Assembly: GCA_022925895.1 (NCBI GenBank)
Contig: JAKSYS010000534.1
Location: 1-43,423, forward strand
Direction: 5' to 3'
Origin: Fragilaria crotonensis
Taxonomy: Eukaryota > Bacillariophyta > Fragilariophyceae > Fragilariales > Fragilariaceae
DNA: 43,423 nucleotides
Under the pieces are notes generated by a model. The model did no database searches. It worked only from the letters and a program-made list of their open reading frames with translations, and was not told where the DNA came from. The position numbers and the translations under genes are program-made. Numbering within the stretch: position 1 is the first letter of the stretch; every line of letters starts with the position of its first letter. Shown one piece after another: positions 1 through 43,423 of this stretch.

Positions 1-114
1 GTAAAGTGTGGTGCTGCGAGTACTGTACTCGTAGAATCCGTATTAGCGCTGTTACAGTACGCGTGCCGTAGTACAGTATAAATTTCAAACTTTGTCGCAG
101 GTGCACATACATGA
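1..114. other. Left flank of the Harbinger element
   Basis: No gene is visible. The stretch contains short GTAC palindromes such as CGAGTACTGTACTCG near position 18 and several GTACAGTA-like words, which recur in most intergenic parts of this window. The last three bases, TGA at 112-114, match the bases just after the right end of the element and are its probable target duplication. Confidence 0.5.
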
Positions 115-151
115 GGCCGGTCCTTATAGAACGACAAAACAGAAACAAAAC
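115..151 (+). repeat. Left terminal inverted repeat of the Harbinger element
   Basis: It begins GGCCGGTCCTTATAGAACGA and continues into an A-rich ACAAAACAGAAACAAAAC tract. It pairs with 4180-4216 with about three mismatches. A second, internal inverted copy of the A-rich tract follows at about 156-177. Confidence 0.9.
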
Positions 152-480
152 TCCACTTTTGTTTCTGTTTTGTTGAAAAGTCGTCCCTTATGGTCAACAG
201 AAACTCCGACATTTATTTATTTAGTTCTGTGGAGCCCAAAAAAATAACCCATTTCCGACAGAAAAGGTTTTTCGATCTGTCGGGATTTCACGACAACAAA
301 ACAGTAACAGAAAGGTTTCTGATGCCTGATTCCCTGATTACAATCAAGCCGCAACCATTCATCGGAAAATTGCCTCTGTCAATATCTTTTACAATTGTGT
401 GTTCTTTTTGTGAAGAAAGAACTTCGTGTTGTTCTGCTCGAGAAGATCTTTTTTATCGGAGACTCAAAAAAAAATGCATC

Positions 481-2166
481 ATGGCTTCTCCTTTCACCAC
501 CTATAGCTTTGCTGACATGTTGTTGTTGCATACTAAGCAGGGTCAAGAGGAGAGCGACAATAGCAGCAGTGATGAGGAAGGTGCCACCAAAACTAATGTT
601 GATTTTGTTGACCGATTGGTCAAGGCGATAATGACCAATTGTTCATCATTAAACACTAACAACAATTCAGTCATCCTCCCCAGGAACACACGCCGCATCA
701 CTACTAGACGCCGACGCCAAAAGCCGAAGAAGAGACGAAAGTATGGCTCTGGTGCAATGATATGGACAAACCCAGTCGATGGTATCTCGTGTCGGCTCAC
801 CCCATACATGTCGCAGTGGTACAATTACTACGTCAAGAACCCACCCCTTGATGATCATCGCTTTCTACGCAGGTTCCGCAGACGATTCAGAGTGCCCTAT
901 TCATACTTTGTTGAGCTTGCTGCTGAGCTTGAAGACACAGAAGATTTCCGAACCTGGAAGCAGGGTTCCACCAACTGCCATGGAGTACCAGCGACGCCAA
1001 TTCCGCTCCTTCTCCTTGCAGTTCTCCGTTACTTGGGGCGAGCCTGGACTCTGGATGATCTGTCCGAAAGTACTTGCACTAGTCAAGAGAGTGTGCGAAG
1101 GTTCCTTCACAAATTTCTTCACTTCGGCAGCACTACTTTGTACCAGAGATATGTCTTGAGTCCGTCTTGTGCCGATGAAGCTCAACAGCACATGGCCGAG
1201 TACTCTGATGCGGGCTTTCCAGGTGCGGTTGGTTCTACTGACGCCACCCACGTCATTCTTGAACGCATTCCAAACAAGCATAGACAATCGCATCTCGGTT
1301 TCAAGTCAACCCACACGGCAAGGGCCTATAACATCACAGTGAACCACCGTCGTCAAATATTGGCAACAACTACTGGCCACCCTGCCCGATGGAACGATAA
1401 GACCTTAGCCATCTTTGATCCATTCATGCAAGGATTGCATGAAGGTAAGATACTAGATGACCTTGAATTTGATCTCTACGAATATAATGACTCTGGTGAC
1501 ATTGTATTGCAGCGGTATCGCGGTGGGTGGTTGTTAGTTGACAACGGATATCTCGCTCGCCCAACAACTGTCCCTCCCATCAAGACAACCAACAGTCGCG
1601 CCGAGATTCGTTTCTCAGCATGGCTGGAGGCACTGAGAAAAGATGTAGAATGCACTTTCGGCATTCTAAAGGGACGTTGGCGTATTCTGAAGACCGGAAT
1701 ACGTATTCATGGCACCGACGGTCCCGACAAAGTTTTTTTTACTTGCTGTGCTTTGCACAACAAGCTGCTTCATATCGATGGATTGCATGCGCAATGGGAA
1801 GACGGTGTAAGGAGTGTTTGGGAAAATGAATACGATAACGATGATGGTGATAATGACATCGAGATGGAGGATGATGAGGATGAAGACATTCCAGATGCTA
1901 TTGTTCGCCTTCGGAATCCTGTATCAGAGCGAAACTACGGGATCGATGAACCCCACAGCAACACCAACCATCAGCAACAACAAGAAGAGCGGGCTCCAGC
2001 CATGAATACAACACCAAGAATTATACCAGCATCCGCTGACGACAACATCATTGTTGTTCGGAAACTTACTCTGGACAACTTCCGTCGTCGGTTGGTAGAG
2101 CACTTTTCCATCGCAGTCGCAAGAAACGAAGTAAAGTGGCCGCGGCGTTTCGGCAACCATAGGTAG
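481..2166 (+). CDS. Harbinger-type DDE superfamily endonuclease (transposase)
   Basis: This is the transposase of the surrounding element, about 561 residues from the ATG at 481; the frame is open further back to 190, but the upstream part is basic and low in homology-like features, so 481 is preferred. The N-terminal third is rich in Arg/Lys and includes a basic run near 700-740, plausible for DNA binding or nuclear import. A conserved block with LDDHRFLRRFRRRFRVPYSYF follows (shortened here: FRRRFRVPYSYF). The DDE_Tnp_4 fold shows all three catalytic acids: Asp in GSTDATH (1240-1242), Asp in VDNGY (1540-1542) and Glu in DVECTFGILKGRWR (1648-1650). The C terminus is acidic then basic. No frameshift interrupts it, so the protein could be active. 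It faces the second gene of the element across about 150 bases. Confidence 0.92.
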   Translation: MASPFTTYSFADMLLLHTKQGQEESDNSSSDEEGATKTNVDFVDRLVKAIMTNCSSLNTNNNSVILPRNTRRITTRRRRQKPKKRRKYGSGAMIWTNPVDGISCRLTPYMSQWYNYYVKNPPLDDHRFLRRFRRRFRVPYSYFVELAAELEDTEDFRTWKQGSTNCHGVPATPIPLLLLAVLRYLGRAWTLDDLSESTCTSQESVRRFLHKFLHFGSTTLYQRYVLSPSCADEAQQHMAEYSDAGFPGAVGSTDATHVILERIPNKHRQSHLGFKSTHTARAYNITVNHRRQILATTTGHPARWNDKTLAIFDPFMQGLHEGKILDDLEFDLYEYNDSGDIVLQRYRGGWLLVDNGYLARPTTVPPIKTTNSRAEIRFSAWLEALRKDVECTFGILKGRWRILKTGIRIHGTDGPDKVFFTCCALHNKLLHIDGLHAQWEDGVRSVWENEYDNDDGDNDIEMEDDEDEDIPDAIVRLRNPVSERNYGIDEPHSNTNHQQQQEERAPAMNTTPRIIPASADDNIIVVRKLTLDNFRRRLVEHFSIAVARNEVKWPRRFGNHR

Positions 2167-2318
2167 TAGTGTCAATAATAGTAGAGCAGTGAAGCACCGA
2201 GAGTTCTCATACTAGCTTGAAGTTGCCACTTGTTGTACAACGCTCCTCGTCCTGCATCTACTAGTATTAGGAGTCTTCTACTAGGAGTACTACGAGTCTA
2301 AGGGGTAACGTAGTACTA
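2167..2318. other. Convergent intergenic spacer in the Harbinger element
   Basis: This 152-base spacer lies between the stop codons of the two convergent genes. It contains direct runs of CTACTAG and TACTACTA words near 2257-2320 and no ORF. It probably supplies both 3' ends. Confidence 0.5.
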
Positions 2319-3926
2319 CTACAATGCAAAAGACGATTCTACTACGTCATCCTCACCATCATCACCATCATCAGGTGCTTGATATGGTGGCATAGGCGAC
2401 ACTCGTGTCTCAGTCAACTGCTGCGGTGCCTTATCAAGAACACTGGCAATGGTGGCATCAATCAACAAGTCCACATTGTCTACATTCGAAGCCTCCGCTA
2501 CCTCATCATCAATGATCTGTTCTTCTGCAAATGCAAGGTCATCAATGGCTTTCGCCAATTCTTGATTGAGCTTTCGAAGCTCAATGATGTACAATGGTCT
2601 GTTTGGGTCGTCAGCATCAACGGAACTGATAAGGAACTTCTGTTCCTGAATCATTGTTTGTTTCCCGGTCACCTTTTTAAGGTGCATTGCCACAATTCGG
2701 TCATTGAGCTTCGCCTTTGCCTTTCCCTTGTGTGCAAGCCTTGACTGGGCAATGCCAGCAGCCTGAAGGCGTTCGCCAAGAGTTGCGATTGATGAAGTTC
2801 GTTTGCGGTCTTCAGGCACTGAACCGATAGTAGTCCTAGTAAGTCTGGAGGAGTTGTCGTCACCGTCATCGTCACCGTTGTTGTCTGGTGACAGACGATG
2901 ACGCTTGCGTTGAGCTTCTTCTTGCAGTTGCCTGGCTCTCCTTCGTCCAGCGAGCTTTTTTTCAGCGGTGCTGTTGAAAGCTGGAGTCGACGTCATTAGA
3001 AGATCGGATCGATGGCATAGCATGTCGAAGTCTTCAACAATCGGACCCATCAAGGTGAAGACAATGTATCCGGGAAACGTAAACATTTTCGCGGCATCTA
3101 GTATTGCCTGTTGCGCCTCGTTTTGATCTTGATTGTCACCACTACTTACGCCAGCATTTGTAGAACCCAGCATCGCCGTATCGGCTGGAGCAGCATTGTC
3201 AGCATTATGAGTACTACTAGTAGTATTTCTACTACTAGTATTTGCAGAAACGTCATCACATTGCTTTGAAGGATTCAAAACAAAGTACATTTTCTCTCGA
3301 ACAAATTGTAGATAATTGTCGTGGTTCATGCCCGAAGGAAGATTTCCCATTGTGATGTAGTCCCTGTAAGGACTGTCGGGTGCCATCACACAAGACAGTG
3401 CTTTCTTGCCGTTCTTGACAACCTCTTGTGCTCTCGTGTACAGAGTTCGGGGCTTTATATAATCATCGGGGTTTGAAGCAGTAGTATTCAGTTTACTTTG
3501 AAGGAGTAGCGGAAGTGAAATGCCATTGATGCCACCGATTGGAATCGTGATGTGTCCCCCAAGGCAGTGGAGGGATGGTTTCATTACCAAAGAGCTCCTG
3601 GTGGTAGTCGTATTTAATAGTGGTGGGGGGTAAGTAGTATGATAATCATTACGAACAGGAGTCAAATAATCAGAGGATGTTCCACTCCGATAGTAAAGAC
3701 CTCCGAAGATCCCAATTCCTCCAACCAGCTGTTCTGCAAGTCCGATTGAATCTCTGTCTCTCGCATTGCCGTACTACTGTTCTGCAATACTTGCCTCCAT
3801 CATGGTCTTTGTAACCGAATTGCCACTATGATGACACTCTTGATAAGCAACAAAGGCTGCAAAGCCTTGCAGCTCTTTGTGCACAAAGGCACCGCCAATG
3901 AATGGTTGCTGTTTGCTTGAACTCAT
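2319..3926 (-). CDS. Second protein of the Harbinger element, interrupted by an in-frame TAG
   Basis: The long open part is 2319-3665. The same frame continues upstream to an ATG at 3926 (MSSSKQQPFIGG), broken only by a TAG at 3774-3776. If the TAG is real, the first downstream ATG is at 3584, giving about 421 residues. Harbinger elements normally encode a Myb/SANT DNA-binding partner that helps the transposase enter the nucleus; I see no convincing Myb Trp pattern here. What is visible is an N-terminal Gly/hydrophobic stretch, a Ser/Thr/Asn-rich linker, a basic RRRARQLQEEAQRKRHR segment that may be a nuclear localisation signal, a charged helical or coiled-coil part with LRKLNQELAKAIDDLAFAEE, and an acidic tail. 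A DNA-binding or adaptor role is inference from position only. The stop could be a mutation or a base-call error. Confidence 0.6.
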
Positions 3927-4179
3927 TGCGAGAACTTGAGCAACAGATTGTGAGAAGTATTGTACGCGCACTAATGTGTACGTATACTAGTGCAAGCAAG
4001 TATGTTCATACTTCGATGCGTAGGAATTTCTTTGTGTTCTTGGAATGCTCTCAACAAGATCTCGATCATTCTGAATTCCTCAATACTGTATATAATGAGT
4101 TTTTTGTTTATGTTGGCTACTGTGGGGGACGTAAATCACACCTCCGACAAAACAACAACGAAAACAGCGTGTCCGACCA

Positions 4180-4216
4180 GTTTTGTTTTTGTTTTGTCGT
4201 ACTATAAGGAACGGCC
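4180..4216 (-). repeat. Right terminal inverted repeat of the Harbinger element
   Basis: The reverse complement begins GGCCGTTCCTTATAGTACGA and matches the left terminus. An internal inverted copy of the ACAAAACAACAACGAAAAC tract lies at about 4146-4165, so the right end can also fold on itself. Confidence 0.9.
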
Positions 4217-4952
4217 TGATGTCATGATGTCATATACGGCTAGTATATCATCATATGTACAACGACGAACGGAGCTTCAAGCCTTCAGCACAACATCACT
4301 CGATATGTCACTTTCGGTATCACTGACTTGGGACATCATACTTTGATGCCCCTACCAACGAAACCGAAACGACTGCACTGGATCGAGAAAATAGGTACGT
4401 GACTGGATGGAAACCCATTGTCAATCCGCAAACCACCATGCATGAAATTTTCACTTTTGGTCCGCCGTTTCGTGGTCATGGGCGATTTTCAACTTGAGTG
4501 TCTGCGGTCTTGTTCAATTATTTTAGGGATACCTTTGCTCGTCTTATTCTGCGTATCCCTATTGTTCCGCTTTGTGTCATTTGGTGCACTGTGCACTGGC
4601 CACTGGAGTACTTTATGTAGTGCGGTACTAATACCTCCGCACTCCGCACTGGTGCAACTTTTCTGAGTACCAGTACTGTATACCGGGATACAGAATGCTG
4701 GATACTAATTGTATACGTGTTGCGTCCAAAGCTCTCCAGATGACAGAGAATGCATCATTCAAAATCCGGTCGTGCGCCTCCTCGTCATGCATGTGTAACT
4801 GGAGCTTGGAGTACTCGGAGTGTACTCGTGAATGTAACTGTGACCAACCCTACAATTCTCATTGAAGTACCAGGTATCATCGCATTATCGCTCACAATCG
4901 CCCTTCACCTTTCTGTCAGAGAGTCGCTTCTTTTCCAGTAACATCTGGCATC
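4217..4952. other. Intergenic region upstream of the hydrolase gene
   Basis: There is no convincing coding potential in these 736 bases. The region has GGAGTACTTTATGTAGTGCGG-like GTAC words (about 4600-4700) and CCGCACTCCGCACTGG near 4637, short repeats typical of this window. The promoter and 5' untranslated part of the gene starting at 4953 must lie here, but no motif can be named with confidence. Confidence 0.4.
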
Positions 4953-7487
4953 ATGTCAACAGCAACTCCCCAGTTGCATAGACAGAAAGAGTTGGAGATG
5001 CATGACGACGCGTCCACTCCTTTGCGTCGATATTTTTCCCGGAAAAGGAAAACAACAATTCGCTTTCGGGATTTGCCGACAGAGCCAGGTTACATTGGTC
5101 ACTATTCCGCCTGGGGTGTCGTTAACTCCCTCATTTTCCTCACCGTACCCGTTGTGTACATTTATATTGCATTCATCCTGCTGAGAGAACTCTGCATGGC
5201 GTTTCCCAACTCGCTCTACGCGAGTATTCACAAATACCTACCTCTCCTTTCGTGGTTGGTCCGAAACATGGAAAAATCATCGCTTCTCGTTGAAGTATGG
5301 TGCGTCATTGAAGGCATATTTTACATATTATTAAAATTGCAAATTCAATGGTTGCAAATGAAGGATCCTCTGGAGGCATCCCTATCTGCAGCTCCCATGA
5401 TGGATTTGACGGAACGCGCTTTGCTGTGGTCGCGCATGATGACTATGATGGACAACCACCAAGAGTCTGGTGACAATACAACAGCAGCGGGAGAAACAAA
5501 TAGTTCGGTGGAGTTTATATCTGGATGGTTCTTTGATGCACCGCTTGATGCCATATCGAGTTACGATGTTCGAGATTTTTTATGCTGGAGCCTGTTTGAA
5601 GGTCGCAATCAAGAGCACTTGACCGGAGAGGAATTGCAGCAATTGGGGGATTTTTGGAAGCTCTTGAACTGATGCTTAGTTTTCAAATCTATGGCGAAGA
5701 AGACGAATTTGATGTCGACGATTGGAAGGAAGAAAAAGAAGGTTGGAAGGAATCGACTCTTCGCCGCGACCTTAACAAGCAGAACGAAGTATTTCCTAAT
5801 GGGACCAAAGGCAAGCGACCCAAGAAAGGTAAGTCACCATCCATCCACAAACCATTGGATTTGGAATTTGTCTCTTACACGACGCCCTCTCCAACCTTTG
5901 TGGCGTAGTATTCAGATTCGACGAATCGTCCGGCGACGAAGAGCCCAATTTCTTTTCAACTCTCTACGAGAATTACAAGCAACGTTACGAACAAGCCCGT
6001 CAGATGCTAGACAATGCCCACCCCGTGCAAGAACTTTGTAACATGATGCTGGAAACCGAAAAGAAAACCATGGCGACCGCTTCCAATATGTATGAAAACG
6101 CCAGTACAACAGCGACACACATGGCAGCGAATGCATACGACACACTGATCGGTACTGGATCTAACATGGACAAGCAATTGTCTGCATTCGGGCATGCCAC
6201 ACAGCAGCAGTGGTCAGAAATCAGCTCCATGACACAACAACAACTGGCAGAGGCATGGAACACCGTAAAGGGTATGAAGGAACGCCTTGAGAAGGCAGAA
6301 TTTCTATCGGGACAGACCAAGCGTCTGAAACAACAGCTCAAGGGCTACCGCGTCTTACTGTTTCGCATGAGGGAAATGTCGTCGTCAGTTCCGTCCAAGC
6401 AGATGGCGAAGATGATGCGCACTATAACAGAATGTAACGAATCTATGGAAAAATTGGAATCGAGAGCGATGGACGTGTTCTTCATGGGTACTGGTTTCTT
6501 AAGGAAGAATATTTTGGGCCACGAGGAACCCAAACGTTATGCAAAATACTCGTCAGATCCTCTGTTAGGTGTGTCCACCTACCCCTTGGGTTGCCATTTG
6601 TTCGTCCTTGGCGCCACCGAGATTCCCTTGCGCATTATGATGGCGAACCGAGGATTTTCAAGACTGTCGACTGGACCGGTAGCGTACTACTATCATCCTG
6701 GCAAATCGCCGGACGACGAAGACAGGACACCGATTGTGTTTGTTCATGGAATTGGTATTGGCCTTATCGTCTACGTATCGCTCATTGATCAGCTGTTAAA
6801 GAGCGGTCGGCCCATCTTTTGTCCCGAAATTCCGTATGTATCAGGCTTTCGACCTTGGCAGTCTCCCAACTCGGTGCTCCCTCCAGCTGTGGTTTGCTCG
6901 ACGATGACGGAAATGCTCGCCAAACACGGTCATTTGAAGGGAACTTTTTGTGGTCATTCTTACGGTACCACGTGGTTGGCCTACATGTGCAAATATGCCC
7001 CTCATGCAATAGTTGCTGTCTGTTTCTTGGACCCAGTCTGCTTCTGCCTCCACATGCCTCGACTCACGAAACAATTTGTCTACCATCGACCGGATCCCGG
7101 CACCGTTGCCTACATGGTCCGAACGGATGTCATTGTTAGTTGGACGATTCAACGCTGCTTTCCTTGGGCATGGATTGCTCTGTTCGCAGAGCAAATTCAA
7201 GTACCTTGCTCCGTATTTCTGAGTGACTGCGACATGCTGGTGCCCTCTCAAAAGGTTGAAGAGTATTTGAGAGGAAGGGTGCTCCTGTTATGGATTTTGC
7301 TGATGTGACGAAGGAGCATTTCTCCTCCAGTGACTTGAATGTTACTGTCTTTCGAGGAGATGTTCATGGAGGGTGGACGGAACGATCAGATACGTGTCCA
7401 ACGATTGCCACATGTGTCGAAGTTCTGTGTGACAAAGCCGATATGCCTTGGTCTGGTCCCAATGCCACCACAGGTACGAACCAATGA
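4953..7487 (+). CDS. Membrane-associated alpha/beta hydrolase, one intron, two frame breaks
   Basis: The protein would be about 818 residues if two one-base losses are allowed for. Residues about 50-85 form a hydrophobic segment (VVNSLIFLTVPVVYIYIAFILL), likely membrane-spanning. The middle is charged and helical. The C-terminal third is an alpha/beta hydrolase fold: oxyanion-type VFVHGIGIG near 6742, nucleophile motif GHSYG with Ser at 6958-6960, acid in SDCDMLVP near 7231, and His in GDVHGGW at 7365-7367, so the triad appears complete. The substrate is unknown; lipase, esterase and peptidase are all possible. An 80-base intron (5829-5908) restores the frame. The frame breaks at 5651-5655 (T run: the next frame reads FLEALELML directly on) and at about 7272-7279 (the next frame reads GAPVMDFADVTKEHF directly on). 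Both fit a lost base in a run, so this may be an intact gene with sequence errors. Confidence 0.75.
5829..5908 (+). other. Spliceosomal intron in the hydrolase gene
   Basis: The donor AAAG/GTAAGTCACC at 5829 and acceptor GGCGTAG/TATTC at 5908 are near consensus. Splicing removes the TAG that would end the first reading frame and joins GKRPKK to VFRFDESSGDEEP in frame. A second AG at 5915-5916 would give the wrong frame. Confidence 0.75.
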
Positions 7488-7917
7488 TCGATGTCATTTT
7501 GGCCAAAAATAGTGTACATGCGTTCTCTTTATACATAGAATACAATACTTGTGCCGCGTCGATAAAATATGCTATCTAAGTCAAATCTAGTAGCAACTGC
7601 TGTCTTCGTATTGAGGGCTCTGCAAGTGAATAGCTTCGTCTGGGAAGGGATTCAATCGGAGAGACCATCGATATCAAGTAGTGTATTTTTAACAACAAAA
7701 TGGGCTTTTGGATTGAAGGAGTGTCCTTCAATCCAAGAGGCCATTTATGATGCGGCATGATCGCCTTGAAGGTATCAGCGCAGTGTATCAGAAAAGAATA
7801 CTACAACGCTGAGCCCTAAAACGACAGAGTCCGAGTCTTCTTTGATACAACCCTTGTGTCTTCAAAGAACATTTCATGAAACAACGAAGGAGTACGTAGG
7901 GCAAAGTGAAAAGGAAA
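7488..7917. other. Convergent spacer between hydrolase and importin alpha
   Basis: These 430 bases lie between two stop codons on opposite strands. Only short spurious ORFs are present. An inverted repeat is visible: GGATTGAAGG at about 7710 and CCTTCAATCC at about 7725 form a hairpin, possibly acting in 3' end formation (inference). Confidence 0.45.
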
Positions 7918-9838
7918 CTACGGCAACGGCGAGAAGTCAAATCCGCCTTGGTTTTCTGCGCCATTACCCATGCCAAATTGAAATTGATCGCCATCGGATT
8001 GAGGCCGCAAATCAGTCATTTCTTCTTCATCTTCAACACCAAAGTACGTTTCCAAAATCTTGACGCACTTTTCGTAGATGTCGTTGTTCGAGTGCTGCTG
8101 CAATTCTTCAATCTTGTTGAGACCTTCAGCCTCAGAGATGAAGGTTGCCATTTGATTGACACCTGTAGTTTTGGCATCCTCTTCGCCAACCTTGAGGATA
8201 TTTTCCAACCCTTCCAAGGCGATGGTGATAATTTTCGTATCATTGACACCCAACAAGTCACAGAGGGGACGAATGCACCCCTGCTGGACCAAAAATTTGA
8301 TTTGATTCGGTGTCCCACCCGAGGTGGCATTCGAAATCGCCCAGGCTGCTTCCTTTCGAATATCGAATTCGGCGTTGGTCAATAATTGAATCAAAGGTGG
8401 CATAATGTTAGCGTCAATGACACCTTGAATCTGGTCTTTGTTACCGGCAGTGATGTTGGAAATCGTCCAGCAGGCTTCTTTTCGAATACCCTTTTTAGGG
8501 TTGGATAAGAGTGCCAACAGGCATGGAAGTGCATTTGTGTTTATGACAAACTGCGTTTGCAAATCATTTCCAGTAACAATATTTCCCACCGTCCTCAAGG
8601 CAGGAGTTTGCACTGCTGGGGATGGATTCAGCAATAGTTCGACCAATCGCCTGGTCACGCCAGCTTCCAAAACAGCTTGAATCTTATCGTTCGGACCATC
8701 GGATAGGTACGAGAGCGCCCAACATGCATCGGTCAAAACTTCCTCGTCCGGACTGAAAATGAGTTGTGCCAACGTTGGGAGCGCAGGACGGACCATTTCA
8801 AAGTCAGGTTGTGGCTTGCCGCGACAAAAGTTGGAGAGTGTCCAAGTGGCATTGCGGAGCATAGATAGCTTTGAATGATGCAACTGCTGCAGAAGCGGCG
8901 CCATAGCGCCAGCTGCAAAACCAAATCTCTACAAGGAGGAGAATCACCGGCAATGTTCCCCAACGCCCAGACAGCTTGCTCGCGGACATCGTCGTTCGGA
9001 GATGACAAGAGACGAACAAAGATAGGAACAGCACCAACTTCCATAACAACCTTGGTATGGTCCGATGTTCCGGAGGCGATGTTGGTGAGAGCCCAAGCCG
9101 CTTCAAATTGCAGTGCTGGATTATCATCACGACCCAAGAATTCCACAAATCTCGGAACCACGCCAGTGTCAATCACTTGCTGAATAGGCGGGTTCTTCTC
9201 TATCGACAAAAGACGACGAAATTGAGTAGTACATTCAACTTGTACTTGTGGGTCCTGGCCCATGACGCCCGCCACCATGTTCGGCAACTGTTCTAATTTG
9301 GTAACCGCCGCTCGTGAAAGTGGCATCGGGGAGGCTTGAGATCCCTCCCCGATCATGTCGGCATAAGTTCCATCGCCCGATGCCATCAGCATACTGGCAG
9401 CAGCCATACCAGCTGGTGTCATTGGCCCAGACGACACGGGCATTTGACGACGCTTGGCCAAACGATCATCCTTTTTGGTCTTGCGAATTTGCAGCGTTGT
9501 CTCTTCGCGACGGCGGCGGCCTTCTTCGGCATCGACGGTCTTCTTAAAGCCTTTAAGGCGCTGTTGCGGGAAACGAAACAAAGCAATTTGCGGAACGCGT
9601 CAGACCTCAAATAATGACGAAAAGGGAGCAAATAATCTCGGCCATATTCCGTTTTGTGCGTAGAATGATGTGGGGTGATACGATGAGGTGTGACCTAAGA
9701 AGCGTAGACTGCAGTATTCCAGGAGCGTAGAAAATTAAGGTCGAAGTCAACGACTGACTTTTGGTACTCCTACCGGTCCAGATATTGTGACGACGATAAC
9801 TGAATCCAAGGACTTACCTCTTCTTCTTTCGTGCTCAT
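7918..9838 (-). CDS. Importin subunit alpha (karyopherin alpha), two exons, one frame break
   Basis: This is the adaptor that binds nuclear localisation signals and hands cargo to importin beta. Exon 1 is 9818-9838 (MSTKEEE), ending at a GTAAGTC donor; exon 2 starts at about 9560 after a CAG acceptor, reading [20 protein letters not shown]. That start is a typical importin-beta-binding domain, with the basic cluster [11 protein letters not shown]. An array of about ten armadillo repeats follows, with the conserved WALxNIxxG and WxLSN motifs ([54 protein letters not shown]), then an acidic FGVEDEEEM stretch and a Gly-rich tail. The length fits the family. At about 8911-8915 the frame breaks between DLVLQ and [10 protein letters not shown]; one missing base restores it. 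As the gene is normally essential, a sequence error is likelier than a true break, unless another copy exists. Confidence 0.92.
9561..9817 (-). other. First intron of importin alpha
   Basis: The donor GAG/GTAAGTCC (minus strand at 9817) follows a 7-codon first exon. The acceptor CCGCAACAG precedes CGC at 9560. At 257 bases it is longer than the other introns here, and another AG upstream could be used, which would only add residues before the importin-beta-binding domain. Confidence 0.6.
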
Positions 9839-10332
9839 CTTAATAGCGTTTAATTCAATATCACAATAACTCTGCAATAAGCACAAGGGAAATGAGGAGT
9901 GGCTGTTGCTAGTATCTCCAACGAACGAAAATGCGAAGGCCTTCAATGAGATACTACGAAGTGTGGCAGTTGTGCACCTTACGACTTCGAATACACTTGT
10001 GAGGGGAGAGGCTGTGTGGCAATCACGTAAAAGTCTGTCGTATTCGGTGTGTTTGCTGATTCCTTCCTTCAGATTCCGTATTCAGACTGTTTTCCAGGCA
10101 CTCTGGTAGTAAGCATACAGTACGAGTACTCGTATGTAGGAACTGGTACTCCGAGTACATGTATGTCATATCGTAGGGCTTCGCGTGAGAGCCTATGTTG
10201 CCTATTCTCACGATTGCCGACATGGTTGCTATTGTAGCATACGGACACACTCGGAGGATGAATGTAACGAGCATCACTCGGTAGACGAATGAAAGTACTC
10301 GCACCTCGGAGTGCAAATACGATGAACAAATG
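9839..10332. other. Upstream region of importin alpha and left flank of duplicated module
   Basis: There is no gene in these 494 bases. GTAC palindromes are dense: ATACGAGTACTCGTAT around 10120 is close to a perfect 16-base palindrome, and GGTACTCCGAGTACATG follows. The importin alpha promoter should lie just right of 9838. Confidence 0.4.
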
Positions 10333-10531
10333 ACGCCGATGATTAATCTTTCCCTCCGCATGCCGAGACGTGCGCCTACGCTGTTGATGAGTTCCTTTTC
10401 GACGGGATGACTATTCATTGTGTATACTGCGTTGTGGTGTTGCCATCATGCCGAAGTGCAATCCACGCCTTGGTGGTACATGTGAAACGGTGCCACACAC
10501 AAATTTTCAAAATTCATTGAATTTACTTTAG

Positions 10532-10776
10532 TTTTGGTCGTCGATTCCTTTCCGCTGAACGAGTCTCCCAAGAAGATCGTTGTCCAACGCTGGGTCGGCG
10601 CTTCCATCGCTGAAAGCCTGACCAGCGTTGTGTTCGGTGCTGGCCTGACTGGGCTGGTTACACAATATTTCACTTTTCAAGACTCTACGCAGGGCAACCA
10701 AATCATGTTGACGAAACAAAAGGAGTTGGAAGAGAGGCTAACCAAGCAGGAGCAAAAAATAGTCACGTCAGGATAG
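10532..10776 (+). CDS. Small predicted membrane/coiled-coil protein, copy A1
   Basis: This is not a family I recognise. The open frame reads about 80 residues: VVDSFPLNESPKK, a moderately hydrophobic Gly-rich segment (SVVFGAGLTGLVTQY) that could cross a membrane, then a heptad-like amphipathic tail (NQIMLTKQKELEERLTKQEQ). There is no ATG in the frame itself. An ATG at 10448 (MPKCNPRL) lies upstream of a candidate intron whose acceptor, ACTTTAG, ends at 10531, so a short first exon is likely. The same arrangement exists in copy B, where an ATG at 17111 precedes a CTACAG acceptor at 17196. It faces the receptor gene on the opposite strand. Function is unknown; a partner of the receptor is only a guess from the shared duplication. 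Confidence 0.5.
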
Positions 10777-10863
10777 TGTCGTTTTAATTACGTCTGGTAC
10801 AAATGTGTTGGTGTACGTTCAACGAGTTGTGACTTTCATCCAACCTGCCAATGAGAGTTACCA

Positions 10864-11043
10864 TGACAACCGCTCTTCCATTGTTCAAAGCATGTCGAGC
10901 TTTGTTGTTGGTGCTGTCTGGTGGCGCCGGTTACAAAACATCGCATCTTTGACGAACTTAGACATGGCAACCAAACCGTGCTGACTAAGCAAAGGGAATT
11001 GGAAGAGAGGCTGGCCAAGCTGGAGCATATGTCGCCACGTTAG
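10864..11043 (+). pseudogene. Partial second copy (A2) of the small coiled-coil gene
   Basis: The bases repeat the middle and 3' part of the small gene: SIVQSMSSFVVGA in one frame, then in another frame the tail with LTKQRELEERLAKLE and a TAG stop. The 5' part of the gene is missing, replaced by sequence that matches the downstream flank of copy A1. It is therefore a partial tandem duplication with at least one frame break, and unlikely to be expressed as the full protein. Confidence 0.65.
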
Positions 11044-11282
11044 GGTAGTGTTCTTCAAATAATGCTTGTGACCCTCATCAAACCTGCCTTGCACAGATAC
11101 CAAGACGAGCGCTCACCCTAGAAGGCTCCAAGGCAGTAGGCACTATGGATTTTTAGCGTAATCATTTTCGTTTTTCACCTCCCATCTCCTCAACAAGACA
11201 TGGACTTTGAGTGCGGCTTCCTCACACTTTGTCCGCGTTCTCCAAGATCCACCCCACACTGCAAAATGCCTGTCCGACTCAC
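11044..11282. other. Spacer between small gene remnant and receptor gene, copy A
   Basis: The spacer is shared with copy B in part (GCAGTAGGCACT, ATCATTTTC). It holds no ORF of note and should contain the 3' ends of the two convergent genes. Confidence 0.4.
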
Positions 11283-12638
11283 CTAAATGGCATCTTCAAC
11301 GTTGTCTCTTGCACAAACGGCAGGATCTGTCTGAAGATCAACAAGACTGTCAGACGCTAGAAAGACAGGTTCGTTACATCCCAAAACTTGCGGCTCTTGG
11401 CGAGGTGTCGTTCTCGCTTCAGCTGGTGGATTCTTGTAAGTCAAGCACTGCATCAGTGCCCACAACCTTGATCTCGAAGGATTTAGTCGACGCCGTCGCA
11501 GATATCTGGGGCGAAGATAAATGAGAACATTCAGGAATCCCTGCAAAGGGAACGTGATGGCGACCAAGACAGCGAGCCAAAAAATGTCAGATTGTTGCTC
11601 GCGCTGGACAGGAGCTCGCTGCCGAACCCCCATGACAATGAGCCCCATCAAACTTATGAGACACGCCAATACGTATAGAGTCGCTTGTATTGCCACGGCT
11701 CTTGCTTGTTGATGTTCCCGACTTGAGCTCCGCAGAGCAGCAGCATCAGATGCATTCGATTTCTTGTGACAAGGCTGTAGCATCTTGAGGAATTCCCAGG
11801 AACGTTGAGCGAAACCGATTGAGCTCCCAATTTCAGAGTCACTTTGTTGCTCGCCACGACTCCCGGCGATGCTGAAGCTGCTGATGCTGCTGCTGTTGGT
11901 GACACGAGTGCCGTGCTCTTCGTGAGCCGAATTGCTTGCAATACCTACAGCAACATTTGTTGTTGAGGAGAACTTTGTATGACGATATTGTTCTGATTTT
12001 CGTCTCGTTGAGCAAACCTTCCAATAGATCATGCCGTTTGAAACGAGAAGAAATATAATTGACGCCCCAAGAGGAATGCCCCCGAAGATGAAAACGAAAA
12101 TTGGATCCAAACATGGTACCGAGGGATCCTCGCCGCATCCCTTTGGATAGTCTCCAATCCAGCAAATCAGTCCCAATCCTTTCGCAGAATAGAGGGAAAG
12201 GCCAGCTCCAATAGATGCCGTTACGAGAGGAAAGAGGATGGACATGACATGCAGAGACGGTTCCAGATACTTTCGGAATTTCAGCTCGCTGACTCCATAA
12301 ACGACAGTGGCAAGAAAGAAGGCGTTCAATGATATATTGTAGAGTGGGACAGAAGTGCCGAGTTGAGTGAAGAAGCCCATCATGGTGCAAGTTTGATCGT
12401 TCCCATGTGCCGATATTTGTCCCCCTTCAGCCGGCAACAGGAACGGATGAACAAACAAGCAAATTGCATTGAGGATGTCAAACATGGACATGCCAAGCAT
12501 CAATCGATTGTAGACTGACGACTTTTTCGTCATCAACACCAAGTAAACGATTATGCTGGATCCAGCAATGGATAACGAAGATGAGATGCAGGTCAATACG
12601 ACCAAAGCGATCACTTGTCCATCCGTCAAGGGCGCCAT
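11283..12638 (-). CDS. Seven-transmembrane receptor (GPCR-like), copy A
   Basis: The protein has 451 residues from the ATG at 12638 (MAPLTDGQVIALVV). Hydrophobic segments fall near residues 9-36, 46-68, 88-115, 128-151, 180-206, then after a long Ser-rich internal loop (about 207-318) two more near 320-342 and 355-378: seven in all, with a short outside N terminus and a cytoplasmic tail. Cys in the DQTCTMM segment at the start of helix 3 and several Cys in the second outer loop (LICWIGDYPKGC) could form the usual disulfide. The long third inner loop and the helix 2 motif YNRLMLGMSMFDILNA resemble the cAMP-receptor-like/class E group known from slime moulds and stramenopiles; the assignment is tentative. 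The ligand and G protein are unknown. The gene is unbroken and has a diverged copy at 17498-18989. Confidence 0.7.
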   Translation of the reverse strand: MAPLTDGQVIALVVLTCISSSLSIAGSSIIVYLVLMTKKSSVYNRLMLGMSMFDILNAICLFVHPFLLPAEGGQISAHGNDQTCTMMGFFTQLGTSVPLYNISLNAFFLATVVYGVSELKFRKYLEPSLHVMSILFPLVTASIGAGLSLYSAKGLGLICWIGDYPKGCGEDPSVPCLDPIFVFIFGGIPLGASIIFLLVSNGMIYWKVCSTRRKSEQYRHTKFSSTTNVAVGIASNSAHEEHGTRVTNSSSISSFSIAGSRGEQQSDSEIGSSIGFAQRSWEFLKMLQPCHKKSNASDAAALRSSSREHQQARAVAIQATLYVLACLISLMGLIVMGVRQRAPVQREQQSDIFWLAVLVAITFPLQGFLNVLIYLRPRYLRRRRLNPSRSRLWALMQCLTYKNPPAEARTTPRQEPQVLGCNEPVFLASDSLVDLQTDPAVCARDNVEDAI

Positions 12639-12690
12639 TGTGCTCAAGGCTCGCGGAGTTTGTGGTATTGTCAGCGTTTGCAACTATGTC

Positions 12691-13035
12691 ATAATACCGG
12701 TAGAATATAAAAGCTTTGAGAAACACAGTTGAATGTGGCGAGTCGCGAGGCCCAGAGTCTGGTGCTATACCACGGGGTCATCGTAAGCTATGGCCTTGAT
12801 GTATGGGCGTGACAAAAGAGTACTATGTCATACCAGACAGGCTACCAGGTACTTATCGTAGTTTGTACTCTGAGTGCTGAGTGTGAATAGTGTCTCTCTA
12901 TGAGGTATTACTAGCATGCATATGGAATCGTAGTACTCCGTGCACCGTATTTCTCTGTAGTTTAAAGTTTAAAGTTTAAATCCGAACGCCGAGTGGTCTA
13001 CACTTCAACTTCAAACACACTGGAGAACTTGAGTA
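12691..13035. other. Upstream region of receptor copy A
   Basis: There is no gene in these 345 bases. Visible repeats are three head-to-tail copies of GTTTAAA at about 12959-12980 and many GTACT words. The receptor promoter should lie at the left side of this stretch. Confidence 0.4.
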
Positions 13036-13718
13036 CCACATAAAAATGGCTTGGAACCAATAGTTTCACAAGAGTTTTAAATTACTATATCTCCGTAGAA
13101 ACATAAATGTTCAACGAACAGTTCTTATATCATTGATCCTTCATCTGCTTGTCAACAGCAATGAGGAATGATCAAAGTACTGGAGCAAGATCCGAATTGC
13201 CTATCGATGATATACAAGTCTTCGTTTTTCATTTACTGGCTCAAAGTCGTGTATAAATATAAATACATATATATATAATATTTTATATTCCGTTCTTTAT
13301 ATTTTTTCACAAGAGTTTGATGAGTGAATCGTCAATCGAAATTCGTATTGGTACAGGGTTTTGTACGAGCTGTTTGTACCACACAGTGTAGAACGAACGC
13401 CAATTGGAATTCTCTCAAACGTATGAAAATATACAGAACTGTAGCTTGTAGAAATTGGGAGGGCATCCTCGACATGTGAAAAATGGTCGTGCAACAATGT
13501 TTTGACGTCTCATCTACAGTATGCGTTTTTTAGAGAATTGAGCATTTAAAATGCTTTTCTATCAGCAGAACATATCTCTATTGGTTATCTGAGGAGAGCT
13601 TTATAATAGGTCACGGTGTGAAATAATGGAAAATGGATTGTTTTTGTGTAGAGTTCCTTGAATTTCACAAGAGATTGGTTCAAAGCCAATTTATCGGGTC
13701 AAAGCCATTTTTATGTGG
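13036..13718. mobile_element. MITE, deletion derivative of the pogo-like element at 30450-32430
   Basis: Its ends read CCACATAAAAATGGCTTGGA and, reverse complemented on the right, CCACATAAAAATGGCTTTGA; TA flanks both (13034-13035 and 13719-13720), the target typical of Tc1/mariner/pogo elements. The left about 330 bases match the left part of the 2 kb element (for example GATCAAAGTACTGGAGCAAG and GGTACAGGGTTTTG) and the right about 320 bases match its right part (GGGCATCCTCGAC, TTTTGACGTCTCATCTAC). The transposase region between is absent. There is no coding capacity, so it could move only with a transposase supplied elsewhere. Confidence 0.85.
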
Positions 13719-13720
13719 TA

Positions 13721-14703
13721 CAGAAAAAAAATGCCCACACCAATGAAAAAACGGTGTCTGTAAATGAACGTGAAATGTCATCTGTTCATCTGTTGGGATT
13801 CGTGATTGAACTTAGTCCCCGGAAGCTACAGTAGCGTTCAGTAATGACCTGACGTTTTTAGGAAATGCCAGACGTTTCTCTGCCAACCAATCAGAATCGG
13901 ACTTACATTTTAGAATTGAGTGGTTCGATCATGCTAACGTCCTGCCGCTACGCCCAATACTAGCCGTACAAGAAGACATTCGACCCGCACGGATAGGCAC
14001 TGTACTGGAGTGTACAGTAGCTATCCAGTTCTGGTATGTAGTGTCCAACAATCCAATAGGGTAAATTAACCGTTGCTGGTTTGACAAACTCAGAAATGCC
14101 TCCACTTATCTTGGACAATGTCTCCTTGACTCAAAACTTGGCCAATCTCCCGGAACACTATAGGTCACATGGTTTGAATTTTGAATAGGCAAGTGCTCAA
14201 TCTTGGGGGGTATCAAACGCTAGCAATGAACATATGACTGAACCCAGGTCTCAAATGTCATTTCCAATCCCTACCACGAATGTCAGTCTAGTTCAAGTGC
14301 CTTTGAATTCTTGCTGTTCTTGCTGAGCAGAATATTCAAAAGGATGTAGAAGAACTCAAAAACACACTGTTGCATCGTCATCCATTGCTGCTGTTAGGGT
14401 TGTAATAAGCAGAAATGGATGTGAAGAGATGCCTTTCATTGTAATTTTAATGCCACATCTTCCAAATCTGGATCATCTGTTATTTAGTTGCTGGTGATGT
14501 CTTTAAGCAGTTGAATAAGGCAACAGCTCTTGCAATGTAGATGCTTTGCCTCTCAATTGCTCTCTTGCATCCTCTGAAGAACCTGACTGATGTGGTCCAC
14601 TCAACAGGTGGCTAGCTTAAAATGCTTCACAGCTGCATGAAAAACACCAGAATGTAGATGGCATTCTTGGGAAGGTTAATGCTGGCAATGAAGCTTGAGC
14701 GTA
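13721..14703. other. Non-coding or decayed region between two short TIR elements
   Basis: I find no ORF with family features. The segment from about 14090 to 14700 is T-rich with poorly sustained frames and looks like decayed repeat DNA. A GGCACTGTACTGGAGTGTACAGTAG GTAC cluster sits near 13997 (shown in part: ACTGTACTGGAGTGTACAGT). Confidence 0.35.
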
Positions 14704-15417
14704 CCATTTAAAATGGGCTTAGAACCGATAAAATGGCTTAGGACCATTAATGCGTTAATTTTTTTCGTGCCTACACAGAAAGCTCGCAGTTTGTCGAATT
14801 CGACCCGTACTTGTATGCAAAAGTTGCTCGTATACCCATGCCACAGAAGTAAGTGCCTGGGTGCAAAACGGCATCTCAACTTTGTTTCAAAGGGAATTGA
14901 ACTGTCAGATTTGCTGAGAATTACAATGCACCTCGCAAAATTTCAGGCATCAAGTTGGGCCAGCCGTTTGATGATACATCAAAGGGCTCAATTTTTTCTA
15001 CTACACATGCGAAAAAAATATAGCGTCAATATTGATCCTAAACTCACTCATGTCCGTGGATCAAAAAATGCATGGATAGTTTGGTACAAATCTACCACAG
15101 AAGTAGCGTAGCAGTAAAAATTAATCATTCGGCAAATGCGTGAAAAAAATTCCCGCCAACATATAAGTTTTACCTCATGTACGTCTAAAATTGTATGTAT
15201 GGCTTTGAACCAATGCAGCGACAAACAAGTCAATCGAGAATGTGAATGAATCGACAACTATGACGTCCAGTACTTAAATGATTAACTTTTCGTGTGTAAA
15301 AGAAGCAAAAGAAGCTTTCCTAAATGAGCTGAAGAAGATGAAAAGGATGCATTTTGAGAAATATACTGTGAGTCGAAAAATGCGTTAAATTATTGGTTCT
15401 AAGCCCTTTTTAACTGG
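14704..15417. mobile_element. MITE with TA target, second family
   Basis: The ends are CCATTTAAAATGGGCTTAGA on the left and, reverse complemented, CCAGTTAAAAAGGGCTTAGA on the right, both flanked by TA. The inverted repeat extends to ATGCGTTAA at about 14749 and TGCGTTAAATTA near 15380. The 714 bases hold no gene. The ends resemble those of the element at 13036-13718 (CCA, A-run, GGCTT, GAACC), so the families may use related transposases. Confidence 0.75.
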
Positions 15418-15419
15418 TA

Positions 15420-16989
15420 CCATAATTTCATTTCATCGTGGTGCAGAGGCCAATGGGTGTCATGAAAATTTGGACATGCCTGGACACCTAAGCACAATTT
15501 TGAAATCTTCTCCAATGCATGAGGTGAAATCTTTATGCATTCCTTTCTTGAATGCTGTAGTATACCAAGGAGTTGTATTGAAACTAAAGCCTCTGCATGT
15601 TGGAGTGGTGACAATGGCAAGGCAACAGCAGGCCAAGGGCATAATCTTCTTGAAAAGGCTTCTGGCAAACATCAAGTTCAAGAACCATTGAGACTGCCTT
15701 GCATGTTTTGGCATCACCTGCAATAAATCAGCTCTTTTTGTTATTAAGGTACATTGGCATCTCCAATAGTAGCTAATTGGTGTAACCATTCTTGAGTCAA
15801 CATTGACCCTCACCAACAAAATATGGCATTCTAGAATAGATAGCTACTACAGGTCTTGGGGAACGTGAAAGTGATTATCATGTTGACAGTCAGCCATGGT
15901 TGGTATAATTTTGAGCCGACCACTGTAGTTCATCTTCCCTATCTCGGGATACTAACTAACCCAATTGGTCCAGGTTGCTTTGATAGTCCGTACTACTGGT
16001 ACACTAGTAGCAGGTCATAGAAGTTAGGGCACCAGGTTTGTCACATGGCAGCATGCTGGACTCAAATGATGGATTTTTGAATGATCCCAACGCTACTTCC
16101 ACTAACACCTCCTCAGCCACTCACCAACCTGATGTACCACCAAAAGAGACACCCTCCACTATTACAAATGGAAATGACCTTAAACTTCCACAAGAGTATT
16201 GAATTTCCACCATTGTCAGTTGATCCAATCCACACAGTCATGCTCACCAATGAGGCTACTGACTGCCTCCTCATTAACCTCTTCTTCAATTGACCAAAAT
16301 AACTCCAGAAAGATGAATTTTTGTAATGATGAACTTTTTTGCATGAGATATGCAAGATACCAGAAGGCTTTTGCTTTGCAATATATAGCTGGTCATTAGG
16401 AGTTTGAAAATGAAAGTATGCCGGTACCTTAGTAGGTTTCGCACTATCAACTGAGATGATACTCTATCGTGGAAAGCAGTACTACAGTACCCAATACTGG
16501 ACGAATATCACTGTAGTGAAGGTTTCACAAGTACCGGTACTGGTAGTCGAGCTGGAATTTACTGTTGGGCGTCTCGATCGTATGTCGGTACGACGTAAGA
16601 AAGACAAACTCGGTAAACGTGCGAAAATCGACAAGCGGGAATCAATTTGACGCGTGTACTGTGTACTAGCAGTAATCGGACAGTTCGTGCAAAATTAAGT
16701 AGAGAAGGATTAGTCAGAGTCATGGATCTCCTTGCAGTTGAGGACCAGACAGTAGCAGTAGATCGATGGAATCGTGCTCCAGTGTAGAGCACAAAGTAAA
16801 TAGGTTTCAATTTCAGTGTATGTGTTGGTACAATTGTACGGTGTTGTCGAGTGAGATTTGGATCCTTGATCCCATTACTTGTACTACACCTGGTACTACC
16901 GATAGTAGTACTGAAGTAACATGATACGGCTGATAACAAAACCAACTCGACGATAGTTAGAATTGAAGCAACAATCAACAGATAAACAG
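15420..16989. other. Unassigned region left of duplicated module B
   Basis: About 1.57 kb without a supportable gene. A minus-strand frame at 15460-15819 and a plus-strand frame at 15470-15691 overlap each other and show no domain. From 16400 on the sequence is rich in GTAC/CCGGTACT words (for example CAAGTACCGGTACTGGTAGT near 16530). It may be an old transposon interrupted by the MITE at 14704, as the flanks of that MITE look alike in base composition; this is not proven. Confidence 0.3.
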
Positions 16990-17196
16990 ATGACTCTGAT
17001 GATTAATCTTTCCCTTCGCATCATGTCGAGACGTGTGCCTGCACTTTCGGTGAGTTCGGTTTTGGCGGGTTCAATAGTCACTGTGCATCACGCGTTGTGA
17101 TGTTGCCATCATGCCGACGGTGCGCAACCTATCTGTTGTGATGCAGTTCAAATGGTGCCGCTCACACATTTTCATAATTCGTTTCCTTAACTACAG

Positions 17197-17424
17197 TTTG
17201 GTCGTCGATTCCTTTCCTCTGACGAGGCTGCAAAGCAGGTTGTGGTGCAACGCAGGGGCGGCGCTTCCATCGTTCAACGCCTGTCGAGCTTTGTCGTTGG
17301 TGCTGGTCTGATGGCGCTAGTTACTCAATACTACATTTTTGAAGAACTCAGACAGGGCAACCAAATCATGCTGACGAAGCAAAAGGAATTGGAAGAGAGG
17401 CTGACCAAGGTGGAGAAAAAATAG
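17197..17424 (+). pseudogene. Small membrane/coiled-coil gene, copy B, one frame break
   Basis: After a CTACAG acceptor the frame reads VVDSFPL and then shifts: ACGAGGCTG where copy A has AACGAG, consistent with loss of one A at about 17219-17223. The second frame carries VVQRRGGASIVQRLSSFVVGAGL (in part: GASIVQRLSSFVVGAG), LVTQYYIFEELRQ and the coiled-coil tail NQIMLTKQKELEERLTKVEKK (21 residues, closing the ORF), ending in TAG. An ATG at 17111 (MPTVRNLSVV) may start a first exon. The tail is almost identical to copy A1, which argues for selection on the protein until recently or for a sequence error rather than old decay. Confidence 0.55.
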
Positions 17425-17497
17425 TCACATAACGGTTGTGTCGTTTACATTAGGTCTGGAGCACTGGTGTCGGTTCACTTTCAGGACGTTGTGGCCC

Positions 17498-18989
17498 TCA
17501 TGCAACATAACAACAAGGGTTGCCATGACGACCGCGCGACCTAGAATCCTCAAATGCAGTAGGCACTGTAGATATTAACCATAAATCATTTTCAGTCCCC
17601 TCATCCCTCCGCGCCTCCAAAGGACGTCGAATTTGTGTGCTGTTCGTTCCCGCTTTGCGCGACTTCCCCAAGATCCCCCCCACAGGGCTCATGACATCTT
17701 CACTATTGTCTCCTGCACAAACGGCAGGGTCTGTCTGAAGGTCAGCAAGACTGTCAGAAGCTAGATTCCCAGGCTCATTACATCCCGGAATTTGCGACTC
17801 TATTCGAAGTGCCATTCTCGCTTCAATGGGCGGAATTTGATTTGTCAAACACTGCCATACTGCACACAGCCTCGATCTTGTAGGAAAGACTCGTCGCCAT
17901 CGCAGATATCTGGGGCGAATATATATTAGAAGGTTCAGGAATCCCTGCAAAGGGACTGTGATGCAGACCAAGACTATGAGCCAATAAATGTCAGATTCGT
18001 GTTCACGTTGGACCCGAGCGCTATCCTGAAGCGCCATGGCCACGATCCCCACCACACTTGTAAGACACGCCGATACGTAAAGAGACGCTTGAATTGCAAC
18101 GGCTCTTTCTTGTTGATATTCTCTACTTGCGCTCCGCAGAGCAGCTCGAGTTGCACAGGATTTCTTTTGAAAAGTCAAGATCGTCCTTAGGAATTCCCAG
18201 GGACGTCGAGCGATAGCCGTTGAGTTCCCACTTTCGCTGCTGCTGTTGGTGAAACTTGTGAACGGCTCTTCGTCTGCCGCATCGTTCACAACAGCTACAA
18301 CAACATTTGTTGTTGCGGACAACTTGGCCTCACGGTATTGTTCTGATTTTCGTCCCGTGGAGCGAACCTTCCAATAGATCATGCCATTTGAAACCAGAAG
18401 AAATATAATTGACGCTCCAAGAGGAATGCCCCCCAAAGATCAAAACGAAAATTGGATCCAAGCATGGTACCGAGGGATCCTCGCCACATCCCTTTGGATA
18501 GTCTCCAATCCAGCAAATCAGTCCCAATTCTTTCTCGGAGTAGAGAGAAAGACCAAGTCCAACAGATGCCGTTACAAGAGGAAAAAGAATGGACATGGCA
18601 TGCAGTGACGGTTCCAGATACTTTTGGAATTTCAGCTCGCTGACTCCATAAACGACGGTGGAAAGAAAGAAGGCGTTCAACGAAATATTGTAGAGAGGGA
18701 CAGTCGGGCAGAGTTGAGTGAAGAAGCCCATCATCGTGCAAGTCTGATCGTTCCCATGTGCTGATATTCGTCCCCCTTCCACCGGCAACAGAAACGGATG
18801 AACAAACATGAAAATCGCATTGAGGATGTCAAACATGGACATGCCAAGCATCATTCGATTGTAGACAGACGACTTTTTCGTCATCAACACCAAGTAAACG
18901 ATTATGCTTGACCCAGCAATGGATAACGAAGATGATATGCAGTTCACCACGACCAAAGCGATCACTTGTCCATCCGTCATGGGCGCCAT
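17498..18989 (-). pseudogene. Seven-transmembrane receptor (GPCR-like), copy B, one frame break
   Basis: This is the paralogue of 11283-12638, starting at the ATG at 18989 (MAPMTDGQVIALVVVNC). Helices 1-4 and the outer-loop Cys pattern are the same. At the sixth C of a run (18429-18434; copy A has five) the frame is lost between VLIFGG and IPLGASIIFLLVSNG, so the downstream helices 5-7 are in another frame. If that extra C is an error, the protein is about 497 residues. The third inner loop is shorter and reshaped relative to copy A (NSSSESGNSTAIARRPWEFL), while the flanking helices are conserved. The C terminus extends about 60 residues beyond the stop position of copy A (after DNSEDVMSPVGG). 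Such tail and loop differences could change coupling; that is inference. Confidence 0.65.
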
Positions 18990-19035
18990 TGTGCTCAACG
19001 CTCGAGGACCTTGTGCTATTGTCAGTATGGAAGTA

Positions 19036-19363
19036 TGTGTTGTTTTGTGACACGGTTTACGGCGCAGGGCCCGAAGTCTGTAGGCATAGTCAGAGACTCA
19101 GTCATTGGGAAACGAAACGCACTTTGACGTAAGCATGTGGTTGACTCTAGTACGTACCTATCTACCTACAGTACCGCATTTCTCTGACTTCGTATTCGAT
19201 TTTTACTCATGCACCTCAATTTACTATAGTACCTCCAAAATGTCCGAAGGGGGCAGCGGAAAGAGAAAAAAATTGAGCACTTCCAACTTCCAAAAGAAGA
19301 GAGGAAGCTTTATATAGATCGCTGTGTGTATCTTGATTTAAAAGACATATACTCCGGAGTATA
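19036..19363. other. Upstream region of receptor copy B
   Basis: There is no convincing gene in these 328 bases. ATACTCCGGAGTATA at about 19349-19362 is a short perfect palindrome directly at the left end of the next mobile element. Confidence 0.4.
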
Positions 19364-19469
19364 CTCAATAGCGACCAGAGGTCGCTTTTGCAAGAGTGCG
19401 CGAAGCGTAACGGTCGCGAACACCTTTAAGTAAAAAAAGGTTGTATGTAACTAGACTTGCGAATGGTGT

Positions 19470-19571
19470 TGCACCCAGATGAGTTGACTACCTGAGAATT
19501 TACATGGTGCATCCTTGATCGGTAAGGATCCCCCACTTAAATTTTGAGGTAGTCAACTTGTCTGGGTGCAA
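19470..19571. mobile_element. Tiny nested inverted-repeat element (MITE-like)
   Basis: TTGCACCCAGATGAGTTGAC at 19470 is repeated inverted at 19548-19571 (reverse complement TTGCACCCAGACAAGTTGAC), with the match running on through TACCT. The unit is only 102 bases and lies about 100 bases inside the left end of the 5 kb element, so it is either a nested MITE or a subterminal hairpin of that element. Confidence 0.65.
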
Positions 19572-19839
19572 AAGTAGGTTTTAGGCTTCAAGTGGGTAGG
19601 TCATAATATTCCGACGAAAATGTCCGGCTCAAAACCTGATAGAGACGTGCAATGAACGTAGAGGTCATTTCAGAATTCTCACGGTTGCAGAGCAAAAAGA
19701 TTTTGTCGTTACCCTCCATCCATGGGACGAGATTACTTCTGAAGTGTGTGATTGTGATCATCTCCCCCACTCGTACCCTCATCCCCAAAAGCCGCTTCTG
19801 GTACCGTTACAATATCTTCAGCAGGCATCGCAAAAAGGG

Positions 19840-22595
19840 ATGGTTCAAACACGATCTGGAAATGTTGTTATTCACACGGAAGCTTCGTATGGACGAGCAG
19901 CGAGGAGCGAATCGTCAAGGAAGCGCCGGAAAAGAAAGGCAGAAAATGATCAGAATGCAGCAAATGCGACAACACCAAGGAGACGGCACCTACAAGATCA
20001 CAAATTCAATATGATGAGGCATTAGCAACTCCTCCCGGTGCATCTGCTAGGGTTGGAAGCACCCCATCGCCCAACAAGACTGATCGAATTCTACGAGGTA
20101 CTACAAGAAAACCACGATGCTCCGACTTTGGAAAGACACGTCACTTTGCATTTCATGGTCAAGGATTCATGTTCTGCAATGCCTGTGATTTGTGGGATGC
20201 TCTCCCACCTGATGCAACCAATAAAGTGTCAATTGATTCGCTCAAGTTTGGTTGCACTGCCAATCATACCTACTTCTCGCATCCGACTACACTCCGGAAA
20301 CAAGACTGTTATATACGACGAAAGAGGAAAGTGGTGATCCCCATACTCAACGTGCAACGCAGGGTTGTACCAAACTATGGTGTTGCCTTCAACGAAGAAT
20401 CGGATTCTTCTTTCGCATCAAGTTTTGATGGTGAGGTTGTTGTAGTTGATCAAGGTAATGGCGGCAGCAGTGCACACCACAATAACAACAATTCTCGCAC
20501 GACGACAACAAGTTCAACCGATGACCCAAGTGACAACGACGACAATCAACCAATCCTTGGAAGCTCAACTACAAATGCGATGCCGATGGATGTGATAGCT
20601 ACTACCACAGCAGGTGTCGGCTCTTCTATCACTGATGTTGAGAGCAGTCTGCTGAATGTACAACAGCATGCACTAGTGGTCGAACAACTTAAAGGTAAGA
20701 TTGCGTTGCTGCAAGAAAGGAATGATCGGCTAGTCAGAGAAGTCAAAGCCCTACAATGCAAAGTAATGAAACATAACGCAACGACAACCGATGAGGGTGC
20801 TACTGTTGGTGCACTTTCCACCAGCAGTCGGAACGAGAGCTTCACGCAACAAGTTCTTGCAGCCTTGAATGGTGTCCTGCAAAAGCATCGACGCTGGAGT
20901 GCAAATCGAGTCGGTGCTTTAGTTGCAAAAGCTGTTTGGAATCATGACACGTATCTTCCACATCTGCTTCGGCATGCTCGCAAACATTTGCGAGAAAAGG
21001 TCTTCACTACTTACAATATCCTACGAGAAATGGATCTCGCTGGAGGCACGCTCTCCTACGAAGGAATCGAAGTGTTGAGACGTGTGGAGACATGCGGTGT
21101 GAAGAGATTCCGAGGCTCAATGATACCATCAAAGTCTGAGCTTAAACGAATGGCTGGAGTTGTCGAATGGATGAAGCAACTATTCCTCCCGAGATGGCAG
21201 GATTTCTACCTTTCTCGTGCATGACCAACTGTGACCTGTCAGCACAGTGGAAGGGTTTGTGCAAAGGTGGTGCGGCAAAGATTCATACACTTCCTTGCAC
21301 TGGGTGTGCAACGGAGTCAGATGAGTTAGCCACTCCAAACCCAGAACTTTGCACAAGATGGTGCATCGAGCATTCCATTGACCCAGATTGGCTTTGTTAT
21401 CACAAGCCTATGGCGACGCCCGAGAGAGTTGTTGCAATGCAGGCTGAAGTTGAGGAACTTGTATCGACACTAGAGAGGGCTCTCATTGAGATTCTTGCCG
21501 AGTCAAAAGTTACTCGCCACGATATTGAACTCGACACTCCACCAGAAAGTTCGGTCAACGACAATGCCTCCATCCACTTTTGCCCCAACAGCGCAAGTCA
21601 GAGGCACTCATTTTCTCGTTTACTAACAAATGAACTGATTCTGCGAGGGCTCGACATCAACGGAAGCTTGGAAATCAGGCGAGAAGGATTAAGAGTTGCT
21701 CTCAAAGGTGAAGCAACGATAGTTAGGCTTTCGAAAGAGATTGCTCATGGGGAGGTTAAGGAAGGAGCCTACTTTCTACTGATGCAGACTCTCCCGTGTG
21801 TGCTTCACATGGAGAATCGAAATGGCATAAAGATTCTCTCGATGCTGCTTGTTGAAGGAATGTCAAATGCAAAAAGCGGCTTATATACAATGATGTCAAG
21901 GCTGAGGGTACGAGTAACTCGTTTCGTTACAGACATGGAAGATATAATCAATCGATCAATATTAGGAACAGACGAAGACCCGTGTCAATGGATGTGCCCA
22001 TTTGATTTCCAGAAAAGGAGCTTGGTCCCATAACCATGGACAATGTTCGAACTCGACGTATCATCGATGCACTTGATCTGATTGTGGATCTTTGTGTGAT
22101 AGATGACGCTCGCAAAGCGCGATGGATGACAGGACTTAACCATTACAGGATTGCTATGGTACTACTAAGAAAGAAGGAGGATTTTACGAATGACATGATT
22201 GCATCGTATCAGAGTCATGCCGACAAATTCTACCAGGCATGGCTTCAGCTTTGGCAAAAGGAGGGTGTAACAAATTATCTTCATATGATGGGGTCCGGTC
22301 ACATCGCTGACTATCTCTACAAGTGGAAGAATCTCTATCGCTTCTCGCAGCAAGGCTGGGAGGCGATGAACTCACTCATCAAGACATTCTTCTTTCGACG
22401 AACTAGTCATGGTGGCGGCGTTCGGGAGCTGGCAACAAGAAGTCTCGGCTTATTCCAATAGCACGATGGTTACAAAGGCGGATGATATTTCTTTGTCGCA
22501 TCGACGAAAGTGTGATCCATCAATACACAGCAGATCATCCTATGCCCGAGGGTTTCTGCACACAAGCATCATCACAAGATGATGTATACGACTAA
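19840..22595 (+). pseudogene. Probable transposase gene of the 5 kb element, broken by several frameshifts
   Basis: Pieces in three frames join into one gene. A basic N-terminal part (SSRKRRKRKAEND) lies at 19840-19985. After a shift come GKTRHFAFHGQGFMFCNAC with a Cys/His zinc-finger-like pattern (about 20130-20190), an Asn/Ser/Thr-rich linker and a coiled coil to 21190. After a second shift follow a segment to about 22005, a third shift before ELGPITMDNVRTRRI, and a fourth near 22435, after which RLIPIARWLQRRM continues to a TAA at 22593-22595. The motifs GSGHIADYLYKW, QQGWEAMNSLIKTFFFRRT and RLIPIARWLQRR look like those of an uncharacterised protein family I have seen in diatom and cnidarian genomes, from memory. 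Its Glu in QGWEAMN could be catalytic. The superfamily is not named here. Confidence 0.6.
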
Positions 22596-22623
22596 CGAGA
22601 AGCACTATACTTCTACCTGAATT

Positions 22624-24045
22624 TTATCTTAGCCTGAATTCAATCAACACCTTTGCAAGTTGTATGTCGAATTGTTTTTCTCGACCAAATAATGCGTTGT
22701 TGTGTTGCGGATAACAACACTTAGCGCAAACGTAAGTAGCATGTATGCTTACCACTCGGTAGAGACATCCGTCGTGATCCTCAAACTCACTCCCGTTCAT
22801 GATAATTCCTTGGTGATGATCCTCCTGCACCACATCCTCGGGATCACAGGGATATGGATTGCAACGATGAATCAATGAAGACAACAGTGGATCACATTCC
22901 TCAGTCGCAACAAGACCTCTTCTTGAAGAATACGTGAATCGCCTGTATCGAATGGTTATGAACAATTCATTACATCCGTCAAATTCCAGATCGATGCCAT
23001 CGCGAACAGTCTTGGAATTAAAGCCAGGTTCGTGGTCATCAGAACCACAGACCACGTTGATGATGTCATTCTGCCACAGGCTTTTAGGTGCTGATATTTT
23101 GGGCAGTCGACATCGCTGCCCTGCAGTTGTTGATTCTCCAAAAACATAACAGAGATGCTGAAGATGAGCCTTTGTCTCGAATCTTAGAATGGTGCAGCGC
23201 TTACTAACTTGAGCAGCTTTAACAACCAACCCACTTTCGATAACTCTATGCCGTCGGGTTCGAGATGAAACTCCACAGCCAGCAGCATCAAAAATGTTGT
23301 CGAACTGTAATCGAAGAAACCCCCATGCCTCGGCGGTGAAATTTGACAAGCGACAGACTTCTTTTCCATAAAGTCCTTGTTGGTGTGAATATCGTCCTAG
23401 TAACCTCGTCATCTCCAGCTTCACACAGATCACGCTATTCCACATCCTACTGGGAAAACAATCATGGTATCGTGAGTTTTGGTAGCTTGATGGAAAAGGA
23501 AGGCAGCAGTTGTCCGGCAGCTTGATTAGAATCGGTTGATCATTTCCGAGGTGGGACCGATACCTTACTACAAACGCGAATGTCATTCCCTGACAAGTGT
23601 AGAAAAGATTGCTGGTATCCTGCAGCGATGCCATGGTAAACACGAATGCCAGGTTCATTATCTCATCACTTGAAATTGTTCGAATCTCTTGTGTCTGCAC
23701 AATTTCGGCTAGATGCCGTAGATGATTTTCATCCAGCAATCTTGGATGCAAAAAGCCTTCTGTCGCTGAAAAGTCATTCAATCGCTTGAATATATTCACT
23801 TGGACTGAAGTTCTGCTTGATGGCAGGCTGGTTTCTGCACCAACAATTCTCGCCACTGTCATACAAGCATCCTGACTTCTGGTTTCAATGCTCGTGTTTC
23901 GTGGTGCCAGTAGCACAAATGTACCTGGCAGAAGATCCGCCTTGAGTGTTCGGCTGTAACATGCCATTGGAACTTCGTTTTGCTCGCAATGGGGCTCAAC
24001 CCTGTCCCAAGAAAAGGAGCCGGCTGGAACTGCTGCGGTGATCAT
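22624..24045 (-). CDS. Accessory protein of the 5 kb element, BAH-like N-terminal region
   Basis: An uninterrupted 473-residue frame starts at the ATG at 24045. I do not recognise a named family. Residues about 38-95 (LPGTFVLLAP, then CMTVARIVGAE and VQVNIFKRLND) have the spacing of a bromo-adjacent-homology or similar chromatin-reader beta fold; this is pattern recognition, not a search result. The middle contains SSDEIMNLAFVFTMASLQD and CQGMTFAFVVRYRS. The C-terminal end holds YVCAKCCYPQHN, a possible metal site. It is convergent with the decayed putative transposase and lies wholly inside the terminal repeats, so it belongs to the element. Being intact while its neighbour is broken, it may have been kept longer or have decayed less by chance. 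Confidence 0.6.
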   Translation of the reverse strand: MITAAVPAGSFSWDRVEPHCEQNEVPMACYSRTLKADLLPGTFVLLAPRNTSIETRSQDACMTVARIVGAETSLPSSRTSVQVNIFKRLNDFSATEGFLHPRLLDENHLRHLAEIVQTQEIRTISSDEIMNLAFVFTMASLQDTSNLFYTCQGMTFAFVVRYRSHLGNDQPILIKLPDNCCLPFPSSYQNSRYHDCFPSRMWNSVICVKLEMTRLLGRYSHQQGLYGKEVCRLSNFTAEAWGFLRLQFDNIFDAAGCGVSSRTRRHRVIESGLVVKAAQVSKRCTILRFETKAHLQHLCYVFGESTTAGQRCRLPKISAPKSLWQNDIINVVCGSDDHEPGFNSKTVRDGIDLEFDGCNELFITIRYRRFTYSSRRGLVATEECDPLLSSLIHRCNPYPCDPEDVVQEDHHQGIIMNGSEFEDHDGCLYRVVSIHATYVCAKCCYPQHNNALFGREKQFDIQLAKVLIEFRLR

Positions 24046-24352
24046 GATGGTGAGTAGCTGACACCTTCGACGTTCTCCTTGTTGGAGGTGAACTCGAGAA
24101 GGGTGCGATGGTCTCTATTATGTAACAGACCAGCACTTCATAAGAAAAGACGTTATCCATCTGAAAGAATTTACTTACGCAAAAACTGTTTACATGACGT
24201 TACAAATAATTCAGATTAAATAGTAAACCAGTAAGAAGTAAGTAAACACGACATCGATAATTATACAGATGCATAAATCAACATAGAGTGCCTAACCTGA
24301 AATGGTCGAGACATCCGGAAAAGTCATGAGGGCCCTTGGTCGCTATTGAGTA

Positions 24353-25088
24353 GCAAGTAATGCGATAGACCTACTCGACCCTACCGTCCTATATCCCTAT
24401 CCCTATGTCACTATGTCAAATTCTGCCGGTACTTGTACTTGTACCGAATACGGAAGGCATTCTGTACAAATTCCGGCAGACCACGTACGTTAACCGTAAA
24501 CCACCGGTACTTTAACAAACTTCCGTCCGCCGTTGCGTCATCGCGTAGTAAAACTACGAATCGTCCATTGTTTCCAGTTTCCAGAAATCCAAATTTTTGG
24601 CATGCTTCCGAAAAACCCTGGAACATAGCCTGCAGTGCGATTACTTCATTTTTTTCGTCCGTCTCATTTTGAGAGCAGCAGCACACGAAACAAAAAGCAG
24701 GATTTGGTGAGTGAATGTGTGCGAGCTCTTGACTGATAGCTGTGGACAGATGCTTCTCTTGATCGGTTGCGTTACAACCGCAACATGTAGTTCTTGCTCT
24801 TCACATCTAGTTCTTGTTGACATTGCCCACGGCGCAAAAGTTTCAAATTTTGTCGACACATTCTGTTACTCTTGTTCCGATCACCAGTGTTTTACGAAAT
24901 TGTATGCATACATACATGATGCCCTGTGCTGCGCTGGTTCGAGTACAAGTGCAAGTAGCATCCAATCTCATCTTCATTGTTCATCCTGCAGTCGACAGTT
25001 GATCAGATACACAACAGACAAACGCAACATCCGCAGTTCGCAACAACATATTTTCTCAGCGAAAAGCACACACCATTAACAAAGTAAC
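24353..25088. other. Intergenic region right of the 5 kb element
   Basis: A minus-strand frame at 24411-24686 (91 residues with FSEACQKFGFLETGNNGRFVVLL) is open but shows no recognised domain and may be chance or part of an untranslated leader. CTATATCCCTATCCCTATGTCACTATGTCA near 24391 is a short imperfect repeat (unit about CCCTAT). The promoter of the gene at 25089 must lie in the right half. Confidence 0.35.
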
Positions 25089-26219
25089 ATGATGAATTAC
25101 CATGAAATGACAATGAATGAGCCGCGGAATTCACCGGCACGACGACAGCAATATCTCATCATTTGCACGGTCATGGCTGTGGCATTTTTGCATTCCGTCA
25201 TTACGGCGGGAGGTGTTTCAACCATTGACATTCGTGAGGGTATCTTTCCAGGTGGTGACTTTGTCTATCGATTGAGTCAAAGGTACGAAACTATATATAC
25301 TCTACTCGTTGTATAGATATTGCCATGGTATCTCTATTACTTACACCCTTTCTTCACACTCCATTTGCACAACAAAAAAAAGAGACTACGCCGCGGCATA
25401 TGGATTGATTGAGGACGTTGGTACGCATTACAACATTACCCCCGGAAATTACGTCGATCTCGTGTATACACTCTATCTCGACAATCCCTTTCTCCAGGGC
25501 GGACCGGACCAACGATTCGGAACTGGCATTCTCGTGGATGGTTCGAAGGAGGGCAAGGCACTCAAGCAGAAATTCTTACACGACAATGCTGCTATTGCCA
25601 AAATGTCACCATGGGGACAAAAGGAGGACCCAACTCCCTTGGCCAAATTTCAACGTGAACCATGGAAACATGTTAGTCTGCCATCGGTCGATGCAGCCGT
25701 TGTTCAATTTCCAGGTACCAATGGGTTCGTATCTCTATTGATTACATCGTATCGAGTGAGTCTTTTTTACCAAAAATGTGGTATTGTACTGTTTATGTGG
25801 AATTGACTGTGCTTGCCTTAATGATGTCTTCAATATTGTTGATCTGACACACCGATTGTTTCTACAGATAATTCCTGCTCTTCGCAAGTATGCTGCAGAA
25901 CGGGGTGAAAAGGGAAATGTGCCAGTGGTTATTTCAACTTGCAGTCCTAGACAATACATGTGCACTCATTATGCGGTACGTTCGTGTGTGTCTCTCTCCT
26001 GTTTCGCTTAGTCCAATCTGTGGTTGGAGAGTATCTCTCGTTTATTGAAATTGTAGGATGCTGTACTAACACCTTACACATAATTAGCCTCTGGTGCAAG
26101 GTAAAAAATTCTTACTTGGTCAAGAAGATAGCCAGACCTTTGCTGCATCCGTTCCGTATCATTTATCGGTCAACTGGGGAGGAGTCGTCAAGGATTTGAG
26201 GAGCTACCTTCCATTTTAA
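25089..26219 (+). CDS. Four-exon gene, predicted secreted or ER-anchored protein, possible GyrI-like fold
   Basis: Exons are 25089-25282, 25383-25755, 25868-25975 and 26088-26219; joined they give 268 residues in one frame with a TAA stop. All three introns (100, 112 and 112 bases) have GT donors (GTACGAAA, GTGAGTCT, GTACGTTC) and AG acceptors, and the third has a perfect TACTAAC branch site at about 26064. Residues about 20-40 (QQYLIICTVMAVAFLHSVITAGG) are hydrophobic, a signal peptide or anchor. Downstream, GIFPGGDFVYRLSQRDYAAAY, YVDLVYTLYLD, FGTGILVDGS, LPSVDAAVVQFP and GNVPVVISTCSP look like a conserved diatom family that I associate, weakly, with the SOUL/GyrI-like effector-binding fold. 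The ligand and role are unknown. The spacing of the splice sites supports a real gene. Confidence 0.7.
25283..25382 (+). other. Intron 1 of the four-exon gene
   Basis: The donor AAAG/GTACGAAA at 25283 and an A-rich acceptor, AACAAAAAAAAG, ending at 25382 join SQ-R to DYAAAY in frame. Confidence 0.7.
25756..25867 (+). other. Intron 2 of the four-exon gene
   Basis: The donor CGA/GTGAGTCT and acceptor TTTCTACAG join SYR to IIPALRKY in phase 0. Confidence 0.75.
25976..26087 (+). other. Intron 3 of the four-exon gene, with consensus branch site
   Basis: The donor GCG/GTACGTTC and acceptor ATAATTAG join CTHYA to PLVQGKKF. TACTAAC at about 26064, some 20 bases before the acceptor, is the yeast-type consensus branch site. 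Confidence 0.8.
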
Positions 26220-27029
26220 ATGGCGAGGTTTGCAGTAAGTGTTTTTTGCACGTCTCACTGACGACATGAAAAATCAAAGTAACTTGCGATTTGCTTGCTT
26301 GGCAGTGATGCATACAGCCATCATTCCTCCTACTATAGACTATGATTTATCATATCGTGGATCCATAGTCTAGACTTTAGGGCAAGACTACAATCGTTCG
26401 TCGACAAGGTTGTCAAGCCCGCCATTATGCGCATGACTTGGGACTGCACGTATCTACTGTGTACTGGAGTACGTCAGTATTGTTTGTACGGTGTACGGTG
26501 TACGGTGTACAATGTACAATGTACAGTGCACAGTGCACAGTGCACAGTGCACAGTAGTGCCAGGTACTAGTACTACAGTATAGTCTCCGTCAGTCAAGCA
26601 ATTTGCTGGACTAAGCTATGTTCTCCTCACTCATAACTCATAACTCATAACCCAATATGCACAAATCACGACAAGTGTCATGAAAATCAAAGATTCGAGA
26701 TTCGAGAATCATACTGGTACGACCTACTAGGGGTGTAAGAATGACAACGGTGGCTCGTTGCCACTGGAGTATTCCAGTGCTGTATGAACGAAGACTCACC
26801 GGTTGCAGCGTCGTTTCTGTGCTCCCGTACGCTGTACAACGTAGTATACCAGTAGTATACAATTTCTGCATAGTCGTATGTATGTATGCAAGCAAACCTG
26901 CACATCACACACCAGTTGTTGTTGTCAAGTCCATTCAACATCATCGACTCATTGCGTTCCGTTCCCTCCGTTTGTGTTCTGTTCTCACAGTTACAAACAT
27001 TTCAAAACAACAAGAGCAACAAACACAAG
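26220..27029. other. Intergenic region with satellite and short palindromes
   Basis: No gene is visible. TAGACTATG at 26336 and CATAGTCTA at 26365 can form a hairpin. A period-7 satellite lies at 26486-26555 (listed separately). CATAACTCATAACTCATAAC near 26632 is another short tandem repeat (unit CATAACT). Confidence 0.5.
26486..26555 (+). repeat. Seven-base tandem repeat, ten units, with a variant gradient
   Basis: Ten contiguous units run GTACGGT (x3), GTACAAT (x2), GTACAGT (x1), GCACAGT (x4). Each unit is seven bases, and variants are grouped in blocks rather than mixed. Confidence 0.95.
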
Positions 27030-27090
27030 ATGAGAAGAATAAGTAGTTGTCTGTCCATCTTTGTCATTCTTGGCAGCTTTTGTCTCGTCC

Positions 27091-28470
27091 ATGGAGCTCA
27101 ACCACCATCACGACATGAACGCCAACATGTCGTCGTGCGGCGCAATCCCCGTGATTGACATCAGCAGGATGCAAGAATCTTGTCTTGGCTGTGATTGCTT
27201 CGTCATTCCTCGAGGTGGATCGACCGAAGATGTTGCGGAAGATTGCAGCGATACAACTTCCGATGTCATAACGATGCCACCCGCAGCGGCAACTGCTACA
27301 GCCACGGTGGTTGTTGGCGGGAATGTTGATGACGAGGAGGACGACGATGAGGATCAAAGGCAGCAGCAAAAGGAACATTTGGATGCCATTCTACAAGAAG
27401 CTACTCGATTGCGACAACAGGGAAAGGAACTTCATGACCGGGGAGATTGGTGGGAAGCCGCAAATGTCTTTGCCCAAGCGGCTGATTTGTTGCAACAGCA
27501 GCAGCAGGATGATCCATCCTCGGAATCACAATCATCACAGCAGACAAATGCCTACTTCAATCACAAGACTGATTATTACACCTGTCGTCTTCATGAGGCA
27601 CTCTGTCGATTGAAGTTGGAGGAATACGATGCCTGCGTTGACATTTGCACTCGCATCCTCGTCGATCCGGAACAAAGTAGTGGGGCCATTCGATCGAGAG
27701 CCCACCATCGCCGGGCCAAGGCATATTTGCATCTCGGACGAGACGACGAGGCCCTGCAAGATGCCAGAGCCGCAGCCTTTTTGGGAGATCGAAAGGCAGT
27801 GGCACTGTACGGAAAGTTAATGAGAGGCAACAGCAATAACAACAACAATTCCAACGGCAACATGAATAACGGTGGATTGTCAATCGGTGACATGGCATCG
27901 CCACCCATGCTAAACGACTTGCTGCAAGGGAGGAATCCTTTTCTATCCAATTCGAACGACCTATCGCAAGGAAATTCAATGCTACTCGAGTCGTTGCTGA
28001 GCAAGAGCAGTGGCATGGGCATGGCTGCAGAAACTCCATCGCTCCTGGGTCAAGGTGGAGCCGGCGGCACTCTTGCAAAATCCTTACTGTCGTCACTGAC
28101 CAAGCGACTCGAAACTGATTCCGATTCCATCTGTGCCTACCTACACAAGACGAACCCAACACAACTCCAACAACTGGGATCTCTCGCTGGCGTTCCGCTT
28201 TCGGAACAACAAGCAGAACGATTGGTCAAGTTTTGTCATTCCGTCACGCCCAAGGCCATTCGACGCACGGTCATTTTTGGAAAGCGCGGTTGGTATGGTC
28301 TCACCATACTGCGCAAGTCGCTCAAGGTATTTAACAAGTACAAACATCTATTGATACTGTGGGCATTGGCCGCGTGGATCCAAGCGGCCATTCGACGGCC
28401 CATTCCAATTTCGAAAAAGGCGGCAAAGGTAATGGCAGCAGCAGCCGCTGCTGCTGCGGCCAAGAAATAG
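27091..28470 (+). CDS. TPR-containing protein with C-terminal membrane segment
   Basis: The frame is open to 28470 and the first ATG in it is at 27091 (MELNHHHDMNANM), about 459 residues. From about residue 95 there are tetratricopeptide repeats: ELHDRGDWWEAANVFAQAADLL, then YYTCRLHEALCRLKLEEYDACVDICTRIL, then RAHHRRAKAYLHLGRDDEALQDARAA (each shown in part: GDWWEAANVFAQAADLL, RAKAYLHLGRDDEALQDA). An Asn/Met/Gly-rich linker follows, then a domain with LGSLAGVPLSEQQAERLVKF, and a hydrophobic segment KHLLILWALAAWIQAAI near the end with an Ala-rich tail, so the protein is probably tail-anchored. An alternative start at 27030 in another frame gives a convincing signal peptide (ISSCLSIFVILGSFCLVHGA) but runs into a stop after about 42 residues; one missing base would join it to the main frame. 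TPR proteins of this kind often act as co-chaperones; the partner is unknown. Confidence 0.7.
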   Translation: MELNHHHDMNANMSSCGAIPVIDISRMQESCLGCDCFVIPRGGSTEDVAEDCSDTTSDVITMPPAAATATATVVVGGNVDDEEDDDEDQRQQQKEHLDAILQEATRLRQQGKELHDRGDWWEAANVFAQAADLLQQQQQDDPSSESQSSQQTNAYFNHKTDYYTCRLHEALCRLKLEEYDACVDICTRILVDPEQSSGAIRSRAHHRRAKAYLHLGRDDEALQDARAAAFLGDRKAVALYGKLMRGNSNNNNNSNGNMNNGGLSIGDMASPPMLNDLLQGRNPFLSNSNDLSQGNSMLLESLLSKSSGMGMAAETPSLLGQGGAGGTLAKSLLSSLTKRLETDSDSICAYLHKTNPTQLQQLGSLAGVPLSEQQAERLVKFCHSVTPKAIRRTVIFGKRGWYGLTILRKSLKVFNKYKHLLILWALAAWIQAAIRRPIPISKKAAKVMAAAAAAAAAKK

Positions 28471-28724
28471 GGTATTGTGGCTATACTGTCGAACTGATAC
28501 ATGAAAATACAAACTATGAACCATTCGAACGAAACGTGGTGTCATCGCCGTGCCACTGCGTAAGTATGGTTTATGGATTGAGGCAGATCTTGATTTTTCA
28601 CTGCGCCGTTTACCACGTACTGGCCTGACTGCTGTCGTGCCACCAAGAGGATCCATAGTTATAATCATTATACACGATTGGCTAATGAATGACAAAGTGC
28701 ATCACAACATTAATCTCTTCATAA
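28471..28724. other. Downstream region of the TPR gene
   Basis: This 254-base stretch has no supportable gene. It holds the 3' end of the TPR gene and faces the stop of the weak minus-strand ORF at 28725. Confidence 0.35.
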
Positions 28725-29199
28725 CTACCGATGGATGGAATCGTCCAGCACGCTGCTAATCAGGACATGGAACCACTCATCGCCGACTTCCACCATGGTG
28801 TAGAACATCAACCTCGGTGCCTGAATGACTCCTGACAATCTCAAACGCACCATGACCGCCAAGCCAACATGACCATTCATCATGATTTTGATGTTCGGCA
28901 GTTCGTACACGCAGGGATACATCAGGAGGTGTTGTTGTTGCTGCTGTTGTGAAGAGCTATGATTGTTTTCGTGTTCAGCATACAGATACCAGCATAGATA
29001 CCAGCAGCGGATGGGACTTTGATTGTTCACCCGGTGTCCTACGTGTAGTCAGTTCCGTACTCCATACACGTGTGAACAGATCCACACTATCAAGATACTC
29101 ATCAGTATTGAAATGGGCACAACAACTTGTGGTAAAGTCTGGAGTAGAAGGTAAAAAGGGCTCCTGTTTCTCTCCTGACGGAACTATCCTGCCAACCAA
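28725..29199 (-). CDS. Unrecognised two-frame minus-strand ORF
   Basis: I do not recognise this. The upstream piece (28975-29199) reads VGRIVPSGEKQEPFLPSTPD and DEYLDSVDLFTRVWSTEL. The downstream piece (28725-29030), in another frame, has a Gln-rich run and ELPNIKIMMNGHVGLAVMV, then EVGDEWFHVLISSVLDDS, ending at TAG. They overlap in position and could be one gene with a lost base or a short intron (GTATCT sites near 28990). Hydrophobicity alternates like a beta-rich domain. Confidence is low that this is expressed. Confidence 0.3.
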
Positions 29200-29230
29200 T
29201 CCGGATGGAAACTCCTCCGGAAGGTAATTT

Positions 29231-29733
29231 TAAAAGGCGATTCAAGCCCTCTCTGGTCATCGTTGGTGGACGGGCTCAGGCAATGGTTGGATGGAGCGCC
29301 AACACCCTCTGAACTCAATCTTTCAACTTATCTGCCCCATGTTCTATGAGGATTTTGTGAGTCGCGACTGGCGCTCAGTTGCAGCTTTGGATATGTCTCA
29401 GCAACGAATGAACAACACGAGGAGCCCGGGAGGCATCGCCTTCGCAAAGTCATAACAGCGATCTATGAGTTTTCTTACAACGTCAGGAGCGAATGGAGGT
29501 AAAGTGCTTCACGAAAACGAAACTGACCAATCAAGAAAGGCAATGCGATCCACAGGCAAACGGCTGAAATTTCATGTTATCACCAACGCCCAGACCTACT
29601 TTGGTTTGATATTGAATGGAAATTTGGCTACACGACGCAGATGGCTGCGACTGGCGAAACGCTCATGGACCATGAACCCATAATTCTTTCCCTGCGCTTG
29701 AGGACAGATCACCATAGTGACGATGTGACATGA
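29231..29733 (+). pseudogene. Decayed coding relic, plus strand
   Basis: Several short frames separated by stops read like a protein that has decayed: QWLDGAPTPSELNLSTYLPH near 29280, KVITAIYEFSYNVRSEWR near 29445, and in another frame PDLLWFDIEWKFGYTTQMAA with LMDHEPIILSLRLR ending at TGA 29731-29733. I do not recognise the family; a repeat-derived origin is possible. Confidence 0.35.
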
Positions 29734-29829
29734 GTTCTCGCTAGTAAACTGGCGGGAACGGGGCACATATCCTTCCAGGACTAGAATGGTGCTTACCCGA
29801 TTATATGTCCCTGATTTATAAATACATCA

Positions 29830-30069
29830 TTAGAAATGGCTCCTGTACCTGCTCCATTGCCGATCATTGTTGCTCCTCCCACCATGATTTTTGGAAGCCT
29901 TTCGGGAGACTTCCATGGCAATCAACCGCAGTCTCGACCTCAACGTAGAAATGTCCATATAGTCATCAAACGAACGGGCTTTCCGAAACAACGCAAGCTC
30001 CAAGTGTTTCGCTATTTCTGGGAGCCGTCTCAGCTGTTCGTCAGACACGTGTTTGTTTTTGTTCTTCAT
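29830..30069 (-). CDS. Short KIX-like domain ORF or exon
   Basis: From the ATG at 30069 the frame encodes 79 residues. The segment KHVSDEQLRRLPEIAKHLEL, ALFRKARSFDDYMDISTLRS and RLRLIAMEVSRK has the three-helix pattern of KIX domains as in MED15 and CBP/p300 (LPxIAKxLExxLFRxAxSxxxYxDxxTLxxRL), which bind transcription activators. It is much shorter than any normal KIX protein. Upstream on the minus strand a pyrimidine-rich tract followed by CACTGCAG at about 30088 looks like a splice acceptor, so this may be an exon of a larger or broken gene, or a captured fragment. The rest of a Mediator-type protein is not seen nearby. Confidence 0.4.
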   Translation of the reverse strand: MKNKNKHVSDEQLRRLPEIAKHLELALFRKARSFDDYMDISTLRSRLRLIAMEVSRKASKNHGGRSNNDRQWSRYRSHF

Positions 30070-30449
30070 AAGAAGTTCAATACTGCAGTGCAAGATACGA
30101 GTGAGACAAACAGACACAAGCGCAGCAAGGGTTCGCGAAATACATACATTTGCCGAATCATCTCTCTCCGATTATCCAAGTACTCATCACTTTGCCAGTT
30201 TCCGTTCATCGCTGCCGCTGCCGTCATTTTTCCTTTTCAATTAAACTTCCACTTGCAGAGGAAGAACGATCTCTTTGCTGCTCAAATCACTACAGCTGGA
30301 ACAGTGAAAGGACGATGTGTTAGCAAGATAGAACAATGGTCAGATGGGAATGTGTCAGTTTTAGAACAACTCGTTTCCGTCTCCGTTTCGACGTTACGAC
30401 GGGACACAGTCGCGCAACAGTCGATGTCGTGGACTTGATGGACCTGGTA

Positions 30450-32430
30450 CCACATAAAAATGGCCTTGAACCGATAATTTCACAAGAGTTTCAACTTACA
30501 ATATCTCGGCAGAAACACGGATCTTGCACAAACAGTTCGGATCATAGACCCTTCATCACATTGTCAACAGGTATGTAGAATGATCAAAGTACTGGAGCAA
30601 GATCCAATTTACCTATCGATGATATTCAAGTCTTCGTTTTTGGTTTATTGGCTCAAAGTTGTGTATAAATTTGTATACGAATAGGGATAATATTTTATCT
30701 TCACTTCTTGATTTTTTTCACAAGACTTCGACCATTAAATCGCGAATCAAAATGCGAATGTTCTTTACTGGTACAGGGTTTTGAACGAGCTGTTTGTACC
30801 ACACGCCTAGAGTACATGAAGACCGTTCTAAGATTCATAACGCTGCCAGACACACGCCGCGTTCTCACTTCATACTCCGGCATTCTAAAAAACATTTCAT
30901 GCAACATATATTCCTAATTCATCTCTTTTACCATTCCTGGTTACTGGTGCTCATCTTGTTCAACAACATCAGCACCAGTATTCACTAGTACCACATGATC
31001 GGGTGGTGGTTCGGGGCGGGCATTTGGAAGTGGAGGTGCAACTTGATCACCGCGATTACAGGTCTCGAGAAGTCTAGCGAGAAGAAGTGATCGCGTCGTT
31101 GGCACTGGTGAGTCATTTGCCCGTTTATACCACATTGCCATTACCTTCAATTGGCTAACGTTCAGTTCTCTGCTAGCTATATTCAGCTCTTTGATTGCAG
31201 CAACCTTCCTTTCAAGAGATCGAAATGCTTGAAGTCGCTTCTCTTGCGCATCACACGCTTTGATTGCCTGTTCCCATTGACGCTGTTTCATATTCTTCAA
31301 GACCGTCGGGCCCAAGCCAAAGCAACTGTCCAGCAGCCAGATGCATGGAGCCCAGCGGTGTATCGTTTTTTTTTCGAATTGATATTTTCCTCCGCTGAAT
31401 CAATCCTTTTCTGCCTGTTTTCCTCCAAGTTCACTCCATTGCGAGCATCTTCACGAATCCTGCTTTCAAGAATTGTATCCATGTATTTCCCCGAGAGGCC
31501 TTGAGATAAATTCAGTTGCACGTCTTGATCAAGAGCAGAAATCACATCGCCGTTTGGAGCGTTGACGCTTCCAGCTTCTTCTGTTGCTGTTGTTCCAATT
31601 GCCTTGTTAGTGCGTGTCTGAAGGATTTCGGGGTGCAGCAAACAATTATAAGTAAGTGGTGTCCAGCCTCGTTCTGCAATCGCGTTTTGATTTTGTTTGA
31701 TGCGAGCAAAGGAGTCATTCCATGCTCTATGAACGAGGTGAATGACATCTTCTTTTTCGATTGCAAGAAATTCTGCTCCAACTGACGCCTTCTGTGCCAG
31801 CAGGTCTCGTTTATGTTTCGTAAGCGCCATCTTGAAGCATCCGTTCTGCTCCGTAGAGTCCCCAACCTGCCAGTAACTGGTACCGTAGGGGACTCCGATG
31901 CATGCTTTCCACATCGTGTCACGGCTGTTTATTTACTCAAGAAATTGAAGATCAAATCGACTTCCGTGACCGTCGAGCAGTAGAAATGGCGTTGCGTTGT
32001 TTGCTTTGATAGTCATGCTGGTCGTGGTGTGAAATTACGAGATATGTGATCGCATATCAGCCGTGCCGACAAGAAATGTGGAATCGGCATGTTTGGTTAC
32101 GGTTATAAAAAATTCCTATATTTCTCGCTTACATAGGAAAATATTCAGAACTACGGTTAATGAAAAGCTGGAGGGCATCCTCGACGTGTGAAAAAGCTTT
32201 CCTCCCCAATATTTTGACGTCTCATCTACTGTAGGCGTATGCGAGAGACTTGAGCAATTCAATTGCTTGTCTATAAGGGGAACATATCTCTATCTGTTAA
32301 CTTAGGAGAGCTCTATAATAGGTCATCGTGTGAAATTATGAAAATTGGAGTGTTTTTGTGTAGGGGTCCTAGAATTTCACAAGAGATTGGTTCAAAGCCA
32401 ATTTATCGGGTCAAAGCCATTTTTATGTGG
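30450..32430. mobile_element. Pogo/DDE_1-type TIR transposon with truncated transposase
   Basis: The ends are CCACATAAAAATGGCCTTGA on the left and, reverse complemented, CCACATAAAAATGGCTTTGA on the right, each flanked by TA (30448-30449, 32431-32432). The terminal about 340 bases on each side match those of the MITE at 13036-13718. The core holds the C-terminal part of a DDE_1 transposase on the minus strand. At 2.0 kb it is itself internally deleted: the N-terminal DNA-binding half and the first catalytic region are missing. Confidence 0.85.
30941..32035 (-). pseudogene. Truncated, frameshifted DDE_1 superfamily transposase
   Basis: Reading leftwards, NATPFLLLDGHGSRFDLQFL (about 31955-32020) carries the Asp of the central DDE_1 motif. 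After a stop or shift, CIGVPYGTSYWQVGDSTEQN and GCFKMALTKHKRDLL follow, then HLVHRAWNDSFARIKQNQNA, all typical of a transposase family common in diatom genomes. At about 31310 the frame changes again (WTVALA against VLKNMKQRQWEQAIKACD), leading into a charged coiled-coil tail that ends at 30941. The N-terminal helix-turn-helix and the first catalytic Asp are absent, so the protein cannot be active. Confidence 0.75.
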
Positions 32431-32432
32431 TA

Positions 32433-32831
32433 CCAGTACCAATCGATCCCATTCGTTGTTCGTGCTTGTAAACAGCGTGTTTTGAATAGATTTCAAAATC
32501 ATATGTTTCAAGCTTTTTTTAAGTCGATATATTAGCATAAAAGGGAAAAATTGATGAAAGTAGTAGCACAGTACAAGGTAGTACCAGGTACAACTGTATT
32601 CCTATTTATAGAGAGAGTGTATCATAAAAAAGGAAAAAAATTGATGAACAATAATCTACTACTAGAGTCCTACAACTGTTCCAGGTACTAGCTACTAGCT
32701 ACCAGGTACTTGGAACTTGGAGTACCTTGTAGCTAGCTATCATACTACTGTACTAGCTAGTAGTAGTACTCATTACCGGTATAGAGTGGGAAAAGAAATC
32801 GATTAAACAAAATGTGCATTATGATACGCTA
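32433..32831. other. Repeat-rich spacer between two TIR elements
   Basis: No gene is visible. Two diverged copies of GGAAAAATTGATGAA occur about 90 bases apart (near 32543 and 32631), each beside a pyrimidine/GTAC cluster. From 32670 to 32780 the sequence is almost entirely TACTAGCTA, CAGGTACT and GTAGTACT words. Confidence 0.45.
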
Positions 32832-33517
32832 GTGGAGCAGTTCAGAAAACACAAATACACATTTCTCAACGGCGGTTTAACACACGTAAATTTTCATGTG
32901 GTGTGATCCACATGAAAATTGTGTATTTGTGAATGTGCAAAAGCGTACTTTCAGAAAACATAAACACAAAAAAGAGATTTCTGGCAGGTTTTCATATAAA
33001 TGCTTGTCAGCGGGGGACCATTTCCACGATGACAACGATGCACTTAAACCAAAAAAGTCCGCTCATGTTGTACTTGATGCAGAGGTATAGAAATTGACGA
33101 GAAAGAGTTACAAGAGAATGCATTTTTCTGTATTTATGGGTACAAAACGAGGTTTCATCAGCGACTCGGTGCGTTGTGCAGTAGCACCGTCTCATACGAC
33201 AATGCTGTACTCCGAGACCTTCAGTACTTGTACTGTATCGGAACGCGATTTCAGAACAACGCACTATGTTCGACATGTAGAAATCACCGTAGGCACAAAA
33301 AGTGAAGTTGCACAAAAATGTGTAACGTTACACAAAAATGTCGAACACGAAATCGTGCTCGACAAATTTGTGTAAATGTGCAAGGTTTTTTTGAGCTTAT
33401 AACCCAATTATTAAGAATGGGTTACACATTTTTTTCCGCGCCCACATGCAAAAACGGATGAGATTTGTGTAAACCGGCGTTGAGAAATGTGTATTTGTGT
33501 TTTCTGAACTGCTCCAG
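32832..33517. mobile_element. Hairpin-rich MITE with long terminal inverted repeats
   Basis: The ends match as inverted repeats of about 50 bases: GTGGAGCAGTTCAGAAAACA on the left and, reverse complemented, CTGGAGCAGTTCAGAAAACA on the right, continuing through CAAATACACATTTCTCAACG. TA flanks both. Inside are further palindromes: AATTTTCATGTGG and CCACATGAAAATT around 32890-32922, and GTCGAACACGAAATCGTGCTCGAC near 33340 (stem GTCGA/TCGAC plus CACGA/TCGTG). There is no coding capacity. Confidence 0.85.
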
Positions 33518-33643
33518 TAGACAACTGCTTGTACCGGTACTTGTACCGGTAGCACTGTATCCATATCTACACATCATACTTGTACCAAAAAGGCGGACGA
33601 CTCGAGACTCGAGACTCGAAAACACCCATGACTACAATTTACG
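33518..33643. other. Upstream region of the PhoD-like gene
   Basis: The stretch contains TACCGGTACTTGTACCGGTA, a near-perfect palindrome, and three copies of GACTCGA at about 33599-33617. It probably contains the promoter of the gene at 33644. Confidence 0.4.
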
Positions 33644-35137
33644 ATGACCAGCATGTTGATGTTCCAATTGTCAGAAGCGACTCTGCAGCGACATCGTCAC
33701 CAGCATGGACAACAACGACTATTCATCATGATATGGTTACTGGTAGTACCAACCATGATCCATGCCGCCGCCGATATTAAAGTATGGAGTCATGTTCCAT
33801 TGACCAAGATTGCATTTGGATCGTGCCACAAGAACAAGTACGCTGGTAACATTGACGACGGCGGCGGCGGCGGCAAGACCACAATTTGGGATGCCGTTCG
33901 CAAGGAGGATCCACAAACGTTTCTTTGGACTGGTGATGCTGTATATCCACCAAGTCGACGAATCGCATCCTTGGAACAATTGGAACATGAATACAAACAA
34001 ATGCATACCAACAGCACTATTGGATATTCCAATTTTAAACCACCGCTGGGCATTTTTGGAACGTGGGACGATCATGATTATGGAGCCAATGATGCAGGCA
34101 AGGAACTCAATATCAAGCAGGATCGTCGCAGATTGTTCTTTAATTTTTGAACTACTCACAAGAAATCCAAACCAAACTTGCCAATCGAAGTGGTTTGTAT
34201 CACAGCATTGACTTTGTCCATGCCGAGACTGAGGACGTTGACCAATATCATCATCACCACAGTCATGCTGTTCTCAAGGTGATTGTATTGGATACTCGAT
34301 GGAATCGAGATCAGCATTGCATCCCATCCGTCGCCGCCATCATACCGTTCGGGTCGGTAATCTCATGTTTGACAAGGTGGTTCGTGGCGGGCACCTCGAG
34401 TGGAACGTCGTCAAGCTTGTTTTGCTCATCATTATCGTCGTCGTCCACTATACTTGGTGAAGAGCAGTGGACGTGGTTGGCCAAGGAGCTAGAAACATCA
34501 ACCGCTCAAGTGCACATTATCCTTAGCAGCATTCAAGTACTGAGCACCAATCCTGCCATGGAGGGATGGGGACATTTTCCGAAGGAACAACAACGTCTGC
34601 TGGAGTTGTTGAATTCAAAACGTCCATCGGGCTTGGTCCTTCTTGAGCGGCGACGTTCATCATGCGGAAATTCTGGATCCATCTCCCACGAATAAATCTA
34701 CATTTCTGGAAGTCACCTCGTCCGGCCTGACTCATTCCTGCCCCATGCCATTCTATGGAAAACTCTGCGAACCTCTATTGAAACGATTTTCTTCCCACCG
34801 CCGAAAGAAAGCAGACTACTTTTTGGGCCGTAACTTTGGGACACTGGACGTGGATTGGAGGAACCACCGATTCTCCGTCTCAGTGCATGACCATCATGTT
34901 GGTGGCGGCGAACCCGTGTTGACGACCGGGTGGAGATCGTTTTCGTGGGATCCATTAACACCCGAGGAACTCAACCATGTGGCACGAACTGTGGATGGTC
35001 ATTTGTTACCAACGCTAGTCCGGTGGGCATGGTTCGGTTTTATTCTGCTGGTAATTATGGCTGCCTTCATGTGGATCGCGGTGCGAAAGTACAATACTTG
35101 GTCTGTCAATTCAGGAACCAGAAAGAAAGACGACTAG
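33644..35137 (+). CDS. PhoD-like metallophosphatase, membrane-anchored, two frame breaks
   Basis: PhoD-type enzymes hydrolyse phosphate mono- and diesters with a metal centre. The N terminus has a hydrophobic signal segment (LFIMIWLLVVPTMIHAAA). Motifs follow in order: KIAFGSCHKN, FLWTGDAVYPPS (metal-binding Asp), GIFGTWDDHDYGANDAGKE (the DDHDYG hallmark), VLDTRWNRD, LGEEQWTWLAKEL and LSGDVHHAEI. Near the end is a membrane segment, FGFILLVIMAAFMWIAV, so the active part probably faces the ER lumen or cell exterior. The frame breaks at 34144-34148 (five T; a sixth would read NFLNYSQEIQ directly on) and again at about 34641-34646 before SGDVHHAE. Both are likely indel errors, since motifs on each side are intact. 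It stands next to RuvB-like 2 (convergent) and 2.4 kb from two other phosphatase-type genes. Confidence 0.85.
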
Positions 35138-35301
35138 GCTGTTCACCGGGTGCTGACTATTGTACTGGCAAAGAAGACAAGTATGCCAGGCCATTAATAG
35201 GGGTGCATATTGCAGGGCTCTATCCTATCAAACTTGAAGGTGGAGAGAAGGGCGAAGGGCTCAAAGCGCGACGAGATCGCTACCAAAATTCCTGAGAGAA
35301 A

Positions 35302-37542
<2,241 letters not shown>

Positions 37543-39530
37543 ATGAGAATACCAATCCATCTCATCATGGCAACAACAATGGTGACAAGTCCAATTCCTG
37601 CTCGTGACATTACAAACAATATGGAGTCGGGACTGGCGGACCAAGCGTGGGTTGCAACACCACCGAAACCGGACCAAGCGAAACTAACCATCGTGCAGAT
37701 CACAGATGTCTACACATTGGAAAACTTTGCATCCTTAAAGACAATGCTCCAACAAACCAGAAACGAGTCCGGAGACAGCAAGGTCGTATCTGTCTTGACA
37801 GGTGACTTCCTAGCACCATATTTGCTCTCTAGTGTCGATCAAGGATACGGCATGATGAAAGCCCTCGCCCAAACACCCATCGACTACTTGATGTGGGGCA
37901 ATCACGAGGCAGACATTGATCACAAGATCGTTTGTAAGCATGTCAAGAACTTTCCAGGTACATTCATCAATACCAATATGCAAGATCATGATGCGATGAA
38001 GCATCAGGTACCGTTTGAAATCATTGAAGTGCCATCTCCGGACGGTTCTCACTGTCGCAGGGTGGGTCTGATTGCTGTCTTGTCGGATGACCCGGCCTTG
38101 TATCGTCAGTTTGATGCGCCGGGCGCGTTTGGAGGGGCCACGATTCGAAATCCATGGGAAGTGCTGAAAGAGTACAAGGAAATGCTTGAAGGTGCACCTA
38201 CAATTGTGATTTGGTCATTCCGCTGGAGCATTTGTATGTTCCCGATGACCACAGGACCTGTTCCGACTTCGACTTTCCGATCGTCTTGTCCGGTCATGAT
38301 CATCACCGAATCGACGAGACAGTGGACGGGACACGTTTGATCAAGCCTGGATGTGATGCTGAGTATGCTGCTGTCGTGGAGGTATGTTGGGACGGACAAG
38401 AATCAAGCAAGCCAACAATTACCTCTCGCTTCGTCAAGCCCAGTGATTGGGAACCATGCCCCGTGATGCAAGAATCAACAACGCGCGCCTACGATGCTCT
38501 GTTGCCGCTCCGAATGACAGAACTCGCACGCATTCCAAAAGACTTTGAACCACTCTCGTCGTCCAATTCGCGAGGCAGCGTCACGACGATGGGTACGTTT
38601 ATTTGCAGTCTATTGCGTTCTTCGTTGAACGTTAAGCGTGGACGGCATCGGTCAGACTTTGTGGATGCTGTGATTCTCATGGGTGGCAATATTCGGGGAA
38701 ATACAGATTACCCTGAAGGAAGCTACTTCTCGCTTGAAGCTCTCGAGGCAGAAATCGAGTCTGGTGAAGAAATAGGTGTGGTGGACATGCCAGGGTGGGT
38801 GCTTGCCAAGGGCATCCAAGAGACCCACGCAGGTGATCCTGTTCCTGGTTGGCTACAATACGACGGAGACATCAAGGAGTTATATCCGAGTGGTGAGGAT
38901 GGGCCTTCCATTATTGCTGAGGTTGCTGGACTGCCGTTTGATCCTACCCGAATGTATCGTGTTGCCACAAAGATTGGTGATTTGACAAATGGTCAGTCAA
39001 AGACATTCACGGAATACTACACAAAAAATCCCAAACTTCTGCCTGCTGAAGGGAGCTTCGTTAATATTTCGGTTGAGCTAATGGGATACTTCGCTCGCAA
39101 TTTGTGGAGAAAGATATGGGAGTCACTCGAGCCAACAATGCTCATTGAACCCCAACTTGATTCGGATTACAGCTATTACCGTGAGCGATTTGCAGATCTA
39201 GACTACGATCAAGATGGATTGATTAGTGTCGACGATATTCATGCAGCGTTTCGACACGTCCTTGGACTCAACGTCCACTGCGATGAAATGACACTTGCCG
39301 AATCTGTCCACGCCTATGCAGACGTGAACAGTGACGGTAGGGTTACTGTTGAAGATTTGGAGTTGTTCAGCATCGAGCTTCCTGCTTTGTACGAGAAGGA
39401 TCGATGGCGTCTTGCGTACGCGAAGAATGACAAACATCGCCTGACAAATCCTGCTGGTGCCTCATCACCCCGTTCCGTGGCATTCGCCCGCGAACCTGTT
39501 GCCTTTCACTTCAAGTTTCCATCCCTGTGA
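37543..39530 (+). CDS. Calcineurin-like phosphoesterase with EF-hands, copy 1, one frame break
   Basis: The gene is about 662 codons when one lost base is allowed for at 38197-38201: copy 2 reads CCTTACAATTGTGAT where this copy has CCTACAATTGTGAT. The architecture is 5'-nucleotidase-like: metal-binding segments IVQITDVY, LTGDFLAPYLLS, MWGNHEADI and VLSGHDHHRIDE, then a 5'-nucleotidase C-terminal-type substrate domain (GNIRGNTDYPEG), then two EF-hands (DYDQDGLISVDD and DVNSDGRVTVED) that should bind calcium. The first motif has Tyr where the family has His (D-x-H). The N terminus is mildly hydrophobic (PIHLIMATTMVTSPIPA), not a clear signal peptide. It is the tandem paralogue of 40021-42003, with similar sequence beginning just before the start codon. 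Confidence 0.8.
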
Positions 39531-40020
39531 AAGATGGGTTTTTTAATTTTGAATAAACGTTCATTTGCAATTGGTGTGCGTGATGCAGATAGTGGGCACG
39601 AAACAATTTACAAACTCAACTCACAACCAAGAATAGATCTTCCATGTACAAAAAAACACATAACGCGAAACAAGCTAAACAGTAGCCTTTCCTGATGTTC
39701 CCCGCCTACATAAATTGATTATCCTCTATTCATTTGGGGTACGTTGCACTGTATGGAAAGATGATAGATTGCTTTACGACATTGGTCGAAGGTAATCTAT
39801 GGACGCGGCAGCCTGTATAACATTCCTACCTGTATAACATTCCTACTGGTACTCAGAACCATATTAACGTGTTTTAACAGCCACAATTGATCTTGTGCAC
39901 AACTGTATCGTCACGATGGCCACAAGTCCTTCCACTTAAAATTTCAGTCACAGAAAGTCACAGAAAGCAAAGATCAGTACTCACAAGTCACAAGATTGAC
40001 TCATCAACCTCACAAAACCA
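39531..40020. other. Spacer between the tandem phosphatase copies
   Basis: These 490 bases hold no ORF of note. CCTGTATAACATTCCTACCTGTATAACATTCCTAC at about 39812-39845 is a direct repeat of an 18-base unit (CTGTATAACATTCCTACC). GTCACAGAAA is repeated at 39950 and 39960. The promoter of copy 2 and the 3' end of copy 1 lie here. Homology with copy 1 starts only at about the last 12 bases. Confidence 0.5.
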
Positions 40021-42003
40021 ATGAAAATACCAATCCATCTCATCATGGCGACAACAATGGTGACAAATCCTATTCCTGCTCGTGACATTACAAACAACAT
40101 AGAGTCGGGACTGGCGGACCAAGCGTGGGTTGCAACACCACCAAAACCGGACCAAGCCAAGCTAACCATCGTACAGATCACAGATGTCTACACATTGGAA
40201 AACTTTGCATCCCTAAAGACGATGCTCCAACAAACCAGGAACAAATCAGGAGACAGCAAGGTCGTTTCTGTCTTGACAGGCGACTTCCTAGCACCATATT
40301 TGCTCTCCAGTGTCGATCAAGGATACGGCATGATGAAAGCACTCGCCCAAACTCCCATCGACTACTTGATGTGGGGCAATCACGAGGCAGACATTGATCA
40401 CAAGATCGTTTGTAAGCATGTCAAGAACTTTCCAGGTACATTCATCAATACCAATATGCAAGATCATGATGCGATGAAGCACCAGGTACCGTTTGAAATC
40501 ATTGAAGTGCCATCTCCAGATGGTTCTCACTGTCGCAGGGTGGGTCTGATTGCTGTCTTGTCGGATGACCCTGCCTTGTATCGTCAGTTTGATGCGCCGG
40601 GCGCGTTTGGAGGGGCCACGATTCGAAATCCATGGGAAGTGCTGAAGGAATATAAGGAAATGCTCGAAGGTGCTCCTTACAATTGTGATTTGGTCATTCC
40701 GCTGGAGCATGTATATGTTCCCGAGGACCATATTACGTGCTCCGACTTCGACTTCCCAATCGTCTTGTCCGGTCATGATCATCATAGAGTCGATGAGACC
40801 GTGGACGGTACACGTTTGATCAAGCCTGGATGTGATGCTGAGTATGCTGCTGTCGTGGAGGTATGTTGGGATGGACAAGAATCAAGCAAACCAACAGTGA
40901 CGTCTCGCTTCGTCAAGGCAACCGATTGGGAACCATGTCCGATTCTATTAGAGGTCAACATACGTGCCTATGATCCCTTGGTGTCACTCCGAATGACAGA
41001 ACTCGCTCGTGTTCCAAAAGTCTTTGAGCCACTTTCCTCCCACAATTCCCGCAGTGGCGTCACCAGCATGGGAACATTTATTTGCAGTCTCCTGCGGTCT
41101 TCGATGAATGCCAAGCGCGGGCGCCGCCGTTCTGACTTTGTGGATTCGGTGATTCTCATGGGTGGCAACCTTCGGGGAAATACAGACTACCCTGAAGGAA
41201 GCTACTTCTCACTTGAAGCTCTCGAGGCAGAAATCGAGTCTGGTGAAGAAATAGGTGTGGTGGACATGCCAGGGTGGGTGCTTGCCAAGGGCATCCAAGA
41301 GACCCACGCAGGTGATCCTGTTCCTGGTTGGCTTCAATACGACGGAGATATCAAGGAGGAATATCCGCAAGGTGAGGATGGGCCTTCCATTATTTCCGAG
41401 GTTGCTGGAAATCCCTTCGATCCAACCCGAACGTACCGTATTGCCACTAAGATCGGTGATTTGACGAATGGCCAGTCGACGGCTTTCACGGAATACTACA
41501 CAGCCAATCCGAAACTCTTACCTGCTGAAGGGAGTTTCATCAACATATCAGTTGAGCTAATGGGATACTTCGCTCGCAATCTGTGGAGGAAAATTTGGGA
41601 GTCGCTGGAGCCATCAATGCTAGTCGAACCCGGACTTGATTCCGATTACACCTATTTCCGTGAAAGGTTCGCAGACCTCGATAATAATCAAGATGGATTT
41701 ATTAGTGTCGATGATATTCATGCCGCGCTTCGCGACGTTCTTGGGCTCAACGTCCACTGCGATGAAATGACGCTTGCCGAATCTGTCCACGCCTATGCAG
41801 ACGTCAACAACGACGGCGACGTTACTGTGGATGATTTGGAGTTGTTCAGCAAGGAGCTTCCTGGTATATACGAGAGAGATCGATGGCGTCTTGCATACGC
41901 AAAAAATGATGCCCATCGTCTGATTCATCTTGCTTCTGTTGCTGCGTCGCCTCGCACCGTGGCATTGAATGGCGAATCTGTGGCAGTCACTCAACTTCCA
42001 TAA
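40021..42003 (+). CDS. Calcineurin-like phosphoesterase with EF-hands, copy 2 (intact)
   Basis: The protein has 660 residues with no break. Metallophosphatase motifs are at residues 51-57 (VQITDVY), 86-92 (TGDFLAP), 119-122 (GNHE), His230 (PLEHVYVP) and 250-255 (SGHDHH). A 5'-nucleotidase C-terminal-type domain spans about 310-540 with GGNLRGNTDYPEG. EF-hand loops at about 554-565 (DNNQDGFISVDD) and 595-605 (DVNNDGDVTVDD) have the canonical acidic positions, so calcium may tune activity. The D-x-H motif reads D-V-Y, as in copy 1. The family acts on nucleotides, UDP-sugars or other phosphoesters; the substrate here is unknown. Identity with copy 1 is highest in the middle and lower in the linkers, as expected of a recent tandem duplication under constraint. 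Confidence 0.88.
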   Translation: MKIPIHLIMATTMVTNPIPARDITNNIESGLADQAWVATPPKPDQAKLTIVQITDVYTLENFASLKTMLQQTRNKSGDSKVVSVLTGDFLAPYLLSSVDQGYGMMKALAQTPIDYLMWGNHEADIDHKIVCKHVKNFPGTFINTNMQDHDAMKHQVPFEIIEVPSPDGSHCRRVGLIAVLSDDPALYRQFDAPGAFGGATIRNPWEVLKEYKEMLEGAPYNCDLVIPLEHVYVPEDHITCSDFDFPIVLSGHDHHRVDETVDGTRLIKPGCDAEYAAVVEVCWDGQESSKPTVTSRFVKATDWEPCPILLEVNIRAYDPLVSLRMTELARVPKVFEPLSSHNSRSGVTSMGTFICSLLRSSMNAKRGRRRSDFVDSVILMGGNLRGNTDYPEGSYFSLEALEAEIESGEEIGVVDMPGWVLAKGIQETHAGDPVPGWLQYDGDIKEEYPQGEDGPSIISEVAGNPFDPTRTYRIATKIGDLTNGQSTAFTEYYTANPKLLPAEGSFINISVELMGYFARNLWRKIWESLEPSMLVEPGLDSDYTYFRERFADLDNNQDGFISVDDIHAALRDVLGLNVHCDEMTLAESVHAYADVNNDGDVTVDDLELFSKELPGIYERDRWRLAYAKNDAHRLIHLASVAASPRTVALNGESVAVTQLP

Positions 42004-42665
42004 GCGTTGTGTTTGTGGGTTTGTCAAGAAGACAACGTCTTAAATTCATGTCAATGTCAACGGTACAAACTGACTCGAGCTGTTGGAGCAAAGCTAAGTA
42101 TGGTTCAACCAGATGCAAGAGTTAGATTTCATGGTTCAAATAGCAAAGAGTTTGGTGCATATTTCTGGAGCATATGAATCATACGAGTGCCTCGGACCCC
42201 GGACTCTCGACTAAAGCTCCAGAATGCTCATGGAAAATGTTTAGTTCCCATCTGGTTTGTTGAAGTTGTAGTTCACAAAAGACGCATGACCGTTTTGTAC
42301 GCGCTGCACTTTCCCAGCCGGTATGCATTCTACAACAGTTCCTGGTACTCTGAATACGTAGTACGAGCCTACCGTTGTATGGCCAGCAGGCTCGTGACTG
42401 GAGTACGCCTTTAAAGTTCTCTTGGTGGCAGTCGTACTATCAAGTGCGTATCGAGTACCGATTCGATGCAAGTATTTATTGTATATAGGAAAAGTACGAT
42501 GAGCTTCAAAACAGTTTCTGATTTGTCACAACGTTTTTTCTAAAGACTTCCCTCATTTTTATGGGATGGGAATATTGAGTAGTAGTATACTGTCATCATC
42601 TATGGAGACCGGCGATGGTACGCCACACGAGTTGATGGATGGCACACAACAACGGCAAATAGCTA
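42004..42665. other. Intergenic region after phosphatase copy 2
   Basis: The 662 bases show no supportable gene. The segment around 42330-42480 is rich in GTAC words. Short frames at 42187-42414 on + and 42241-42471 on - overlap each other and show no domain. Confidence 0.4.
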
Positions 42666-43091
42666 ATGATTGTATCCAAGAGACATCGCAGCTACATGCG
42701 CCTTCGATTGAATCATCTCCGGGACTTCATTGCTCTCCATGGAGATGATACAAACTTGCTTCGAACCAGAAGGTGCGGCTTCAAACACCGAGACTTCGAT
42801 ATTCTTTTCAGTTTTTCGGTGTGCGATTCTTCATCAACAATTCAAAGTATTGTGGTCTCTGCAGCTGTCTGCAACACGGACAAACATCGAAAACAGGCAT
42901 ACACTTTGATGACCAAAGTTATGAGGATAAACACTGAACTACGCGGTATGAAGATATCCAGAATTCTAGGCGAAATTGTCGCATTCCGATTGATTGATGC
43001 TTCTCTTCTTTATCGGAACGACGGGGAGGCGTTTCAACTGAGATTAATCGATTTCCTTATACATGTGGTGAGAATCGAGAAGGAACTTTAA
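42666..43091 (+). CDS. Small unrecognised protein, possible CesT-like fold
   Basis: The frame encodes 141 residues from the ATG at 42666. I do not recognise it firmly. The layout LNHLRDFIALHGD, a beta-rich middle (FDILFSFSVCD, QSIVVSAAVC), AYTLMTKVMRINTELRGMKI, GEIVAFRLID and a C-terminal helix (FQLRLIDFLIHVVRIEKEL) is like the small chaperone-type (CesT/YbjN) alpha-beta fold, of which diatoms have many copies; this is a shape argument only. An ATG at 42666 is the first in the frame. It runs tail to tail with the next ORF. Confidence 0.45.
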   Translation: MIVSKRHRSYMRLRLNHLRDFIALHGDDTNLLRTRRCGFKHRDFDILFSFSVCDSSSTIQSIVVSAAVCNTDKHRKQAYTLMTKVMRINTELRGMKISRILGEIVAFRLIDASLLYRNDGEAFQLRLIDFLIHVVRIEKEL

Positions 43092-43095
43092 CCGC

Positions 43096-43350
43096 CTAGT
43101 CCGCACAACGTTGTGCCGGCACTTGCCTGATCATTGGATCGATGTCATGCTGAACCCACCAGAACCTTCCAGCCTGAAAACAAAGGTGATTGACGATCAA
43201 GCTGAATAGGACCTTTTGATCTGGGAGCAAATACGTGACGGGCATCGACGACGGCTCAATCCCCGTTTTGCAAGCTTGCAAGCCAAAGATTTCCACGCGC
43301 CAGAAGCGACGTAACTTCCGAAATCGATTATGATCGAGTCAGCGCCATGA
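43096..43350 (-). CDS. Unrecognised minus-strand ORF at the right edge
   Basis: A frame reading RKLRRFWRVEIFGLQACKTG, IEPSSMPVTYLLPDQKVLFS, LIVNHLCFQAGRFWWVQHDI ends at TAG 43096. It opens at about 43350 after a stop, and the first ATG in the frame is at 43296. The first frame overlaps another with HGADSIIIDFGSYVASGAWK, so one lost base could extend it upstream towards 43406 and beyond the window. The family is not recognised; the hydrophobic and aromatic pattern looks like real protein rather than chance. Confidence 0.35.
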
Positions 43351-43423
43351 AATTGAGAGATCCGCTGATTCGTCTGCAAGTTTACGGATTGCTTGTGAAG
43401 GTTCATGCTGGATTCCTCGTCTT

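Follow-up and report, generated by a model that had tools for sequence, protein, structure and literature searches.

The described systems closest to the locus reported here are the CACTA-Mirage-Chapaev-Transib/RAG1 (CMCT) clade, the RAG transposon ProtoRAG and the PHIS elements (Harbinger, ISL2EU and Spy). The markers given for the CMCT clade in PMC12730594 are C(2)C and H(3-4)H motifs, mostly 5′-CA…TG-3′ ends and target site duplications (TSDs) of 2–5 bp. PHIS elements are described in PMC10045372 as leaving "no TSDs or 1 bp to 4 bp" TSDs, the Harbinger relatives are assigned TSDs of "0 bp, 2 bp, or 3 bp" in PMC12730594, and Spy elements are stated to make no target duplication in PMC4482050.

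In the window, that is, the whole stretch of 43,423 nucleotides of Fragilaria crotonensis DNA that was analysed, a real, mobile transposon with terminal inverted repeats (TIRs) is present. Like ProtoRAG, it carries two tail-to-tail genes between TIRs and a RAG1-like H-H-E register; it differs in its TSD (1 bp, against 5 bp in ProtoRAG) and in its partner gene, which is RAG2-like in ProtoRAG and without detectable RAG2 similarity here. The ends of ProtoRAG are given as CACTATG in PMC8289069, compared with CACTAGA in one clade of the present family, and in PMC4411706 a head-to-head arrangement is described for the sea urchin RAG1L and RAG2L genes. The very short target duplication is shared with Spy/PHIS, but the DDE_Tnp_4 match expected of PHIS elements was absent in eight transposases of the family. 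With the CMCT clade the element shares 5′-CA…TG-3′ ends, CACTA termini in one of its clades and short TIRs, whereas its TSD (1 bp versus 2–5 bp), its H(5)H in place of H(3-4)H and its partner gene are different, and no Pfam similarity was found.

Boundaries and copies of the element

The termini of the element are 5′-CAATAGCGACCA…TGGTCGCTATTG-3′, and the entire copy covers window positions 19366–24348 (4983 bp), flanked by T on the left and A on the right. The left TIR, CAATAGCGACCA, lies at 19366–19377 on the plus strand and the right TIR at 24337–24348 on the minus strand (TGGTCGCTATTG on the plus strand); both arms were delimited by comparison with the flanks of other copies, and the left boundary was set by the empty sites of other copies. 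The two matching inverted ends, separated by about 5 kb, that had been recognized in an earlier, sequence-only reading are thus real, but the span of 19364–24350 proposed there had to be corrected to 19366–24348, with the TIR starting from CAATAGCGACCA. As the flanks of other copies showed, the outer TACT/AGTA is flanking DNA that is complementary by chance in the window copy, and for this reason the ends had appeared longer. Among full-length copies, the perfect TIRs range from 12 to 37 bp. A subterminal, hairpin-like inverted repeat with two 48-nt arms (83% complementary) was found at 19469–19571, and two short derivatives (L023 and L025) match full-length copies by blastn in the corresponding zone. 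Elsewhere in the window, a Harbinger-type open reading frame (190–2166) gave a DDE_Tnp_4 match of 3.4e-18 by the same method as was used for the transposases.

Other copies with the same ends, for which a genome search had been proposed, were found. The 13-mer CTCAATAGCGACC, taken as the end in the sequence-only reading, has exact copies at just 6 places in the genome since it begins with two bases that belong to the flank, while the degenerate end 12-mer CAMTAGMGACCA occurs at 176 places, versus 26 for the reversed control pattern. The end sequences in the family are CAATAGCGACC or CACTA(G/C)AGACC; the ends were searched with a CA-pattern, but the empty sites of 10 insertions gave an independent determination of the boundaries. 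Fourteen further end pairs (13 short and one of 2.9 kb) were taken from among the listed CAMTAGMGACCA matches. The set of copies with two exact ends comprised 29 copies, including full-length, 2.9-kb and short forms from both clades; L001, L002, L006, L007, L009 and L011 (no exact end pair within the locus) and L035–L040 (single ends) were left out. Outside this set, the ends of C29 and C94 are 10.2 and 8 kb apart, respectively, and both show a 1-bp flank match; L002 has a changed terminal base and flanks without such a match, and a right end was sought for L009 and L011 and not found.

Two clades of the element were distinguished, each with the same tail-to-tail gene pair. Derivatives of 105–1413 bp that lack the partner gene bear the ends of the family. 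Two copies, L019 and L034, are 99.86% identical, lie at two different sites and each have their own 1-bp duplication, which indicates movement of a derivative in which the partner is retained and the transposase core is missing.

A one-base target site duplication

The flanks are identical by exactly one base in 27 of the 29 copies with two exact ends (binomial P of about 1e-14 against the one-in-four expectation), and the duplicated base is A in 8, T in 7, C in 7 and G in 5. Two copies do not match, among them the window copy, which with T on the left and A on the right is without the usual duplication. When 40 of 327 empty-site candidates were scored, 12 of the matches were retrieved; these 12 empty sites, which represent 10 insertions and cover both clades, have a single copy of the target base, and 11 of them are gap-free within 10 nt of the junction. 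Because the flanks share one base and the empty sites carry that base once, the TSD is 1 bp, of any of the four bases, and not TA as the sequence-only reading had suggested; the many insertions and empty sites that it had recommended for defining the duplication are what contradicted it. A TA target would have fitted Tc1/mariner elements; the actual target is not TA, and this family, absent from the Pfam results as well, was rejected. The KDZ elements (Kyakuja, Dileera and Zisupton) were likewise rejected, as no KDZ family appeared in the Pfam results and the TSD of Zisupton is 8 bp.

It is scarcely credible that the 1-bp duplication was produced by misplaced ends or by the assembly. The two of 29 copies that fail the match, and the small indels by which near-identical copies differ (perhaps sequencing errors), could be read in this way; the 27 matching copies, however, involve all four bases, include full-length, 2.9-kb and short forms and come from both clades, and the empty sites are continuous, with one copy of the base. 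At the 27 sites, no target consensus was found, the central base being evenly distributed, and no excess of palindromy over shuffled pairings was detected. Since 1 bp is among the values given for PHIS elements in PMC10045372, the one-base TSD is not claimed to be without precedent. A literature search with phrases for 1-bp target duplication gave, among the matches listed, just unrelated LINE-1 and phage work, and among the matches listed for diatom, BAH and CACTA/RAG topics nothing was recognisable as this element.

The transposase and its resemblance to RAG1

The defective transposase gene is located at 19840–22595 on the plus strand, its start and stop being derived by comparison with a 1047-codon open frame in another copy (L003:1265–4405). 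Relative to that frame, it has a 382-bp deletion at 21170, in which the first putative catalytic Asp is lost, and five further gaps of 1–2 nt near 19985, 21871, 21912, 22013 and 22424. Of the two convergent genes described in the sequence-only reading, both are therefore present and the first is broken in the window; the second is intact, as it had stated. Intact transposases of the family have 1029–1149 amino acid residues, with a coiled-coil-like stretch and, in 7 of the 8 aligned sequences, an N-terminal Cys/His-rich region that resembles a DNA-binding region. The residues D496, D593, C614, C617, H784, H944, H950 and E970 are invariant in 8/8 aligned transposases (pattern D..D-x20-CxxC..H..H-x5-H-x19-E); because many other residues are likewise invariant in this alignment, the choice of motif was partly guided by RAG1. 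By coordinates derived from the open reading frame, the putative second catalytic Asp (TNCDLSAQW) and the C(2)C motif (PCTGC) lie at 21233–21307, and the H..H..E block (NYLHMMGSGH...SQQGWE) at 22273–22362, with the proposed third catalytic residue at codon 22360–22362, all on the plus strand. The H..H..E block aligns with His937, His942 and Glu962 of RAG1, which we take to be two zinc residues and a catalytic residue.

The sequence-only reading had proposed profile searches with both proteins, and in the Pfam scan transposases and partners alike gave just matches below the curated cut-offs. For the eight transposase cores, no Pfam transposase family was found at E ≤ 10, although most matches with E-values beyond about 0.1 are removed by the HMMER filters. 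A PDB search with the transposase returned coiled-coil or other chance-level matches and no significant family, NCBIfam and PHROGs gave just sub-threshold matches, and no relatives were confirmed in viral contigs or in prokaryote genome contigs. The CACTA profile PF02992 had no match in the host genome, although it matched no control genome either. The element could not be matched to any named family among those compared, and the earlier statement that the transposase is unplaceable holds to this extent; its catalytic-motif layout nevertheless resembles that of the CACTA-Mirage-Chapaev-Transib/RAG1 clade, and it may be a very distant relative of RAG1, the enzyme of antibody gene rearrangement.

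Several features bear on this resemblance. C614-x2-C617 lies 20 residues past D593 in 8/8 transposases, corresponding to C(2)C, and the termini are 5′-CA…TG-3′. H944-x5-H950, also in 8/8, is one residue wider than H(3-4)H and, with one gap, aligns to H937/H942 of RAG1, and the H-to-E spacing is 19 in both proteins. In the hhalign profile comparison with mouse RAG1, the H937-H942-E962 segment was in register at a probability of just 1.7%; for transposase residues 618–1006, 0 of 150 shuffles aligned as well, and for residues 556–1006, which aligned in register at P 0.03, 5 of 300 did so. Sub-profiles around D1, D2 and H784 missed their RAG1 counterparts (49/60, 14/60 and 23/60 shuffles as good, respectively). 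As the known duplications of the CMCT clade are 2–5 bp and that of the element is 1 bp, the transposase is not filed as a member.

It is conceivable, though we consider it unlikely, that the element represents a separate DDE superfamily unrelated to CACTA/Transib/RAG1, in which C(2)C, H..H and CA…TG arose by convergence or chance. The lack of a significant match to any Pfam or PDB family and the departures in TSD and His spacing would fit this, but the succession of D, D, CxxC, H, H and E and the distances between them, including the 19 residues from H to E, parallel RAG1, and the best local alignment falls exactly on the RAG1 H-H-E register. A recombinase with a chemistry other than DDE, which would duplicate one base on insertion, might be considered because the 1-bp duplication lies outside the 2–5 bp stated for the clade it resembles. 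This is very improbable, given that the two ends are true inverted repeats, the duplication of the staggered-cut type, the invariant acidic residues in RAG1-like order and the absence of tyrosine or serine recombinase families from the Pfam results.

The partner gene and the proposed transposition reaction

The partner gene, at 22624–24045 on the minus strand, is convergent with the transposase gene and encodes an intact protein of 473 amino acid residues (about 500 in the family). A convergent, adjoining partner is found at 36 of 37 transposase loci and in both clades, and it diverges in step with the transposase. The dN/dS values were 0.12–0.18 for the partner (6 of 36 pairs with estimable dS) and 0.085 and 0.181 for the transposase (2 of 28 pairs), so that both genes are apparently under purifying selection. 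As the sequence-only reading had suggested, the element is mobile, has TIRs and could be matched to no named family, and these comparisons support the partner as a conserved component of it. Its proposal of a BAH-type chromatin reader was not upheld: BAH (PF01426) was absent from nine partner proteins at Pfam E ≤ 1, and the BAH model gave three sub-threshold matches in the genome (C293, C309), none of them in element copies; a very remote BAH-like fold could still be accommodated. RAG2 homology likewise received no support (an equally good score was reached by 17 of 80 shuffles), kelch and PHD families were not found for the partners in the Pfam scan, a PDB search gave no match, and AlphaFold without an alignment gave a pLDDT of 30.5, too low to use.

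The reading favoured here, with a probability of about 0.7, is a two-gene, cut-and-paste type diatom transposon with a DDE transposase, a CACTA/Transib/RAG1-like core, a one-base stagger and a partner cofactor. The larger gene would encode a DDE-type transposase, presumably of RNase H fold, with a Cys/His-rich N-terminus, a coiled-coil-like stretch and a core like that of the RAG1 clade. It would bind the inverted 5′-CA…TG-3′ ends, cut the element out and link it to the target; as this joining is proposed to be staggered by one base, gap repair would then duplicate one base. The partner protein would most likely be a cofactor in the same reaction. Somewhat short of even odds, it may instead be a passenger or an anti-silencing factor unrelated to catalysis, as is supposed for TET/JBP genes in fungal transposons; PMC12730594 describes transposons that carry such genes, a catalytic role is itself a proposal, and the 105–1413 bp derivatives without the partner have moved, possibly in trans. 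Against this stand the occurrence of the same partner in both clades, its position next to the transposase at 36/37 loci and its divergence in step with it.

A stronger form of the cofactor reading, which is doubtful at present, would be a new diatom lineage of RAG1/Transib/CACTA type, an obligate two-protein machine with a RAG1-like catalytic subunit, an unrelated partner in the place of RAG2 and a one-base target spacing. If so, one base between the joined target strands would be the shortest non-zero spacing possible, and the RAG-like, two-subunit, tail-to-tail transposon design would have arisen more than once.

The length of a target duplication reflects the distance between the two joining sites of the transpososome, and a family that duplicates one base, whatever the sequence context among the sites seen so far, probes how small this distance in the transpososome can be. 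The presence of almost identical copies and of sites without an insertion suggests that the family was active recently, which makes its function testable. If the core truly belongs to CACTA/Transib/RAG1, that clade would gain diatom members whose target spacing and conserved partner gene are new to it, and the element would offer an independent system for asking why a RAG1-type enzyme needs a second subunit.

Element boundaries, copies and neighboring genes

The element occupies positions 19366-24348 (4983 bp) of the window and is bounded by perfect 12-bp inverted ends (CAATAGCGACCA). The longer, 16-bp end repeat of the sequence-only reading was not upheld, as its four extra bases per side are flank that is complementary in the window copy and absent from the other copies. 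The genome (62.1 Mb in 881 contigs, with the window in contig 486) is very probably that of a diatom, with 19 matches to the silicon-transporter family, 18 of them over the cut-off and the best at E 4e-193. It was searched for further copies, which were found in number: a 141-aa C-terminal piece of the transposase gave 46 matching stretches and the partner protein gave 82, merged by hand into 37 and 44 loci, respectively. All transposase loci but one, on contig C15, had the convergent partner gene next to the transposase gene (36 of 37), and eight of the 44 partner loci had no C-terminal transposase match.

Among the first 20 loci fetched from the genome (designated by L numbers), eight contained uninterrupted transposase frames of 1035-1162 codons from stop to stop (1029-1149 residues from the chosen starts), and four of these eight (L010, L011, L012, and L015) also held a partner frame of 497-546 codons. 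The eight transposases formed two clades, L003/L010/L011/L012 (clade 1) and L015/L016/L017/L018 (clade 2), with identities to the L003 transposase of 64-65% inside clade 1 and 30-31% for clade 2. The ends were CAATAGCGACC in clade 1 and CACTAGAGACC or CACTACAGACC in clade 2, where the inverted repeats reached 37-40 bp in full-length copies. When the genome was queried from clade 2, no clear third clade was found among the matches other than two weak loci, on contigs C475 and C560. In one copy (54201-64413 of contig C29 in the same genome, G000), the ends lay 10.2 kb apart and the 1-bp duplication was still common to both flanks, which suggests a later insertion of about 5 kb into this copy.

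The window copy differed from L003 by two substitutions and seven length changes: 382 bp absent at 21170 and five losses of 1-2 nt in the window copy, and 2 nt absent from L003 instead. The 382-bp gap takes out the stretch that would hold the first catalytic Asp. Given the many small indels and very few substitutions, part of the small losses (19985-22424) may reflect sequencing or long-read assembly error rather than decay. The partner frame of the window copy is intact (473 aa), with 100% identity reported in contigs C29 and C274.

The window also holds an intact Harbinger-type transposase ORF of 658 aa (190-2166, + strand; DDE_Tnp_4, 3.4e-18) with a convergent 421-aa ORF 3' of it (2319-3584, - strand; no Pfam match), a second and different DNA transposon-like pair. 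Two related seven-transmembrane receptor-like genes lie on the - strand, at 11283-12638 (Git3, 3e-6) and at 17498-18989 (apparently split into two overlapping frames). Two tandem near-duplicates follow on the + strand, the first (37543-39530) broken into two frames and the second (40021-42003) with metallophosphoesterase, 5'-nucleotidase C-terminal, and EF-hand family matches.

A 1-bp target duplication

Flanks were compared for 29 copies in which both ends are exact: 14 full-length copies, two 2.9-kb copies, and 13 short ones of 105-1413 bp. Exactly one flanking base was common in 27 copies and more than one in none, the exceptions being the window copy and L022; at a chance of one in four per copy, at least 27 matches would be expected with a probability of about 1e-14. 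The duplicated base was A in eight copies, T in seven, C in seven, and G in five, and no target consensus or palindrome emerged from the duplication-bearing sites. The flanks were also joined, with the duplicated base counted once, and matched against the genome; twelve unoccupied sites, representing ten insertions, were fetched from among the matches. The base was present once at the junction in all twelve alignments, and eleven showed no gap within 10 nt of the junction; several of the twelve carried other differences further away. The empty site L041 was identical to the joined L003 flanks across 139 aligned columns. The empty-site relative of the L017 insertion (L047; G000, contig C361, 97570-97790) is less certain: 3 nt away from the junction it has a gap of 4 nt, which may be accidental or a footprint left by excision. 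Based on the flanks and the empty sites, the target duplication, which the sequence-only reading had left to be defined from such material, amounts to 1 bp, in short derivatives as well as in the two clades.

Phrase searches of the literature found no account of a 1-bp duplication in a family of DNA transposons; as Repbase and most subscription journals were beyond their reach, this family may have been deposited or published there already. One paper remarks in passing on target duplications of 0 or 1-4 bp for PHIS elements (PMC10045372).

Comparison of the transposase with RAG1

Both the transposase and the partner stayed below every curated cut-off of Pfam and NCBIfam, and sequence searches of PHROGs and the PDB gave nothing meaningful for either. 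The same Pfam scan recognised the Harbinger-type ORF at 190-2166 (3.4e-18), so it is able to detect a superfamily already known. D496, D593, C614, C617, H784, H944, H950, and E970 were invariant in all eight aligned transposases, as were many other residues. The corresponding D, D, C, C, H, H, H, and E of mouse RAG1 are residues 600, 708, 727, 730, 795, 937, 942, and 962, which have catalytic and zinc roles. In PMC12730594, the clade of CACTA, Transib, and RAG1 is marked by C(2)C and H(3-4)H motifs and, for the most part, 5'-CA..TG-3' ends; the likeness of the element to this clade was noted before the profile test. The spacing in the element transposase and RAG1 is 96 vs 107 residues (D-D), 20 vs 18 (D-C), 166 vs 64 (from C to H784 or H795), 5 vs 4 (H-H), and 19 in both (H-E); CxxC is common to the two.

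In the core-RAG1 profile alignment, the best segment (TNYLHMMGSGH...QGWEAMN in the element vs TNYFHKTLAHV...EGNESGN in RAG1) placed the H, H, and E in register. Equal or better scores came from none of 150 shuffles against RAG1 618-1006 and from 5 of 300 against RAG1 556-1006; the hhalign probability was only 1.7%, and a forced global alignment gave nothing. The H-H-E sub-profile by itself outscored each of 60 shuffles. For the D1-to-CxxC sub-profile, the aligned stretch from one Asp to the other was colinear but not significant (equalled by 7 of 60 shuffles), and the D1, D2, and H784 sub-profiles alone failed (49, 14, and 23 of 60, respectively). The control alignment of the core to the Harbinger ORF gave P 0.14, vs P 0.03 to RAG1. 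Weak scores are expected even among accepted relatives, given that a pairwise search with RAG1 found 6pqn, the Transib structure, at an E of just 0.0034. The sequence-only reading could not place this transposase, a view now softened by a catalytic-motif layout that resembles the CACTA/Transib/RAG1 clade. The transposase probably acts in the manner of the enzymes of that clade, to which it is probably distantly related; since the duplication is 2-5 bp in the clade and 1 bp here, it was not filed as a member.

The partner protein and the gene pair

Besides the window copy, the eight other aligned partner frames span 490-546 codons from stop to stop, with identities of 55-65% inside clade 1 and 26-27% to clade 2. 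The partner had been described as BAH-like, a view that is not supported, as neither the Pfam scan nor a BAH model search found BAH in it; a profile comparison found no similarity to RAG2. The RAG1-like and RAG2-like genes of the ProtoRAG transposon are likewise tail-to-tail, and the sea urchin RAG1L-RAG2L pair is described as head-to-head (PMC4411706), so the convergent gene orientation is weak evidence. An anti-silencing factor or a passenger is a serious rival explanation of the partner.

Synonymous sites were near saturation between subfamilies, and the proteins were nevertheless conserved. The dN/dS was 0.085 and 0.181 for the transposase (dS estimable in two of 28 pairs) and 0.12-0.18 for the partner (six of 36 pairs), values that are rough with an underlying dS of 0.84-2.75; the between-clade pN/pS of 0.62-0.77 is little informative because synonymous change is saturated. 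Where comparable, both genes had the same pN rank order, with the near-identical window partner used for that of L003: lowest for L010-L012 (transposase 0.181, partner 0.239), intermediate for the three L003 pairs (0.223-0.233 and 0.257-0.277), and highest for L010-L011 and L011-L012 (0.272-0.278 and 0.337-0.347). According to this matching order, the two genes seem to travel together.

Short elements had subterminal DNA in common with full-length copies (for instance, 119 nt at 83% for L021 vs L014 and 366 nt at 77% for L033 vs L015). The two 2.9-kb derivatives, L019 (contig C76, 498-3398) and L034 (contig C38, 171-3067), lie at separate sites of G000 and are 99.86% identical. Both kept the ends and parts of the transposase (some of the N-terminus and the very end of the C-terminus), with the catalytic core absent; the partner gene was retained too, as an intact frame in L019 and an interrupted one in L034. 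Both copies are flanked by a 1-bp duplication of their own, so this derivative with the partner gene has apparently been mobile; it may serve as a regulator or as a donor of the partner.
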